DNA of 64,000 nt, taken from NCBI RefSeq assembly GCF_900143185.1, contig NZ_FSRQ01000003.1, positions 62,001-126,000 of the forward strand, in the 5' to 3' direction. The stretch is from Chryseobacterium scophthalmum (lineage in GTDB: Bacteria > Bacteroidota > Bacteroidia > Flavobacteriales > Weeksellaceae). The stretch's first letter is position 1; each line of letters opens with the position of its first letter. The notes under the pieces are model-generated. The model had not been told where the DNA came from. It made no database searches and was given only the letters and a program-made list of their open reading frames with translations. Positions 1 through 64,000 of the stretch are shown piece after piece. A program made the position numbers and the translations under genes.

Positions 1-1176
1 GAAAAAAGAAATTTTGAAACCATACTTCAGGCAATCAGTACCAAACGTATTTTTGTTGAAGAAATGATAACGGAGGTTGTTGAACTAAATAATTATCTTA
101 AAATTTATGGTGAGATCGGAAGCAGTCATTCTATTGCATCCATATTAAAATATGATGAAAAAACTCAGCTAAATCCAAGTCGCAATATAAAATTAAAAGA
201 TACCAATTTTTTAGGCTCAAAAGGAGTAATAGGAATTATAGGTTCTGGTAATTTTACAAAAATGACGATGATGCCTGCTTTGAAGGATAGCGGTGCTAAC
301 TATAAATATATTGCAAGTAACGGAGGGGTAACCGGAACAGCAGTTGCTCAAAAATATAATATAGCCAATTCTACAACCGACTATAAACAAATTTTAAGTG
401 ATGCTGAAGTAGATCTTGTTTTAATTACGACTCGTCATGATCTTCATGCTCCAATGGTAAAAGAAACATTGGCTGCAGGTAAAAATGTATTTGTTGAAAA
501 GCCTTTAGCATTAAACCTAACTGAATTAAATGAAATAATAGAAATTCAGCAGAAAACTGGTAAAAATATTACTGTAGGTTTTAATCGTAGATTCTCTCCT
601 CATACAATTAAAATCAAACAATTGGTAGGGAATGCTCCAATGAATGTTATTGCTACAATGAATGCAGGATTTATTCCTCCTAATGTTTGGGTACATGATA
701 TGAAAGTTGGTGGTGGACGAATCATTGGTGAGGCTTGTCATTACATTGATTTAATTACTTATCTTACAGGAAGCAAAGTAAAATCTGTATGCATGAATTC
801 TATGGGAATAAACCCAGAAGAAAATACAGACAATGCTTCAATTCTTTTAAAATACGAAAATGGTTCTACAGGAGTAATCAATTATTTTGCAAATGGCTCA
901 AAAGCATATTCTAAAGAAAGACTGGAAGTTTTTTCTCAGGAGAGAACATTTATAATGGATAACTTCAGAAAAACAGAAGGATTTGGGCTAAAAGGTTTTT
1001 CTAAACTGAAAACAAGCTTAGATAAAGGGCACAAAAACCAATTCCATACGCTAATTAAAAAAATTAAGGAAGGAGGGAGTCCTTTGATCCCGTTGGACGA
1101 AATTATCAATACGACAAAAGCATCTTTTGCTGCAGTTGAGAGTTTAAAAAGCAAAAGCTGGATAGATATAGACTAA
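1..1176 (+). CDS. Bi-domain oxidoreductase, C-terminal part (cut by window start)
   Basis: The reading frame is open from base 1, so the gene begins upstream and only its last 391 residues are seen. The first 50 or so residues (ending YGEIGSSHSIASILKYDE) resemble the end of a zinc-type alcohol dehydrogenase domain. A Gfo/Idh/MocA domain follows, with a Rossmann motif GIIGSGNFTK and the EKPLAL motif of this family. Proteins with this fusion are common in polysaccharide clusters, where they are thought to oxidise or reduce a nucleotide sugar; the substrate cannot be read here. The next gene starts three bases after the stop, so they are probably co-transcribed. The internal ATG at 64 should not be taken as the start. 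Confidence 0.85.
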   Translation, partial: EKRNFETILQAISTKRIFVEEMITEVVELNNYLKIYGEIGSSHSIASILKYDEKTQLNPSRNIKLKDTNFLGSKGVIGIIGSGNFTKMTMMPALKDSGANYKYIASNGGVTGTAVAQKYNIANSTTDYKQILSDAEVDLVLITTRHDLHAPMVKETLAAGKNVFVEKPLALNLTELNEIIEIQQKTGKNITVGFNRRFSPHTIKIKQLVGNAPMNVIATMNAGFIPPNVWVHDMKVGGGRIIGEACHYIDLITYLTGSKVKSVCMNSMGINPEENTDNASILLKYENGSTGVINYFANGSKAYSKERLEVFSQERTFIMDNFRKTEGFGLKGFSKLKTSLDKGHKNQFHTLIKKIKEGGSPLIPLDEIINTTKASFAAVESLKSKSWIDID

Positions 1177-1179
1177 TGT

Positions 1180-3048
1180 ATGAATCTTAAATTAGCCATA
1201 CAATTATATAAAAACATGGGAACACGGTATGTAGCATACCGTGTTCGTCATGAGTTTGAAAAAAAGACGGGACAACTCAAGAAAAAACACCCATATAACC
1301 TTTCTCTTTCTCAACCAATTTCTTTAGCAGATTGGAAAGCATCTAAGAAAGAATTTTTAATTGATGCCAAAGAAAAATTACAAATACAAAAAATAAATTC
1401 TCAACAATTAAAAGAAAAGGCTGAAAAAATTATTTCGGGAGAATTATTGTTTTTTAATGCGAATTGGTTATCTCTCGGAAAAGATTATAATTGGATTACG
1501 AATCCCTCAAATGGTTATCAATATGATAGCAAAAAGCATTGGTCGGAAATTCCCGATTTGTCCGAAGAAGCAGGTGATATAAAATTTGTGTGGGAAAAGT
1601 CAAGATTTTCTTATTTATTGACTTTAATTCGTTATGACTATCATTTCGATCAAGATTTATCAGAATTTATTTTTTCGGAAATCGATTCATGGATAATTGC
1701 TAACCCAATTAATCAGGGACCGAACTGGAGATGTAGTCAGGAAATTTCTTTGCGTATATTCAATTGGTGTTTTGCTCTTTATTATTATCAGAATTCAGCG
1801 GCATTGACAGAAGAACGTTGGCAAAAAATACAGAATGTTATGTATGCCTCTCTTCATCATGTTTATCATCATATTGATTTTTCAAGGATAGCGGTGCGTA
1901 ATAATCATGCGATTACAGAAACATTATTTCTGAGTTTATCAAATATTTTATTTCCATTTATTCCTGAAGCAAAAAAATGGTCCGAAAAAGGGTTGAAATG
2001 GTTTGAAGAAGAAATCAATTATCAAATCTACAATGATGGTACATTTTTGCAGTTTTCTATGAACTATCATCGCGTAGTTATTCAGTTGTTATCTTTCGGA
2101 ATAAGTTTGACACACAAGAATAATTTTAAGTTTTCTGATGTTGTTTATGATAAAGCATATAAATCACTGAATTTTCTTTATCAATGCATGCAGGACGAAA
2201 ACGGAAAACTTCCCAATTATGGTTCAAACGATGGGGCATTATTTTTCCCTTTAGCTGATGCTGATTATAGAGATTATAGACCTCAACTCAATACACTACA
2301 CTATATTTTAACCGGAAAAAGTATTTTCGAAAATAAAGAAATTGAAGAAGATTTATGTTGGAATGGGAAAACATTTGCTCAAAAAAAATTTAAGCCAATT
2401 ACCAAATTGAAAGGAACGCTTTCATTTGAGGATGGAGGATATTATTTATGCAGAAATGATGATTTCTTTACTTTTATCAGATGTGGAAACCATAAAGATC
2501 GCCCTGCACAGGCGGATAATTTACATTTAGATATATGGTATAAGGAACACAATATATTACGTGATTCCGGTACCTATAAATATAATACAGATGCTGAAAA
2601 GCTAAAATATTTCATGGGCTCTCTTTCCCACAATGTGGTGATGGTAAATGATGAATCACAAATGTTGAAAGGTGGACGTTTTATATGGTATTTTTGGTCA
2701 CAGAAACTTAATGCTGAGTGGAGAGAAACAGAAACTGAGTATTTATTTACCGGAAGAATTAAAGCTTTTGAATTTTTAAATAAAAGTGCATTTCAAGATC
2801 GTACCATAAGAGTTTCTAAAATAAATCCTCAGTGGATTGTTGAAGATAATCTTCAAAATTTAGATGATTTTTCAATGAAACAGATTTGGCATCCAAACGA
2901 TAACAAACTTAATATTGAATCTGATAAAGAAAGACATAAATTCGATTCATTTAATTCAGACTATTACGGAAACTATACGAATGAGAAATCTGTTTATTTT
3001 AAATTTAATAAAAATATCAGTACAATAATTACTTATAATCTATCATGA
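1180..3048 (+). CDS. Heparinase II/III family (alginate-lyase-like) protein
   Basis: This 622-residue protein has an all-helical N-terminal toroid part (about residues 60-350) and a C-terminal heparinase II/III beta-sandwich (about 400-610). The latter carries the family signature GNHKDRPAQADNLHLDIW followed by LRDSGTY. Family members cleave uronic-acid-containing polysaccharides by beta-elimination. Within a capsule locus such a protein usually trims or edits the polymer. No clear signal peptide is seen, which is common for this family in O-antigen clusters. It overlaps the next gene by four bases (ATGA), indicating translational coupling. The true substrate is unknown. Confidence 0.85.
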   Translation: MNLKLAIQLYKNMGTRYVAYRVRHEFEKKTGQLKKKHPYNLSLSQPISLADWKASKKEFLIDAKEKLQIQKINSQQLKEKAEKIISGELLFFNANWLSLGKDYNWITNPSNGYQYDSKKHWSEIPDLSEEAGDIKFVWEKSRFSYLLTLIRYDYHFDQDLSEFIFSEIDSWIIANPINQGPNWRCSQEISLRIFNWCFALYYYQNSAALTEERWQKIQNVMYASLHHVYHHIDFSRIAVRNNHAITETLFLSLSNILFPFIPEAKKWSEKGLKWFEEEINYQIYNDGTFLQFSMNYHRVVIQLLSFGISLTHKNNFKFSDVVYDKAYKSLNFLYQCMQDENGKLPNYGSNDGALFFPLADADYRDYRPQLNTLHYILTGKSIFENKEIEEDLCWNGKTFAQKKFKPITKLKGTLSFEDGGYYLCRNDDFFTFIRCGNHKDRPAQADNLHLDIWYKEHNILRDSGTYKYNTDAEKLKYFMGSLSHNVVMVNDESQMLKGGRFIWYFWSQKLNAEWRETETEYLFTGRIKAFEFLNKSAFQDRTIRVSKINPQWIVEDNLQNLDDFSMKQIWHPNDNKLNIESDKERHKFDSFNSDYYGNYTNEKSVYFKFNKNISTIITYNLS

Positions 3049-4280
3049 GAATTTTACTATTACATCAGTATTTTTTAGAAGAAGATGATTCGGGAGGATC
3101 CAGATGGAATGAAATTACAAAGACTTGGACTTCTCAAGGGCATGAAGTGACTGTAATAGCAGGAATGATGCATTATACAGGAACTGAAAAAAGAGCGGAA
3201 TATAAAGGAAAATATTTTGTAAAAAAGAAACAGGGAAATGTGACCGTTCACAGAACTCATGTGTCAGAAGCATACAATAAGGGTTTCATAGGTCGTTTAT
3301 GGGGGTATTTTTCATTTATGTTCTCATCATTTTGGGCAGGTATTTTTCATATAAAAGGAAAATATGATGCAGTTATTGTTACCTCGCCTCCATTATTTGT
3401 AGGTGGTTCTGGGTATCTTATTTCAAGATTGAAAAGAATCCCGATGATATTTGAAATCAGAGACTTATGGCCGGAATCTGCTATTGATACAGGAGTGCTT
3501 ACTAATAAATTGGTCATTAAATTAGCTTACTGGTTTGAAAACTTTATTTATAAAAAAGCAAGACTTATAAATGTTCTTACTCCAGCTTTCTATAAAACCT
3601 TAAATGAAAAAAAAGGGGTAAACAAAAATAAATTGATTATGATTCCTAATGCTGCAGATTTCTCTCTTTCAGAAGAGATACTTGCAACATTTAACCGAGA
3701 AGATTTCAGAAAAGAACATGATCTTGAAAATCATTTTGTAATTACTTATGTTGGGGCACATGGTGTTGCCAATCATTTAGATCAAATTTTAGATTCAGGG
3801 AAAAAACTTGAGGATACAAATGTTTTATTTCTTTTAATTGGTCAGGGAATGGAAAAAGAACGTTTGATTGAAAAGTCAAAAAAAATGAAAAATACAAATG
3901 TTCGTTTTTTAGATCCAGTTCCTAAAAAAGAAGTTTTTAAATATATTTTAGCATCGGAAATGGGAGCCTCTGTATTAAAAAAAGTGGATACTTTCAAAAC
4001 GGTTTATTCTAACAAATCTTTTGACTATTTTTCGTGTAAAAAACCTATTCTGATGGCGATAGACGGAGTGTCAAGAGAATTAGTTGAAGACGCAAAAGCA
4101 GGAGTTTATGTAGAGCCGGAAAATGCAGATGAATACAACAAAGCAATTCGTGAATACCTTAGTGATGAAATCAGACTGAAACAGGAGGGTGAAAATGGAT
4201 ACGAATATGCAAAACAAAATTTTGATAGAGAAGTTTTGGCAGATAAATATCTGGAATCTATCAAGCAAATTTTACGTTAA
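3045..4280 (+). CDS. Glycosyltransferase family 4 (WbuB/WcaI-like)
   Basis: This is a 411-residue GT-B fold enzyme. The N-terminal domain shows LLLHQYF at the start, a glycine/serine-rich loop ([11 protein letters not shown]) and [10 protein letters not shown], typical of WbuB/WcaI-like transferases. The C-terminal nucleotide-sugar domain begins near residue 232 with ITYVGAHG. The family transfers a sugar such as N-acetyl-fucosamine from a nucleotide donor to a lipid-linked acceptor on the cytoplasmic side. Its start overlaps the heparinase-like gene by four bases. Donor and linkage are not predictable from sequence alone. Confidence 0.9.
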
Positions 4281-4302
4281 TCATGTTATATTTAATAATA
4301 AG

Positions 4303-4911
4303 ATGATGTATAAAAATTTTATTAAAAGATTATTCGATTTCTCAATAGCATTGTTGGGGCTAATAATTTTGAGTCCAATTTTCGTTATTATTACTATAGG
4401 TTTATATTTTGCAAACAATGGAAAACCGTTTTTCTTTCAGGCTCGTCCAGGATTAAATGAAAAGATTTTTAAAATTATTAAATTTAAAACGATGAATGAT
4501 AAAAAAGATTCATCGGGAAATTTGTTGTCTGATGCAAAAAGATTAACAAAAATTGGAATGTTTGTCCGTAAAACTTCTTTGGATGAAATTCCACAGTTAA
4601 TTAATGTTTTAAAAGGGGATATGTCCCTAATTGGTCCACGTCCTTTATTGCCTCAATACCTGCCTTTATATAACGAAATTCAAAAGAAGCGTCATAAAGT
4701 TAGACCAGGAATTACAGGATGGGCACAGGTTAATGGAAGAAATGCCATATCTTGGACTAAAAAATTTGAACTTGATGTTTGGTATGTGGATAACGTTTCA
4801 TTAAGTACCGATTTAAAAGTGTTTTTGACTACTTTTAAAAAAGTATTTAAAAGTGAGGGAATTTCACAAGATGGACAAGTGACGATGGAAGCGTTTAACG
4901 GTGAAAATTAA
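4303..4911 (+). CDS. Initiating sugar transferase (PglC-like phosphoglycosyl transferase)
   Basis: This 202-residue protein has one N-terminal membrane segment (about residues 12-35) and the catalytic domain of monotopic phosphoglycosyl transferases. The Asp-Glu dyad lies in [10 protein letters not shown], followed by [11 protein letters not shown] and [14 protein letters not shown]. It moves a phosphosugar from a UDP-sugar to undecaprenyl phosphate, starting lipid-linked glycan assembly. I chose ATG 4303 (4306 is equally possible). The frame is open back to 4189, but those codons overlap the previous gene and lack family similarity. Together with the next two genes it mirrors the pglC-pglD-pglE order of bacillosamine pathways. 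Confidence 0.9.
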
Positions 4912-4917
4912 AATAAT

Positions 4918-5565
4918 ATGAAAAAAATAGCAATTTTTGGAGCAGGGGGATTTGGTCGAGAAGTTAAAACAATTATTGATGCAATTAATAATAATTGCCC
5001 AAATACCTATGAATTTATAGGTTTTTATGATGATGGATTGGAAAAAGGAAGTTTGGCAAATGGTCATCCCATTTTAGGAGGAATAAATGAAATTAATGAA
5101 TTTTTGGATAATCTTATGTTGGTGATTTCAATCGGAGACCCAAAGATTAAGAAAAAAATTATAACTCAAATTAAGAATGAAAAAATTTCTTACCCAACAA
5201 TTATTCATCCAAAAGCTTCTATTTCTAATGATTTTGTAAAAATAGGAAATGGATGTATCATCTGTGAGGGAACAATCATAACTTGTAACATTGAAATAAA
5301 AGATTTTGTTATTTTAAATTTGATGTGTACAGTAGGACATGATACTATTATTGAGGATTACTGTGCTTTCATGCCATCTGTTAATATCTCAGGTGAAGTG
5401 AAAATTGAACAAGGAGTGTACGTTGGAACAGGAGCGAAAATTATTAATCTTCTAGAGATTGGAGAAAATACAATTGTGGGAGCAGGAGCAGTAGTGTCCA
5501 AAAGTTTACCAGCTAATTGTACAGCAGTTGGAATACCTGCAAAACCCATTAAATTTCACGAATAA
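4918..5565 (+). CDS. Sugar O/N-acetyltransferase (PglD/NeuD family)
   Basis: The protein has 215 residues. The N-terminal Rossmann-like part carries IFGAGGFGREV. The C-terminal left-handed beta-helix is built from hexapeptide repeats, with a probable catalytic His near residue 141 (TVGHDTIIED) and the closing VGIPAKPI. PglD relatives acetylate the 4-amino group of a UDP-4-amino-sugar using acetyl-CoA. It lies between a PglC-like transferase and a PglE-like aminotransferase, which fits synthesis of UDP-N,N'-diacetylbacillosamine or a similar sugar. The dehydratase PglF is not in the window. Acceptor identity is inferred from neighbours. Confidence 0.85.
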   Translation: MKKIAIFGAGGFGREVKTIIDAINNNCPNTYEFIGFYDDGLEKGSLANGHPILGGINEINEFLDNLMLVISIGDPKIKKKIITQIKNEKISYPTIIHPKASISNDFVKIGNGCIICEGTIITCNIEIKDFVILNLMCTVGHDTIIEDYCAFMPSVNISGEVKIEQGVYVGTGAKIINLLEIGENTIVGAGAVVSKSLPANCTAVGIPAKPIKFHE

Positions 5566-5574
5566 AATTAAATT

Positions 5575-6723
5575 ATGCAAGATAAAATCTGGCTATCATC
5601 CCCACACATGGGAGGTAACGAACAAAAATATATCAATGAAGCATTTGATGCCAATTGGGTAGCGCCTTTAGGTCCTAATGTTGATGGTTTTGAAAAAGAC
5701 ATAGAAACATTTTTAGATGCGAATGTAAAAGTAGCAGTACTTTCAGCAGGAACAGCAGCTCTCCATTTAGCATTGATTGAGTGCGGTGTTGAATATAGAG
5801 ATGAAGTAATTTGTCAGTCAATGACGTTTTCAGCTTCTGCAAATCCAATTGCTTATTGTGGTGCAACTCCTATTTTCATCGACTCAGAGAAAGATACCTG
5901 GAATATGTGTCCCATTGCTTTAGAAAAAGCAATTCAAGACAGGATTTCAAAAGGTAAAAAGCCAAAAGCAATCGTTGTCGTTCATTTGTATGGAATGCCT
6001 GCAAAAATGAATGAAATCGCTACAATTGCTGAAAAATATGAAATTCCTGTGATTGAAGATGCTGCAGAAGCTTTAGGCTCAACTTACAAAGGAAAAGCTT
6101 GCGGAACATTCGGACGCTTTGGTATTTTGTCTTTTAACGGAAACAAGATTATAACAACTTCTGGAGGTGGTGCTTTAGTTTGCCATTCTCAGGAAGATAA
6201 AGATAAAGCCGTGTTTTTGTCAACACAAGCGAGAGATAATGCTCCTCATTATCAACATTCGCACATTGGATACAATTATCGTATGAGCAATATTGTAGCG
6301 GGTATTGGTCGTGGACAAATGGAAGTTTTAAACGACAGGGTAGAAGCACGCAGAAAAATGCACGATTTCTATGTTGATGTTTTTAAAGATATTAATGGAG
6401 TAGAGGTTTTTTCTGAACCTAATGAGGATTATTACTCTAATCATTGGTTATCGGCAATTGTAATTGATGAAAAGATAGCTGGAAAAAATCTTGAAGATTT
6501 AAGATTAGCTTTTCTTGAAGACAATATAGAATCAAGACCTCTTTGGAAACCAATGCATTTACAGCCTGTTTTTGCAGATGCACCTTACTATGGGACAAAT
6601 GTAGCTGAGAAACTATTTGATAATGGTCTATGTTTACCATCAGGATCTAATCTTTCTGATAAAGATAGACTACGAATTAAAGAGGTAATTATAAATTTTT
6701 TTCATGATAAAACTTCTCAATGA
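5575..6723 (+). CDS. DegT/DnrJ/EryC1/StrS aminotransferase (PglE-like)
   Basis: This 382-residue PLP-dependent enzyme has LSAGTAALHLAL near residue 60, VIEDAAEALGSTY (PLP-contacting Asp) and the Schiff-base lysine near residue 191 in FNGNKIITTSGGG. The family transaminates 4-keto nucleotide sugars, with glutamate as amino donor. The adjacent PglD-like acetyltransferase and PglC-like transferase suggest a UDP-4-amino-4,6-dideoxy-GlcNAc route. Its stop is followed by an intrinsic terminator, so the first transcription unit may end here. Confidence 0.88.
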   Translation: MQDKIWLSSPHMGGNEQKYINEAFDANWVAPLGPNVDGFEKDIETFLDANVKVAVLSAGTAALHLALIECGVEYRDEVICQSMTFSASANPIAYCGATPIFIDSEKDTWNMCPIALEKAIQDRISKGKKPKAIVVVHLYGMPAKMNEIATIAEKYEIPVIEDAAEALGSTYKGKACGTFGRFGILSFNGNKIITTSGGGALVCHSQEDKDKAVFLSTQARDNAPHYQHSHIGYNYRMSNIVAGIGRGQMEVLNDRVEARRKMHDFYVDVFKDINGVEVFSEPNEDYYSNHWLSAIVIDEKIAGKNLEDLRLAFLEDNIESRPLWKPMHLQPVFADAPYYGTNVAEKLFDNGLCLPSGSNLSDKDRLRIKEVIINFFHDKTSQ

Positions 6724-6731
6724 TAAAAAAC

Positions 6732-6770
6732 AAATCCTGAAAGTTGACTAAACTCTCAGGATTTTTTATT
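6732..6770 (+). terminator. Intrinsic terminator after the PglE-like gene
   Basis: Arms 6732-6745 and 6751-6764 form a 14-base-pair stem with one mismatch around a GACTA loop. The core is AAATCCTGA paired with TCAGGATTT. A T-rich run follows directly. Confidence 0.8.
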
Positions 6771-7147
6771 TAATATTTTTTCATTCTTATATTTCCGAAA
6801 TATCTTTCCGCTTAACTAAAATATAGCTGATTTAAAAAAGGCAATAAATTAATTTTATATTAAAATTAGATTAAAACAAGGCTGGATTTTTTATATTTTA
6901 ATTATCTATTACATAAAAAAAATCCAGCCTCTTGAATAGATTAATATGAAAGTATAAAAGGTTTCCTTAAAATATAATTACTCGTATATTTACACAATAA
7001 TAGAATTTAGATTATTTAGCGTAATTAAGTATTGATGTCAGAATTTTATAAAGCAATTTATTTTCTAAGTCAAAATTCATATAATGAAAAGAATATTTAT
7101 GGTCAGTGTGAAAACTATAAATCAATTTAAAATAGAATTGATTTAGT
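6771..7147. other. AT-rich gene-free gap in the capsule locus
   Basis: No gene is supported in this stretch, which separates the PglC/D/E-like block from the flippase. It holds the inverted repeat listed at 6879-6930 and otherwise only AT-rich sequence. TATATTTA at about 6989 is close to, but not exactly, a TAnnTTTG box, so the promoter for the flippase gene is uncertain. Confidence 0.5.
6879..6930. repeat. Inverted repeat with long loop
   Basis: AGGCTGGATTTTTT (6879-6892) is mirrored by AAAAAATCCAGCCT (6917-6930) around a 24-base AT-rich loop. The run of T lies inside the stem, not after it, so this is not a classic terminator. It could be a second weak terminator or a remnant of a repeat element. 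Confidence 0.5.
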
Positions 7148-8584
7148 ATGACATTGAGAAATCAAGTTATTACTGGTGCAGTTTGGACGTATGGCCAACA
7201 GTTTGGAACTCAGATTGTACAGTTTGGGGTGTCAATTATTTTAGCGAGACTTATAGCTCCTTCAGATTTTGGACTTATAGGAATGATTACTATTTTTATT
7301 GGTCTTGGAACTGCACTATTTGAAGGAGGCTTAACCAATTCCTTAATTAGGTCTACATCTCTCAATGATGATGATTATTCTACTGTTTTTATTTTTAATG
7401 TTTTAGTGAGTTGTATAATTTATGTGATTATTTTTATTACAGCTCCGTTTATTGCTGATTTTTATGATCAGCCTGTTCTAAATAATTTAATTAGAATATA
7501 CAGCATCTCATTCATCATCAATTCTTTATCTGCTGTACATAATACATTGTTGATCAAAGAAATGAAATTTAAAAAAATTGCAATGATTGCTTTGCCATCA
7601 TTGATTGTATACAGTATTATTGCAATTTTAATGGCTTTTCAAGATTATGGAGTTTGGAGTTTGGTATATTCCTTTCTGGCGAGTTCATTAGTTTCTACAG
7701 TTTCACTTTGGTTTTTTAGCGGTTGGAAACCAAAATTAAGATTCAGCAGAGAAAAATTTAAGCTTCATTTTGGATATGGTAACAAATTAATGCTGTCATC
7801 GGTACTGGATATTATTTTTACAAATCTGTATCAGATTGTTATCGGTAAAATGTACAATGCAACGCTCTTAGGATATTATACTAGAGCAAATACTTTAATG
7901 ATGCTGCCGGTTACTAATATTTCTACAACGTTAAATAAAGTAGCATTTCCTACATTTTCACAGATGCAGAATGATGATGAACGATTAAAATCAGCTTATA
8001 AAAGAATTATGTTATCAGTGATTTTTTTAGTAACTCCGGTATTGACGCTTATGATGGTACTGGCAAAATCTCTGATTATATTTTTACTGACAGAAAAATG
8101 GCTTGCGATAGTTCCGATGTTTCAGATTTTGTGCTTGTCAGGAATATTATACCCTTTGCATATTTATAATTTGCTGATTTTACAAGTGAAAGGGAAATCG
8201 AATTTATTTTTATATTTGGAAGTGGTCAAAAAAATAATTACTGTCATTGTGCTGATTATATCTTTTTATTTTGGCTTTTATGGGTTGTTATGGGGACAGG
8301 TGATTTTATCAGTTATATGCCTTTTTATCAATACTCATTATGCCGGAAAATTTTTGAATTACAATGTATTTCAACAGCTTAAAGATATTTTTCCGTTATT
8401 TTTACTCTCATTTATAATGGCAATATTATTATACTTTGCTGATAAATATTTATTCATATCATTATCTAATTTTTGGAAGCTTGTTTTTGGAACTTTTATG
8501 GGGGGATTTTTTTATATTTCAGCCTCTGTAATTTTTAAACTTTCCAGTTTTCATGAAATTAAAAAAATAGTAATAAAAAGATGA
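7148..8584 (+). CDS. Polysaccharide flippase (Wzx/MOP superfamily)
   Basis: The 478-residue protein is strongly hydrophobic with about 12-14 membrane segments. Its start is TLRNQVITGAVWTYGQQFGTQIVQFGVSIILARLIAPSDFG, condensed here to the key run ILARLIAPSDFGLIGM, typical of WzxC-type lipopolysaccharide biosynthesis exporters. It should flip undecaprenyl-linked repeat units across the inner membrane for polymerisation by Wzy (19973). The stop overlaps the next start (ATGA at 8581), so the two genes are coupled. Confidence 0.9.
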   Translation: MTLRNQVITGAVWTYGQQFGTQIVQFGVSIILARLIAPSDFGLIGMITIFIGLGTALFEGGLTNSLIRSTSLNDDDYSTVFIFNVLVSCIIYVIIFITAPFIADFYDQPVLNNLIRIYSISFIINSLSAVHNTLLIKEMKFKKIAMIALPSLIVYSIIAILMAFQDYGVWSLVYSFLASSLVSTVSLWFFSGWKPKLRFSREKFKLHFGYGNKLMLSSVLDIIFTNLYQIVIGKMYNATLLGYYTRANTLMMLPVTNISTTLNKVAFPTFSQMQNDDERLKSAYKRIMLSVIFLVTPVLTLMMVLAKSLIIFLLTEKWLAIVPMFQILCLSGILYPLHIYNLLILQVKGKSNLFLYLEVVKKIITVIVLIISFYFGFYGLLWGQVILSVICLFINTHYAGKFLNYNVFQQLKDIFPLFLLSFIMAILLYFADKYLFISLSNFWKLVFGTFMGGFFYISASVIFKLSSFHEIKKIVIKR

Positions 8585-9663
8585 TTCCTGTAGTAAAACC
8601 TTTTCTTCCTCCAAAGGAAGAGTATCAGAAATATGTAGAAGATATTTGGTCTAGAAATTGGCTTACCAATATGGGGCCTCTTGCCAGTCAATTAGAAATT
8701 GAGCTAAAAGATCATCTAAAGGTTAATCATTTACTATTTGTTACCAATGGTACTATCGCTCTGCAGATGGCAATAAAAGCTTTAGAAATAACAGGTGAAA
8801 TTATTACGACGCCTTTTTCATTTATTGCAACCACGAGTTCTATAGTTTGGGAAGGATGTAAACCTGTGTTTGTAGACATCAATTCAGAATCTCTCAATAT
8901 TGATGCTTCAAAGATAGAAGCAGCAATTACCAAAGAAACTTCTGCGATATTGGCAACACATGTTTATGGAAATCCGTGTGATGTTATTGCTATCGAAAAA
9001 ATTGCAAAAAAACATAATCTGAAAGTCATCTACGATGCTGCGCATGCATTTGGTGTAGAGGTAAATGGAAAGTCTATTTTTGAATATGGTGACATCTCTA
9101 CATGTTCATTACATGCTACTAAATTATACCATTCGGTAGAAGGTGGATTAATAATCTGTTCAGATGCAGCATTACTTAAGAAATTAGCATCCATCAGAAA
9201 TTTCGGGATTTCCGGATTCGACAGTTTTTCAGATTTAGGTATTAATGGGAAAAATTCAGAATTTCATGCGGCAATGGGAATTGTGAATTTAAAATATATT
9301 AATGAAATTCATAAAAAGAGAAAAGCATTATCACAGCTATATGACGAAAAATTGAAAAACTTAAAAGCAGTAAAACCAATTTGGAGTGATAGCTCAAATG
9401 AAAATTATGCTTATTATCCAATAATACTTGAAAGCGAAGAATTACTTTTGAAGTTGAAGACAGATTTGGATAAACATGAAATCTTTACGAGAAGATATTT
9501 TTATCCAAGTTTAGCTTCTGCGCTTCCTTATTTACCGAAGTTAGAGTTGGCTGTTACCGAAGATATATCAAAAAGAGTTTTATGTCTTCCTTTCTATTAT
9601 GATTTGGCTTTTGAAGAAGTAGGAATGATTTCTAGAATAATGTTAAGAATACAAAATAATTAA
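8581..9663 (+). CDS. DegT/DnrJ/EryC1/StrS aminotransferase (FdtB/VioA-like)
   Basis: This 360-residue PLP enzyme has FVTNGTIALQMAIKAL, VIYDAAHAFGVEV and the Schiff-base lysine near residue 181 in SLHATKLYHSVEGG. The histidine-rich HATK context is typical of the subfamily making dTDP-3- or 4-amino-dideoxy sugars (FdtB, VioA), unlike the NGNK context of the aminotransferase at 5575. It is followed six bases later by another acetyltransferase, so the pair probably makes a second N-acetylated amino sugar. The exact sugar is not predictable. Confidence 0.85.
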   Translation: MIPVVKPFLPPKEEYQKYVEDIWSRNWLTNMGPLASQLEIELKDHLKVNHLLFVTNGTIALQMAIKALEITGEIITTPFSFIATTSSIVWEGCKPVFVDINSESLNIDASKIEAAITKETSAILATHVYGNPCDVIAIEKIAKKHNLKVIYDAAHAFGVEVNGKSIFEYGDISTCSLHATKLYHSVEGGLIICSDAALLKKLASIRNFGISGFDSFSDLGINGKNSEFHAAMGIVNLKYINEIHKKRKALSQLYDEKLKNLKAVKPIWSDSSNENYAYYPIILESEELLLKLKTDLDKHEIFTRRYFYPSLASALPYLPKLELAVTEDISKRVLCLPFYYDLAFEEVGMISRIMLRIQNN

Positions 9664-9669
9664 AATAAT

Positions 9670-10302
9670 ATGCTGATAATTGGTGCAAAAGGATTTGCTA
9701 AAGAGGTTTTAGAAGTTTGTCATCAAACTAAGCAACTGGATGGTTTGGTATTTTACGATGACGTTAATAATGATGTATTGGGACTTTTGTATGATACATT
9801 TCCCATTATCAAGTCAATGGAAGAAGCACAAAACTATATTGAAAATACAGATAACCGTTTTAATATAGGTATTGGTGGTCCACACTTAAGAGAAATGTTA
9901 TACAACAAATTTTTGAATGTTGGTGGTGTATTTGTTTCTTTAATTGCAGAATCATCGGTTATCGGACACTATGCAAACAGTATAGGAATTGGTTGTAATA
10001 TTATGCAAAAAGTAGTGATAACCAATAATGTAACAATTGGGAAAGGCGTAATCATAAATCAGATGGCGTCGATAGGTCATGATGTAGTTATTGGTGATTT
10101 TGTTGAAGTTTGTCCGAATGTATCTATTTCGGGAAATTGTACAATTGGAGAAAAAACATTTATAGGAACAAATGCTGTAGTATTACCTAAAGTAAGTATC
10201 GGGAAAAATGTTATAATAGGTGCAGGTAGCGTTGTTACAAAAGATATTCCGGATAATTGTACTGCTGTTGGCATTCCTGCAAAAATTATCAAGCAAAGTT
10301 AA
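9670..10302 (+). CDS. Sugar acetyltransferase (PglD/NeuD family)
   Basis: The 210-residue protein has an N-terminal nucleotide-binding-like fold (MLIIGAKGFAKEVLEV) followed by hexapeptide repeats. These include ASIGHDVVIGDF with the probable catalytic His, and VGIPAKIIKQS at the end. It probably N-acetylates the amino sugar made by the preceding aminotransferase. It is a paralogue of the gene at 4918; both close with the same NCTAVGIPAK motif. Confidence 0.85.
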   Translation: MLIIGAKGFAKEVLEVCHQTKQLDGLVFYDDVNNDVLGLLYDTFPIIKSMEEAQNYIENTDNRFNIGIGGPHLREMLYNKFLNVGGVFVSLIAESSVIGHYANSIGIGCNIMQKVVITNNVTIGKGVIINQMASIGHDVVIGDFVEVCPNVSISGNCTIGEKTFIGTNAVVLPKVSIGKNVIIGAGSVVTKDIPDNCTAVGIPAKIIKQS

Positions 10303-10412
10303 GGATTTTTGACATGAACAGTTATTTTATAATAATAACTTAAAAGAAAGCGATTAAACAAATCTGTTGTTATAATTGAATAAAAATAAATTAAATTAAA
10401 TAAAAAATATAT

Positions 10413-11369
10413 ATGATTTCTAAAGAATCAAAAATATATATAGCAGGTCACCGAGGTATGGTAGGATCTGCAATCTGGAGACAGTTATCGGAACAAGGGT
10501 ATACTAATTTGATTGGTTTAACCAGTGGTGAATTAGATCTTAAAGATCAGAAAGCCGTCGCAGATTTTTTTGTGACTAAAAAACCTGATGTTGTAATTGA
10601 TGCGGCAGCTAGGGTTGGAGGTATTTTAGCTAACAATACATTTCCTTATCAGTTTTTAATGGAAAATATGCAGATTCAAAATAACTTGATTGATGCAGCA
10701 TTGAAAAATGATGTTGAAAAATTTATTTTTCTTGGTTCGTCTTGCATCTATCCTAAATTAGCGCCACAACCATTAAAAGAAGAATATCTTTTGACAGACT
10801 CTTTGGAACCAACCAACGAATGGTATGCCGTAGCTAAAATTACAGGAATTAAAACCTGCGAAGCCATCAGAAAACAGTTTGGTAAAGATTATGTGTCTAT
10901 GATGCCTACAAATTTATATGGTACTCACGATAATTTTGATTTAAATACTTCTCACGTACTTCCTGCGATGATTAGAAAGTTTCATGAAGCGAAAGAAAAT
11001 AATCATGCACCTGTAACTTTATGGGGATCAGGAACTCCTATGAGAGAATTTCTTTTTGTGGATGATATGGCAGCTTCTGTAATATTTGCTTTAGAAAATA
11101 AACTTCCTGAGCATTTATATAATGTAGGAACTGGTGTTGACTTGACCATAAAAGAATTGGCAGAATTGATACAAAAAACAATTGGTCATGCTGGTGAAAT
11201 CGTTTGGGATTCATCAAAACCTGATGGAACACCAAGAAAATTGATGGATGTTTCAAAAATGCATAATCTTGGCTGGAAACATCAAGTAAGTTTAGAAGAC
11301 GGAATCAGCAAAACTTATCAATGGTTTTTAGAAAATATCAATAATTTTAAAGAAGTTAAAATGTCTTAA
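10413..11369 (+). CDS. fcl: GDP-L-fucose synthase
   Basis: This 318-residue extended short-chain dehydrogenase has the Rossmann motif [10 protein letters not shown] and the catalytic YxxxK pair near Tyr138 and Lys142 ([11 protein letters not shown]). It also shows the SSCIYPK and NLYGTHDNF segments typical of Fcl/WcaG. It epimerises and reduces GDP-4-keto-6-deoxymannose with NADPH to give GDP-L-fucose. The following gene encodes the dehydratase that supplies its substrate, so the pair makes one sugar donor. Confidence 0.95.
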
Positions 11370-11420
11370 TCTACTTTTTAATTAGACAATTATCATTTAT
11401 AAAAAGAATACATCACAAAG

Positions 11421-12494
11421 ATGAAAACAGCATTAATCACGGGAGTTACCGGACAAGACGGTTCATATTTAGCAGAGCTTTTATTAGAAAAAGGATATAG
11501 AGTTCATGGTATTAAAAGAAGAGCATCTTCCTTCAATACTCAGAGAATTGATCACTTATATCAAGATCAGCATGAGCAAAATGTAAATTTTACATTGCAT
11601 TATGGTGATTTAACAGATTCTATGAATATTATAAGAATTATTCAGGAAGTTCAACCTGATGAAATCTATAATTTGGGAGCAATGTCTCATGTAAAAGTAT
11701 CGTTTGATTCTCCTGAATATGTTGCTAATGTTGATGGAATCGGAACTTTAAGAATTCTTGAAGCTGTTCGTATTCTTGGCTTAGAAAATAAAACTAGAAT
11801 TTACCAGGCTTCTACCTCCGAATTATATGGTGGTTTGCCAGAAAATAAAAATGCAGCAGGTTTTTATGATGAAGACTCTCCATTTTATCCTCGTTCCCCT
11901 TATGGTGCTGCAAAAATCTATGCTTTTTGGATAACTAAAAATTATCGTGAAGCTTACGGAATGTTTGCTTGTAATGGTATTTTATTCAATCATGAATCTC
12001 CGAGAAGAGGAGAAACTTTTGTTACCCGTAAAATTACAATGGCTACTGCGGCAATTGCGAAGGGAAAACAGGAATGCCTTTATTTAGGAAATCTAAATGC
12101 TCTTCGTGACTGGGGACATGCTAAAGATTATGTTGAAGCAATGTGGAGAATTTTGCAGCAGGATAAACCTGAAGATTTTGTAATTGCGACAGGGATTACT
12201 ACTTCAGTAAGAGATTTCGTTCGCATGGCTTTTAACGAAATAGGAGTAGAATTAGCTTTTGAAGGAGAAAATGAAAGTGAAGTGGCTAAAGTAGTAGCAT
12301 GTAATAATGCCTTATATCAGTTAGAAATTGGTAAAACAGTAGTTTCTGTAGATTCTGAATATTATCGTCCTACGGAAGTAGATCTTTTGATTGGTGATCC
12401 TACAAAATCTAAAACTCAATTAGGCTGGGAACCAAAATACGATCTTTCACGACTCGTGAAGGAAATGATTGAAAGTGATTTGGAAATCTGTTAG
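11421..12494 (+). CDS. gmd: GDP-mannose 4,6-dehydratase
   Basis: This 357-residue SDR enzyme has [12 protein letters not shown] at the N-terminus, STSELYG, and the YxxxK pair near Tyr161 and Lys165 ([12 protein letters not shown]). [16 protein letters not shown] is a Gmd hallmark. It converts GDP-D-mannose to GDP-4-keto-6-deoxy-D-mannose. Length and motifs match full-length enzymes. Together with fcl it indicates that the surface glycan contains L-fucose or a derivative. Confidence 0.96.
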
Positions 12495-12664
12495 GATTAA
12501 TTCTGAATATATTTTAAAAGAAAATATTCTCGTATTATTACGATGAGTCTATACAAGAATTTAAAATAGTAATGAGAAACCTTAATTTTAAAAATATTAT
12601 AAACAATATACCCCAAAATTGGAACTCATTAAAAATAGGGGTCTTAAAAAAATGAAACTCTAAA

Positions 12665-13672
12665 ATGAATAATCCAAGAGTAAGTGTTATAACTATTACA
12701 TACGGACATGAAAAGTATATAATTGATACAATAGAAGGTATAGTAAAGCAGGAGTATAATGGCGAAATTGAATACATAATATCTAATGACTGTTCGCCTG
12801 ATGATACAGATAAAATTATAACGGATTATTTGACTAGAATTAATATCCCGGCAAATATTACGATAAAATATACAAAACAAGAAAAAAATATAGGAATAAT
12901 ACCGAATTTTATTTGGGCATTGAAACAAGCAACTGGAAAATATATTTCATTTTGTGAAGGAGATGATTTTTGGACTGACTATCAAAAGTTAGCAAAACAA
13001 ATCTCATTTTTGGAAGCTAATGATTCTTATGTTTTAAGCAACACAGATTGCGATGCTTATTACCAGGATTCGGGTATGTTAGTAAAAAATATTAATTTTC
13101 TTAATAGAAAAAAATACAGATGTATTAACGATTTATTTCCTGCAAAAGATATATTGGACGCTAATTATATAATTAGAACAGCGTCGGTAGTTTTTAAAGC
13201 TTCTTTTCTGAATGAATATTACAATAGTGAGTTTTTCAAAGTATATGCTGATAAATTGATGATGGCCGATACTCCACTTTGGACATTTTTATCAACCAAA
13301 GGAAAATTCCATTACTTAAACTCATCAACAATGGTTTACCGAGTTTCAGAGTCGGGAGTAAGTAACTCAACAAATGAAAAGAAGAGCCTTCAATTTGATA
13401 TCAGTGTTTGCGACATGAAATATGCAATTATCTTTGATAATTATTATAGTTTTTCGAAATTTTTAAAATATAAAAATAACTTGATTTATAATCATTTAAA
13501 TGTCACTGCATTAAGTAAAAAACTAGATTTATATTATCTATTTCCGAGAGAACTAAATAGTGAAAATACTCTATTAGCAAAGTATGCTTCAAAGTCTAAT
13601 TTATTTAAGGGTTTTCTCGAATATAAATTTAGAATTACTTTAATGTTTTATAATCAATTATGCAAAATCTGA
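12665..13672 (+). CDS. Glycosyltransferase family 2
   Basis: This 335-residue GT-A enzyme has an N-terminal [23 protein letters not shown] and a metal-binding motif near EGDDFW. These are typical of GT2 enzymes that add a sugar to a lipid-linked oligosaccharide. The C-terminal half is divergent. It overlaps the epimerase gene by 13 bases, consistent with an operon. The donor sugar cannot be assigned. Confidence 0.85.
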
Positions 13673-14779
13673 TAATCTTTGGAACCAGACCAGAAGCTAT
13701 TAAAATGGCTCCTTTAGTTAAAGAGTTAAAAAAACACTCCAGTTTTGAAACCAGAGTATGTGTAACTGCACAACATCGAGAAATGTTGGATCAGGTTTTA
13801 GATTTTTTTGAAATTATTCCGGATTATGATTTGGATTTAATGAAAGCCAATCAAAATTTATACAGCTTAACAGCAGATATAATAACAGAGCTAAAACCTA
13901 TTCTCGAAGATTTTAAGCCTAATTATGTTTACGTTCATGGTGACACTTCTACTTCTACAATAGCGGCTTTAGCAGCATTTTATGCAGGAGCAAAATTTGT
14001 CATATTGAAGCTGGTTTGCGTACCAACAATAAATGGTCTCCTTTTCCGGAAGAAATGAACAGACAACTTACAGGAAGATTGGCAGATTATCATTTCGCAC
14101 CTACTCAGCAATCATATGACAATTTGATTGCTGAAAATATTAATGCTGAAAATATTATAATTACCGGTAATACAGTAATTGATGCTTTAATGGAAAGCGC
14201 CAAAAAAGTACAAAATTTAAAAATAATGAAATTGATTATTTGAAATCTATTATAAATAAAGGACAAAAAATAATTTTAGTTACTGGACATCGTCGTGAGA
14301 ATCACGGAAAAGGCTTCGTCAATATCTGTGAAGCATTAAAAGATATAGCCTATGCAAATGACGAAGTCCAAATCATATATCCCGTACATCTGAATCCGAA
14401 TGTTAAAAAAGTAGTGCATGAGATTTTGTCAGATATATCAAATATCAATCTTATTGACCCGTTGTCATATCCTGCGTTTGTTTGGCTGATGACTCAGTCT
14501 TACCTTATTATTACTGATTCTGGTGGAGTGCAGGAAGAGGCACCAAGTTTAGGACAACCTGTTTTGGTGATGAGAGATACTACAGAAAGACCTGAGGCTG
14601 TTGCTTCGGGAACAGTAATTTTAGTAGGAACCGATAAAGATATTATCATTAAAGAAACTAATAGCTTACTTCATGATAGCCAGCGTTACGAATCTATGAG
14701 TAAGCTTCACAATCCTTATGGCGACGGAAATGCATCAAAAAAAATTGTAGAATTTATCAACAAATTACAGGTTAAGTAA
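13660..14779 (+). pseudogene. wecB: UDP-GlcNAc 2-epimerase with two frameshifts
   Basis: Three successive frames read together as one Wec[15 protein letters not shown] to [15 protein letters not shown] (13660-14000), [20 protein letters not shown] to [14 protein letters not shown] (about 14001-14215), and VTGHRRENHGKGF to NPYGDGNAS (to 14779). The frame slips by minus one at about 14000 (after TTTGT, before CATATTGAAG) and again at about 14214-14228 in an A/T run. Each is explained by one missing base. All conserved motifs are intact otherwise, so either the gene was inactivated very recently or the sequence contains two indel errors. A working enzyme would supply UDP-ManNAc. Confidence 0.85.
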
Positions 14780-14960
14780 TAAGTTATATGAGCAATAAAC
14801 TAATTGTTTAAAAAAATAATATTCTTCTATAATTTTAAACTTTGTAAAAAGAGATTTTTAGTACTTTGTACATTATATCTAAATTGTAAATTTGATATCA
14901 TATAAAGATAATGAAAACAACCGACATCTTTCACTATCTTTACAGACCAATAATGAATGA

Positions 14961-15530
14961 GTGAAAAAATATCCTTGGTGGAAAGCAGCGATGGATTATG
15001 GACTGAGTTTTTTAGCAATCCTTATTTTACTGCCTTTGTTTTTTATACTTTTCCTGGTCTCATCTTTAGATACAGGTTTTCCAGGTATTTTTAAACAGCA
15101 GCGAATTGGAAGGTTTGGAAACATTTTTGTCATCTATAAATTCAGAACCTATCATCGAAAATATCATACAAAATCAATTCTAGGGATATGGATGAGAAAA
15201 ACCAAATTAGATGAGCTTCCACAGTTGTTTAATATTCTTAAAGGCGATATGTCTTTGGTGGGACCACGTCCCGATATTTCGGGATATTATGATACCCTAG
15301 AAGGTAATGATAGGCTTGTTCTTGAACTGAAACCCGGATTGACAAGTGAAGCAGGAATTAAATTCAGAAATGAGGAAGAAATTTTAAATCAACAAATAGA
15401 TCCCTTAAAATACAATGATGAAAATATTTTTCCCGAGAAAGTGAAAATGAATTTAGAGTATTATAAACATCTCTCCTTAAAAAAAGATGCACAGATTTTG
15501 CTTAGAACATTCTTTGTTTTAAGAAAATAA
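14961..15530 (+). CDS. Initiating sugar transferase, short form
   Basis: This 189-residue protein has an N-terminal membrane hairpin (about residues 12-35), KFRTYH, the Asp-Glu dyad in RKTKLDELPQLF and KGDMSLVGPRPD. An in-frame stop lies just before GTG 14961, so the start is GTG (or ATG 14991, which would cut into the membrane segment). The C-terminal PGLTSEAGIKFRNEEE differs from the usual GITGWAQV. It is the second of three phosphosugar transferases in this locus, so it may start a separate glycan. Start uncertain, function well supported. Confidence 0.85.
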   Translation: MKKYPWWKAAMDYGLSFLAILILLPLFFILFLVSSLDTGFPGIFKQQRIGRFGNIFVIYKFRTYHRKYHTKSILGIWMRKTKLDELPQLFNILKGDMSLVGPRPDISGYYDTLEGNDRLVLELKPGLTSEAGIKFRNEEEILNQQIDPLKYNDENIFPEKVKMNLEYYKHLSLKKDAQILLRTFFVLRK

Positions 15531-15545
15531 TGCATTAGAAATATT

Positions 15546-16181
15546 ATGAAGTACATTAATCGGTTATTTTTCAAAGTAACCTTTCTTTCAGTTTTCCTTT
15601 TATTAGTAAATGTAAAAGCTCAGACTACTTTTAAAGTAAACGCTCCTTTTGCAATATTTGGTATGATTAATTTGGCCATAGAAAAGCCTGTAAGTAAAAA
15701 GATTTCTCTTCAGGCAGAAGGGTTTATATCTCCATGGAAATCTTTTCATGGCAAAAATCTTCAAATATACATGGGAACTTTGGAAGGAAGATATTACTTT
15801 GATGAAGTATTAAAAAAATGGTATATCGGTGCTTATGGTTCAATAGCAGCGTTTGATTTACAAAAATGGAATTATTATTCTGCACAACCCGTTTTGAATG
15901 AAGCGGGTAATCCTCAGCTTTTAGAGGATGGAAATATTCGTATGACAGAGCGTTATCAAAGGGGACTCGCTTTCATCTTCGGGGTTAGCGGTGGATATCA
16001 TTTTACCATTAATGAGAAGTTAGGATTAGATGTTTTTGTTGGTATTGGTTCAACACAATCTATTTACAAAGGTTATTTGAAAGATACCAACGAACGTTAC
16101 GATAATGCAAAAAAATGGAACAAAAGTGGAGAGGTCATTCCTACGAGAGCAGGATTGATGTTCACTTATAAGATACAGTAA
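15546..16181 (+). CDS. DUF3575-like outer-membrane protein
   Basis: The 211-residue protein has a signal peptide (cleavage likely after NVKAQ) and alternating hydrophobic beta strands with a C-terminal RAGLMFTYKIQ, resembling small outer-membrane beta-barrels of the DUF3575 family. No enzyme function is known for the family. It lies between the sugar transferase and the Wzc kinase, where many Bacteroidota have a wza exporter. It is not Wza by sequence, but a role in export or surface organisation is possible. Confidence 0.7.
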   Translation: MKYINRLFFKVTFLSVFLLLVNVKAQTTFKVNAPFAIFGMINLAIEKPVSKKISLQAEGFISPWKSFHGKNLQIYMGTLEGRYYFDEVLKKWYIGAYGSIAAFDLQKWNYYSAQPVLNEAGNPQLLEDGNIRMTERYQRGLAFIFGVSGGYHFTINEKLGLDVFVGIGSTQSIYKGYLKDTNERYDNAKKWNKSGEVIPTRAGLMFTYKIQ

Positions 16182-16338
16182 ATTTTTATTCTTACTTAAA
16201 TTTTTAGTGATAGGCTTAAAGTCTCAATTTAATTAAAATAATGCTTGGAATGATAACAAATTTTAATAATGATTACAAAATGTAATAATTATTGGAATTA
16301 TCAGAGCATATTACTACAAAGAATTTATAAAATATGGA

Positions 16339-16346
16339 TATATTTG
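16339..16346 (+). promoter_or_regulatory. Bacteroidota -7 box upstream of wzc
   Basis: TATATTTG matches TAnnTTTG exactly, 61 bases before the wzc start. No TTG lies 17-23 bases upstream, so only the -7 half is supported. Confidence 0.45.
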
Positions 16347-16406
16347 CAGGGTTTCAATAAAATAGTTTTAAACAAAACGTAATTCTTAAAAATAGAGTCC
16401 AACGAA

Positions 16407-18752
16407 ATGGATAAAAACAGTAAAGAGATCAATATTAAAGAAATTATTTCTCCATATGTGAAAAAATGGAAGTTTTTCCTAGCTATTATTTTCATTATGG
16501 GAGCATTGGCAATTTATTATATAAAAACACAACCAACTATTTATAAAGCACAGACCTCTGTACTTATAAAAGATGCAAAAAAAATGTCTGCTGCTTCAGG
16601 GGATATGGGAGTACTTCAAAGTTTGGGAGGCATCGGTGGTATGGGTACAAGCAGCATTGAAAATGAAATTGGAGTTTTCGAATCTAAAACCATTGTTGAA
16701 GATGTTTTGAAGGAGCATAACTTCCAAACTCCTCTTTATTCTAAACAAACTTTTAATAATGTTGAACTTTATGGTTCAACAAGTCCGTATATCATTAATG
16801 TAATTCAGAGCAAAAATGATGTAGAATTACCTAAAAAACCGATTTCTATTAAGACTAAAGGAAATGAAGTTATTTTATCTTCCGAAGAATGGGATAAAGA
16901 TATTATTGCTGCTTATGGAAAGACAATAAATCTTCCCTTTGCTTTAATAATGATAAGAAAAAATCAGGATTATAAAGTTCCGAAGAAGAGTAACACGTCT
17001 GATCTGTTTTTCTATTATAATGACTTCGACTCTACAGTAAGTGATTTTGAACAGGCATTGATGGTAGATTTGCTTGATAAAGATGGTACGATTATTAACC
17101 TTTCCGTTGATTTTGAAAACAAAGAAAAGGCAAAAGACTTTTTAAATAGCCTAGTGAGACAATATAACACTTATGCTGTTAATGATAAAAATATTGAGTC
17201 AAAAAAGACCAAAGATTTTATTGATAATAGAATTACACTAATATCTAAAGAATTAGGTGACGTTGAAACTCAGAAAGAAGGATATAAATCTACCAACAAT
17301 ATTGTAGATCTTGCATCAGAAGCCCGAATAAATCTTCAGATGAAAGAGCAGAGCAAAGCCAAATTATTAGAATTAGGAACTCAAATTGAATTGAACAAAA
17401 TTCTTCAAGGTGCATTAAACAGAAAAGGAGTTTCTGATGTACTGCCACTGAATATAGGACTTGATAATGAAGCTGCTGCTAAAGTTATTCAGGAATACAA
17501 TGCTCTTGTTTTACAGAGAAATAAGTATCTTGAGAACGCAACACCAGATAATCCGCTTGTAAGGGAAGCTACAAAACAGATTGAGGAGGTTAAATCTTCA
17601 TTAACTCAGACTCTACAAAGAAATGTTACTTCTTTGGATTTAGCTAAAAGACAAGTAGATGCTCAATTAGGAAGTTCTGAAAGTAGTATTGGAAAAATAC
17701 CACGTCAGGAAAAGTTATTCAGAAATATTGAAAGACAACAACAGATAAAAGAAAGTCTGTATCTTTTACTTCTACAGAAGAGAGAAGAAGCTGCAATTAG
17801 TATGGAAATTACGGCAGAAAAAGCAAGAGTATTAGACAAAGCTTTTGTATTTAAAATACCTGTTGCACCACGAAAAAAAGTTATTTTTGGAATTTTTCTT
17901 TTTGTAGGTTTTATTATCCCTTTAGCGTTTATTTATATCCAACAATTATTACAAAGCAGAATTATTACAAGAAAAGATCTTTCTAAGCTTACAAAATTGC
18001 CAATTCTTGCTGAAATTCCTAATCTTAAAAATAAGGAAAATACTTTGGTAGCATTTAATGATGTTTCTCCAGTTGCAGAAGCTTTCAGAATTTTTGTCAC
18101 CAATCTGAAATTTTTATTACCTCCCATAGAAGGTTCACAAACAATTATGGTTACTTCTTCAGTAAAAGGAGAAGGGAAAACATTTATGTCAACAAATCTA
18201 TCAATTATTCTTGCTTCTTCGAGAAATAAAGTATTGGTAATAGGTGCAGACGTGAGAAACCCTCAGTTGCAGCGTTATAACCCTTCAATGAAGCAAGCTA
18301 AAGGTTTGACTGAATTTTTGAGTGGAGAAGAATTGCAATTGAATGATATTATTCATCCAAGTGGATACAATGAAAACTGTGATTTTATTTACTCGGGATC
18401 AATTCCTCCAAACCCTACAGATCTTTTGCAAAATGGCAAATTAGATGAGCTTTTAGAAATGGTGAAAAGCCAGAATAAATATAAGTATATTGTCTTGGAT
18501 ACTGCACCTTTATTACTTGTAACAGATTCATTCCTTATTGCAGATAAGAGTGATGCTATTGTATACGTAACTAGATCTGAAGTTACTGAAAACAGTTATA
18601 TTGAATTTCTGAATAATTCTCTCGATGATAATAAGCTTAAAAATGTAGGAATAGTTATCAACGGTATAAAAGAGTCAAATTTTGGATATGGTAATAAATA
18701 TGGCTATGGATATCATGCAGATGTTAAGAAAAAATGGTGGCAGTTTAAGTAA
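16407..18752 (+). CDS. wzc: Wzc-type chain-length regulator with tyrosine autokinase
   Basis: The 781-residue protein has an N-terminal Wzz domain with a membrane segment near residues 20-45, a long coiled-coil periplasmic part (about 270-460) and a second membrane segment near 495-515. The cytoplasmic BY-kinase follows: Walker A SVKGEGKTF (about 583-592), Walker A' VLVIGADVRNP and Walker B YIVLDTAP. The tail is tyrosine-rich (FGYGNKYGYGYH), as needed for autophosphorylation. It controls polymer length and export with Wza and a phosphatase, neither of which is in this window. Confidence 0.93.
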   Translation: MDKNSKEINIKEIISPYVKKWKFFLAIIFIMGALAIYYIKTQPTIYKAQTSVLIKDAKKMSAASGDMGVLQSLGGIGGMGTSSIENEIGVFESKTIVEDVLKEHNFQTPLYSKQTFNNVELYGSTSPYIINVIQSKNDVELPKKPISIKTKGNEVILSSEEWDKDIIAAYGKTINLPFALIMIRKNQDYKVPKKSNTSDLFFYYNDFDSTVSDFEQALMVDLLDKDGTIINLSVDFENKEKAKDFLNSLVRQYNTYAVNDKNIESKKTKDFIDNRITLISKELGDVETQKEGYKSTNNIVDLASEARINLQMKEQSKAKLLELGTQIELNKILQGALNRKGVSDVLPLNIGLDNEAAAKVIQEYNALVLQRNKYLENATPDNPLVREATKQIEEVKSSLTQTLQRNVTSLDLAKRQVDAQLGSSESSIGKIPRQEKLFRNIERQQQIKESLYLLLLQKREEAAISMEITAEKARVLDKAFVFKIPVAPRKKVIFGIFLFVGFIIPLAFIYIQQLLQSRIITRKDLSKLTKLPILAEIPNLKNKENTLVAFNDVSPVAEAFRIFVTNLKFLLPPIEGSQTIMVTSSVKGEGKTFMSTNLSIILASSRNKVLVIGADVRNPQLQRYNPSMKQAKGLTEFLSGEELQLNDIIHPSGYNENCDFIYSGSIPPNPTDLLQNGKLDELLEMVKSQNKYKYIVLDTAPLLLVTDSFLIADKSDAIVYVTRSEVTENSYIEFLNNSLDDNKLKNVGIVINGIKESNFGYGNKYGYGYHADVKKKWWQFK

Positions 18753-18856
18753 ATCATTTTATTGTATATATGATTAGCTTTTTAGAGATAAAGAATATTA
18801 GGTATAGTTTTCAAATTTTAATTCTGTACACTGTAATATAGAAACATTTTGAAAAT

Positions 18857-19921
18857 ATGATTTTATTTTTATCTAAATATCCTCAATCAAGGGAAGATCT
18901 ACGAGATGGAGCTTACCAAAGGGTAATACATATTGACTCTATATTCAAAGAAAATAGGAAGGTCTATATTACAGTATCTCCCTACAGATATTTTAGAAAA
19001 ACGTATTTAGAGAATAATGCTGAAAAAAGGATTGTAGTTAGATGCAATTTAATCTTTCATTTAGGATTGATTTTAAGCTTATTTAAAAGTTCAAAATTAA
19101 TTTACATTCATTCTATACATAATTTGCTGTACCAGTTCTTGTTTATCAAAATTTTTACAAGGAAATATGTTTTAGACTTACATGGACTTGTTCCTGAAGA
19201 GTTTTTGATGGAAGGAGACATAAAAAGATCCTTGATTTTTAATAAAATTGAAAAATATATTTACAATAATCTGAAATATGTGATAGGTGTTTCTCATAGA
19301 TTAATTAATCATTATAAAAAAAAATATCCAAATGCTTCACCTGGATATATTGTTTATCCCATTCTTCCCAATAATTTGGAAGAAATGTCCCAAGAAGAAT
19401 TAGATAATAATACAAAATCAGAAAAGGTAAACTTTATTTACAGCGGGAATTTACAAGCTTGGCAGAATATCGATTTTATGCTTGATAACATTAAGAAAAT
19501 AAATAATAATCCGAATTATTTTTTTCAGATCCTAACTGGTGAAGTTGAAGCAATGAAAGAGAAATTCAGTGATAAAAATATCAGTTTGGAAAATGTAGAT
19601 ATACGAGGAGTAAAAGCTGAGGAACTTGCAAATTATTATAAAAAAGCCCATTATGGGTTTGTTTTGAGAGATGATATTCCGGTAAATAATGTAGCTTGCC
19701 CAACAAAATTGGTTGAATACATGAATTATGGAATAATCCCAATTGTTTTATCTGATGAGATCGGTGATTTTAAAGATATTGGGTTTGAAAATTTATCTGT
19801 AAATGATATAGTGAAAAATTTATCCCCTAAAAAAAGTATACATAACAGAGATCTTATTAAAAATCTATATTTAGAAAGCAAAAAAACTAAAGTATTTATC
19901 AAAAACCTAGGAGAGGATTAA
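18857..19921 (+). CDS. Glycosyltransferase, GT-B fold (GT4-like)
   Basis: This 354-residue protein has the GT-B layout. The N-terminal domain contains KLIYIHSIHNL and YVLDLHGLVPEE, and the C-terminal domain has NFIYSGNLQAWQNIDFML and CPTKLVEYMNYG, the usual nucleotide-sugar binding end. It probably extends the lipid-linked repeat unit on the cytoplasmic face. The donor sugar is not assignable. Confidence 0.8.
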   Translation: MILFLSKYPQSREDLRDGAYQRVIHIDSIFKENRKVYITVSPYRYFRKTYLENNAEKRIVVRCNLIFHLGLILSLFKSSKLIYIHSIHNLLYQFLFIKIFTRKYVLDLHGLVPEEFLMEGDIKRSLIFNKIEKYIYNNLKYVIGVSHRLINHYKKKYPNASPGYIVYPILPNNLEEMSQEELDNNTKSEKVNFIYSGNLQAWQNIDFMLDNIKKINNNPNYFFQILTGEVEAMKEKFSDKNISLENVDIRGVKAEELANYYKKAHYGFVLRDDIPVNNVACPTKLVEYMNYGIIPIVLSDEIGDFKDIGFENLSVNDIVKNLSPKKSIHNRDLIKNLYLESKKTKVFIKNLGED

Positions 19922-19972
19922 TTAAAAAATCCGTTACTAAAAGATACAGGAGTACTAAATTAAATAGTAATA

Positions 19973-21013
19973 ATGATTAGCATTTTCTTTGCAATTTTTA
20001 TCAGTTTTAGTGTTTTATATTTTATTGATATAAAAAATAAAACTATTACCAATATAGTTTTACTGCTTTTGGGTCTTGCTCTCGCTTTGATTGCTGGTTT
20101 CAGAGATAAAGGTTTTGATAAAGATTATTATATATACAAAGCTTTTTGGATGACGACTAAATTGAAAGGAAATGTAGAATACTCCTTTTATCTCATTCGG
20201 AATTTTATAAAATCAGATTTAGGATTAGGTTTTCAATATTTATTACTTATCTATGCTATAATTGGCGTAACAATTAAGTTTGTAGCAATTAAGAAACTTT
20301 CTCCTCTTGTATGGGGCTCTTTCCTCATATATGTTTCAAATTATTATATGCTTCACGAGTTTACACAGATTAGAATTGGTGTAGCTACTGGCTTTTTGTT
20401 ACTATCGTTGATTTACTTGGCAGATAAAAAATATATTACTTTTTATGTTTTTGCAGGTTTAGCAATTCTATTTCACCAAAGTTGCTTTTTAGTTGTGATG
20501 TTCCCTTTGTTTGCAAATTCTGAGAAAAATCTAAAGTTTTACTACTGGATAATCCCTTTTGGATATTTTTTTTATTTTTTTAATACAGTAATGGATATTA
20601 AAATCCCAATTCCTAGCATTCAGGAGAAAATTGATTTTTATGAAGTAGCAACTGAGTCAGGATTTATGAAGGAATCGAAAACTAATGTTTTTAATGCTTT
20701 ATTTTTAATTCGTATTGTGATTTTCTATGGTTTACTGTATTACACAAAGAAAATTTCAGAACATTTTACAAATATTTATCTTCTAATTAAGCTGTATGCT
20801 ATTTCTTTATTTTTGTTCATTTTTTTATCAAAAATTCCTGTTTTTTCATTTCGTATACAAGAGTTAATAGGAGTAGTTGAGATTATTATTATACCGTGTC
20901 TTATTTATATATTTCCTAAACAATTCAAATTTTTAGGTTTAATTTTAGTTTTTTCAATAGCATTGGTTTTTTTCTTGATGAATATTTACTACGTGAAATT
21001 AATAGTTAAATAA
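19973..21013 (+). CDS. EpsG-family polysaccharide polymerase (Wzy)
   Basis: This 346-residue protein has about ten hydrophobic segments. FRDKGFDKDYYIY near residue 44 and the HEFTQIRIGVATGF and FHQSCFLVV segments match EpsG-type polymerases. It should join flipped repeat units in the periplasm. Along with Wzx (7148) and Wzc it completes a Wzx/Wzy pathway. The next gene starts two bases after the stop. Identification rests on topology and these motifs, as Wzy proteins are poorly conserved. Confidence 0.8.
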   Translation: MISIFFAIFISFSVLYFIDIKNKTITNIVLLLLGLALALIAGFRDKGFDKDYYIYKAFWMTTKLKGNVEYSFYLIRNFIKSDLGLGFQYLLLIYAIIGVTIKFVAIKKLSPLVWGSFLIYVSNYYMLHEFTQIRIGVATGFLLLSLIYLADKKYITFYVFAGLAILFHQSCFLVVMFPLFANSEKNLKFYYWIIPFGYFFYFFNTVMDIKIPIPSIQEKIDFYEVATESGFMKESKTNVFNALFLIRIVIFYGLLYYTKKISEHFTNIYLLIKLYAISLFLFIFLSKIPVFSFRIQELIGVVEIIIIPCLIYIFPKQFKFLGLILVFSIALVFFLMNIYYVKLIVK

Positions 21014-21014
21014 G

Positions 21015-21872
21015 ATGAGAAAAGATAAGATTGCAATTTTACTATCGACATATAATGGAGAGAAATATGTAGAAGAACAAATAAATTCTATTATAAATCA
21101 GGACTATAACGATTGGAAATTATATATAAGAGATGATGGTTCTAATGATTCAACTACGGAAATCATAAGAAAATATTGTGAAAAATACGATAATATAGTT
21201 TTTTTAGAAGGTGCAGAGAATGTTGGTGCGGCACTTAGCTTTATGGATTTATTATCAAAAGTGAATTCTGAATATTATATGTTTTGTGATCAGGATGATA
21301 TATGGTTAAAAAACAAAGTTAGTAGTTTATACAATGTTTTCTTACAAAATGAAAACGCACAGAATAATTTACTAATGGTTTTTTCAGATGCAACAGTTGT
21401 TGATCAAGATCTAAATGAAATCGATAGATCTCTATGGAACTATAATAAACTCCCACCATATTTAATTTTGAAAAAAAGCAAATATATTTCTATATTTAAT
21501 TGTGCACCTGGATGTACAATGATGTTTAATCATCAGTTAAAAATAAAACTAAATGATTATGATACAAATATTTTAATGCATGATTGGTATGCTATTATAA
21601 AAGCACTACAGTATGGTACTATTAAATATATTGATACGTCATTAATGCTTTATAGACAACATAGTAATAATGTTTTGGGAGCAAATAGAATTTCATTTAA
21701 AGATCGAATAATCAAAATTTTTCTAACTAAGAAATCAATTCAATCACAAATGAATGTTTTTAAATTTGTTACAAAATATACAGAAATTAGTTTTTTTAAA
21801 TTCTATATACTTAAATTTAAATTTAATATATTAAGATTTTTTAATAATTCTTCAAATAAAACAAATTTTTAA
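21015..21872 (+). CDS. Glycosyltransferase family 2 (rhamnosyltransferase-like)
   Basis: This 285-residue GT-A enzyme has IAILLSTYNGEKYVEEQINSI, IRDDGSNDST and the CDQDDIWL motif typical of the rhamnosyl-type GT2 subgroup. The Asp-rich motif binds the metal and the nucleotide. It starts two bases after the polymerase and probably adds one sugar of the repeat. It is a clear relative of the next gene. Confidence 0.87.
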   Translation: MRKDKIAILLSTYNGEKYVEEQINSIINQDYNDWKLYIRDDGSNDSTTEIIRKYCEKYDNIVFLEGAENVGAALSFMDLLSKVNSEYYMFCDQDDIWLKNKVSSLYNVFLQNENAQNNLLMVFSDATVVDQDLNEIDRSLWNYNKLPPYLILKKSKYISIFNCAPGCTMMFNHQLKIKLNDYDTNILMHDWYAIIKALQYGTIKYIDTSLMLYRQHSNNVLGANRISFKDRIIKIFLTKKSIQSQMNVFKFVTKYTEISFFKFYILKFKFNILRFFNNSSNKTNF

Positions 21873-21889
21873 TTAATAAACTTACATTA

Positions 21890-22642
21890 ATGTTTAAGGC
21901 TGTTAGAAAACCGGTTTCTGTATGTATTGCTTTATTTAATGGCGAAAAATACATAGAAGAACAGATAAATTCAATCTTGCCACAATTAGATAATGATGCG
22001 GACGAATTAATAATTATTGATGATTTTTCCACAGATAATTCTATCAAAAAAGTAATGTCATACAATTATCCAAATATTTATTTATATAAAAATGAAGAAA
22101 ATTTAGGATACATCAAAACTTTTGAAAAACTGATTGGAATAGCAAAAAATGAAATTTTATTTTTAAGTGATCAGGATGATATTTGGGTTGAAGGAAGGCT
22201 AATAAACATGTATGAAAAATTAAACGAGAAAGATAATTTATTAGTTTGTTCAAACTTTTTTGCATTCAATAATCAAGGGGAAGAAGTGATAAGATCTAAA
22301 ACAAAACTTACGCATAGAAATAACGGAGAAACTTATACTAAAAACATTATCGATATTTTTAAAGGAAATATTCCGTACTTTGGTTGCACAATGGCATTTA
22401 ATTCTAAATTGAAAAGATATATATTACCATTTCCCAGCTATATAAGTGCACATGATTTATGGATTGCTATGGTAGCAAATGTAATTAAAAAAATTGTACA
22501 TTTAGAAGAGGTAACTTTATATCATAGAATTCACGATAAAAATACCAGTTTTATACAAAGAAAACTGCATGAGAAATTATTCACAAGATTTCTTTTTTTG
22601 AAAATGTGGATTGATGCATATAAAAGATCAAAAATTGAATAG
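21890..22642 (+). CDS. Glycosyltransferase family 2
   Basis: This 250-residue GT-A enzyme has VCIALFNGEKYIEEQINSI, IIDDFSTDNS and LSDQDDIWV. Its resemblance to the preceding gene (same EEQINSI and DQDDIW signatures) suggests an old tandem duplication with new donor or acceptor specificity. It ends with a basic helix (FLKMWIDAYKRSKIE) that may touch the membrane. Confidence 0.87.
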   Translation: MFKAVRKPVSVCIALFNGEKYIEEQINSILPQLDNDADELIIIDDFSTDNSIKKVMSYNYPNIYLYKNEENLGYIKTFEKLIGIAKNEILFLSDQDDIWVEGRLINMYEKLNEKDNLLVCSNFFAFNNQGEEVIRSKTKLTHRNNGETYTKNIIDIFKGNIPYFGCTMAFNSKLKRYILPFPSYISAHDLWIAMVANVIKKIVHLEEVTLYHRIHDKNTSFIQRKLHEKLFTRFLFLKMWIDAYKRSKIE

Positions 22643-22708
22643 ATTTGTATAAATTATAATTTTTCTGTAATTAAATAATAATAGTGCAGAAAAAAGTATT
22701 TTAAAATT

Positions 22709-23470
22709 ATGAAAGTTTCAATAATAACAGCATGTTATAATCGCGAAAAAACAATAGCTGAGGCGATAGAAAGTGTCATAAGCCAAGATTATAAAAATAT
22801 AGAGTATATTATAATAGATGGAGCATCCAGTGATAAATCAATAGATGTCATAGAAAAATATAGAAACAAAATTGATTTTCTACTTTCAGAGAAAGATACA
22901 GGAATCTATAATGCATTGAATAAAGGAATAATTAATAGTACAGGAGATATTATTGGCCTTTTACATTCTGATGACTTTTTTTACTGTGAAAATACAATAA
23001 AACAAATTGTTGATGTATTTAATGCTACAAATGCTGATATTGTTTATGCAAATGGTATGTACGTAGATTCACAAAACAGTAATATTGTTAAACGTATCTA
23101 TAAATCTAATGTTTTTAAAAATAGATATTTAAACTTTGGATGGATTCCACTGCATACAACAATTTTTGTAAAAAAATCAGTATTTGAAAAGTATGGTCTT
23201 TATCGGGAAGATTTTAAAATCGCCTCTGATTATGAAATTTCGTTAAGATGGTTCAAAAATAAAAATATAAAGAAAGTATTTTTTAATGAATGGGTTGTCA
23301 AAATGAGAATGGGTGGAAAAAGCACCGATATCAATCAGCAAAAGATGAAATCGATTGAAGACTTGAAGATAATTACTGAAAACAAATTAAGAGGTAAGTT
23401 TACTTTGTTTTGTAAAATTATCAAAAAAATCCCACAGTATATATTACCAAGAATTTTAAAGTACAAATAG
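22709..23470 (+). CDS. Glycosyltransferase family 2 (WcaA-like)
   Basis: This 253-residue protein has SIITACYNREKTIAEAIESV, IIDGASSDKS, the acceptor-side EKDTGIYNALNKGI and LHSDDFF. The DTGIYNALNKG motif is typical of WcaA/WbbD-like GT2 enzymes of colanic and O-antigen clusters. It is cytoplasmic and acts on a polyprenyl-linked acceptor. The linkage cannot be deduced. Confidence 0.88.
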   Translation: MKVSIITACYNREKTIAEAIESVISQDYKNIEYIIIDGASSDKSIDVIEKYRNKIDFLLSEKDTGIYNALNKGIINSTGDIIGLLHSDDFFYCENTIKQIVDVFNATNADIVYANGMYVDSQNSNIVKRIYKSNVFKNRYLNFGWIPLHTTIFVKKSVFEKYGLYREDFKIASDYEISLRWFKNKNIKKVFFNEWVVKMRMGGKSTDINQQKMKSIEDLKIITENKLRGKFTLFCKIIKKIPQYILPRILKYK

Positions 23471-23478
23471 ATTCAACA

Positions 23479-25410
23479 ATGATAAGAATAGTATTTTTAT
23501 TCTGTTTTTTTGTTTCTTATTTTGCTTTTTCTCAGCATGTAATTTATGTTTCAATTTTAGGAAATGATAAAAATTCTGGAAGCATAAAATCTCCAGTCTA
23601 TTCTTTACAAGCAGCCTTTAAAATAGCCCAAAATAAGAATAACCAGCCTGTAGATATAAAAGTTTCTGGCGGAAATTATGTTTTTACAAATGAACTGAAC
23701 CTAAATGAAAATATTTCAAGAACAGAAAATACAAAAATTAGAGTCATTGGCGATCCTAAAAATCGACCTGTGTTATTTGGTGGTAATAGGATTGTTCCTG
23801 TAATTAATAAACAGACACAAGAGTGGATATTAAATACCAACAAATCTGAATTTTCTTCACTTAGTGAACCACCACAAATTATAAGTGTTAATGGAAAGCA
23901 AAGAATGATTTCTAAATTTCCATCAACTGACTTTTTAACACCATTGGGTGTAAAGTACTATGACAAGAAATTTGTAGTTAAAATTCCCGAATCACTGAAT
24001 AATCTTTTAAAATCATACAACAAAACAAACATTAAAAATGTTTATGTCACTTTTTTTGTAAAATGGACAAATATTATCAGATATATTGAAGAGCATAATT
24101 ATGAAGATAGTACTATTACTTTTGTAGGAAATAACTTTCCTGATTATTATAACATTGTGCCACTTAAAACGCACTTTTATGTTAATAATGTTGAGAAAAA
24201 GCTAAATAATGGCGAATGGTATTATAAGGATCTTAATGAAATAATATATAAACCTAAAAATGATGAGGTTATAGATGAGGCAGTTATCTATTTAGCATCA
24301 ACAAATAAGGCAATCACAATAACTGGAAAACCTGATCATAAGGTTAGTTTTTTAGAATTTGAAAATATAGAATTTAATACAATTGGTAAGGGGTTGGAAA
24401 AATCAGGTTATTTTCCATATCAATCTGCTGCCAATATTGATGCAGCTATTGAGCTCAATTATTCAAACAATATAGTTTTAAAAAATATTAAAGTAGATAA
24501 TACAAGTAAAAGTGCAATTTGGATTAAAGATGGATGTAATGATATAAAAATATCAAAATCAAATCTTCAAAATTTAGGTGCAAGTGCTATTAAAATAGGT
24601 GTTCCGAAATACGGTTCAGAAGCTAATATAACAAAAAATACTTCCATTATTGATAATAGAATCTTCGGCGGAGGACAGCTTTATCCTGACGCTGCTGGAG
24701 TAATTATTTTTGATTCATTTTTAAACACGGTATCTCATAATGAAATCTCTAATTTTACGTATAGTGGAATTTCTCTCGGTTGGGTTTGGGGATACGGTAA
24801 GAGTTTCGCACACAGTAACACTGTTTCATATAATCATATTTTTAATATTGGCCAAGGAACTTTGGATGATTTGGGAGGTATTTATACACTTGGTATATCG
24901 AATGGAACACTAATTGAAAATAATATTGTTCATGATGTGAAATCAAATGAATATGGAGGATGGGGAATATTTGCAGATGAAGGATCTAGCGGATTAGAAA
25001 TTAAAAATAATCTAATTTACAATTGTAGTAGTGCAGGATTTCATCAGCACTATGGCAAAAATAATATTATTGAAAATAACATATTTGCTTTTAATAGTTT
25101 GGCAGAGTTGGAAGCAACAAGAATAGAAGAGCATTTGTCTCTTACATTTACAAGAAACATTGTGGTTCATAAGAATGATAATATTTTTACCCAAAATTGG
25201 AATTCCATTCGTAAAAAGACAGATAATAACATCTATTTTATATTAGACAATAAAAGATCAATTAATTTACTTCAAAATGAATCTAATGTTTTTTTTCTCA
25301 ATCCGATGCTGAAAAAAAATAAATTTTATTATTTAATAGGTAATAATGATATCTTTAAGTTAACAAAATTTAAAAAAATTGATTTTTCTAAGGTTGGGAT
25401 CACCCAATAA
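23479..25410 (+). CDS. Secreted right-handed beta-helix protein
   Basis: This 643-residue protein has a signal peptide (FLFCFFVSYFAFS, cut before QHVIYVS), then VSILGNDKNSGS as found at the start of many polysaccharide lyase-like beta-helix proteins. Asn-rich coils (for example IKNNLIYNCSSAGFHQH and IENNIF) stack from about residue 290 to 570. The family includes lyases and epimerases acting on uronic-acid polymers. Within this locus it may process the capsule outside the cytoplasm. I see no decisive catalytic motif, so the activity is open. Confidence 0.8.
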   Translation: MIRIVFLFCFFVSYFAFSQHVIYVSILGNDKNSGSIKSPVYSLQAAFKIAQNKNNQPVDIKVSGGNYVFTNELNLNENISRTENTKIRVIGDPKNRPVLFGGNRIVPVINKQTQEWILNTNKSEFSSLSEPPQIISVNGKQRMISKFPSTDFLTPLGVKYYDKKFVVKIPESLNNLLKSYNKTNIKNVYVTFFVKWTNIIRYIEEHNYEDSTITFVGNNFPDYYNIVPLKTHFYVNNVEKKLNNGEWYYKDLNEIIYKPKNDEVIDEAVIYLASTNKAITITGKPDHKVSFLEFENIEFNTIGKGLEKSGYFPYQSAANIDAAIELNYSNNIVLKNIKVDNTSKSAIWIKDGCNDIKISKSNLQNLGASAIKIGVPKYGSEANITKNTSIIDNRIFGGGQLYPDAAGVIIFDSFLNTVSHNEISNFTYSGISLGWVWGYGKSFAHSNTVSYNHIFNIGQGTLDDLGGIYTLGISNGTLIENNIVHDVKSNEYGGWGIFADEGSSGLEIKNNLIYNCSSAGFHQHYGKNNIIENNIFAFNSLAELEATRIEEHLSLTFTRNIVVHKNDNIFTQNWNSIRKKTDNNIYFILDNKRSINLLQNESNVFFLNPMLKKNKFYYLIGNNDIFKLTKFKKIDFSKVGITQ

Positions 25411-25439
25411 TCTTGTTAGTTTAAAATAATCAGTTTTTA

Positions 25440-25447
25440 TATATTTG
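25440..25447 (+). promoter_or_regulatory. Bacteroidota -7 box upstream of rfbC
   Basis: TATATTTG is an exact TAnnTTTG box 47 bases before rfbC. A TTG at 25413-25415 is 24 bases upstream, one more than the usual 17-23 spacing, so the promoter is plausible but not perfect. Confidence 0.45.
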
Positions 25448-25494
25448 TATCTTATAAAAAAGAGATAATTAGAATTATTCTACATAATATATCT

Positions 25495-26040
25495 ATGAAA
25501 ATAAAATCTACCCCGTTAAAAGATTGTTACATTTTAGAACCTACTGTTTTTGAAGATGACAGGGGATATTTTTATGAAAAATTCAACGAACAAAAGTTTG
25601 AAGAATTGACTGGAATGAACGGTCACTTTGTTCAAGATAATATTTCTAAATCTTCATATGGCGTTTTAAGAGGTTTGCACTTACAGAAGGGGGATAAAGC
25701 TCAGGCAAAATTAGTTTCTTGCTTAGAGGGAAGTGTTTTAGATGTTGCGGTTGACTTAAGAGAAGATTCTCCAACCTTTGGGCAATGGTTTTCTCTTGAA
25801 TTGACAGGTGAAAATAAATTACAACTTTATGTTCCAAGAGGTTTTGGGCATGGTTTTTCTGTATTAAGTACTGAGGCCGTTTTTTCTTATAAATGCGATA
25901 ATTTCTATAATAAAGCTTCAGAAGGAGGAGTTTTATGGAATGATTCTGATCTTAATATTGATTGGAAGCTCCCTTTAGAAGATATTATTTTATCTGATAA
26001 AGATCAAGTTTTACCAACATTTGCTTTGAAAAATTTTTAA
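25495..26040 (+). CDS. rfbC: dTDP-4-dehydrorhamnose 3,5-epimerase
   Basis: This 181-residue cupin has the catalytic His near residue 62 (VLRGLHLQKG), LRGLH, VDLREDSPTFG and YVPRGFGHGF, all RmlC hallmarks. It converts dTDP-4-keto-6-deoxyglucose to dTDP-4-keto-L-rhamnose. The partners rmlA, rmlB and rmlD are not here. They may lie elsewhere, or the enzyme may feed a different deoxysugar made with the FdtB-like aminotransferase. Confidence 0.95.
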   Translation: MKIKSTPLKDCYILEPTVFEDDRGYFYEKFNEQKFEELTGMNGHFVQDNISKSSYGVLRGLHLQKGDKAQAKLVSCLEGSVLDVAVDLREDSPTFGQWFSLELTGENKLQLYVPRGFGHGFSVLSTEAVFSYKCDNFYNKASEGGVLWNDSDLNIDWKLPLEDIILSDKDQVLPTFALKNF

Positions 26041-26133
26041 TATATTAGAAACTTATTAAAATCAGAAAATATAAGTATTTAATTTTATTAATTATTAAAT
26101 ATAAGTACTGTCACAAATGGTTGGAAAGATTGT

Positions 26134-27522
26134 ATGTTAGTTTATTTTTTTAAACATCTGCCTAGAATATTTTTGATAATAGATTATATTATTATCAACA
26201 CATTTATCATTTTTGGGAAACTTTATTTTTTTGAATTTAGTCAAAAAGATTTAGCCCAAGAATATAGAGCTCAGTTACTTCTTCTCAACATATCATGGTT
26301 TGTTATAACTATAATAACCAAGCCATATAAAAGTCTTAAAATTAAAGAATCTTCACTACATTTTAATGCTTTAACTAAATCTTTTTTATTATTAATTATT
26401 ACTTCTATAATTTTCTTACTTTTTATTTTTTCTGTAAAAATCAATTTTAATAATATTATTTTATATTTTTTGTTGGTTGGGTTTTTTATGGTTTTCACTC
26501 GTTTTTTACTTTTTCTATATAGAAAGAAAAATAGAGTAAAATTAGGCAGAAAACTGTATACTTTTAATACAGTGTTGGTTGGTGAGAACAAACTATCTGC
26601 CACATTGCTATCAAATAATGATTTAAGAAGAGCGCTCGGAATAAGAGGAACGTATACGATTGTAAGCACAGAAACAAAAAATAAATACCTAGGCAGAATT
26701 GATAAACTATTTCAGGATTTAGAAACTACCAAAATAAATAGTATCATTTTCTGTGATAATGATATAGATGTTGAGCTTTATAAACAAATTGTTGAAATTG
26801 CTGAGCATAAAATGATAAGAATCTATATGGTTCCCGATTTCAAATATGCCAATTTAGGACCTAATTATTTTGATGTAATTCACGAAATCCCATTTCTTAA
26901 ACTTATAAGGGAACCCCTTTCAAATCCTAAGAAACAGTTGTTAAAAAGAACATTCGATATCGGTTTTTCCCTTTTTGTAATGGTATTTTTATTATCGTGG
27001 CTCATACCAATTGTTGCCCTAATTGTAAAAATTGAGAGTAATGAATCTGTTTTTTTTCTACAAAAAAGATCTGGGCTTAATAATGAACCATTCAACTGTA
27101 TTAAGTTCAGAAGTATGAAAAGCAATACAATTGCTGATATTCAGACGGCAAGAAAGAATGATGCAAGAATAACCAGATTTGGAGCATTTATGCGAAAAAC
27201 GAGCATTGATGAGTTACCTCAATTTATTAATGTTTTTCTTGGTGAAATGTCAATAGTGGGTCCTAGACCTCATATGCTTTCTCAAACAGAAATGTATTCA
27301 AAAATCACAAAAAAATATATGACTAGACACATTGTAAAACCCGGTATTACAGGTTGGGCGCAAGTGATGGGAGCTAGAGGTGAGATATTTTCTCATAGCG
27401 ATATGGAGAAAAGAATTGAAAAGGATGTTTGGTATATTCAGAACTGGTCTTTCTTTTTAGACATGAAAATCATATTTTTAACCCTATATAATATAGTCAG
27501 AGGTGATGAACAGGCATATTAA
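26134..27522 (+). CDS. Undecaprenyl-phosphate sugar phosphotransferase (WcaJ-like)
   Basis: This 462-residue polyprenyl glycosylphosphotransferase has four N-terminal membrane segments (to about residue 135) and a central nucleotide-binding-like domain (about 145-255). A fifth membrane segment precedes the catalytic domain, which shows CIKFRSMK, KTSIDELPQF, SIVGPRPH and [15 protein letters not shown]. It starts the capsule repeat unit by moving phospho-glucose or phospho-galactose to undecaprenyl phosphate. It is the last gene of the locus and is followed by a strong terminator. Confidence 0.92.
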   Translation: MLVYFFKHLPRIFLIIDYIIINTFIIFGKLYFFEFSQKDLAQEYRAQLLLLNISWFVITIITKPYKSLKIKESSLHFNALTKSFLLLIITSIIFLLFIFSVKINFNNIILYFLLVGFFMVFTRFLLFLYRKKNRVKLGRKLYTFNTVLVGENKLSATLLSNNDLRRALGIRGTYTIVSTETKNKYLGRIDKLFQDLETTKINSIIFCDNDIDVELYKQIVEIAEHKMIRIYMVPDFKYANLGPNYFDVIHEIPFLKLIREPLSNPKKQLLKRTFDIGFSLFVMVFLLSWLIPIVALIVKIESNESVFFLQKRSGLNNEPFNCIKFRSMKSNTIADIQTARKNDARITRFGAFMRKTSIDELPQFINVFLGEMSIVGPRPHMLSQTEMYSKITKKYMTRHIVKPGITGWAQVMGARGEIFSHSDMEKRIEKDVWYIQNWSFFLDMKIIFLTLYNIVRGDEQAY

Positions 27523-27563
27523 TCTTATTTTAAATGAACATTGTTTATAATCAATATAAATAG

Positions 27564-27590
27564 AGAACCGAATCATCGGTTCTTTTTTTT
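27564..27590 (+). terminator. Terminator closing the capsule locus
   Basis: AGAACCGA (27564-27571) and TCGGTTCT (27576-27583) form a perfect 8-base-pair stem around ATCA, followed by a run of T to 27590. Confidence 0.9.
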
Positions 27591-27595
27591 ATTCT

Positions 27596-27603
27596 TAAAT
27601 TTG
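27596..27603 (+). promoter_or_regulatory. Bacteroidota -7 box for rimO
   Basis: TAAATTTG matches TAnnTTTG just after the terminator and 48 bases before rimO. No TTG with good spacing is seen. Confidence 0.5.
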
Positions 27604-27650
27604 CACCCACAAAAATTACTGATTACTAATTACTTATTATTCAATATAAA

Positions 27651-28952
27651 ATGCGCACAAAATCTGTAGGTAAGAAAAAGATAAATATCGTCACGTTGGG
27701 ATGCTCCAAAAACGTGTACGATTCTGAAGTGTTGATGAGCCAGCTGAAAGCCAACGGAAAAGAAGTTGTGCACGAAGATAGAGGAGATATCGTGGTGATC
27801 AATACCTGCGGTTTTATCGATAATGCAAAAGAAGAATCGATCAACACGATTCTAGACTTCGTTGAGGCGAAAAACAGAGGAGAAGTTGAGAAGGTTTTCG
27901 TTACAGGATGTCTTTCAGAAAGATACAAACCAGATTTGATAAAAGAAATTCCTGATGTTGACCAATATTTTGGGACAAGAGATCTTCCGATTTTGTTGAA
28001 ACATTTAGGAGCAGACTATAAACATGAATTGATAGGTGAAAGATTAATAACTACGCCAAAACATTACGCATATCTTAAAATTTCTGAAGGTTGCGACAGG
28101 CCTTGTTCGTTCTGTGCGATTCCTTTGATGAGAGGTGGTCACGTTTCTACGCCGATTGAGAAGTTGGTAAAAGAAGCTCAGAAATTAGCGAAAGTGGGAG
28201 TAAAGGAATTAATTTTGATTGCTCAGGATTTAACGTATTACGGTTTAGATATTTATAAAAAGAGAGCTTTAGGCGAGCTATTAAAAGAATTGGTAAAAGT
28301 AGAAGGAATTGAATGGATTCGTCTTCATTATGCTTTTCCAAGTGGTTTCCCGGAAGATGTTTTAGATATTATCCGTGAAGAGCCGAAAGTTTGTAATTAT
28401 ATAGATATTCCGCTTCAGCACATCAATTCAGATTTGTTGAAATCGATGAAGCGTGGTACAACGCACGAAAAAACAAATGCTTTATTAGACAAGTTCAGAG
28501 AGAAAGTTCCGGATATGGCAATCAGAACGACTCTAATTGTAGGGTATCCTGGTGAAACGGAAGAAAGATTCCAGGAATTGAAAGAATGGGTAAGAGAGCA
28601 GAAATTCGACAGATTAGGATGCTTCACTTATTCGCATGAAGAAAATACAGGAGCTTACGTTTTAGAAGACGATATTCCACAGGAAGTAAAAGAGGCTAGA
28701 GTAGAAGAGATTATGGAATTGCAGTCGCAGATTTCTTGGGATAAAAATCAGAAGAGAATCGGGGAGGTTTATAAATGTATCTTCGACAGAAAAGAAGGAA
28801 ACTATTTCGTGGGTCGTACAGAATACGATTCTCCAGATGTAGATAATACAGTTTTGGTTTCCGCAGAAGACACTTACATTTCTATTGGTGACTTTGCCAA
28901 TGTGAAAATTACTTCAGCAGAAGAATTTGATTTGTACGGAGAACTTGTTTAA
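27651..28952 (+). CDS. rimO: Ribosomal protein S12 methylthiotransferase
   Basis: This 433-residue radical-SAM enzyme has the N-terminal UPF0004 domain with three cluster cysteines (LGCSKN, NTCGF, TGCLSE) and the SAM-cluster CxxxCxxC at Cys148, Cys152 and Cys155 (EGCDRPCSFC). It ends in a TRAM domain. It adds a methylthio group to the conserved aspartate of ribosomal protein S12. The phrase SEGCDRPCSFCAIP separates RimO from MiaB. A housekeeping gene that marks the right edge of the capsule locus. Confidence 0.96.
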   Translation: MRTKSVGKKKINIVTLGCSKNVYDSEVLMSQLKANGKEVVHEDRGDIVVINTCGFIDNAKEESINTILDFVEAKNRGEVEKVFVTGCLSERYKPDLIKEIPDVDQYFGTRDLPILLKHLGADYKHELIGERLITTPKHYAYLKISEGCDRPCSFCAIPLMRGGHVSTPIEKLVKEAQKLAKVGVKELILIAQDLTYYGLDIYKKRALGELLKELVKVEGIEWIRLHYAFPSGFPEDVLDIIREEPKVCNYIDIPLQHINSDLLKSMKRGTTHEKTNALLDKFREKVPDMAIRTTLIVGYPGETEERFQELKEWVREQKFDRLGCFTYSHEENTGAYVLEDDIPQEVKEARVEEIMELQSQISWDKNQKRIGEVYKCIFDRKEGNYFVGRTEYDSPDVDNTVLVSAEDTYISIGDFANVKITSAEEFDLYGELV

Positions 28953-28970
28953 GTTTAAAGATAAAAAAGT

Positions 28971-29000
28971 AAAAACCAATGAATTTTTCATTGGTTTTTT
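28971..29000 (+). terminator. Terminator after rimO
   Basis: Arms 28971-28983 and 28987-28999 give a perfect 13-base-pair stem (AAAAACCAATGAA with its complement) around TTT, with the T run forming the 3' arm. The A-rich left arm means it could also work on the minus strand for the small gene at 29028. Confidence 0.85.
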
Positions 29001-29027
29001 ATTTTCGTTAAAATTAAAGTTTTGTTT

Positions 29028-29144
29028 TTAGTTAAATTTTTGAAAAAGATACTGTCCAAATTCTTTTCCAGCAGAAAATATTCCTATTAAAAGCACCGCC
29101 AAAACTAGAATAAGCAGGATTTTGTTGTTTTTTAATTTTTCCAT
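29028..29144 (-). CDS. Small single-pass membrane protein, 38 residues
   Basis: This minus-strand frame starts ATG at 29144 and stops TAA at 29028. It encodes 38 residues: basic MEKLKNNK, then a strongly hydrophobic segment (about residues 9-23, ILLILVLAVLLIGIF), then SAGKEFGQYLFQKFN. One membrane helix with a positive N-terminus and a Gly-containing tail looks like a real small membrane protein rather than chance. It is flanked by a terminator shared with rimO. I do not recognise the family and assign no function. Confidence 0.5.
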   Translation of the reverse strand: MEKLKNNKILLILVLAVLLIGIFSAGKEFGQYLFQKFN

Positions 29145-29470
29145 AGCATTTTATGATTTATCAATAAGTAGATTGTTTTTTTAATTAGTTACAGCGATTT
29201 TTATAAGTTTTAAAATTTGTTTAAATTATTGATTTTCAATCATTTAAATATTTGCAAAATACCGAATTATGTATCGATTAGTTAATTATATTAACATTTG
29301 AGTCTTTTTTTTAACGTTTTTTAACACCAGGCTTTAAAATCCCTATTTATAGGCACTTACAAGATTAATTATGTTTTATTTAAGTTTTACTTAACGTTTG
29401 TTAACATTTAAAATAGGCAGGTAAAAAGTTTAAGTATAGTTTTGCCTCGTCAAACAAGTAAAAGTTCAAA
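29145..29470. other. Gene-free AT-rich leader region of the first rlpA-like gene
   Basis: No gene is supported here. The segment contains several TTAACGTTTnTTAAC-like runs (TTTAACGTTTTTTAAC near 29313 and TTAACGTTTGTTAAC near 29391) and the -7 box of the downstream gene. The part from about 29285 is a diverged copy of the region before the second rlpA-like gene (about 30305-30488). Confidence 0.5.
29437..29444 (+). promoter_or_regulatory. -7 box of first rlpA-like gene
   Basis: TAGTTTTG fits TAnnTTTG, 27 bases before the start codon. A clear TTG at the right spacing is missing. Confidence 0.45.
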
Positions 29471-29842
29471 ATGATGAAAAGATTCATTCTCGTAATCATA
29501 ATGATGATTTCAACACTAGGTATTTATTCATTTACGAATAATGCTGTAGATGCGAAGAAAACAAGTTATGCATCGTACTACCACGATAAATTTAACGGTA
29601 GAAAAACTGCAAGCGGTGAGATTTTTGATAATTCAAAACTTACTGCGGCACACAGAACGCTTCCTTTTGGTACTGAAATAAGGGTAACCAATCTGAATAA
29701 TGGAAAAGAGGTAATTGTAACGGTTAATGATAGAGGACCTTTCCATTCATCAAGAGCTTTAGATATGTCTAAAGCCGCGTTCGATGAAATCGGAAATACC
29801 GATCGCGGTACCATTCCGGTGGAATTTGAAATTGTCGATTAA
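29471..29842 (+). CDS. RlpA-like double-psi beta-barrel protein, copy 1
   Basis: This 123-residue protein has a signal peptide (RFILVIIMMISTLGIYSF, cut near NNAVDA) and one RlpA/DPBB domain: ASYYHDKFNGRKTASGE, TAAHRTLPFGT, VTNLNNGK, VNDRGPF and ALDMSKAAF. RlpA proteins bind or cleave denuded peptidoglycan glycan strands at the septum. This form lacks the SPOR domain of the E. coli protein. The Asp of VNDRGPF and the His of AAHRTLP match residues used by active family members. A terminator follows at 29860. Confidence 0.88.
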   Translation: MMKRFILVIIMMISTLGIYSFTNNAVDAKKTSYASYYHDKFNGRKTASGEIFDNSKLTAAHRTLPFGTEIRVTNLNNGKEVIVTVNDRGPFHSSRALDMSKAAFDEIGNTDRGTIPVEFEIVD

Positions 29843-29859
29843 TTTATGATTTAAATTTG

Positions 29860-29887
29860 AAAGCCAGCTAAATTTTAGCTGGCTTTT
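29860..29887 (+). terminator. Terminator of rlpA-like copy 1
   Basis: AAAGCCAGCTAA (29860-29871) pairs perfectly with TTAGCTGGCTTT (29875-29886). The same hairpin follows copy 2. Confidence 0.85.
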
Positions 29888-30454
29888 ATGTTTTCTGGCA
29901 TTTGCTCATTAACAGCAGTTATGCAGAGAATTTCCATTTTAATAAACCGTTCTATAAAGAGTAATATTGATATCTGTAATTTGAGCTCAAGATGAGTTCA
30001 ATATTTTAGATGATTCTAAAATACAAATGGTTTAACAGAGGTCAATTCAATCTAGAAAAATTATCTTAAGTACAAACAATTTCTTTTTTATCTTAAAATA
30101 TCTTTTTTCAATTTGATGGATTTACCTTACATCTATTGACAGAATTTCATTTGATATTGTATAAAAATTAAAGAAGCGAATTCATGTAAGAAATAAAATA
30201 TTGGTCAATCGGGTGATTTTTCAAACTGTATTGTTTGATTAAAAATCTGTTTAATAGTATGTTATGTTTCTTTTCGAATTAATATTATGTAATGATTAGT
30301 TAATTAAATTATTGTTTACATGTTTTTTTTAACATTTTTTAACGCCCTGCTTCAATTCCACTATTAATAGGAAATTAAAAACTTTTTTAAGTTTTAATTA
30401 AGTTTTATTTAATACTTGTTAACCATTAAAATAGACAGGTATAATGTTTAGATA
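29888..30454. other. Gene-free spacer between the duplicated rlpA-like genes
   Basis: About 570 bases with no supported gene. The 3' part, from about 30305, is a diverged copy of the leader before copy 1 (poly-T followed by TTTTTTAAC, ATTAATAGG and TTAACCATTAAAATAGACAGGT). The middle holds no repeat or ORF that I can support. Confidence 0.5.
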
Positions 30455-30462
30455 TACTTTTG
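30455..30462 (+). promoter_or_regulatory. -7 box of second rlpA-like gene
   Basis: TACTTTTG fits TAnnTTTG, 27 bases before the start codon, exactly the spacing seen in copy 1. Confidence 0.45.
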
Positions 30463-30488
30463 CCCCGTCAAACAAGTAAAAGTTCAAC

Positions 30489-30860
30489 ATGATGAAAAGA
30501 TTCATTCTCGTAATCATAATGATGATTTCAACACTAGGCATTTATTCATTTACGAATAATGCTGTAGATGCGAAGAAAACAAGTTATGCATCGTACTACC
30601 ACGATAAATTTAACGGTAGAAAAACTGCAAGCGGAGAGATTTTTGATAATTCAAAACTTACTGCAGCGCACAGAACGCTTCCTTTTGGTACCGTAGTTAG
30701 GGTTACCAATTTGAACAATGGTAAAGAAGTAATTGTATCGATTAATGATAGAGGTCCTTTCCATTCAGCAAGAGCATTAGATATGTCTAAAGCTGCGTTC
30801 GATGAAATCGGAAATACCGACCGCGGTGTTATTCCGGTGGAATATGAAATTGTCGATTAA
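30489..30860 (+). CDS. RlpA-like double-psi beta-barrel protein, copy 2
   Basis: This 123-residue protein is nearly identical to the gene at 29471. The first 55 residues are the same and only a handful differ afterwards (for example VVRVTN for EIRVTN, SINDRGPF for TVNDRGPF, YEIVD for FEIVD). It has the same signal peptide and single DPBB domain. It is a tandem duplicate with its own promoter and an identical terminator, so dosage or differential expression may be the reason it is kept. Confidence 0.88.
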   Translation: MMKRFILVIIMMISTLGIYSFTNNAVDAKKTSYASYYHDKFNGRKTASGEIFDNSKLTAAHRTLPFGTVVRVTNLNNGKEVIVSINDRGPFHSARALDMSKAAFDEIGNTDRGVIPVEYEIVD

Positions 30861-30877
30861 TTTATGATTTAAATTAG

Positions 30878-30905
30878 AAAGCCAGCTAAATTTTAGCTGG
30901 CTTTT
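30878..30905. terminator. Terminator of rlpA-like copy 2
   Basis: The same 12-base-pair stem as after copy 1 (AAAGCCAGCTAA with TTAGCTGGCTTT). It lies between convergent genes and, given its symmetric A/T flanks, can probably stop both strands. Confidence 0.85.
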
Positions 30906-30911
30906 ATGTTT

Positions 30912-31676
30912 TTAGAGGTTAAACTCGATTAAGGCAGGACAATGATCAGAATGCACGGCTTCCTTTAAAATAACAGCTCTGCTGAGCTTATCTTTTAAAG
31001 AATAAGAAGCAAAGTTGTAATCTAATCTCCAACCTTTGTTATTGGCTCTTGCATTTTGTCTGTAACTCCACCAGGTATAATTGTCGGGTTCGTTATTAAA
31101 AAATCTGAAACTGTCAATCAATTCGCATTCTTCGATGAAATTGGTCATCCATTCTCTTTCCATTGGCAAAAAGCCGGAAGTGTTTTTTAAACCAACAGGA
31201 TTATGAATGTCAATCGCCTGATGACAGATATTAAAATCTCCGGAAATAATCAAATTCGGAATTTCTTTCTTTAAATTTTTAATATACTCTAAAAAGTCAT
31301 GGCAAAACTGCATTTTAAATTCCAGTCTTTCAATATTGGAAGCAGAAGGAACGTAAACAGAAATTACTGAAAATCCATCAAAATCTGCACGGATGATTCT
31401 TCCTTCGTTATCATAGCTTTCAATTCCGCAACCGTATTCTACATGATTGGGTTTTGTTTTAGATGCAATTCCGACTCCGCTGTAGCCTTTTCTCTGTGCA
31501 GAATGCCAATAACTGTGATATCCTGCTTTTTCAAGACTTTCGATATCAATCTGATCATTTCCTGCTTTACTTTCCTGAATACAGATGATATCCGGATCAG
31601 CAGTTTTCAGCCATCCTAAAAAATCTTTGGTAAAAGCGGCTCTGATGCCGTTGACATTGTAGGTAATTAATCTCAT
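30912..31676 (-). CDS. xth: Exodeoxyribonuclease III
   Basis: This 254-residue AP endonuclease/exonuclease has RLITYNVNGIRAAF, IICIQESKA (metal-binding Glu), ISGDFNICH and HSDHCPALIEF (catalytic Asp-His). I take the ATG at 31676 (MRLITYNVNG), because the five codons before it (from 31691) are not part of the family. It cleaves at abasic sites and degrades 3' ends during base-excision repair. It is transcribed alone on the minus strand. Confidence 0.94.
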   Translation of the reverse strand: MRLITYNVNGIRAAFTKDFLGWLKTADPDIICIQESKAGNDQIDIESLEKAGYHSYWHSAQRKGYSGVGIASKTKPNHVEYGCGIESYDNEGRIIRADFDGFSVISVYVPSASNIERLEFKMQFCHDFLEYIKNLKKEIPNLIISGDFNICHQAIDIHNPVGLKNTSGFLPMEREWMTNFIEECELIDSFRFFNNEPDNYTWWSYRQNARANNKGWRLDYNFASYSLKDKLSRAVILKEAVHSDHCPALIEFNL

Positions 31677-31692
31677 AAAATAAATATACAAG

Positions 31693-31700
31693 CAAAGTTA
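31693..31700 (-). promoter_or_regulatory. -7 box of xth
   Basis: Read on the minus strand the sequence is TAACTTTG, an exact TAnnTTTG box about 17 bases before the chosen start, which supports the start at 31676. Confidence 0.45.
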
Positions 31701-31702
31701 TA

Positions 31703-31732
31703 AAAACAAATGCCGGTTTTTGTACCGACATT
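31703..31732 (-). terminator. Terminator of the lipoprotein gene
   Basis: On the minus strand AATGTCGGT and ACCGGCATT pair (one G-T wobble) around a 6-base loop, followed by a T-rich stretch. Confidence 0.75.
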
Positions 31733-31743
31733 CATTAACTTGT

Positions 31744-32154
31744 TTATTTTTCGCTTTTAAAAATTAACTTTCCGTCTTTGTGAAGTTCGTTTTCATTTCC
31801 TTTGCCTCGTAATTCGTAATGGTCATTTTTATACCAAATTCCGGATGCTGGTTTTTGACCTTCAAGCTCTATCGTCTCACCATTGAATACTAAAGTAGCT
31901 GTGTTTTTTGTATTATTAAATGTCACGTCTAATTTTTTTCCGTCTTTATCAGAAAGAGTAGTTTTGATAATTTCAGAATTAGATTCTGGTTTATTGCTTA
32001 CCAAAGAATCACTTGCAGGTTGATTGATAGAATCTGTCGGAGAACTCACGATAGAATCTGAGCCCAAAGATGATTCTGTTGTTTTGTTTTCTTTTTTGCA
32101 GGCTGCTAAAGTTAAAACTGCAACAAAAGAAGCTGCCAAAATGTTTTTAGTCAT
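31744..32154 (-). CDS. Small lipoprotein of unknown function
   Basis: This 136-residue protein has a lipoprotein signal (NILAASFVAVLTLAACKK, lipobox LAAC). A Ser/Thr-rich linker (residues 24-65) follows, then a compact C-terminal domain resembling MliC/membrane-bound lysozyme-inhibitor-like folds: VTFNNTKNTATLVFNGETIEL, ending YELRGKGNENELHKDGKLIFKSEK. The MliC similarity is only my impression. It is probably anchored to a membrane facing the periplasm. Confidence 0.75.
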   Translation of the reverse strand: MTKNILAASFVAVLTLAACKKENKTTESSLGSDSIVSSPTDSINQPASDSLVSNKPESNSEIIKTTLSDKDGKKLDVTFNNTKNTATLVFNGETIELEGQKPASGIWYKNDHYELRGKGNENELHKDGKLIFKSEK

Positions 32155-32300
32155 AATTATTATATTAAGGGTAAAAACCTACTTCAAATTAAATACCAAA
32201 ACTCTGTGAATTAAATTAATTAACAGATGTGAATTGATATTTGAGTAGTTGTGTGGAAAAAGCATTTTTTTAATAAGTATATTGCGAATTTAAATAGTGA

Positions 32301-35300
32301 ATGGCTTCTATGTTTAAACTTAATTTTTTTCTTCTCTTTTTTCTTTTTAGTTTACAAATATTTTTTTCTCAAAATATAAGGCATTTGTCTGTAGATGAAG
32401 GTTTGCCGCAATCGTTTGTTTCAGCTTTGGAACAAGATAACGAAGGCTTTGTATGGATAGGAACCCGAAACGGACTTTCCCGATACGACGGAAGAAACTT
32501 TAAAACATTTCAGCATCATTTTAATGATAATAATTCTTTAGCTTCAAATACAGTAGATTATTTAAGAAAAAGCAGAGAAAATGGACTTTGGATAAAATAC
32601 GAATCTGCGGGAATAGATTATTTAGATATAAATTCAGGAAAGATTAATCATATTATTAATGCAGAATTTTTAGATAAAAATAACCTTTCTATTCATCGCA
32701 AAAGCTGGTTAGTTACTCAAGACCGTTTTTTATGGTTTAAAACTATGAAAAATGAACTTTTTAGTTTTGATATTCAAAAGAAAACTTTGAGCCGTAGAAA
32801 CCTGAATTTTAATTCTGATGAGATTATTTACAATATTCTGGAAGACAAAAACAAAAATATTTGGGTATTAACGCAGAAAAACCTCAAGATTTTTGATAAA
32901 AAAACGAACAGATTTACAAACATTCCCATTCCTTATACGATGTTTGCGAATAAGCTGCAACAAAATAATATAGAAGCTGTATTGTTTCATCAAAGAAAAA
33001 ATGGGGAATTGATGTGGGCAGATAAAGAACAGTTCTATTTTTTTGATCCTGCGACAAAAAATTTCAGAAACGAAAGACTGCCATTTTCTTCTATTTATAA
33101 TATCAAACTGCTCAGTACAGATTTTCAGGGTAAAGAATACTTTATTGCAGACAATATTATTTACAGCTATAACGAGACTTTTGGCTTTAGAAAAACTACC
33201 GTTCTCAATTTAGAAAAAAACAGGACGCCGCAAGCTTTTCTTGTTGATAATTCTGGTTTGATGTGGATTGGCGGAGATGCCGAAGGAATTTATACGATAG
33301 ATCCTAAACTCAATTTTCAGTCTTTTACTTTTGAAAAAGATTTCGCTACCGATCTTCTGAAAAATTATTATGGAGTTTCGGGTTCAGATTTTTTTAATTG
33401 GCAAAAGCAGAATGGCGTTTTACCGGCTTCCTATTTTCTCAGATCTGTAACATCACAAACAAAAAACTGGATTGCTCTAAATCGTATTGTTTCGTATTAT
33501 GATAAGCTACAGAAAAAAATCTTCCGCTTACCCGAATTACCAAAATTAAAAGACGAAGGTTTCGCTCCGATAAAAGGAATAAGCCTTTATGGCGAATCGC
33601 CGATTGTAATTGATGATCTGAACAATATTTATATGTTTCATCAGGCAAAATGGGAGCTTTTATTTTCATCAGATCAATTTAATTCTAATATAAAATCAAC
33701 CGATATTTCTTTTGACCGTAAAACCAAAATACTTTGGGTGGCAACAGAATCTCACGGTATTGTTAAGGTAGATTTTGGTACAAAGAAAATTATTAATATT
33801 AAAAACAATACAACAGATTTTCCTGTTAACCATTTGATTTCTCTCGTTCCTGATCCTAAAAATGATGATATTTTGTGGATTGGAAGTAACGACGGATTGA
33901 TTCAATTTAATAAAAAGAATAATAAGGTTAAAATATTTTCCGGAAAAGAAGGGTTTCCCGATAACGTCATATATTCTATTGTTCCCGATAAATCTGGAAA
34001 TCTGTGGATGGGAACCAATAAAGGGCTTTTAAAATTTAATCCCGAAACGTATCAACTAAGGATTTTTATTCGGTCTCATGGTTTAGAAAATATCGAGTTC
34101 AACAGATTTCATCAATTGATGCTTCCCGACGGAAAAATGGCATTTGGTGGTGTAAAAAGCGGAGTGATTTTCAATCCGGAAGATATTAAAAATGATGATT
34201 TTTCACCTCCGACAGCTATTACAAGTATTGCTCTTAATAATGAAGAGATTGATCTTGCTGAAAGAAACCTGAATCCTGTAAACCAAATTCAACAACTTTC
34301 TGTAGATTATTTTGAAAATACAATTTCTATAAGTTTTGCTGCGCTTCAATATAATGAGCCACAACAAATTCAGTATCGTTATCGTCTGAAAGGTTATCAG
34401 GATGAATGGATTTTAGCAGGGAATAATACAGAAGCCGTTTTTACAAAACTTCCGCCCGGAAATTATATTTTTCAGGTCAATGCAACCAATACTACCGGAA
34501 ACTGGAGCAACCTCATCAAATCTTTAACTATAAAAGTGACGCCGCCTTGGTGGAAAACATGGTGGGCAATAATATTATATTTTATTGTTTTGATTGGAGG
34601 TGTTTTTTGGTTTGTGAGATTTAAAATTAATCAGGAAATCATTAAAAACTCAATAAAGCTAAAGCAAAAAGAAGCTCAGGAATTGCGCAGGCTCGATAAA
34701 ATAAAAACAAAATTTTTCGCCAATATTGCTCACGAATTCCGAACTCCGTTGTCTTTGATCATTGGGCCTGCAGAACAGCTGAAATGTGTAGAGTCTCAAG
34801 ATGAAAAAGAAAAACTGTTTGGTACAATTAAGAAAAATACAAACAGCCTTATCCATCTTACCGATCAGTTGATTGATGTAGCGAAGCTTGAAGCAGGAGT
34901 TTTGAAGCCTCATTTTGTTTGGGGAGATGTGGTTCCTGTCATTTCAAATATTGTGAATGCTTTTATGGAAACCGCTTCAGAAAAGGGAATTACACTTAAT
35001 TTAGAATCCCCTGAAAAAGCTGAATTTTTATTTTCGATCAATACTTTAGACCGTATTTTATATAATTTGATTTCAAATTCCATTAAATTTTGTGAAAATG
35101 GGGATGCAATTACGGTAAAAGTAAATCAAGAAAATAATGGTTTGTCGATTAAGGTTGCTGATTCCGGTACCGGAATTCCCGAAAATGAACAGTCGGAAAT
35201 TTTTGAAAGATATTTCAAAGGTTCCAATCAGGATCAGTTGCAGGGGAATGGTTTGGGACTTTCGCTTGTGAAAGAGCTTGTAGATCTGCACCACGGAACA

Positions 35301-36188
35301 ATAGATATGAAAAGCTCTACCCAAGATCCTTCCGGAACTACGTTTTCAATTTGGCTTCCTTTTGAATCTCAGAAAGACGAATCGGTTAAAAAATCAGAAT
35401 ATCAGCAAAATTCAGAAGAAAAAGCTACGATACTTATTGTGGAAGATCATAAAGAATTAGCGCAGTTTATTGCCGGAAATTTGTCTGACTCATATCATGT
35501 TTTAACCGCTGAAAACGGAAATGAAGCCTTGAAAATTACTTTGGAGAAAATGCCAAATCTTATTGTAAGCGATATTGCAATGAGCGAAATGGATGGTTTT
35601 GAGTTTTGCAAAATTTTAAAATCGAATATCGATATCAATCACATTCCTATTATTATGCTCACGGCAAAAGCTGATGCAGAAAGTAAGCTTGAAGGTCTTT
35701 CTTACGGCGCCAACGATTATCTAATAAAACCTTTCAGTGTCGAAGAGCTTAAATTGAGAATAGAAAATCTCCTGAATTTACAGAACCATCAATATGAATA
35801 TTTTCAAAAAAACTTTTTGCAACCCGAAGCAAATATTGCTGAACCTGAAACAAAACAACCTGATCCAATAGAAAACCTTCACCAGGAATTTCTAAATAGA
35901 ATTTATGAAATCATAGACAAAAATCTAGATGATACTAATTTCAGCGTAGACGAATTGGCTTCTGGATTATCGATGAGCCGAACGAGTCTTCACCGAAAAG
36001 TAAAAATGATGTTTAATATTCCGACAGGAGAAATTATTAAAATTTACAGACTTAAGAAAGCAGCAGAATTTTTAAAACAAAATCATAGTGTTTCTGAAGT
36101 CGCTTATATGACCGGATTTAATACGCCTTCCTATTTTACCAAATGTTTTAAAGAATATTTTGGCAAAACACCCAATAGATACCACTAA
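32301..36188 (+). CDS. Hybrid two-component system regulator (one-protein HTCS)
   Basis: This 1295-residue protein has these parts: signal peptide (to SQN near 25), a two-component regulator propeller in the periplasm (about 25-660, e.g. IRHLSVDEGLPQSFV and DKSGNLWMGTNKGL), a Y_Y_Y domain (about 680-745), and a membrane segment near 755. A histidine kinase follows (phosphorylated His near 812 in ANIAHEFRTPLS; ATPase NLISNSIKF, GNGLGLSLVKELV). Then come a receiver (about 1043-1160, Asp near 1089 in IVSDIAMSEMDG) and a C-terminal AraC helix-turn-helix. Such proteins sense an extracellular glycan or breakdown product and activate nearby genes. The start could also be the ATG at 32310. Confidence 0.95.
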   Translation: MASMFKLNFFLLFFLFSLQIFFSQNIRHLSVDEGLPQSFVSALEQDNEGFVWIGTRNGLSRYDGRNFKTFQHHFNDNNSLASNTVDYLRKSRENGLWIKYESAGIDYLDINSGKINHIINAEFLDKNNLSIHRKSWLVTQDRFLWFKTMKNELFSFDIQKKTLSRRNLNFNSDEIIYNILEDKNKNIWVLTQKNLKIFDKKTNRFTNIPIPYTMFANKLQQNNIEAVLFHQRKNGELMWADKEQFYFFDPATKNFRNERLPFSSIYNIKLLSTDFQGKEYFIADNIIYSYNETFGFRKTTVLNLEKNRTPQAFLVDNSGLMWIGGDAEGIYTIDPKLNFQSFTFEKDFATDLLKNYYGVSGSDFFNWQKQNGVLPASYFLRSVTSQTKNWIALNRIVSYYDKLQKKIFRLPELPKLKDEGFAPIKGISLYGESPIVIDDLNNIYMFHQAKWELLFSSDQFNSNIKSTDISFDRKTKILWVATESHGIVKVDFGTKKIINIKNNTTDFPVNHLISLVPDPKNDDILWIGSNDGLIQFNKKNNKVKIFSGKEGFPDNVIYSIVPDKSGNLWMGTNKGLLKFNPETYQLRIFIRSHGLENIEFNRFHQLMLPDGKMAFGGVKSGVIFNPEDIKNDDFSPPTAITSIALNNEEIDLAERNLNPVNQIQQLSVDYFENTISISFAALQYNEPQQIQYRYRLKGYQDEWILAGNNTEAVFTKLPPGNYIFQVNATNTTGNWSNLIKSLTIKVTPPWWKTWWAIILYFIVLIGGVFWFVRFKINQEIIKNSIKLKQKEAQELRRLDKIKTKFFANIAHEFRTPLSLIIGPAEQLKCVESQDEKEKLFGTIKKNTNSLIHLTDQLIDVAKLEAGVLKPHFVWGDVVPVISNIVNAFMETASEKGITLNLESPEKAEFLFSINTLDRILYNLISNSIKFCENGDAITVKVNQENNGLSIKVADSGTGIPENEQSEIFERYFKGSNQDQLQGNGLGLSLVKELVDLHHGTIDMKSSTQDPSGTTFSIWLPFESQKDESVKKSEYQQNSEEKATILIVEDHKELAQFIAGNLSDSYHVLTAENGNEALKITLEKMPNLIVSDIAMSEMDGFEFCKILKSNIDINHIPIIMLTAKADAESKLEGLSYGANDYLIKPFSVEELKLRIENLLNLQNHQYEYFQKNFLQPEANIAEPETKQPDPIENLHQEFLNRIYEIIDKNLDDTNFSVDELASGLSMSRTSLHRKVKMMFNIPTGEIIKIYRLKKAAEFLKQNHSVSEVAYMTGFNTPSYFTKCFKEYFGKTPNRYH

Positions 36189-36284
36189 ATCGAGGTTTGC
36201 AACGAGATTGATAGTTTTTGCAACGAGATTGCTCTTGAGTTTTTGGCTCGAAATGTAATTTAGGCGAAACAAAATTATTTCAGT

Positions 36285-37532
36285 ATGCATAAAAATCTAC
36301 TTAAGAAAAAATTAAAATTTGCAACATTATTTACTGTTTTATTAGGATCGGTTTCAGGACTGAATGCTCAACAAAATGCAATTAATTTTGATGGAACTAA
36401 TGATTACATTCAAACGAATTTTCCAGGTATTTTAGGTAATACAGCCCGTACTGTAGAAGCGTGGATAAAATTGCCAACAACGACTTCTGGTGAAAACCTG
36501 GTGACGACTTGGGGATCAGATAACGTAAACGGAGGAAGATTTACCGTAAGGATTAATAATGTAAGCGGAAGCTACAAATTGAGAATAGAAAATAAAGGTG
36601 GCGGTATCAACGGAAATATTACACTCAATGACGGAAACTGGCATCATATTGCCGTTACTTATGATAATGCTATTTTAGGTAACAGATATAAATTGTATGT
36701 AGACGGAAATTTAGATGTACAAGGCGATATCAGTACACTTACAAATACAGTGGCACTTACCAATATGATTATCGGGAGAAGAATTAATCCAAGTTTTGGA
36801 GGGTTTTTCAATGGAAGTATAGATGAGGTTCGTGTTTGGGATAAAGCTCTTACACTAGCAGAAATTCAGGCCAACAAAAATGCTGAATTTTGTACTGCTC
36901 CCACCAATTTAAAAGCCTATTTTAAAATAAATGAAGGAACCGTAAATTCAAATAATAGTACTGTAACTTCTATCACCAGTTCTGCAGGTACTTATACAGG
37001 TACTTTAAACAGTTTTGCTTTAAACGGAACAGCTTCAAACTTTACTGCAGGAGCTTCAGCTCTTACAACGGTAAACATTAATACTGCAGTTACGGTTTCG
37101 GGAGCTACATTAACTGCTGCACAAGCAGGAGCAACTTATCAGTGGATCAATTGTAATAACGGAAATGCTCCTGTTGGAGTGACTACACAGTCTTTTACAC
37201 CTACAATTGCCGGAAATTATGCAGTTATTGTTACGCTTTCAGGTTGTTCACAAACCTCTTCTTGTCAGTCAGTAACTTTAGGAGTACATGATGTTGGTGC
37301 AATTCCTGAATTGACTTTATCACCCAATCCTACAAGCGGAATTCTGAAAATCACTGCTAAAAATGAAATCGAAAAAGTAGAAATCACAAACGTTGCAGGT
37401 CAGAGATTAATGAATTTTCAACCCAATTCTGCAAATACAGAACTCAACATATCTCAGTTGACTAACGGTGTTTATTTGGTAAAAGTAACTTCAAAACAAC
37501 AAAGCCAAGTTTACAAAATAATCAAAAAGTAG
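36285..37532 (+). CDS. Secreted LamG-domain protein with type IX sorting domain
   Basis: This 415-residue protein has a signal peptide (TLFTVLLGSVSGLNAQ), then a LamG/concanavalin-like domain (about 33-205: INFDGTNDYIQTN, RTVEAWIKLP, NWHHIAVTYD, GSIDEVRVWDKAL). A PKD/Ig-like stretch (about 250-330) and a C-terminal type A sorting domain (LSPNPTSGILKITA to VYLVKVTSKQQSQVYKIIKK) follow. It is exported by the type IX system and left at the surface or released. It lies right behind the hybrid two-component gene, so it is a likely target of that regulator. Confidence 0.9.
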   Translation: MHKNLLKKKLKFATLFTVLLGSVSGLNAQQNAINFDGTNDYIQTNFPGILGNTARTVEAWIKLPTTTSGENLVTTWGSDNVNGGRFTVRINNVSGSYKLRIENKGGGINGNITLNDGNWHHIAVTYDNAILGNRYKLYVDGNLDVQGDISTLTNTVALTNMIIGRRINPSFGGFFNGSIDEVRVWDKALTLAEIQANKNAEFCTAPTNLKAYFKINEGTVNSNNSTVTSITSSAGTYTGTLNSFALNGTASNFTAGASALTTVNINTAVTVSGATLTAAQAGATYQWINCNNGNAPVGVTTQSFTPTIAGNYAVIVTLSGCSQTSSCQSVTLGVHDVGAIPELTLSPNPTSGILKITAKNEIEKVEITNVAGQRLMNFQPNSANTELNISQLTNGVYLVKVTSKQQSQVYKIIKK

Positions 37533-37576
37533 TTTTTTTTTCATAAATCATTATTACCTAATCCATATTAATGATT

Positions 37577-37606
37577 AAGCCTCTTCAAATATCTGAAGAG
37601 GCTTTT
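37577..37606. terminator. Bidirectional terminator between LamG gene and porX
   Basis: AAGCCTCTTCA (37577-37587) pairs perfectly with TGAAGAGGCTT (37594-37604) around AATATC, with A/T-rich flanks on both sides. The two genes converge here. Confidence 0.88.
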
Positions 37607-37628
37607 GTTATTTTATTTTGCTTAAAAA

Positions 37629-39173
37629 TTATTTCGGTTCCAGAATACTGATCGGGATAATGCATTCTTCTAAAGAAATTCCACCGTGTTGATAAGTTTC
37701 CTTATAATAGTTTACAAAGTGATTGTAGTTTTTAGGATAGGCTAAAAATGTATTGTTTTTTGCAAAAATATATTTTGAGCTCAGATTTCCTTTCGGTAAA
37801 AACAGTTTTTCAGGATTGCTCACTGCCCAAACATCTTTATCATCATAGGTTAAGCTTTTTCCTGTTTTATAACGGATGTTGGTTGAGGTTTCTCTGTCTC
37901 CAACAACTCTGCTTGGTTTTTTAACGTAAACCGTTCCGTGATCGGTTGTAATAACCAATTTAAACCCGCTTTCTGCAGCAAGCTTTATAATTTTTATTAA
38001 AGATGAGTTCTCAAACCAGTTTGATGTTAAAGATCTGAAAGTTTTATCATCTCTGATTAGCTGATCAACAATATGATTGTCGGTTTTTGCGTGTGATAGA
38101 ATATCGATAAAGTTGTAAACAATCACCAAAAGATCATTGTTTTTGTGCTGATTAAAATCCTCATAGATTTTTCTTTCAAAATCGGCATTCAAAACTTTTA
38201 GATATTTCATTGATTTAGAACTTAAACCAACTCTTTTCATCTGATCTTCTAAGAAATCGCGTTCAAACTCATTCTTGTTTCCTTCTTCATTGTCGTTAAA
38301 CCATTTTTCAGGGAAACGTTTTTCAATTTCTGAAGGCAAAAGTCCTGCGAAAAAAGAATTTCTTGCATATTGTGTGGCAGTCGGAAGAATACTGTAATAA
38401 TAATCTTCAGAAACTTTATTGTAGTATTTGGTGAAAAGAGGCTCTATTACTTTCCATTGGTCATATCTCAAATTATCGACCATCAAAAGAAGAACCTTTT
38501 CTTTTTCAACTTCCGGTTTTACTTTATCTTTAAATAGAGTATGGCTCATCATTGGTTTATCTAAACCGTTCAGCCAGTCTTCGTAATTGTTTTCGATAAA
38601 TTTTGCAAACTGAATATTCGCTTCCTCTTTCTGTGACTGTAGAAGATCTGCAAACTCGTTATCGGTTACTTTATCAAATTTAAGCTCCCAATTCACGATT
38701 TTTTTATAGTATTCTGCCCAATCCTGGTACGTTCTCAGATAAGAAAGTTCCATCGAAAGGTTTCTGAATTCCTGCTGATATTGAAGAATTGTTTTCTGCT
38801 CTACCAAATTTTCTTCCTGAAGATTCTTTTTTAATGAAAGTAAAATCTGGTTTGGGTTTACAGGCTTTAAAATATAATCTGCAATCTGCGAACCGATCGC
38901 TTCTTCCATGATGTGCTCTTCTTCGCTTTTGGTTACCATCACGATTTTCAAAGCATTGTCTTTTTCTTTAATCATCGGAATTGCTTCCAGACCGGAAATT
39001 CCCGGCATATTTTCGTCGATTAACGTTAAATCAAATTTTTCAGAATCAATAAGTTCTAAAGCCTCATTCACGTTGTTCACCGGAGTTACAACGTAACCTT
39101 TCTTTTCAAGAAAAACGATATGGGGTTTTAGTAAATCTATTTCATCATCAATCCATAATATTTTGTTTGACAT
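37629..39173 (-). CDS. porX: Response regulator with PglZ domain, PorX
   Basis: This 514-residue protein has an N-terminal receiver (KILWIDDEIDLLKPHI, phosphorylated Asp in LTLIDENMPGISG, Lys in YILKPVNP), a helical linker, and a C-terminal PglZ/alkaline-phosphatase-like domain from about residue 200 (LLMVDNLRYDQW, VITTDHGTVYV). This domain order is that of PorX, which with the PorY kinase regulates type IX secretion genes in Porphyromonas and Flavobacterium. It is transcribed convergently to a type IX cargo gene. No PorY is in the window. Confidence 0.93.
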   Translation of the reverse strand: MSNKILWIDDEIDLLKPHIVFLEKKGYVVTPVNNVNEALELIDSEKFDLTLIDENMPGISGLEAIPMIKEKDNALKIVMVTKSEEEHIMEEAIGSQIADYILKPVNPNQILLSLKKNLQEENLVEQKTILQYQQEFRNLSMELSYLRTYQDWAEYYKKIVNWELKFDKVTDNEFADLLQSQKEEANIQFAKFIENNYEDWLNGLDKPMMSHTLFKDKVKPEVEKEKVLLLMVDNLRYDQWKVIEPLFTKYYNKVSEDYYYSILPTATQYARNSFFAGLLPSEIEKRFPEKWFNDNEEGNKNEFERDFLEDQMKRVGLSSKSMKYLKVLNADFERKIYEDFNQHKNNDLLVIVYNFIDILSHAKTDNHIVDQLIRDDKTFRSLTSNWFENSSLIKIIKLAAESGFKLVITTDHGTVYVKKPSRVVGDRETSTNIRYKTGKSLTYDDKDVWAVSNPEKLFLPKGNLSSKYIFAKNNTFLAYPKNYNHFVNYYKETYQHGGISLEECIIPISILEPK

Positions 39174-39371
39174 ATAAGTTTATTTTTTATGCGGAATATA
39201 GTATCAAAACTGCGACCAAAACTTTATAAAACCTCACAAAATAAGGGGGCTAAAAGTTAAATCTTAGTTAAAGATTTTTATCTCAAATTATTGCATGAAG
39301 ATAAGATAAATACTGCGATTTGTAAACAAATTTTAATGTTTATATTCTAAAATAATAATCGGCTGTTTTCT

Positions 39372-39399
39372 TTGAATTGACTTTAAAAACTTAATTTTG
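39372..39399 (+). promoter_or_regulatory. Promoter of the HD-domain gene
   Basis: TTG (39372-39374), 17 bases, then TAATTTTG (39392-39399). Both elements and the spacing fit the Flavobacterium consensus. Transcription should start about 39405, giving a leader of about 15 bases. Confidence 0.7.
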
Positions 39400-39420
39400 C
39401 AATAGTCTCAGAATATTTCC

Positions 39421-40626
39421 ATGCAGAACAAGCTTAAAATCATCAACGATCCGGTACACGGTTTCATCAAAATTCCTCACGAAATCTTATTTGATGTTAT
39501 CGAACATCCTTATTTTCAAAGATTAAGAAGAATTTCGCAGACCGGGCTTTTAAATTTAATTTTTCCGGGAGCAACACATACAAGATTTCATCATGCAATT
39601 GGCGCGATGCATTTAATGTTTACCGCTTTGGAAACTTTAAAGCAAAAAGGAGTTGCCATTTCTGTTGAAGAGGAGAAAGGGGCGATGTTGGCAATTCTGA
39701 TGCACGATATTGGTCACGGTCCGTTTTCTCATGCTCTGGAAAGTATGTTGATGGATGATTGGCATCACGAAAATCTTTCATTATTATTAATGAACAGGCT
39801 GAATGTTGAATTTGACGGACAGTTATCGACGGCGATAGAAATGTTTCAGGGAAAATACCATAGAAAATTCTTTAATCAGTTGATCAGCTCGCAATTAGAT
39901 GTTGATCGTTTAGATTATTTAAACAGGGACAGCTTTTTCACGGGAGTTTCAGAAGGAAATATCAATACACAAAGGATTATTTCAATGATGAATGTTTGCG
40001 AAGAAGAATTAGTGATTGATGCAAAAGGTGTTTATTCTATCGAAAATTTTTTGACGGCAAGAATGTTTATGTATTGGCAGGTTTATTACCATAAAACTTC
40101 CGCATTGGCAGAATTTATTTTGGTGAAAATCCTCGAAAGAGCAAAATATCTGGTTTCGGAAGGAATCGACTTACCCGCAACTGAAAATTTGAAATATTTT
40201 TTAAACAGAGGAAAAAGTGCTGCAACCGATGAAGATGTAGAGCGTTTTACACAACTTGACGATAATGATATTGTTCAGGCGATGAAACTATGGCAAAAAT
40301 CAGAAGATTTTGTTTTGGCTTATTGGTGTAAATGTGTGATTCAGCGTAATTTTCCAAAAACAATTATCTCTTCGCATCCTTTTGATGAGAAATTTATTGA
40401 AGAAAAAATAAATAACACAAACGAATTTTTTGGAATTGATAACGGGGGTGAATTAGTTCACCAAATTACAAGAAGTTTACTTCCTTATGATACAGAAAAA
40501 CAACCTATTTATCTTCTTCAGAAAAGCGGAAAGGTTTTGAAATTAGATGAGTCGGAAGATCAGCTTTTGTCTGGTCTCATCGTACATAAGACGAAAAGAT
40601 ACATCCTTGCATTTCCAAGAATGTGA
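39421..40626 (+). CDS. HD-domain phosphohydrolase (SAMHD1/dGTPase-like)
   Basis: This 401-residue protein has INDPVHGFIKIP at the start, HTRFHHAIGAMHL, the metal-binding HD in LMHDIGHGPFSHALE and LDVDRLDYLNRDS. These give the H...HD...D set of HD hydrolases of the YdhJ/SAMHD1-like type. Members hydrolyse nucleotides or nucleotide-derived substrates; the substrate here is unknown. The gene precedes the lipid A cluster, a neighbourhood common in Flavobacteriia. Confidence 0.88.
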   Translation: MQNKLKIINDPVHGFIKIPHEILFDVIEHPYFQRLRRISQTGLLNLIFPGATHTRFHHAIGAMHLMFTALETLKQKGVAISVEEEKGAMLAILMHDIGHGPFSHALESMLMDDWHHENLSLLLMNRLNVEFDGQLSTAIEMFQGKYHRKFFNQLISSQLDVDRLDYLNRDSFFTGVSEGNINTQRIISMMNVCEEELVIDAKGVYSIENFLTARMFMYWQVYYHKTSALAEFILVKILERAKYLVSEGIDLPATENLKYFLNRGKSAATDEDVERFTQLDDNDIVQAMKLWQKSEDFVLAYWCKCVIQRNFPKTIISSHPFDEKFIEEKINNTNEFFGIDNGGELVHQITRSLLPYDTEKQPIYLLQKSGKVLKLDESEDQLLSGLIVHKTKRYILAFPRM

Positions 40627-40680
40627 TGCTTAATTTTCTTAAATATTATTAAAATCGATATTCCATAAACTAAAAAATGT

Positions 40681-40708
40681 TTGCGAATAAGAGAATTTCT
40701 TATCTTTG
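40681..40708 (+). promoter_or_regulatory. Promoter of the lpxD-lpxC/fabZ-lpxA operon
   Basis: TTG (40681-40683), 17 bases, then TATCTTTG (40701-40708). Both elements fit the consensus. The ATG at 40715 lies only six bases after the -7 box, so the transcript may start at or next to the start codon (leaderless or nearly so). Confidence 0.75.
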
Positions 40709-40714
40709 CAGAAT

Positions 40715-41746
40715 ATGGAATTTACAGCTTCGCAAATTGCAAGTTTTATTGACGGAAAAATTATAGGTGACGAAAACGCACTTATTACCGGAGTTTCCCC
40801 TATTGAGAGCGGAGAATCCGGCCATCTTTCTTTTGTTGCGCAAGATCGTTTTGCGCATCACTTAGAGACTTCGCAATGTTCGGTACTTATTGTTACCGAG
40901 ACCCTTATCAATAAAGATCAATATAATCCTACCATTATAGCTGTAAAAGATGCTTATCTTTCTTTTCAGATTTTAATGAATCTGTATCAGGAAATGCAGG
41001 GCAGAAAAGAAGGTGTTGAAGATGGTTCTTCCATTCACGATACTGCCGTTATAGGAGATAGAGTTTATATTGGTACGTTTACCTATGTTTCAGAAAAGGC
41101 TAAAATTGGTGAAGGTACACAGATTTTTCCTCAAGTCTACATTGGTAAAGGAGTGAAGATTGGTAAAAACTGTAAAATAGACAGTGGTGCAAGAATCTAT
41201 GATTACTGCATTATTGGTGATAACTGTGTGATACATTCTAATACCGTAATTGGTGGTGACGGATTTGGTTTTCAGCCTACTCCGGAAGGTTTCCAAAAAA
41301 TTCCTCAGTTAGGAAACGTTATTATCGAAGATAATGTGGAAATTGGTTCTAACTGTAGTATCGACAGAGCTACAATTGGTTCTACGACCATTGGGAAAGG
41401 CACAAAAATCGATAACTTGATTCAGATTGCACACAATGTAAAAATCGGTGCAAACAATGTAATTGCTGCGCAAGCGGGAATTGCAGGTTCTACTACGATT
41501 GGAGATTGGAACCAGATTGGCGGTCAGGTTGGAATTGTAGGTCATATAAAAATAGGAAACCAGGTAAAAATTCAGGCGCAAAGTGGAGTGAACTCCAGCG
41601 TTAATGATAAAGATACCGTTTATGGTTCTCCTGCGATCAGCTATAATGACTATCTTAGAAGCTACGTGCATTTCAGGAACCTTCCTGAATTGGCGAAAAG
41701 AATAAATAATCTTGAGAATAACTCAAAAGATCATACTAATGAGTGA
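40715..41746 (+). CDS. lpxD: UDP-3-O-acylglucosamine N-acyltransferase
   Basis: This 343-residue protein has an N-terminal uridine-binding domain ([29 protein letters not shown]) and a long hexapeptide beta-helix (about 100-320), with the catalytic His in [13 protein letters not shown]. It adds a 3-hydroxyacyl chain from ACP to UDP-3-O-acylglucosamine in lipid A synthesis. I chose ATG 40715; the TTG at 40706 lies inside the promoter. The stop overlaps the next start by eight bases. Confidence 0.95.
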
Positions 41747-43136
41747 TATGCAAAAAACCCTTCAGGAAGAGGTTACTCTTTCTGGAATAGGTCTTCATAC
41801 TGGTAAAGAAGTAAAATTAACCATTAAACCTGCAAAAGAAAATACAGGTTTTGTTTTCGTACGAACAGATCTTGAAGGAAGACCTCATGTAGAAGCAGAC
41901 GTAAATTACGTTGTGGCTACAGAAAGAGGAACTACTTTGGAAAAACTTGGCGTTAAAATCAATACTTGCGAACATCTTTTAGCTGCTTTGGTTGGTTGTG
42001 ATATCGACAATGCTGTTATGGAAATGGATGCTTCAGAACCTCCAATTTTAGATGGTTCTTCGAAGTTTTTTGTTGAAGCAATCGAAAGTGTAGGTATTGT
42101 AGAACAGGCAGTTGCAAGAGAATATCTTGTTGTAAAAGAGGTATTGAGCTACAGCGACCCGGCAACAGGTTCGGAAATTACAATTATCCCTTCAGATCAT
42201 TACGAAGTGACTACTATGGTAGATTTTGGGACTAAAGTTTTAGGAACTCAGAATGCTACTCTTAAAAATATTTCAGAATTTAAAGAAGAAATTTCTTCTG
42301 CAAGAACATTCAGCTTTTTGCATGAATTAGAAATGCTTCTTGATCACGGTTTAATCAAAGGCGGAGATATTTCTAACGCTATTGTTTACGTTGACAAAGA
42401 TCTTACTGTAGAAACTACAGAAAAACTAAAGAAAGCTTTTGGTAAAGATCACGTATCGATTAGACCCAATGGTATTTTAGATAATTTAACTTTAAACTAT
42501 CCAAACGAAGCGGCAAGACACAAATTATTAGATGTAATTGGTGATTTAGCTTTAACAGGTGTTAAAATTAAAGGAAAAGTTATTGCCAATAAACCTGGAC
42601 ATTTTGTAAATACTCAGTTTGCTAAAAAGTTAAACCGTCAGTGGAAGTTACAGAAAAAGAAAAACGTTCCTGAGTTTGATTTAACAAAAGAGCCTGTTTT
42701 CGACATCAACGGAATTATGAAGTTGATGCCTCACAGACCTCCTTTCTTATTGATTGATAAGATTCTTGAACTTTCTGATTCTCATGTGGTTGGTTTGAAA
42801 AATGTAACAATGAATGAGCCTTTCTTCGTTGGACATTTTCCTAAAGAACCTGTAATGCCTGGAGTTTTACAAGTAGAAGCTTTAGCACAAACCGGAGGTA
42901 TTTTGGTTTTGGCAAGCGTACCGGATCCTGAAAATTATTCAACTTATTTCATTAAAATTGATAAAGTGAAATTTAAGAGAAAAGTTGTACCAGGTGATAC
43001 AATGATTTTCAAAATTGAATTAATAGAGCCTATCAGAAGAGGTATTGTTCACATGCAGGGTTACGGATATGTTGGTGATACTGTAGCAGTAGAAGCAGAA
43101 TTGATGGCTCAAGTTGCAAAAAATAAAATTGACTAA
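41739..43136 (+). CDS. lpxC/fabZ: LpxC-FabZ fusion (deacetylase / hydroxyacyl-ACP dehydratase)
   Basis: This 465-residue fusion is typical of Bacteroidota. The LpxC part has [10 protein letters not shown], the zinc site [11 protein letters not shown], and [17 protein letters not shown]. FabZ starts near residue 322 with [12 protein letters not shown] and [20 protein letters not shown] (catalytic His and Glu). LpxC commits UDP-3-O-acyl-GlcNAc to lipid A; FabZ dehydrates 3-hydroxyacyl-ACP, so one protein sits at the branch between lipid A and fatty acids. ATG 41739 (MSDMQKTL) fits the family; the 41712 alternative runs into lpxD. Confidence 0.96.
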
Positions 43137-43925
43137 ATGATTCATCAATTAGCGGCCGTAGATAAACGTGCAAAAATTGGCAGAAATGTAGTAGTAGAAC
43201 CTTTCACAACAATTGCTGCAGATGTGGAGATTGGTGAAGGTACATGGATAGGATCTAATGTAACCATCATGGATGGTGCGAGAATCGGAAAAAACTGTAA
43301 AATTTTCCCAGGAACGGTAATTTCTGCAATTCCGCAGGATTTAAAGTTTGACGGAGAAGACACACAGACCATCATCGGAGATAACACTACTTTGAGAGAA
43401 TGTGTGACAGTAAATAAAGGAACAAAAGCTTTAGGATACACCAAAGTAGGAGATAACTGTCTGATTATGGCGACTTCTCACGTAGCCCACGATTGCATCA
43501 TCGGGAACAATGTAATTATTGCAAACGGTTGTGGTATTGCAGGTCACGTAGAAATAGGTGATTTTACGGTAATGGGTGGTCTTTCTGCGGTTCAGCAATT
43601 CGGTAAGATTGGGAAACATACTATGGTTTCCGGAGGATCATTAATCAGAAAAGATATTCCGCCTTACATTAAAGTTGCAAGAGAGCCAATTTCTTATGCC
43701 GGAATTAATTCTGTAGGTTTAAGAAGAAGAGGATTTACCAACGATAAGATTTTCGAAATTCAGAAAATTTACAGATATATCTTTCAGATGAAAATGAATG
43801 TTACACAGGCATTGGTTTACATCGAAAAAGAAATGCTTCCAACGGCTGAAAGAGATGAGATTTTAGAATTCATCAAAAACTCTCCGGGAGGTATTGTAAA
43901 AGGATACGGAACAAGCAAAGAATAA
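43137..43925 (+). CDS. lpxA: Acyl-ACP--UDP-GlcNAc O-acyltransferase
   Basis: This 262-residue hexapeptide-repeat protein has the catalytic His in TSHVAHDCIIGNN, followed by GGLSAVQQFGKIGKHTMV and the helical C-terminal domain (RRRGFTNDKIFEIQKIYR). Length and motifs match LpxA. It carries out the first step of lipid A synthesis. Its ATG directly follows the stop of lpxC/fabZ (TAAATG), so translation is coupled. Confidence 0.96.
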   Translation: MIHQLAAVDKRAKIGRNVVVEPFTTIAADVEIGEGTWIGSNVTIMDGARIGKNCKIFPGTVISAIPQDLKFDGEDTQTIIGDNTTLRECVTVNKGTKALGYTKVGDNCLIMATSHVAHDCIIGNNVIIANGCGIAGHVEIGDFTVMGGLSAVQQFGKIGKHTMVSGGSLIRKDIPPYIKVAREPISYAGINSVGLRRRGFTNDKIFEIQKIYRYIFQMKMNVTQALVYIEKEMLPTAERDEILEFIKNSPGGIVKGYGTSKE

Positions 43926-43941
43926 TTTTAAGTTTGAAATA

Positions 43942-44286
43942 ATGAAGACTTTAGTTTTGGTTTTTACAGTTTTATCAACATTTGTTTTTGCTCAGCAAAA
44001 AAGAAATTTATCTTCAGATAATGATTCTTTGGCGGTAAAAAATGTAAATTCTATTCTAACCCATTCAAAAAAATCTTTTTCAAGTTTAAATTCAGATCTA
44101 AAGAGTTCATCAGAAGTGAATAAAAATTTAGACCAGCTTTTAATCAACACGATCAATTTCAATACGGTTATTAATAATCGTTCTGTAACTTCTACGGATG
44201 CAGGAACATTTTATAAACCGAGAGTTGATGCAATGGATATGCTAGGAAGAAAAGTTTTGAGTCTTCAGGTCTACAAATCAAAATAA
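43942..44286 (+). CDS. Small exported protein of unknown function
   Basis: This 114-residue protein has a signal peptide (TLVLVFTVLSTFVFA, cut before QQKR). A low-complexity Ser/Asn/Lys-rich segment (about 20-80) follows, ending with RVDAMDMLGRKVLSLQVYKSK. I do not recognise a family. It lies between lpxA and efp on the same strand, 16 bases after lpxA, so it is probably in the same transcript. Confidence 0.7.
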   Translation: MKTLVLVFTVLSTFVFAQQKRNLSSDNDSLAVKNVNSILTHSKKSFSSLNSDLKSSSEVNKNLDQLLINTINFNTVINNRSVTSTDAGTFYKPRVDAMDMLGRKVLSLQVYKSK

Positions 44287-44306
44287 AGAAAATAATATAA
44301 AAATTA

Positions 44307-44870
44307 ATGGCAACAAGTAACGATATCAGAAAAGGTCTTTGCATCGAATTCAGCAATGATATTTTCAAAATTATTGAGTTTCTTCACGTAAAACCAGGGA
44401 AAGGTCCTGCTTTCGTAAGAACAAAAATGAAATCTGTAACGAACGGAAAAGTTCTTGATAACACTTTTTCTGCAGGTCACAAAATTGACGAAGTAAAAGT
44501 AATCACGAGAAAATTCCAGTATCTTTATGATGACGAGAATGGTTTCCACTTTATGAATAACGAAGATTTTTCTCAGTTATATTTAAACAAAGAAATGATC
44601 GAAAACTCAAACCTGATGAAAGCAGGTGAAGAAGTTACCATCATTTTAAAAGAAGCAGACGAAACTCCGCTTTCTGCTGAATTGCCACAGTCAGTTTATT
44701 TAGAAGTTATCGAAGCTGATCCGGGTGTGAAAGGAAATACTGCTACCAATGCCTTGAAAAACGCAATCGTTGAGACAGGAGCAAGAGTAATGGTTCCTTT
44801 GTTCATCGAGCCGGGTGACAAAATCAAAGTGAGCACAGAAGACGGTTCTTACTTGGAAAGAGTAAAGTAA
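44307..44870 (+). CDS. efp: Elongation factor P
   Basis: This 187-residue protein has the three EF-P domains. The N-terminal KOW-like domain carries the loop lysine near residue 32 (HVKPGKGPAFVRTK), and the C-terminal OB domains end in EPGDKIKVSTEDGSYLERVK. It relieves ribosome stalling at polyproline stretches. It is followed by an intrinsic terminator. Confidence 0.97.
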   Translation: MATSNDIRKGLCIEFSNDIFKIIEFLHVKPGKGPAFVRTKMKSVTNGKVLDNTFSAGHKIDEVKVITRKFQYLYDDENGFHFMNNEDFSQLYLNKEMIENSNLMKAGEEVTIILKEADETPLSAELPQSVYLEVIEADPGVKGNTATNALKNAIVETGARVMVPLFIEPGDKIKVSTEDGSYLERVK

Positions 44871-44888
44871 GAATCTTACAATATCATG

Positions 44889-44926
44889 AAGCTGGAAGAT
44901 AATAACTTTCAGCTTTCATTTTTTTA
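44889..44926 (+). terminator. Terminator after efp
   Basis: AAGCTGGAAG (44889-44898) pairs with CTTTCAGCTT (44906-44915) with one wobble, followed by a T run at 44919-44925. Confidence 0.85.
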
Positions 44927-44931
44927 TGGCA

Positions 44932-45015
44932 GCTTTTTCCGCCCTCCGTTCCCGCTTTTTTGCCTCCGCTTCGCTCCGGCAAAAAGAGCTCCACTCAGGT
45001 CGGGCTGCAATGTAG
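44932..45015. repeat. GC-rich repeat-like block
   Basis: This stretch is far richer in G and C than its surroundings. It contains TTTTTGCC (44957-44964) mirrored by GGCAAAAA (44978-44985) around a CTCCGCTTCGCTC-type core. Such GC-rich palindromic blocks are familiar from Chryseobacterium intergenic regions and are probably a dispersed repeat. The reading frame across it (44886-45116) is not a credible gene. Confidence 0.55.
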
Positions 45016-45076
45016 ACAGAAAAATAAATTTTGTCAGAATATCAGATTTTGACGAAATTAATTCAAAACATCAAGA

Positions 45077-45109
45077 AACCTTGTCAAGGTTCAAAACCTT
45101 GACAAGGTT
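45077..45109. repeat. Perfect 15-base inverted repeat, each arm itself a palindrome
   Basis: AACCTTGTCAAGGTT (45077-45091), CAA, then AACCTTGACAAGGTT (45095-45109). The arms are perfect complements, and each arm also folds on itself (AACCTTG with CAAGGTT). It looks like a dispersed intergenic repeat or a very stable hairpin. Confidence 0.7.
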
Positions 45110-45137
45110 GATTTAAACTAAAACATCATTTAAAAAT

Positions 45138-46040
45138 ATGACGTTTCATCAGCCACAAAAACTCAAAACAATTGCAGATCTTATCGGAGCAAAATTCATA
45201 GGCTCTGAGGATCTTGAAGTATTGGGAACCAACGAAATTCACAGAGTAAGATCTGGCGAAATTGTTTTCGTAAACCACCCAAAATACTACGATAAAGCTT
45301 TAAATTCTGCGGCAACGATTATCTTGATCGATAAGGAAGTAGAATGTCCGGAAGGTAAAGCGCTTTTGGTTTCAGACGATCCTTTCAGAGACTTCAACAA
45401 AATAAATACCCATTTCATAAGAATTTATAACTTCACCGAAACCCTTCATGATGTAGAAATAGGGGAGGGAACAAAAATTCACCCTTCAGCAGTTCTTGGA
45501 AATAATATTACCATCGGAAAAAACACTTTAATTTTTCCAAACGTTGTTATTGGCGATAGAACGGTTATTGGTGATAATGTTGTCATTCAATCTAATACCG
45601 TTTTAGGGGGCGATGCATTTTATTACAGAAAACTCAACGGAAATTTCGACCGCTTGATCTCTGTAGGAAATGTAATTATCGAAAACAATGTAGAGATCGG
45701 AAACGGTTGTACCATCGATAGGGGAGTTACAGACTCTACGATTATTGGTGAAGGTTCTGTTTTAGATAACCAGATCCAGATAGGGCACGATACCGTAATC
45801 GGTAAAAAATGTCTGATTGCTTCTCAAGTCGGTGTTGCTGGATGTTGTATTATTGGTGATGAGGTAACTCTTTGGGGACAAGTTGGTATTGCCTCCGGAA
45901 ATACGATCGAAAGCGGTTCTGTAATTTTAGGCAAAACGGGAGTCAACAGAGACCTTAAAAAAGGAACCTACATCGGAATGTTTGCCGAAGATTTTAAAAC
46001 CTATCTTAAAAAAGAAGTGAAATTGAGAAATCTGGAATAA
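45138..46040 (+). CDS. Second LpxD-like N-acyltransferase
   Basis: This 300-residue hexapeptide-repeat acyltransferase is related to LpxD. It has an N-terminal LpxD-like domain ([30 protein letters not shown]), and a beta-helix with [16 protein letters not shown] and a His in [12 protein letters not shown]. It is shorter than the LpxD at 40715 and diverged. It may add a different acyl chain or act on another nucleotide sugar. It ends the lipid A block, and accessory DNA starts after it. Confidence 0.85.
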
Positions 46041-46087
46041 AAAAATTTCAAAAATATTTTTGACGAATAATTACTTTTGTTTATAGA

Positions 46088-46119
46088 AGAGTCCTATTTT
46101 AAAATAGAACTCTTTTTTT
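46088..46119 (+). terminator. Terminator after the second lpxD-like gene
   Basis: AGAGT-C-CTATTTT (46088-46100) pairs with AAAATAG-A-ACTCT (46101-46113) with a single mismatch, followed by a run of T. Confidence 0.75.
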
Positions 46120-46244
46120 ATAAAGAACAGATATTTATTTTCTTTATTAATGTAGGTTTGTATTATTAACCTTCAAAAATGATGATTATTTCCCGATACA
46201 GTATCTAAAGATGTCTCTATTGATGGTGGTTTACACAATGTAAG

Positions 46245-46394
46245 GTGTACAAAAGTGGTACATGACTAAGATGCTGGAACATCTTTTTTTTCTACTTTTC
46301 CGCAAGAATCTCATCATCGCAAACACCCATGAATAAAGGATTTTATCTATTTTAGAGATGTAATAAAAATTGCATTTGTACTACTTCTGTACAC
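46245..46394. repeat. Pair of inverted 18-base repeats, each a TGTAC-N7-GTACA palindrome
   Basis: GTGTACAAAAGTGGTACA (46245-46262) and the complement of TGTACTACTTCTGTACAC (46377-46394) agree at 16 of 18 positions. Inside each is TGTAC, seven bases, GTACA, the shape of a dimeric regulator site. Confidence 0.5.
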
Positions 46395-46755
46395 TTTTAA
46401 TATCATAAGTAACTGTATATTAAATAATTAAAAATTCCCGACTTTAACGATAATAATTTATACATTTCGCCTATACACCTCAATTTTCATCTATTTTTAA
46501 GACGAGTATAGGGTTAAAATTATCATATCTATACCTAAAATTTTTATTAAAATGTTAAATAAATATATTTATTCTTGTAAAATCTACTAAATCCAATATT
46601 ACCGTGGACAAGTATCTTACCAAATTATTACAATTAACTAATTGGTATTATAGAAGATAAATGGGACAATATTTTGAAGTCTATTTTTAGTGCGATGTTA
46701 AAGCCTTTCAAAACCTGAATGATGATTAGGTTTAATCTTTCACAGATACTACTAA

Positions 46756-48216
46756 TTACAATATTGGCACCGATACTCCTAATTTAAAAACTTTATGATA
46801 AACACAAATTTCTGCTGTCATTAAATTTTCAATTTTTAAGCTATCTTCATCATATTCATTATTCTGAAGTGGCTTTGGATAAATAATCAAACATGGAATT
46901 TCTTCATTGTCAGAGTATTTTAATTTTTCTCTAACTTTATTTAATCTTGCGTATCCAGCGACTTGTCTAATGTCTTCATGGATCTGACTGTAATTGTATT
47001 TGAGTTTATATTTTGTATCAACCACAATTTTATAATCTTTTGTAGAAATCAAAAAATCAAGAGAATTACCATACGTAGCAAACTGATAATTAAAATTTGT
47101 ATGGTTGAGCTCTCGATTATCTGCTAATAACTTTGCATAAACATACAATTCAAACATCTTTGGCATATCTATCCAAAATGGTGGCGTAGATATTTTTTCA
47201 GCTGTTGTTTTAGTGATATTGTATGAAAATCTTTTCAAAATCTGCTGTCCGATTTTGATTGCATCTTTATATTCTTTGAAAAATGGATTGTATTTTAAAT
47301 GTTTAATATCTTGCATATCTACCTCTAAACTCACATGTTCAAAAGCCGGCCGAATGAAGTTAACAATCCCCGAAATATCATTTTCCTTTTTGAAATAATA
47401 CTTATTATTTTCAACATATTGTGTACAGAATAAAAGCACTTTTTTCAAAAAGCGGTTTTCGAGAGAGTCTTCTCCAAAAACCTGATAGTCACAAACTGTA
47501 TTGGTAAAACGGTTCTTAAAAACATTCTGTTTGATTTGTTGCCCAACTAAAATTTTACCCTTTACTCTGTTCTTAAGATTTTCCTGAATTTTATAATATG
47601 ATTTTTTAAGGCCCTTTCGTGCAATATCTTGAAGAAGTTTTAAAAACTTAACCACCAAAAATGGCGTTAGCAAATCTTGTTTTTGTTCGATTTCAATTTC
47701 AGGAGCTTCCCAATCTATCAGTAATAAAGAATCTGTTTCTTTTGCCACTTCACTGTATGTCATAACTTCCATCAACATCGCAATGACATTGACTTCTTTT
47801 ACTAAGTCATTTTTACCATCAATAATTACGGAAGCTGTCGTTACTTCTTTCTCCGCTAACTCATCTAATTCTTTTATTTTATTCTCTGAAATTCCCACTT
47901 CTTTCTGTGAGATTACTTTTTCGAAGCTGGTTAAAACTGCAAAATTAAGCTTCGGTTCAACGTGAATAAATCTATCTTGTGTAAGCCAATCCAAGCCTAC
48001 AAAATAGTCAGAATTTAAGGTTATTTCATTTTCTGATGCGCTCCAAGAAAAGCAGTAATATGGTTTACCGCGCTCGGTTTTAAACATGCGGGGTATTATC
48101 TCAAGCTTTTCTTCTAAAACGTGGAGGATGTGACTACCTTTTTCTTTACAATAAAGATCGGCATCTTTTGTGATGATAAGTTTTTTTGAGATATGTTCTC
48201 TTAAGAAAATTCCCAT
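46756..48216 (-). CDS. mcrC: McrC-like nuclease subunit
   Basis: This 486-residue McrC family protein has an N-terminal McrB-contacting part and a C-terminal PD-(D/E)xK nuclease, whose residues sit in SLDFLISTKDYKIVVDTKYKL (about 385-405, D...DTK). It cuts DNA in a complex driven by the McrB GTPase when modified cytosines flank the site. It starts two bases after mcrB ends, so they are co-translated. Such systems restrict phage DNA with modified bases. Confidence 0.9.
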   Translation of the reverse strand: MGIFLREHISKKLIITKDADLYCKEKGSHILHVLEEKLEIIPRMFKTERGKPYYCFSWSASENEITLNSDYFVGLDWLTQDRFIHVEPKLNFAVLTSFEKVISQKEVGISENKIKELDELAEKEVTTASVIIDGKNDLVKEVNVIAMLMEVMTYSEVAKETDSLLLIDWEAPEIEIEQKQDLLTPFLVVKFLKLLQDIARKGLKKSYYKIQENLKNRVKGKILVGQQIKQNVFKNRFTNTVCDYQVFGEDSLENRFLKKVLLFCTQYVENNKYYFKKENDISGIVNFIRPAFEHVSLEVDMQDIKHLKYNPFFKEYKDAIKIGQQILKRFSYNITKTTAEKISTPPFWIDMPKMFELYVYAKLLADNRELNHTNFNYQFATYGNSLDFLISTKDYKIVVDTKYKLKYNYSQIHEDIRQVAGYARLNKVREKLKYSDNEEIPCLIIYPKPLQNNEYDEDSLKIENLMTAEICVYHKVFKLGVSVPIL

Positions 48217-48218
48217 CT

Positions 48219-50063
48219 TTAAAAGCTTTCTTCTATTTCCTTAATTTTTTGCAAAGCGTTTTGTTTTAAAACTCCGTCTCTTATATATTCTAAAAGAATT
48301 GGTTTTATCTCATATTCCCAACGTACTTTTTGATCACCACCTTGATTAGTTTTATCAATGAAATAAGAATGCCCTAAAGCGACATCTTTCGGTTCAAATT
48401 CTTGTGAGATATAATCAGACTTTGTTTTGTAATCATCTGTTGTGAAAAGTGACTTTACATCTTCAAATAAAGTAGTATAAAACTCACCTTCTTTCATTTC
48501 ATTTGTTAAATCTTTTGGCATAACATCCACAAACGCAAACCTTCTTCTGATTGCATAATCAATATGTCCCACACTTCTGTCGGCAGTATTCATGGTTCCA
48601 ATAATATAAAGGTTGGGCGGAAGTATCAATTTCTGAGATCCATCAACTTCGTACATACTTTCAACTTCTTCACCACGGTATTCGAGAGCGTAAATAAGTT
48701 CCCCTAAAACTGATGAAAGATTAGCTCGGTTGATTTCATCAATTACTAAAATATATTTTTTATGAGTTTCTTCGTTATTTAGAAATTCTTTATTATTTTC
48801 ACAAAATTCTTTAAACTTAGTAAATAATTCAAAGAAATATGTAGCGTGGCTACGTGTTAAAGATTTCAATGACGTATTCATTACGATTTCTTGTCTATTA
48901 GATGGACTAATTTCGATAACTTTTTTAAATTCAGAATAACGAATATTTAGACCTTTAGGATGTCTTTTCCAGTTATCACCTTTGTATTTAAACCTTCTAT
49001 CATCAATCTCAGAAATGTAAATATTATTTGTCAGCTCGAATTTTTCATCTTCAGCAAGTTTTGAAATAATATGAAGACGAAATTGGTCAAAAATATACTC
49101 TACATTGTCAACATTTTTCTCCGATTGTTGTGAAGCTATAAAATTCCTCCATGCATTTTCGGCAAATTTACCTAAGGTTTTATTTTCTGCTTCATACATA
49201 ATACCTTCACCATCTTCATTTTGCTTTGCAACAATTCCCCTGACAAAATCTTCATAAGTATAACTTGGGTGAAACTGAATAATTTTAAATCGTTCACTCT
49301 TTTGTATTTCATCTTCATTTAATTCTAACATACTTTCCGCAATCAATTTTGCTTCTCTAGTTTTTCCTGTTCCTGGAGGACCTTGTAAGATAATTTGATT
49401 TTTGTATTGTAAAAGCGTTACAATAGATTCTCTTTTTTCTGGTATTTCACTCATGTCATTATTTTCATCATTTATAAAATATTCATACATCTGCCACGGC
49501 AAAGTTATATTTTCGTACAAAGAACTGCTCTTCAAATTCTCTGAAAAAAAATGCCATACGGCATTACTATTTCTAAACCAATCACCAGTAATCGGAATAT
49601 TACAGTCAACAACATTTTCATTTAATTTTTTTATAAAAACTCTTAAATTATCTTCATTTACGATAGTGCATGAAAGATTCGGTTGTAGACCAGCAATAAG
49701 GCGATTAGTGGCGACCTTTCTATTTTGATTTGTATATTTTTTAATAACGTCTTTCAATTCATAATAACTGTCATACAATGGTACATCTTGAGATAAAGCT
49801 ATTTTTTGCAATATTGGTGATACTTCATGCCAATTTTCTTTAATTCTTTTTTTTTCTTCACCTGTAAAATAGCTACGCTTTACCGAAGAAACACATTGGT
49901 CATTTGATTTTTCAAAATATTCCCAAAAAATATCAGCATTCCAATTTTTCCAATCGTTTCCCGTTTTTGCTTCTTCGATGAATAACGGAACGAAGTCTCT
50001 GTAATTATCTCTCCAACCTTCCCAAATTACTATTTCATTAGCAATGTTTTGTAATGTTCTCAT
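48219..50063 (-). CDS. mcrB: McrB-like GTP-dependent AAA+ motor
   Basis: This 614-residue protein has a variable N-terminal recognition domain (1-210) and an AAA+ domain with Walker A (ILQGPPGTGKTREAKLI, about 225-240) and Walker B (LVIDEINRANLSSVLGEL, about 443-460). The McrB sensor motif GTMNTADRS is followed by AIRRRFAF. GTP hydrolysis powers translocation by McrBC. The N-terminal domain decides which modified DNA is recognised and looks unlike the E. coli one. A probable operon with the 230-residue gene upstream. Confidence 0.9.
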   Translation of the reverse strand: MRTLQNIANEIVIWEGWRDNYRDFVPLFIEEAKTGNDWKNWNADIFWEYFEKSNDQCVSSVKRSYFTGEEKKRIKENWHEVSPILQKIALSQDVPLYDSYYELKDVIKKYTNQNRKVATNRLIAGLQPNLSCTIVNEDNLRVFIKKLNENVVDCNIPITGDWFRNSNAVWHFFSENLKSSSLYENITLPWQMYEYFINDENNDMSEIPEKRESIVTLLQYKNQIILQGPPGTGKTREAKLIAESMLELNEDEIQKSERFKIIQFHPSYTYEDFVRGIVAKQNEDGEGIMYEAENKTLGKFAENAWRNFIASQQSEKNVDNVEYIFDQFRLHIISKLAEDEKFELTNNIYISEIDDRRFKYKGDNWKRHPKGLNIRYSEFKKVIEISPSNRQEIVMNTSLKSLTRSHATYFFELFTKFKEFCENNKEFLNNEETHKKYILVIDEINRANLSSVLGELIYALEYRGEEVESMYEVDGSQKLILPPNLYIIGTMNTADRSVGHIDYAIRRRFAFVDVMPKDLTNEMKEGEFYTTLFEDVKSLFTTDDYKTKSDYISQEFEPKDVALGHSYFIDKTNQGGDQKVRWEYEIKPILLEYIRDGVLKQNALQKIKEIEESF

Positions 50064-50091
50064 TGTTAAAAGTTTTTCAGATTATAGTTTC

Positions 50092-50784
50092 TTATTCTTG
50101 TATTTGAAAATCTCGCATCTCTTCTATCGATGGGGTCAGGAGCGCTGGTAGCTTTCCATCCAGTATCATTTGATAATCGACTATCTCCTGTGTCATCACA
50201 TCAATTACTTTAATGTATTTCGGTTGGATGTTATATTTATCTGAATGATTTAACTGTAAGTAATTGTAGATAGCTTCTGCAAAAATCCCGAGTTCAACGG
50301 TCTTATAACCTTTAATTTTAGCAGCAAAGAATACAGATCCCATACTTGGGTGATTGTTATCCTCAAAAGTGTAAATGTTATGAGTTTCTACCTTAATATT
50401 AAGTCTATGTAATTCAATGACTCCTTTTTTACCAATCTTGCTTCTAATCTCAATATCTTCCGAAGGAGTGATACTCCTAAAATTAAAATCTTCGTAGTTA
50501 TGTAAAATCTGAATATTCCTGTCATACTTTAAACGCGTCCCTTTATCCATGGATGGTCTGTAATCAGCTAGGATATCAGAGATCTTTTCAGAAACAAATT
50601 GATTATCATTATTTCGGAATGCATTATTCAAAGCACTGATACTACGCACCCAGTAATCTCCACCTGTCGACTCATCTTTCTCTTTAACAACTTTTTTCTT
50701 CTGTAAATTGATGTAGAAAGTGCCTCGCCTTTTCTCAGAAAGGTTTCTGAAAATAATTAAGTCTTTAACTCTAATATCTCTCAT
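50092..50784 (-). CDS. Unrecognised 230-residue protein beside McrBC
   Basis: I do not recognise this protein. It is soluble and rich in charged residues, with no signal peptide. It starts MRDIRVKDLIIFRNLSEK and ends with LLTPSIEEMRDFQIQE. It sits 28 bases before mcrB on the same strand and 110 bases after hsdR, so it is probably part of the mcr operon. A role in modified-base sensing or control of McrBC is possible from context alone. Confidence 0.65.
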   Translation of the reverse strand: MRDIRVKDLIIFRNLSEKRRGTFYINLQKKKVVKEKDESTGGDYWVRSISALNNAFRNNDNQFVSEKISDILADYRPSMDKGTRLKYDRNIQILHNYEDFNFRSITPSEDIEIRSKIGKKGVIELHRLNIKVETHNIYTFEDNNHPSMGSVFFAAKIKGYKTVELGIFAEAIYNYLQLNHSDKYNIQPKYIKVIDVMTQEIVDYQMILDGKLPALLTPSIEEMRDFQIQE

Positions 50785-50894
50785 ATTAAGTCAGTTTTTT
50801 GTTATCAATCTGTTATTAGTTTAGTTATTATCGTAATATTCTTGTTCAATTTCTCAATCAGTCAAGAATATTTTAATCAGAATTTATATTTTTT

Positions 50895-53800
50895 TTACAT
50901 CAAATCTCCCAAATGTTTAAACTTCTCTACAAATGCTGAAATTTTCTGAAAAACACTTTGTTTTTTAGTTAAATATTTAGGGTTTAGAGGACTCATTTTA
51001 GGCAAGATAGCATTGAGCTCTGTCCCATTTTCACTTGCGTATTCACGTTTTAAAGAAGCATTGATATATCGCTTTGCAGCATCTTCATTTAGTTGTTCAT
51101 CAACAATTAAATCCTGTGCTTCCACATTCAGTTTCTCTTGTGCGTATTTATAAAATGCTTCTAAAATATTAGGCTTACTTTCGATAGAATCCAGTTCTGT
51201 ACTATTAATAAAATCAACAACCAAACCTTCTTTAGACCTGTTCCCGATACTGGCGCGGATAACTCTACGAATTTCTTCGATAAGTACAGCTTTGTCTTTA
51301 TTTTTTTTGTTGTGCTCAAAAATTAATTCAAGAATGTAGTCAAGATTAATCTCCTGAGATTTCAACAAGTCCACTTCAAAAATCACATCATCCCAATCTA
51401 CAGTCGATTCTTCAGCTTCTTTTCCTGTTTTTTCACGGCGCAACCAATCACGAATGTCGTTATAAGTTGATTTATAATTTTGTATTGTTCTGTCTGGAAC
51501 TAATTTTACTTTCTCCAAATCCGAAAATTCTTCGTCTGTTACAAAATTGGTTTCTTTAAAATCCTTCACAGCTTCTTCATCATTTAAATCTACAGTTTGA
51601 AGTGCTTTCAAATGCGTAAACTCATCGTAATTCTGAAGAATATTTTCTACACGCAAATATTCTCCAAATAGTTTTGAAAATTCTTTTTTGTCCTTTTCTC
51701 TTACAATTTCATCTGGATCTGGAAATTTTTCATTGAGCTCTTTTACAATATCAATAAATCCTCTGCGTGCAGTTCCATTGACTAAATCTGTAAAGCCTTC
51801 CAAATATTCTTTGTAACTTTTCTCCAATACAACATTTTTGGTGTTTTTGTCTCCGAATAAAGTTATTGCATCTATGGTGGCGGTTTCCAAATCTCTGAAA
51901 GTAACTATATTCCCAAAGGTTTTTGTTGCGTCATAAATACGGTTGGTCCGTGAGAAAGCCTGCATCAAACCGTGATAACGCAAGTTTTTGTCTACAAATA
52001 ATGTATTCAATTCTGGTGCATCAAAACCTGTTAAAAACATTCCTACCACAATAATGAGGTCAATTTCTTTTTTCTTAACTCTATTTGCAAGATCACGGTA
52101 GTAATTCTGAAACTCTTTGCTATCAACACCAAAGGTAGTTTTAAACATCTTGTTATAATTATTGATAGCTTTTGTTAGAAACTCTTTTGCACTACTGTCC
52201 ATTACAGATGGTTCAAAACTTTCATCTACAATTTCTCCAATAGCACTCTGTTCCTCATTAGCTGCAAAAGAAAATATCGTGGCAATTTTCAAAGGCTTTT
52301 CAATGTCTTTTTGCAAATTGTTTAGTTCTTCGTAATAGAATTTAGCAGCATCTACACTGCTAACAGCAAACATAGCATTAAACCCTGTGTTGCTGCCTAA
52401 CGTTCTGTGTGTTTTATATCTGTAATTTTGTAGAATATATTGTGAAATTTCCTTAATACGACCCGGATGCAAAAGTGCTTTTCTGTTTTCTGCTGCACTT
52501 AATTTTTTTTCGTCTTGCTCTGTTTCAAAACTTTTAAACTTAGGACGAACATCGTTATAATCTACCTTGAATTTTAAAACTTTTTCATCTCTAATTGCAT
52601 CGGTAATTACATAAGAATGCAGCTCACGTCCAAAAACACTTGCTGTAGTTTCTGACCCTAAAGCATTTTGTGGAAATATGGGAGTTCCTGTAAAGCCAAA
52701 CTGATAAAACCTTTTAAACTTTTTCTTTAGATTTTTTTGAGCTTCTCCAAACTGAGAACGGTGTGCTTCATCAAAAATAAAAACCACCTGTTTCTGATAG
52801 ATCCCTAGATCATTCTCAGTTTTCATCAGATTGTTAAGCTTCTGTATTGTGGTTATAATAATCCTACTGTCAACCTTGTCAATATTCCGTTTCAATCCTG
52901 CTGTACTGTCAGAACCGTTTACACTGTCCGGCGAGAATCGCTGATATTCTTTCATTGTTTGAAAGTCCAAATCTTTTCTGTCGACAACAAAGAATACTTT
53001 ATCTATAAAATCTAAGTCAGTTGCCAATCGGGCTGCTTTAAAGCTGGTGAGAGTTTTTCCCGAACCTGTCGTATGCCAAATATAACCGCCACCTTCTGTA
53101 TTCGACCATTTTTTAGCCTCAAAAGAACTTCCTATTTTCCATAATATTCTTTCTGTAGCTGCAATCTGATACGGTCGCATAATGAGCAACGTATCACTAA
53201 TATCAAGAACAGAATACGTAAGCAAAACATTGAGTATCGTATTTTTTTGAAAAAAGGTAGCTGTAAAATCTTTAAGATCTTTGATTAGCGTATTATCTGC
53301 TCTTGCCCAGTTCATTGTAAAATCGAAACTATTCTTGTTTCGTTTTACGGTGTTGGCAAAATAACGGCTGTCTGTACCGTTTGAAATCACAAACACCTGC
53401 AAATATTTGAAAAGCGAACTCTCGCTGTTAAAACTCTCCTTACTGTAACGGTGAACCTGATTAAACGCTTCTCTTATGGCTAAACCTCGTTTTTTCAGTT
53501 CCACCTGAACCATCGGCAAACCATTAACCAAAACGGTTACATCATAACGGTTAGCATGGGTTCCTTTGAGTTCAAATTGAGATATGACCTGTAATTTATT
53601 TCTAGTAACATTCTTTTTATCTACCAAATAAATATTCTGGATGTGGCCATCATCAAAGACGAAATCATAAACGTGATTATGATGCAGTTTTTTTGCTTTA
53701 TCAATAATACCATCGGAAGGTTTATCCAGATACTCCACTACAAAACGTGCCCATTCTGCATCTGTAAAAACCATATTATTCAACTCTTGCAGTTGTACTC

Positions 53801-54002
53801 GTATATTGGCTAGCATTGCCTGCATAGATGTAATATGCTTAGGGTTTTCGTAACCTTGCTTGATTAGATCCTGAACAAACTCCTTTTCTAATGCAGCCTC
53901 TGTCTGATAACCTACAGGTGCTTCATTTACTGATGAATGCTTTTGATACTCGTTTAAAACAATAAAATTGTTTGATTCTGCTATGGTGTTATATTGTGAC
54001 AT
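50895..54002 (-). CDS. hsdR: Type I restriction endonuclease subunit R
   Basis: This 1035-residue protein has an N-terminal PD-(D/E)xK nuclease (about 125-185, [20 protein letters not shown]), SF2 helicase motifs (Walker [17 protein letters not shown] near 314; DEAH in [10 protein letters not shown] near 410; FGFTGTPIF) and a long C-terminal part that binds the methyltransferase. Length and motifs fit the EcoR124 (type IC) family. I use ATG 54002; the TTG at 54011 is possible. It overlaps the end of prrC by 14 bases. Confidence 0.93.
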
Positions 54003-55194
54003 TTGGTGCAATTAGATTTGAAAATTTATACTCTGTTTCTAAAAAATCAATTAATTCAATAAATTTGATTTTGTCATTTTCTTGTACTTCTGCTAACTCT
54101 TCGCCTGCATGAGCTGAATGACTGGAGAGATTTAAGATGCGATTTGCAAATGGATCAGGAGAATTATCCGCGATCTTGGGAAGCAGCTCTTCCCATTTAT
54201 CAAATCCTAAAAATGTCGCTGTTTTTTCTAATACATTTCTTAAAAAATTAAAATGATATTTTTCAATTTGATCATTATTCTTAGCTTTCTGAAGTTCTAA
54301 AAGTAAATGAAGATGATATGAAAATGGTGTTTTTCTATCTAACTGAATTAGATTATATCTTCCATCATTTTGTTTTTTTAATTTATATTTAATAGATTGA
54401 TTCTCTTCATAAATCCATCTTTTCATAACACCACTGTTTGTTACTATTTCAGGATTTTTATTAGCTTGTTTATTATTTAATTCATTTGATATTACATTAT
54501 AAAAGAGAGGATTGTGAGTCGTTATAATAAATTTCAATTTATTTGACTCACTAGTTTTAACTAGTTTTGCTATTGCAACCGCTAATTCAATTAGATTATT
54601 ATCATCTAAAGAACTTACAGGATCGTCAATAAATATATATTCTAATTCATTAAATTTATCTGTTGAACGATCTTCCTCTTTATCATTTAATAATTTTGTA
54701 ATCTGCTCAATTAAACTATAAAAAATACACCATATAAAATTGCTTTCTTCACCTTTAGAAATTTTTATATTCGGCTCACTATTATCACCTCCACTAAAGT
54801 AACTAAATGTAATTTCAGTGAAATCATCATTAAATATTGGTGTTATGGACGATGTTGCATAATGTTGGAAATTGATAATAATGTTACCATCTTGATTCTC
54901 GTCTTTTAAAAATGAAAGTGCTAAATCTGTGTAAGCATTTGGTCGAACTAAAAGTTTTCTATCTACATCACCAGTCAAGTCATTATCCCAATAAAACAAA
55001 TCTTCGGTAAAAGCATTATAATACATAATCTTGATACCTGTATCTTCTTCTGTTTCTGGGCTTTTAGGAGCAATTAATTCTTTAACTTCTCTTGATAATC
55101 GGGTTTTACCTATGCCATTAAAGGCATAGATTAGTTGTACTTTTTTGTTTGTATCAATCAGTTTTTGTGCTATTTCAGTAAGTGTTTGGCTCAT
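53989..55194 (-). CDS. prrC: PrrC-like anticodon nuclease with ABC ATPase
   Basis: This 401-residue protein is close in length to E. coli PrrC. The ABC-type ATPase occupies the first two thirds: Walker [12 protein letters not shown] (residues 21-31), signature-like SKGEES (147-152), Walker B/D-loop [12 protein letters not shown] (187-198) and TTHNP (225-229). The C-terminal third has Arg319-x3-Glu323 and His359, matching the R-E-H active site known from PrrC. PrrC cuts tRNA-Lys in the anticodon loop when a phage disables the linked restriction enzyme. It lies between hsdS and hsdR, as in the E. coli prr locus. Confidence 0.88.
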
Positions 55195-55210
55195 GTTAGA
55201 TGGTAATAGT

Positions 55211-56371
55211 TTATTTTGGAAAGGTTAATAGGAGATTACGGTAATATTCATACTGTTTTTGTCTCAACTCTATTTCCTTTGGTAAGCCTTCATTTATTGA
55301 TGTAGTTAGCGTATCAAATTTATCTAAAATGGATACAATTCTTTTCTGCTCATCCAATGCAGGAACTGGTATTTTTATTTTTGCCAAATCATCTGCATTA
55401 ACTCTTCTAACTTTTGTACCCGTAATAAAAGGTCTTTTTTGTTTTTGAAATTGTTCAGTTTGAAAATAATAGGCAACGTATTTCGGATTTAACTGATGAG
55501 CATAAAAACAAGCATCACTGCTTACTGCTATTTTGTCCTTTCCCAACCAAACAACAGCTTTACAAACATCTTCGTCATTTTCACTTGTTGTTGCTATGAC
55601 TAAATTTCCGTGTTCAGCCATACGTGCTTTCTTTGCAAATTCCTCTGAAACAAATGATTTTGTTTTATCTGCAGATGTTCCATAGTAAGTATAAATTTGA
55701 CCATAGTGAATGCAACCTATACCTGTTTCAGTGAAGTCTTTTTTCTGTAAACCACTACCTCGAATAAATTTACCAACGTTTTCATCTCCCATCGGTAAAT
55801 GTTGTACTTCATTTTCATCAAAACGGAACAATCGCTCTCTATAATAACTATATTGCTGTTTTCGAGCTGTAAGCTCGGCTGTAAGCTCGGCTGTAAGCTC
55901 GGTAAAGGTATCAAGAATTGCAACTATCTTTTGTTGAATTTCGAGAGATTTTTTAGGGTTTTCTGGGCAAGGGATTGGGATAAGAGTTTCTTTTGCAGAA
56001 GACCAATGCCTTTTATAGGTATATTCCTTTATATAGAAATTCACTAACGCATAATAGATATATTTTGTACTATCAATATTTGATTTAAGAATTTTTAATC
56101 CATCAGCACCTTGTATAAAAGTAAAATCAACATATTTTATGTGCTCAGAATGATCTCCAAAAATAACATATTCTCCAGCTTTAATCTTAGCAAAATTTTC
56201 ATCTGTATAACCAGCAATAAAATTAATACCTTGGTCAATAACTGGAATTTTTCCAATTTGACCATAAGTATTTTTATTTAACTTTACAGGAGCAGTAATA
56301 GTTGAAACAATTTCCTCTAATGGCTTCCACTCCACCTTAACTGCATCCAATAATTTATCTAAAAATCTCAT
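55211..56371 (-). CDS. hsdS: Type I restriction specificity subunit S
   Basis: This 386-residue protein has two target recognition domains (about 1-145 and 195-340) separated by a conserved helical spacer. The second half of each unit ends in an [23 protein letters not shown] coiled coil. The spacer contains the type IC hallmark TAEL repeats ([15 protein letters not shown], about 155-170). Each domain reads half of the bipartite target. It overlaps hsdM by four bases, showing coupling. Confidence 0.93.
55867..55902 (-). repeat. Three 12-base tandem repeats in hsdS (TAEL)
   Basis: CTGTAAGCTCGG occurs three times in a row on the plus strand (55867, 55879, 55891), coding TAEL-type units on the minus strand. 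Gain or loss of one unit keeps the frame and alters the distance between the two recognition domains. Confidence 0.92.
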
Positions 56372-57915
56372 GCTTCAATTTCTTTAATTATAGAATCTAT
56401 ATCAACACGCAGTCTATTAATCTTTCCTATTGTTTTTTCAATTTCAGAGTTAAGTACAGCAATGTCAATCTTTTGTCTATTGTCTTTAGCTTCAATATAG
56501 GAACTTACCGAAAGGTTATAATCTTTTTCAGCAATTTTGGCATTTTCAATAGAAGTTGCAATGTGTTGTATTTCTTCCTTGCTATCAAAAATTGCCATTA
56601 TTTTCTCAATATGTGCATCAGTCAACATATTGTTGTTGGTTACTTTTGTAAAATAATCTTCTCCCGTTACATCTATAAACTGTGTCTTAGTATCCGATTT
56701 ATGTTTTGATAGCACAAGAATATTTACCGCAATAGAAGTCCCATAAAATAAGTTGGGAGCTAAAGAAATAACCGCTTCTACATAATTCTGATCTACCAGA
56801 TATTTCCTGATCTTCTGCTCGGCACCGCCACGATAAAAAATACCGGGAAAGCAGACAATAGCTGCTCTACCTCTCGGAGATAAATAGTGCAAAGCATGGA
56901 GTACAAAGGCAAAATCGGCTTTGGATTTCGGGGCTAAAACTCCGGCAGGTGCAAAACGATCGTCATTAATCAGTGTTGGGTCATCACTTCCAACCCAAGG
57001 GATAGAATAAGGAGGATTAGAAACAATCGCATCAAACGGCTTTTCATCACCTAACTGCGGATCTCTTAACGTATCGCCCAATACAATATGAAACTTATCA
57101 TAATTGACATTGTGCAGAAACATATTCATACGGGCAAGGTTATACGTCGTATGATTAATTTCCTGACCGAAAAAACCTTCCTGAATAATATGATTGTCAA
57201 AATGTTTCTTCGCCTGCAACAGTAAGGAACCTGAACCTGCAGCAGGATCATAAATCTTGTTAACTACTGATTGTCCGTGCATTGCCAATTGGGCAATTAG
57301 TTTAGAAACATGTTGTGGGGTAAAAAATTCACCACCAGATTTTCCAGCATTAGCAGCGTAGTTACCAATAAGAAATTCATAAGCATCACCAAAAAGATCA
57401 ATTTGACTGTCTTCAAAGTTGCCAAAATTAAGCTGTTCAACACCTTTGATTACAGCTGCTAAACGTTTATTTTTATTTTCTACTGTATTTCCTAATCGCG
57501 AACTCGTAGTATCAAAATCTGCAAACAATCCAGAAATATCATCTTCCGAGGGAAAGCCTTTAGCAGAATTTTCAATTGAATCAAAAATAGCTTTTAAATC
57601 TGTATTAAGATTATCTTTATTGTTGGCTGTTTTTGCAATATTAACAAAAAGCTGACTTGGATAGATAAAATATCCCTTAGTCTTGATGGCATCAACTTTT
57701 ATTTCATTAGGTATCTGATCATCTTGAAAAGTGGCGTAATCAAAGCTTTCATCACCGCCTTCGATATAATTGATAAAGTTTTCACTAATAAAGCGATAAA
57801 ATAGAGTACCTAAAACAAACTGTTTAAAATCCCATCCATCTACTGAACCCCTAACTTCATTGGCTATTTTCCAAATTTGGTTTTGCAACGCTGCTCTTTG
57901 TACTGTGCTTGTCAT
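56368..57915 (-). CDS. hsdM: Type I DNA adenine methyltransferase subunit M
   Basis: This 515-residue N6-adenine methyltransferase has an N-terminal HsdM helical domain, the SAM-binding motif [15 protein letters not shown] (about 220-235), the catalytic [11 protein letters not shown] (near 298), and [13 protein letters not shown] sequence before motif I. It methylates both halves of the target together with HsdS. It heads the hsdM-hsdS-prrC-hsdR operon. Confidence 0.95.
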
Positions 57916-58010
57916 GTTTATTTTTAATTCTTTAATCGATATTTCCGGTTGTTGAATATCTACATCTAAGGAAATATTCTTCTGAAATACCTGTTTGTCC
58001 TTTTAACTTT

Positions 58011-58018
58011 CAAATATA
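58011..58018 (-). promoter_or_regulatory. -7 box for the hsd operon
   Basis: On the minus strand TATATTTG is an exact TAnnTTTG box about 96 bases before hsdM. No TTG is found at standard spacing, so confidence is moderate. Confidence 0.45.
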
Positions 58019-58159
58019 GCCAAATATCACTATTTAATAATTACGGCATCCCATATTCAATCACATTTCTTCACTAAATCAGAAAAAATATCATCCGAAC
58101 AAACCATAACCAAAAAAGATTGATAGGAGAATGAGAGAAGCTTATGTATTGCATTTTAT

Positions 58160-58195
58160 ATAAAAAACAAAAAATACCGACGATTGTCAGTATTT
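58160..58195 (-). terminator. Terminator of the small HTH gene
   Basis: On the minus strand, AAATAC-x-GAC and GTC-x-GTATTT (58072-like stem at 58172-58181 and 58186-58195) form a hairpin around a 4-base loop. It is followed by a T-rich run corresponding to A bases at 58162-58171. Confidence 0.7.
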
Positions 58196-58210
58196 CTTAA
58201 TATTTTATTT

Positions 58211-58432
58211 TTAAAGTCCAGCTATTTCAAAGAATTTAGATAACTTTATATTCTTAGCCTCACAAATTCTCATTATAGTAATTAAACTAATTTGATAAGT
58301 GTCATCTTCTCTAATTCTCCTTACAGTCTTTTCATCAAGATTAGTCTCGGTTGCAAACTGACTATTATTATTCAGGGGAATAACCCACGTATCCCTTATA
58401 AATTCAACAATCTTTCTATTTGTAACTTTCAT
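58211..58432 (-). CDS. Small helix-turn-helix regulator (Cro/C1-like), 73 residues
   Basis: This 73-residue protein has a helix-turn-helix at about residues 22-60 (FATETNLDEKTVRRIREDD, then ISLITIMRICEAKNIKLSKFF). The DEKTVRRI recognition helix is typical of Cro/C1-type regulators in Bacteroidota. It is divergent from the RNA-sigma-Cas12f locus and about 110 bases from its promoter. A 10-base palindrome lies between them, so it probably autoregulates and may control the neighbouring locus. Confidence 0.75.
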   Translation of the reverse strand: MKVTNRKIVEFIRDTWVIPLNNNSQFATETNLDEKTVRRIREDDTYQISLITIMRICEAKNIKLSKFFEIAGL

Positions 58433-58461
58433 AGAAACAAATAAAAGTGATATTCTATAAA

Positions 58462-58487
58462 ATAATTCGGACTCAAATCCGAATTAT
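58462..58487. repeat. Palindrome between the HTH gene and the RNA locus
   Basis: ATAATTCGGA (58462-58471), CTCAAA, then TCCGAATTAT (58478-58487) is a perfect 10-base inverted repeat. It sits 30 bases before the HTH start. It fits a dimeric repressor site; a T-run after it (58491-58497) would also let it act as a plus-strand terminator shielding the RNA promoter. Confidence 0.6.
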
Positions 58488-58505
58488 CAAATTTTTTTAT
58501 TATAT

Positions 58506-58536
58506 TTGTGATATAAGTTACAAGAATGTAACTTTG
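58506..58536 (+). promoter_or_regulatory. Promoter of the structured RNA, with overlapping palindrome
   Basis: TTG (58506-58508), 20 bases, then TAACTTTG (58529-58536) fits the Bacteroidota consensus. An inverted repeat AAGTTAC-N6-GTAACTT (58515-58534) overlaps the -7 box, a good place for an operator. TATATTTG at 58501-58508 is a second -7-like box. Transcription from the main promoter should start near 58541. Confidence 0.65.
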
Positions 58537-58540
58537 CGAT

Positions 58541-58713
58541 AGTTCAAAGAAATATAGAAGCTATTGCTTAGATTCTCGCATTAGAAAACTGGTAATTTTA
58601 TGTGTACGAGAAGATAAGTAAATGTGCTCACGACTTCGGCGTGGGCTCACTTATCGTACACGGGTATACCAGTGCCTCTAATGCTGTAAGTTGAGTTCCA
58701 CGCTTTTTCTTTT
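58541..58713 (+). ncRNA. Candidate guide RNA for the dead Cas12f, with tracr-like scaffold
   Basis: This intergenic RNA candidate has four nested helices. GCATTAGA (58578-58585) pairs with TCTAATGC (58677-58684), ACTGGTA (58588-58594) with TACCAGT (58667-58673), and GTGTACGA (58602-58609) with TCGTACAC (58654-58661). The apex GCTCACG (58626-58632) pairs with CGTGGGC (58640-58646), capped by a C-TTCG-G tetraloop. It resembles a Cas12f tracrRNA-like scaffold. After the closing helix come about 19 unpaired bases (58685-58703), where a 3' guide would lie, then a T-rich stretch TTTTTCTTTT (58704-58713). A consensus promoter precedes it. The ends and the guide role are inferred. Confidence 0.7.
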
Positions 58714-58771
58714 GTTCTAAAATAAAAGAAATAAGGGTTCAAAATATAAGTAGAATTCATCTTATTGATCT

Positions 58772-58812
58772 AAGCAGTTCCTTCCAGCAAAATTTGCTAA
58801 AATACGCTGCTT
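58772..58812 (+). promoter_or_regulatory. Leader hairpin reaching the sigma-factor start codon
   Basis: AAGCAG (58772-58777) pairs with CTGCTT (58807-58812), which directly abuts the ATG at 58813. Inside, AGCAAA (58786-58791) faces TTTGCT (58793-58798). Such a fold could limit ribosome access. Confidence 0.4.
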
Positions 58813-59628
58813 ATGAAAAGAATAGACTCTTTACCCAGAAAGCTGACCAATCTTCAGTTGTACGAACTACTGAAAAATGGCGACCCTGCTGCTCTGGAAT
58901 ACATTCATCTGCGCTATAAAAGACTTCTTTTCTGGGTTGGATGGCAGGTGCTGAAGGATGATTTTGTAGTGGATACTATTGTTCAGGATACCTTCCTCAA
59001 ACTGTGGCTGCACCGCGACAATATTGAAACGCCTGATCATATAACCGGCTTTTTACGCTTTGTGATGAAGAGGGATTGTATAGCCTATGTGACTGCGCCC
59101 AAGAATAAATTCACCCGCCTTATGGCTTCTCTTGACAGTTTTGAGAATTATCAGGAGTATCTTGCAGGTTACGACCCTCTAAAAGATAAAGAGTACTTAC
59201 ATAGCCAGGAATCCGACCAAAACAAATTCGATGAAATCACAAAGGTTTTACCCGTACTGAACCCCAAAAGGAAACACCTGATAGAACTCTGCCTGGAATA
59301 TGGCTTCCAGTATAAACCTATCGCAGAGGCTATGGGAAGCAGCGTTACAGGCATCAGCATGGAGGTGAGCAAAGCCATAGATGAGCTTCGGAAAATTCTT
59401 AAAGTCACCTCGTTTGAGGAGCCGGAGGAAAAAAATGAACTTAAACAAGAGCAGTCAGAACAACTCAGCAGTCAGCAGCTCGAGATCATCAAAAAAAGGT
59501 TTAAACAGAAATCCTCTTTTGCAGTTATTGCACAAGAACTGCAACTACCGGAAAAAGAAGTTCATCGGGAATTTCTGTACGCCTATCAACATCTGCAAAA
59601 TCATAACACTTCCGAAATACCGCTGTGA
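58813..59628 (+). CDS. ECF-type sigma factor with an extra C-terminal HTH, partner of dead Cas12f
   Basis: This 271-residue protein has sigma region 2 at about 13-94 (AALEYIHLRYKRLLFWVG, IVQDTFLKLWLHRD, GFLRFVMKRDC) and a region 4-like helix-turn-helix at about 139-197 (LPVLNPKRKHLIELC, YKPIAEAMGSSVTGIS, AIDELRKIL). A linker of charged residues follows, then a second similar helix-turn-helix at about 214-264 (SSQQLEIIKKRF, FAVIAQELQLPEKEV). Normal ECF sigma factors stop after one region 4. Region 2 should bind the core polymerase. The Cas12f-like gene starts one base after its stop (TGATATG), so the two are made together. G and C are visibly more frequent here than in the flanks. Confidence 0.85.
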   Translation: MKRIDSLPRKLTNLQLYELLKNGDPAALEYIHLRYKRLLFWVGWQVLKDDFVVDTIVQDTFLKLWLHRDNIETPDHITGFLRFVMKRDCIAYVTAPKNKFTRLMASLDSFENYQEYLAGYDPLKDKEYLHSQESDQNKFDEITKVLPVLNPKRKHLIELCLEYGFQYKPIAEAMGSSVTGISMEVSKAIDELRKILKVTSFEEPEEKNELKQEQSEQLSSQQLEIIKKRFKQKSSFAVIAQELQLPEKEVHREFLYAYQHLQNHNTSEIPL

Positions 59629-59629
59629 T

Positions 59630-60724
59630 ATGGAAAAGTCTACGATAACCCTGACCCGGAAAATTCAGCTGGTGATTGATGTTCCACCTGAAGATAAAAA
59701 CCAAATGTGGGAAAAGCTCTACCGGTATCAGAACCGCTGTTTCCGGGCGGCTAATCTGATTGTTTCCCATCTGTATGTACAGGAAATGATCAAGGATTTC
59801 TTTTATCTCACCGAAGAAATTCAATATAAATTAGCTGATGAAAAAAAAGAAGAAATGGGAATCTTCGACCGTTCGAAAACAAACACCACAGCACGCCTGG
59901 TCTTTGATCGTTTTAAAGGAGAAATCCCCACAGACATTCTGGGATGCCTGAACAATACGATCCAATCTACCTTTTCCAAAAACAAAGCCGACTACTGGCA
60001 GGGATCACAATCACTGAGGAACTTTAAAAAAGACATTCCCATTCCGCTTCCGGTCAAGTGCATCAGTAAAATGAAGTATGATGCGGAAAAGAAAGCGTTT
60101 AGCTTTAATATGTTTGCGATCCCGGTAAAAACCTATTTAGGGAGAGATTTCTCTGATAAGCATTTGGTCCTGGAACGCCTTTTAAGAGAAGAGATTAAGC
60201 TGTGCAACTCACAGGTCCAGCTGAAAGACGGTAAGATCTTTTGGCTGGCCGTCTTTGAATTTCAAAAAGACGACCACCGTTTAAAACCCGAAATAATTGC
60301 TGAAGCATCTCTATCATTAGAACATCCTATTGTGGTAAAAGCCAACAATGTGCGAATGAATATTGGCTCAAAAGAAGAATTCCTCTACCGCAGGCTAGCG
60401 ATCCAGGCTAGTAATAAAAGGATTCGAACCGGAGTTGCTTATTCCCGTTCAGGACATGGAACCAAACGGAAACAGAAGGCACTGCACAAAACAGTGGATC
60501 TGGAAAATCGTTTTGTCAGTCATCATCTTCATCTATACAGCCGGATGCTGATTGATTTCTGCATCCGGCAGCAGGCAGGCACACTGATTCTAAAAGATCA
60601 GGAGGACAAGATCGGGATTGCAAAAGAACAGGAATTTGTGCTGCGCAACTGGAGCTATTATGAATTGCAGACCAAAATAAAATATAAAGCAGAAAAAGCC
60701 GGTATCGAATTGATCATCGGATAG
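59630..60724 (+). CDS. Nuclease-dead Cas12f/TnpB-like RNA-guided DNA-binding protein
   Basis: This 364-residue protein aligns by eye with Cas12f over its length. ITLTRKIQLVID opens the wedge domain; SQSLRNFKKDIPIPLP lies near 127-141. The RuvC half has EEFLYRRLAIQASNKRIR and SGHGTKRKQKAL (274-285), the latter matching RAGHGAKNKLK of Un1Cas12f1, then LILKDQEDK and WSYYELQTKIKYKAEKAGIEL (341-361). The RuvC-I aspartate (GIDVG in active Cas12f) is replaced by PIVVKANNV (233-241). The RuvC-II glutamate (MENL) becomes LKDQ (321-324), and the protein ends before the zinc finger and third RuvC aspartate. It should bind RNA and DNA but not cut. I chose ATG 59630; the frame is open to 59381 inside the sigma gene. 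Confidence 0.85.
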   Translation: MEKSTITLTRKIQLVIDVPPEDKNQMWEKLYRYQNRCFRAANLIVSHLYVQEMIKDFFYLTEEIQYKLADEKKEEMGIFDRSKTNTTARLVFDRFKGEIPTDILGCLNNTIQSTFSKNKADYWQGSQSLRNFKKDIPIPLPVKCISKMKYDAEKKAFSFNMFAIPVKTYLGRDFSDKHLVLERLLREEIKLCNSQVQLKDGKIFWLAVFEFQKDDHRLKPEIIAEASLSLEHPIVVKANNVRMNIGSKEEFLYRRLAIQASNKRIRTGVAYSRSGHGTKRKQKALHKTVDLENRFVSHHLHLYSRMLIDFCIRQQAGTLILKDQEDKIGIAKEQEFVLRNWSYYELQTKIKYKAEKAGIELIIG

Positions 60725-60837
60725 CTAAAAAAATGAGGGTGCTTGTAAACCCGTAGGGTGAGGTTTTGAACACTCACTAAATACTGGAAACTGAGTAATT
60801 TTTCCGGTGTATACAACGGCGTAGGTTTCTTTTTTTT
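60725..60837 (+). ncRNA. Second candidate structured RNA after the Cas12f-like gene
   Basis: Downstream of the stop, GTGAG...CTCAC and ACTGGAAA (60783-60790) with TTTCCGGT (60801-60808, one wobble) can form helices. The latter is followed by about 21 bases and then eight T (60830-60837). TnpB guide RNAs lie in this place, so it could be a guide or simply a terminator region. Weaker than the upstream RNA. Confidence 0.35.
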
Positions 60838-60923
60838 CAAAAATGAAGAAAGCATAACCAAAAAGGCAAAGTATAGCAATAGAAATCCTACACTAAAAGG
60901 TATCATCAATCAATCTAGCGAGA

Positions 60924-60971
60924 TTGCTTGCCTGATTCCTTGCTTTCCTGACTTCTTGCTTCCTTGATTGC
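60924..60971. repeat. Three imperfect 16-base tandem repeats
   Basis: Units start at 60924, 60940 and 60956, each beginning TTGCTT and followed by a variant of nCCTGAnTnC. They lie between the Cas12f-like gene and the convergent relaxase gene. Confidence 0.65.
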
Positions 60972-61011
60972 TATCAATCAAAAGAGATTACTCTGCAATA
61001 TATTGCGGTTA

Positions 61012-62172
61012 TTAGAGTCTTTTTCTCTTTCTTTTATTTTGAATTGGAATATCCTCAGCCTCATAAGTTGAATTGTTATTACCGAATTGCAACAGAGAGA
61101 AAAGCTGATTTGTAATCTCATTATCTTTAAAAATCTCATTGAAGACTGAAAATGGAACCGTATTTTCTTGTGAAATTTTTTGTGCTATTTTTTCCATTTC
61201 CGATATCAACTTTTGCTTATCTGTTCTATCCAGGTGTGGATTTCTAAATCTTGAAAATTTGATTTCCCTCTCAACAATATTAATAACAGAATCCAAATAT
61301 TTTTTCTTTTCAGAAGCAAAAACTGTAGGGTTGGTCAATAGTGCAGAGTTTTTGTTTTTGAATAGATGTACATGCTTTTTTAAATCATCAACCTTTGTAT
61401 TGAGTTCAGTGATTTGTTTTGACTTAGATTCCAACTCAGTTTTATTTTTAAGAATTATGCTTTTGTATGTTCGAAATGCTTTTTCATAATTCTCAATGGT
61501 CTTGTCAGTCTTAATTTTTTTAAAACCTAGAAAATCATTTTCCTTTACAATCAGCTCCTCCGATTTCTTCGAACCCATTTCAGACTTCATCAAATCATAC
61601 CTTTCTTCCAAAACTTTGAGATCTTCTTCTTTCTGCTGAATCTTAAACTCAATCGCTTCCAATCTTCCTCTGGAACCAGAAACCCCTCTTTCCATATTCA
61701 GGCATTCTGCTGTCAGATCCTGCATTTTCGAATAGTGGAAAGATTGGTGTTTAAGTGTTTTACCAGTTTTTAAATCCTGCCAGTCAACTACCAAATGAGC
61801 GTGATAATTTGGTTTCCATTCTTTCGTGTCTTTATCAGTGTGTCCTTCGTCTTTATGAATGGCGATCTGAAAAACACGGATGTTCAATTCTTCTTCCAGT
61901 CTCTTTGCTAAGTTCTGAAGTTCCAGCATCGTTGTATTTTCTTTGATCACCACAACCGCTTCCCGAACAGGCATTGCATTCTTCTGTAATTTCCTTCCGG
62001 ACTTTTCTTTGCAATACGCTTCGATCTTTTGAATCCTGTCAGCTATTTTCTGCTCCATCCAGTATTCATTCTTTGGTGTAAGGTCTTTACGGATGTAATC
62101 AAAAGTTTTCTTCCTGAAATTATGGGTTTCAGAATCGGACTTAACAACTTTGAAATTAATAGAGGTCTTCAT
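61012..62172 (-). CDS. MobV (Mob_Pre) family relaxase
   Basis: This 386-residue protein has a relaxase domain in the first 190 residues, with a metal-binding HxH in NYHAHLVVDWQDLKTGKTLKH and FHYSKMQDLTAECLNMERG, the MobV/Pre pattern. A long coiled coil (about 190-290) and a basic C-terminus (KRKRKRL) follow. It should nick one strand at oriT to start mobilisation of the element. The start at 62172 is preceded by a highly structured region that may be the oriT. Confidence 0.88.
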   Translation of the reverse strand: MKTSINFKVVKSDSETHNFRKKTFDYIRKDLTPKNEYWMEQKIADRIQKIEAYCKEKSGRKLQKNAMPVREAVVVIKENTTMLELQNLAKRLEEELNIRVFQIAIHKDEGHTDKDTKEWKPNYHAHLVVDWQDLKTGKTLKHQSFHYSKMQDLTAECLNMERGVSGSRGRLEAIEFKIQQKEEDLKVLEERYDLMKSEMGSKKSEELIVKENDFLGFKKIKTDKTIENYEKAFRTYKSIILKNKTELESKSKQITELNTKVDDLKKHVHLFKNKNSALLTNPTVFASEKKKYLDSVINIVEREIKFSRFRNPHLDRTDKQKLISEMEKIAQKISQENTVPFSVFNEIFKDNEITNQLFSLLQFGNNNSTYEAEDIPIQNKRKRKRL

Positions 62173-62470
62173 TGCTTTTACATCTTTAAAGTTTTACATT
62201 TTTATTGTTTTATGCTTTTAAATTTTTACTGAAGATTGCTGTAGTTATATTACGCAGCATTACTTTTTACCTGTGTTTATTTAACACACCTTCGACAAAA
62301 ATAGATCTGGTGTTTTTTACAAAGGTTCAAGAAGCTAACCTGATATTATTTTACTCAGGTTAAAAGCCTCGCAGAGCGTATTAGAAACTTTGTTGGAAGG
62401 CACGACCTTCAAAGTTGCGAATGCGCTCCTAACTTCTGCGGGTAGTTGGTAAAAAATACAGAACGTTTTA
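62173..62470. other. Structured gap before the relaxase, candidate oriT
   Basis: No gene is supported in these 298 bases. AACCTGA (62337-62343) faces TCAGGTT (62355-62361). Nested helices at 62367-62440 include GAGCG (62374-62378) with CGCTC (62424-62428), AACTTT (62386-62391) with AAAGTT (62411-62416), and GAAGG (62396-62400) with CCTTC (62406-62410). A structured region directly before a relaxase gene is the usual oriT position. Confidence 0.45.
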
Positions 62471-63454
62471 TCACCGTTTCCTTTTAAAACCATTTGATTT
62501 TTTTATTTCCGGCTCCTGATCTCTTGTTTGTTGTTTATCCTGTTCTGGAAATTTATCAGATTGTTTTCCTTGCTTATTTGATAGATTATTTTTCATTCTG
62601 TGTCTCAAAAATTCGTTAAGATCTTTATGGTTGGAATAAATTCCTGAATGATCTTTTGCTTCCGGAAAGAATTTTATAATCTCTGATCTGCATTTAATTC
62701 CTGCATTATCATTGTCCAGAAAAAGATGGATGTCAGGATAGTTTTTCAGATGCTCTATCGATTTATTTAAAAGAGCAATGGAATTCATCACAAGGATATC
62801 TCCTGCAAAAGACTTTTGCAATTCAATAAAAGACAGTGCATCTATAAAACCTTCAAAAACAGCTACACCTCTGACATCTGTATCTTGAATATTTGATTTA
62901 TTCTGACCATTGACGCTGAGATCTATTAGTGAAACATCCTTTTTTAATAATGAACCTTTGTAAAAAGCATTACGCAATTCAAAACCGCCAGATAAGTTCT
63001 CGAAACCAATGGCATAGAGTTTCTTGCTTCTCATGGTAAATCGTACTTCTTTTATATGATCATAGACTTTAGGACTTAATCCACGTCCCTGCAAATATTG
63101 TTTCAGGTTTGGATTCTGGAGATCGAGTATTTCATCGATTGTGTAATTTGCTTCTGACTTTATAATCTGTTGTTGCTGATGAAAAGAAGAAAAATTCTGC
63201 TTCTCTGCCCATATCAAAACTTCATTGACCGAGGTATTTAAATACTTCTTCATAAAGTCGGTGTTATTGCCACCGACACCTTCTGAATGGAGATACCAGG
63301 CATTAATTCTTTTATCCAATTTGAAAGAGGCTTGGGATTCGCTGGCAAAGGGGTTGAGATACCAAGCTTCTTTTTCATTTTGTTTCGTGGGAAGGTGTCC
63401 GAGAGAAAGGAGGACTTCTTCCAACGATATGCTGTTGAATTTTTTGCAGTTCAT
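62471..63454 (-). CDS. Toprim-domain primase-like protein of a mobile element
   Basis: This 327-residue protein has an N-terminal CHC2-like region without a full set of zinc ligands (about 1-80, AWYLHSEGVGGNNTDFMKKY) and a C-terminal Toprim domain: FEGFIDALSFIELQ (Glu) and LFLDNDNAGIKC (DxD) near 210-270. Mobilisable elements of Bacteroidota often carry such a primase-like gene beside the relaxase. It probably primes replication after transfer. The tail (KQSDKFPEQDKQQTRDQE) is low-complexity. Confidence 0.85.
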   Translation of the reverse strand: MNCKKFNSISLEEVLLSLGHLPTKQNEKEAWYLNPFASESQASFKLDKRINAWYLHSEGVGGNNTDFMKKYLNTSVNEVLIWAEKQNFSSFHQQQQIIKSEANYTIDEILDLQNPNLKQYLQGRGLSPKVYDHIKEVRFTMRSKKLYAIGFENLSGGFELRNAFYKGSLLKKDVSLIDLSVNGQNKSNIQDTDVRGVAVFEGFIDALSFIELQKSFAGDILVMNSIALLNKSIEHLKNYPDIHLFLDNDNAGIKCRSEIIKFFPEAKDHSGIYSNHKDLNEFLRHRMKNNLSNKQGKQSDKFPEQDKQQTRDQEPEIKKSNGFKRKR

Positions 63455-63477
63455 TTTTGCTATGTTTTTTATTAAAT

Positions 63478-63657
63478 ATACTTACCTAGTTACCGATCTG
63501 TTGATAATCAAATGAATGATTCTCTTTTTGCGACTACCTGGATTTACCTACTTACCCAATGTTATTATATAGTTAACTTAGGTAGGTTTGGATTTCTCTA
63601 CTTACCTGATTAAAACTTTCACATTGTGTCACTTAAAGCCCTTAGGTAGGATGGTAG
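63478..63657. repeat. Cluster of CTTACC/GGTAGG motifs, iteron-like
   Basis: TACTTACCT (63479), CTACTTACC (63548), TTAGGTAGG (63578), CTACTTACC (63598) and TTAGGTAGG (63642) are spread over 180 bases between two mobile-element genes. Their repetition suggests a replication or regulator site. Confidence 0.4.
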
Positions 63658-63672
63658 ATTACTTCTGTTTAA

Positions 63673-64000
63673 TTACTTTATGATCTTCAACCGGATGAGA
63701 TAACCGTAGATCTGTCTTTGGGGATGTTTGACCCTTGGAAATTTGAAAGATGATAAAGCTCTCCCGATCTTTAAATGATTTAAACGGACACCGTGAGAAT
63801 TCAGATCGATCATCACTTCTGTCGCGGTCATAAATTCCTCCAGATGATCGGAAGGTTCATAGAACTTGTTCACGATCTCCTGTTCCAAGGTCATTTGCGT
63901 AAATCTTTCATTGCGTTTTTCATTCTCCAGAATATCTGTTACAGATAGTTCCGGATTATAATTTTTCCTTTTATAAGCATTGAAATAAGCTTGCGCCCAG
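63673..64000 (-). CDS. VapE/DUF3874-like protein, C-terminal part (cut by window end)
   Basis: The frame remains open to the window edge; only about 109 C-terminal residues are visible, ending PRVKHPQRQIYGYLIRLKIIK. WAQAYFNAYKRKNYNPELS at the window edge and LEEFMTATEVMIDLNSHG look like the C-terminal DUF3874 of BT4734/VirE-type primase-helicases found on Bacteroidota mobile elements. The internal ATG at 63894 is not the start. Function inferred from this end and from the primase and relaxase downstream. Confidence 0.65.
   Translation of the reverse strand, partial: WAQAYFNAYKRKNYNPELSVTDILENEKRNERFTQMTLEQEIVNKFYEPSDHLEEFMTATEVMIDLNSHGVRLNHLKIGRALSSFKFPRVKHPQRQIYGYLIRLKIIK

Follow-up and report, generated by a model that had tools for sequence, protein, structure and literature searches.

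A predicted RNA-guided sigma factor-dead Cas12f operon in Chryseobacterium scophthalmum and a conserved leader RNA element as the likely address of its relatives' guides

The study of RNA-guided transcription initiation is still recent, and what natural guides are aimed at is, as far as we know, an open question in it. RNA-guided transcription by a nuclease-dead Cas12f (dCas12f) and a sigmaE factor was reportedly presented in a 2025 preprint by Hoffmann, Sternberg and colleagues; dCas12f-RpoE complexes are found in the PDB (9n9c, 9n9m, 9n9o, 9n9q), and no dCas12f-sigma paper was recognised among the matches listed in our literature search. The TldR proteins, another exapted lineage of dead TnpB/Cas12f, have a guide RNA encoded beside their gene, with a short conserved guide, and to our knowledge no sigma partner. 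TldR proteins are described as RNA-guided repressors of flagellin genes (PMC13418256). The operon described below belongs to the dCas12f-sigma family, which is known already and has solved relatives; what is new concerns its likely target regulon and an RNA family that we call the rod.

The window, that is the whole stretch of 64,000 nucleotides from Chryseobacterium scophthalmum that was analysed, carries on its forward strand a dCas12f gene (59630-60724) whose product of 364 aa is identical to 9n9c_A ("Nuclease-deactivated Cas12f") at 233 of 364 residues (64%, full length, 9.7e-157). The ECF-type sigma factor gene before it (58813-59628 in the ORF list, 271 aa, ending in TGA) is homologous over residues 17-264 to 9n9q_C ("RpoE", E 4.6e-76), in a comparison of protein sequences outside which the organism, guide and target of these PDB entries lie. 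The membership in dead Cas12f-sigma pairs that a previous sequence-only reading had suggested is borne out by both proteins. The sigma factor consists of regions 2 and 4 followed by a second C-terminal HTH, with matches to NCBIfam sigma70-ECF (4.9e-20) and, in a Pfam profile search, to Sigma70_r4 in two stretches (5.9e-9) and to Sigma70_r2 (5.2e-5, slightly short of its own cut-off). The extra HTH noted by that reading is present, but it is a feature of the family, aligned in 9n9q_C, and not a peculiarity of this locus. The one-base gap between the two genes can be read directly as TGA, base 59629 and ATG at 59630, as had been stated, and a sigma match adjoins dCas12f in 18/19 of the loci L004-L022 (the exception, L022, is a dCas12f fragment), in 5/5 among L025-L029 and in 20/20 among L159-L178.

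The loss of the catalytic residues, also claimed from the sequence, was confirmed by alignment with 9nzr, a Cas12f nuclease that keeps them. Its RuvC-I Asp (GVDLG) and RuvC-II Glu columns, which we take to be catalytic from what is known of the Cas12f family, are occupied in dCas12f by Ser (EASLS) and Lys (LILK), and dCas12f stops near residue 416 of the 508 of the 9nzr chain, the C-terminal part being missing. Cas12f nucleases (9nzr, 9nzo, 8hr5, 7wju) are nevertheless sequence relatives (E 5e-38 to 4e-15). In contrast to IS200/IS605 TnpB, dCas12f does not have an active RuvC with zinc ribbon, and the guided_TnpB profile match (2.7e-14) lies under the curated cut-off. A CRISPR-Cas12f system would be expected to have an array, whereas a scan of positions 56500-63500 revealed none, the sole direct repeat listed there being a 20-nt family whose two copies are 80% alike; the supposed absence of spacer-repeats thus holds for this interval, and as for Cas1/Cas2, inspection of the window's ORF list by eye turned up no adaptation genes. 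The dCas12f matches occur in 67/296 genomes of the host's taxonomic family and in 6/395 genomes of the class Bacteroidia; in plasmids and phages they are distant only (23-28% identity), and none was confirmed in the viral contigs searched.

Upstream of the sigma gene, the structured RNA that had been claimed does exist (fold z -4.35, reached by 0/200 shuffles). It corresponds to the rod, a leader element of about 150 nt (58557-58706, forward strand) that is the likely target of the guides of the family; covariance model R1, whose training set includes the window, gives it 167 bits, and a plain DNA search prior to any model had already returned two related copies in the same genome. The rod is an RNA family separate from the guide RNA, with strong covariation (0.328 versus 0.117 shuffled, 0/500), and is under RNA-structure selection. 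Rfam covariance models gave no match to the window rod at E up to 1, nor to five other rod loci at E up to 0.1, and no paper on the rod was recognised among the literature matches listed. A strongly covarying leader RNA without Rfam match, present in 54/395 genomes of Bacteroidia, is of interest in its own right.

Could this upstream RNA itself be the guide, as the sequence-only reading proposed? It is conserved, structured and adjoins the sigma gene, yet we find the proposal hardly tenable. Within the host's taxonomic family the rod is present in 210/296 genomes versus 67/296 for dCas12f, and 146 genomes (210 minus 64) have a rod without any dCas12f match; the same imbalance is seen class-wide (54/395 versus 6/395). 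The rod is missing at the sigma promoter of L005, L007 and L012, which keep a guide RNA downstream. Besides, the apical arm of the rod carries the sequence matched by the guides of relatives, and the scaffold whose 3' guide varies lies downstream of dCas12f instead. Rods are far commoner than dCas12f, so we rejected the idea that they are its mere companions; being common without dCas12f, they must serve some other function, of which the guide may only take advantage. The operons behind rods include the sigma-dCas12f operon, often SusC/SusD genes (nutrient uptake) and also response-regulator-like genes in conjugative elements. Among more divergent loci, no rod was found in the examined stretches of L159-L167, L169, L170 and L174; in L166, L167, L168, L169 and L178 a rod is present, but roughly 2-3 kb upstream of the sigma gene.

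We predict that the guide RNA, a scaffold followed by a 3' guide, originates downstream of dCas12f. In the window, all on the forward strand, a scaffold of three hairpins (60735-60817, final letters GTATACAAC) is followed by the guide GGCGTAGGTTTC (60818-60829), placed beyond the end of the scaffold, in the part that differs among divergent relatives, and directly by a U-run (60830-60837). The scaffold is found downstream of dCas12f in 19/19 of the loci L004-L022 and also in divergent relatives; over 18 scaffolds the covariation is 0.305 versus 0.141 shuffled (0/500), computed on the same diverse set from which the three-hairpin structure was proposed. A pairing of the guide with the scaffold, suggested by RNAalifold on near-identical guide RNAs with one compensated pair, was discarded since the diverse set supports three local hairpins; the minimum-energy fold of the window's own guide RNA likewise pairs guide with scaffold. 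Tandem guide RNA pairs, one guide of each of the two registers described below, occur in L160 and L161, and in L159 there are two scaffolds, whose guides cover both registers. Guides of relatives include GGCGTGGGCTTC and AGCTCACTTATCGTT; the guides of 12 nt are short, which counts against the explanation preferred below.

When guides were compared with 79 rods, with 60 shuffles per guide, those of many relatives converged on one element. The L026 guide matches rods at 17/17 positions (0/60 shuffles), and the rod of its own operon at 16/17; the L162 guide matches the window rod (L056) at 14/14 (0/60), those of L159, L160 and L029 match rods at 14/15 (0/60 each), those of L008 and L013/L019 reach 12/12 on rods other than the window's, and near-relative guides reach 11-12/12 (0-2/60), flank controls scoring lower for the rod-matching guides. 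These matches fall on the 3' arm of the apical stem in two registers, GCGTGGGCTC.. and RGCTCACTTATCGTT, on the same strand as the rod and behind a 5'-G; in guides starting with GG, the first G coincides with the G preceding the target. This 5'-G, present for the rod-type guides of relatives (the window's own guide being at chance level), would be the target-adjacent motif (TAM) of dCas12f-sigma targets. In the window, the candidate target would be G 58638 followed by GCGTGGGCTCACTTATC (58639-58655, forward strand; 58638-58655 as a whole), which the window's own guide matches weakly. Because guides converge on one conserved element, which lies before transporter operons and the system's own operon, the natural regulon becomes directly testable.

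Not every guide follows this pattern. The window guide GGCGTAGGTTTC has a seed mismatch with rods and reaches 10/12 at best, as do 10/60 shuffles and one of three flank controls; in its own genome it has two exact matches elsewhere, both in coding sequence, and 4 forward and 7 reverse matches when at most one mismatch is allowed, the reversed-pattern control being higher (14 and 17). In this strain, the system may be decaying or retargeted, the A at guide position 6 having weakened rod recognition. The window's is indeed the only GGCGTAGG guide among 50 distinct scaffold-guide units, and its rod match is at chance level; against this, the open frames of sigma factor and dCas12f are both intact, the best 120 relatives among the matches listed share 82-95% identity with dCas12f, and the scaffold is intact. 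We regard such decay or retargeting as possible but lean against it; it is in any case compatible with the explanation preferred below, which concerns the family. Some divergent relatives carry guides unrelated to the rod: those of L027, L028, L163, L166, L167, L168 and L169 have no rod match above chance, and the start of the L170 guide resembles that of L169. The L163/L164 guide GCAAGGGCC seemed to track rod variant L071, an idea dropped with 52/60 shuffles as good. For the L029 guide, searched in six genomes, the 2-mismatch matches outside dCas12f operons are not in rods and their counts are near control, and the guides of genome g216, compared by eye, fit rods from other genomes better than those inspected in g216 itself.

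Taken at the level of the family, we consider it probable that the sigma-dCas12f pair, with its downstream guide RNA, starts transcription at rod leader elements. Together with its guide RNA, dCas12f would bind the DNA of the rod, where an R-loop would form, and RNA polymerase would be recruited by the tethered sigma factor. Transcription starting downstream of this R-loop would then continue into the operon that follows the rod. The rod would be the address, at which the complex probably switches on the sigma-dCas12f operon itself, with positive feedback as a predicted consequence, together with other rod-led operons, hence a predicted coordinated activation of SusC/SusD transporters and of response-regulator-like genes in conjugative elements. 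Of the RNA-guided dCas12f-sigma transcription put forward by the sequence-only reading, the kind of system is supported by homology to 9n9c and 9n9q, the upstream RNA as guide is not supported, and activation is our own inference. Alternatively, the guide could act on the rod transcript, pairing with the 5' arm and altering fold or termination; a guide equal to the rod 3' arm necessarily complements the 5' arm, and the rod is under RNA-structure selection. This is, in our view, very unlikely, since the matches are placed at a G in either register, as expected of a DNA target-adjacent motif, and Cas12f proteins bind DNA. Somewhat less remote, although still unlikely, is a repression like that of TldR, in which dCas12f and its guide on the rod would block RNA polymerase that has started at the leader promoter, the sigma factor working elsewhere or only counteracting this block. 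The target lies inside the leader, 130 bp past the -7 box, where an R-loop could block, and TldR proteins are described as nuclease-dead TnpB repressors (PMC13418256). The one-base coupling of sigma and dCas12f in the window, their adjacency across the three sets of loci given above, and a PDB entry (9n9q) common to dCas12f and RpoE argue against it.

The leader promoter has a -7 box, TATATTTG (58501-58508, forward strand), that fits TAnnTTTG, the flavobacterial -7 consensus (PMC9723704); the Bacteroidota promoter claimed earlier is thus retained for this box, and no clear -33 box was seen by eye. On the reverse strand, the divergent HTH gene noted from the sequence (58211-58432, 73 aa) was recovered as an XRE/Cro-type gene (Pfam HTH_26, 4.5e-5), and a divergent ORF of 73-121 aa lies at the same place in 48/51 rod loci. 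Its product is likely a local repressor of the leader promoter. Guided activation is predicted to be independent of both repressor and leader promoter, and since the start would come after the rod 5' arm, the rod could not form in the guided transcript. We give even weight to a broader proposal, for and against: that the rod represents a novel class of leader RNA, widespread in Bacteroidia and fronting XRE-controlled operons, and that the sigma-dCas12f guides, even as two-register tandems, evolved against its most conserved arm. A single RNA-guided master switch would then control transporter operons at scattered sites, the regulators of conjugative elements and the system itself, and its start inside the leader would bypass repressor and rod. 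Between the HTH gene and the promoter, the sequence contains a palindrome, TTCGGACTCAAATCCGAA (58466-58483), as a candidate operator; a terminator-like hairpin is also predicted at this palindrome, but scores no better than in shuffled sequence.

The sigma factor gene (58813-59628, forward strand; open reading frame and domain search) and the Cas12f gene (59630-60724, forward strand; open reading frame and homology) are separated by a single base, as the sequence-only reading had claimed. In sequence searches of solved structures, the Cas12f-like protein matches PDB 9n9c_A, "Nuclease-deactivated Cas12f" (E 9.7e-157, 233/364 identical), the sigma factor matches 9n9q_C, "RpoE", over residues 17-264 (E 4.6e-76), and entry 9n9q contains both dCas12f and RpoE. 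These entries reportedly stem from work on dCas12f-sigmaE RNA-guided transcription, a preprint of 2025 that our literature searches did not turn up. In the sigma factor, Pfam recognizes region 4, another stretch resembling it and, slightly below cut-off, region 2; the extra HTH noticed earlier is present and, being aligned in 9n9q_C, is a feature of the family. For the Cas12f-like protein Pfam returned nothing above threshold, and guided_TnpB matched below its cut-off. Aligned with the Cas12f nuclease 9nzr, it has Ser in the RuvC-I Asp column and Lys in the RuvC-II Glu column, the catalytic columns of this family, and ends ahead of the C-terminal part of 9nzr, in agreement with the proposed loss of catalytic residues. 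The divergent HTH gene (58211-58432, reverse strand, 73 aa) was likewise recovered by domain search. Between it and the sigma gene lie a flavobacterial -7 box (58501-58508, forward strand) and an RNA with a strong predicted fold (z -4.35), the rod (58557-58706). A structured RNA with a promoter was rightly proposed; its role as guide RNA is not supported, and the guide is predicted downstream of dCas12f.

About 110 nt after the dCas12f stop codon, with a U-run at the end, are conserved in 19/19 related loci of named genomes, and divergent relatives (63, 51, 46 and 41% identical; those of genus g216 approximately 55-60%) retain a related scaffold that mostly extends to ..ATACAA, beyond which the sequences diverge. 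In the window, conservation and covariation place the predicted scaffold at 60735-60817 and its position after the scaffold places the guide at 60818-60829, both on the forward strand. A three-hairpin structure, proposed from the same 18 scaffolds on which it was scored, gave a covariation score of 0.305 versus 0.141 for shuffled alignments (0/500), with five doubly changed pairs, a number equalled in 36/500 shuffles. In three g216 loci (L159, L160 and L161), a second scaffold follows in tandem downstream of dCas12f, some 320-370 nt further on, its guide being GCGTGGGTTCACTTAC in L160 and L161 and, according to the regular-expression script, GCGTGGGTTCAC in L159; these tandem scaffolds bear guides of two different registers, i.e., alignment positions on the 3' arm of the rod's apical stem.

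The most conserved stretch of the rod is GGCGTGRGC, and among 52 rods the variants GGCGTGGGC, GGCGTGAGC and GGCGTGGGT occur in 36, 10 and 3, respectively, the remaining 3 (L006, L063, L071) having none of these. One regular expression, which missed several loci including L013, L027, L028, L116 and L167-L170, collected 50 distinct scaffold-guide units: 38 guides start with GGCGTGGG and 4 with GCGTGGG, 4 belong to the second register (AGCTCACT twice, GGCTTACT, GGCTCGCT), 3 are unrelated or unsupported, and one is the window's guide, GGCGTAGG. When guides were matched to 79 rods with 60 shuffles per guide, the best matches (L026, 17/17; L162, 14/14; L159, L160 and L029, 14/15) were never equalled (0/60), and guides of near relatives matched at 11-12 of 12 positions (0-2/60 shuffles as good). 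The window's guide (10/12) and that of L027 (12/15) were each equalled by 10/60 shuffles, and those of L163, L028, L166, L167, L168 and L169 stayed at chance level (31-60/60). In a comparison of 52 rods with flank windows taken from the same loci, the rods outscored every flank set for rod-type guides, but not for the window's guide. All best matches of guides starting GCGTGG or [AG]GCT lie on the rod strand and are preceded by a G, and in guides starting GGCGTGG the first G is the same G that precedes the target. The guide of L026 matches the rod of its own operon at 16/17 positions; by eye, that of L029 fits the one rod of its genome partly (4 differences in 15), and for g216 guides the rods of other genomes are a better fit than the own-genome rods seen. 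No rod was found in the examined stretches of L159-L167, L169 and L170; L166-L169 and L178 have one about 2-3 kb upstream of sigma.

On the simplest reading, it is the DNA of the rod that these guides address. In the loci classed by gene content, guides share their strand with the coding sequence of the gene that follows the rod (sigma-dCas12f, SusC or response-regulator-like). We infer that activation is more likely than blocking, because the partner is a sigma factor. Systems of this kind have TAM and start-site rules. Initiation beyond the R-loop would bypass the promoter under repressor control, along with the rod's 5' half. The window's guide has an A where 38/50 units have G, so that the guide of this strain may be weak or retargeted.

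Trained on 15 sequences, our covariance model of the rod, R1, detects it in 16/18 genomes picked for carrying dCas12f and in 210/296 genomes of the host's family, where dCas12f occurs in 67/296 (E up to 1e-20). Across class Bacteroidia the rod spans 54/395 genomes (loci L217-L232), mostly without a dCas12f match, dCas12f being found in 6/395 (E up to 1e-10); Rfam has no match for the window's rod or the other rod loci tested. Of the 67 dCas12f genomes, 64 also appear, by eye, in the rod list, the exceptions being G448, for which two weak rods came up later, G508 and G697. Rods are more widely distributed than dCas12f and therefore serve a function of their own; sigma-dCas12f would have evolved onto the rods. 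Both rod alignments were fitted to the model, which favours its structure: 17/40 pairs show double changes in 32 rods (score 0.328 versus 0.117 shuffled, 0/500; slid structures 0.056 at most), and 31/40 in 18 further rods, 16 from other class genomes and two weak own-genome ones (0.678 versus 0.213, 0/500). Weak own-genome rods, L215 (C5:114856-115011) and L216 (C2:589051-589210), lie near genes resembling, by eye, a restriction-type gene and a defence-system nucleotidyltransferase. Searching the own genome as DNA gave two further copies of part of the rod. Both adjoin gene blocks that look by eye like transfer operons, with paired small HTH genes (tested in one: HTH_17). The gene downstream encodes 140-162 aa and, in the one tested, matches a response regulator weakly and below cut-off. 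On contigs C24, C6 and C36 of genome G297, rods start no more than ~320 bases into the contig, as one would expect next to repeats.

Fifty-one rod loci were classed by gene content, a non-random sample of which 31 come from the 18 dCas12f genomes (30 best matches and L002) and 20 from genomes without a dCas12f match. Sigma-dCas12f lies behind 18. Another 18 have, at up to 2.5 kb, a gene for a SusC-type receptor (4 of them at ~1.5-1.7 kb; identities 23-52%), 2 have a response-regulator-like gene and 13 have other genes; the 20 loci without a dCas12f match comprise 12 SusC and 8 other. Pfam confirms one SusC (Plug, 3.1e-21) and one SusD (SusD_RagB, 2.9e-21). A ~190-aa protein recurs, by eye, at several of the 13, and the one tested had no Pfam match. 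At L073, L079, L140, L145, L151 and L154-L157 the rod precedes a gene whose ~175-260 aa product looks, by eye, similar across these loci (..FFQFHDLA..), and that of L157, the member tested, is without a Pfam match. A divergent small ORF is found at 48/51 loci; of those beyond the window one was tested, and it encodes an HTH protein.

In the window, the locus adjoins a weakly relaxase-like protein (61012-62172, below cut-off) and a Toprim/primase-like protein (62471-63454), suggesting a mobilisable element. A type I restriction-like gene block occupies 50895-57915, with an AAA_13 protein within (53989-55194) and its remaining genes named by eye. Two 123-aa ORFs (29471-29842 and 30489-30860), ~1 kb apart and identical over their first 60 residues, result either from duplication in tandem or from the assembly.
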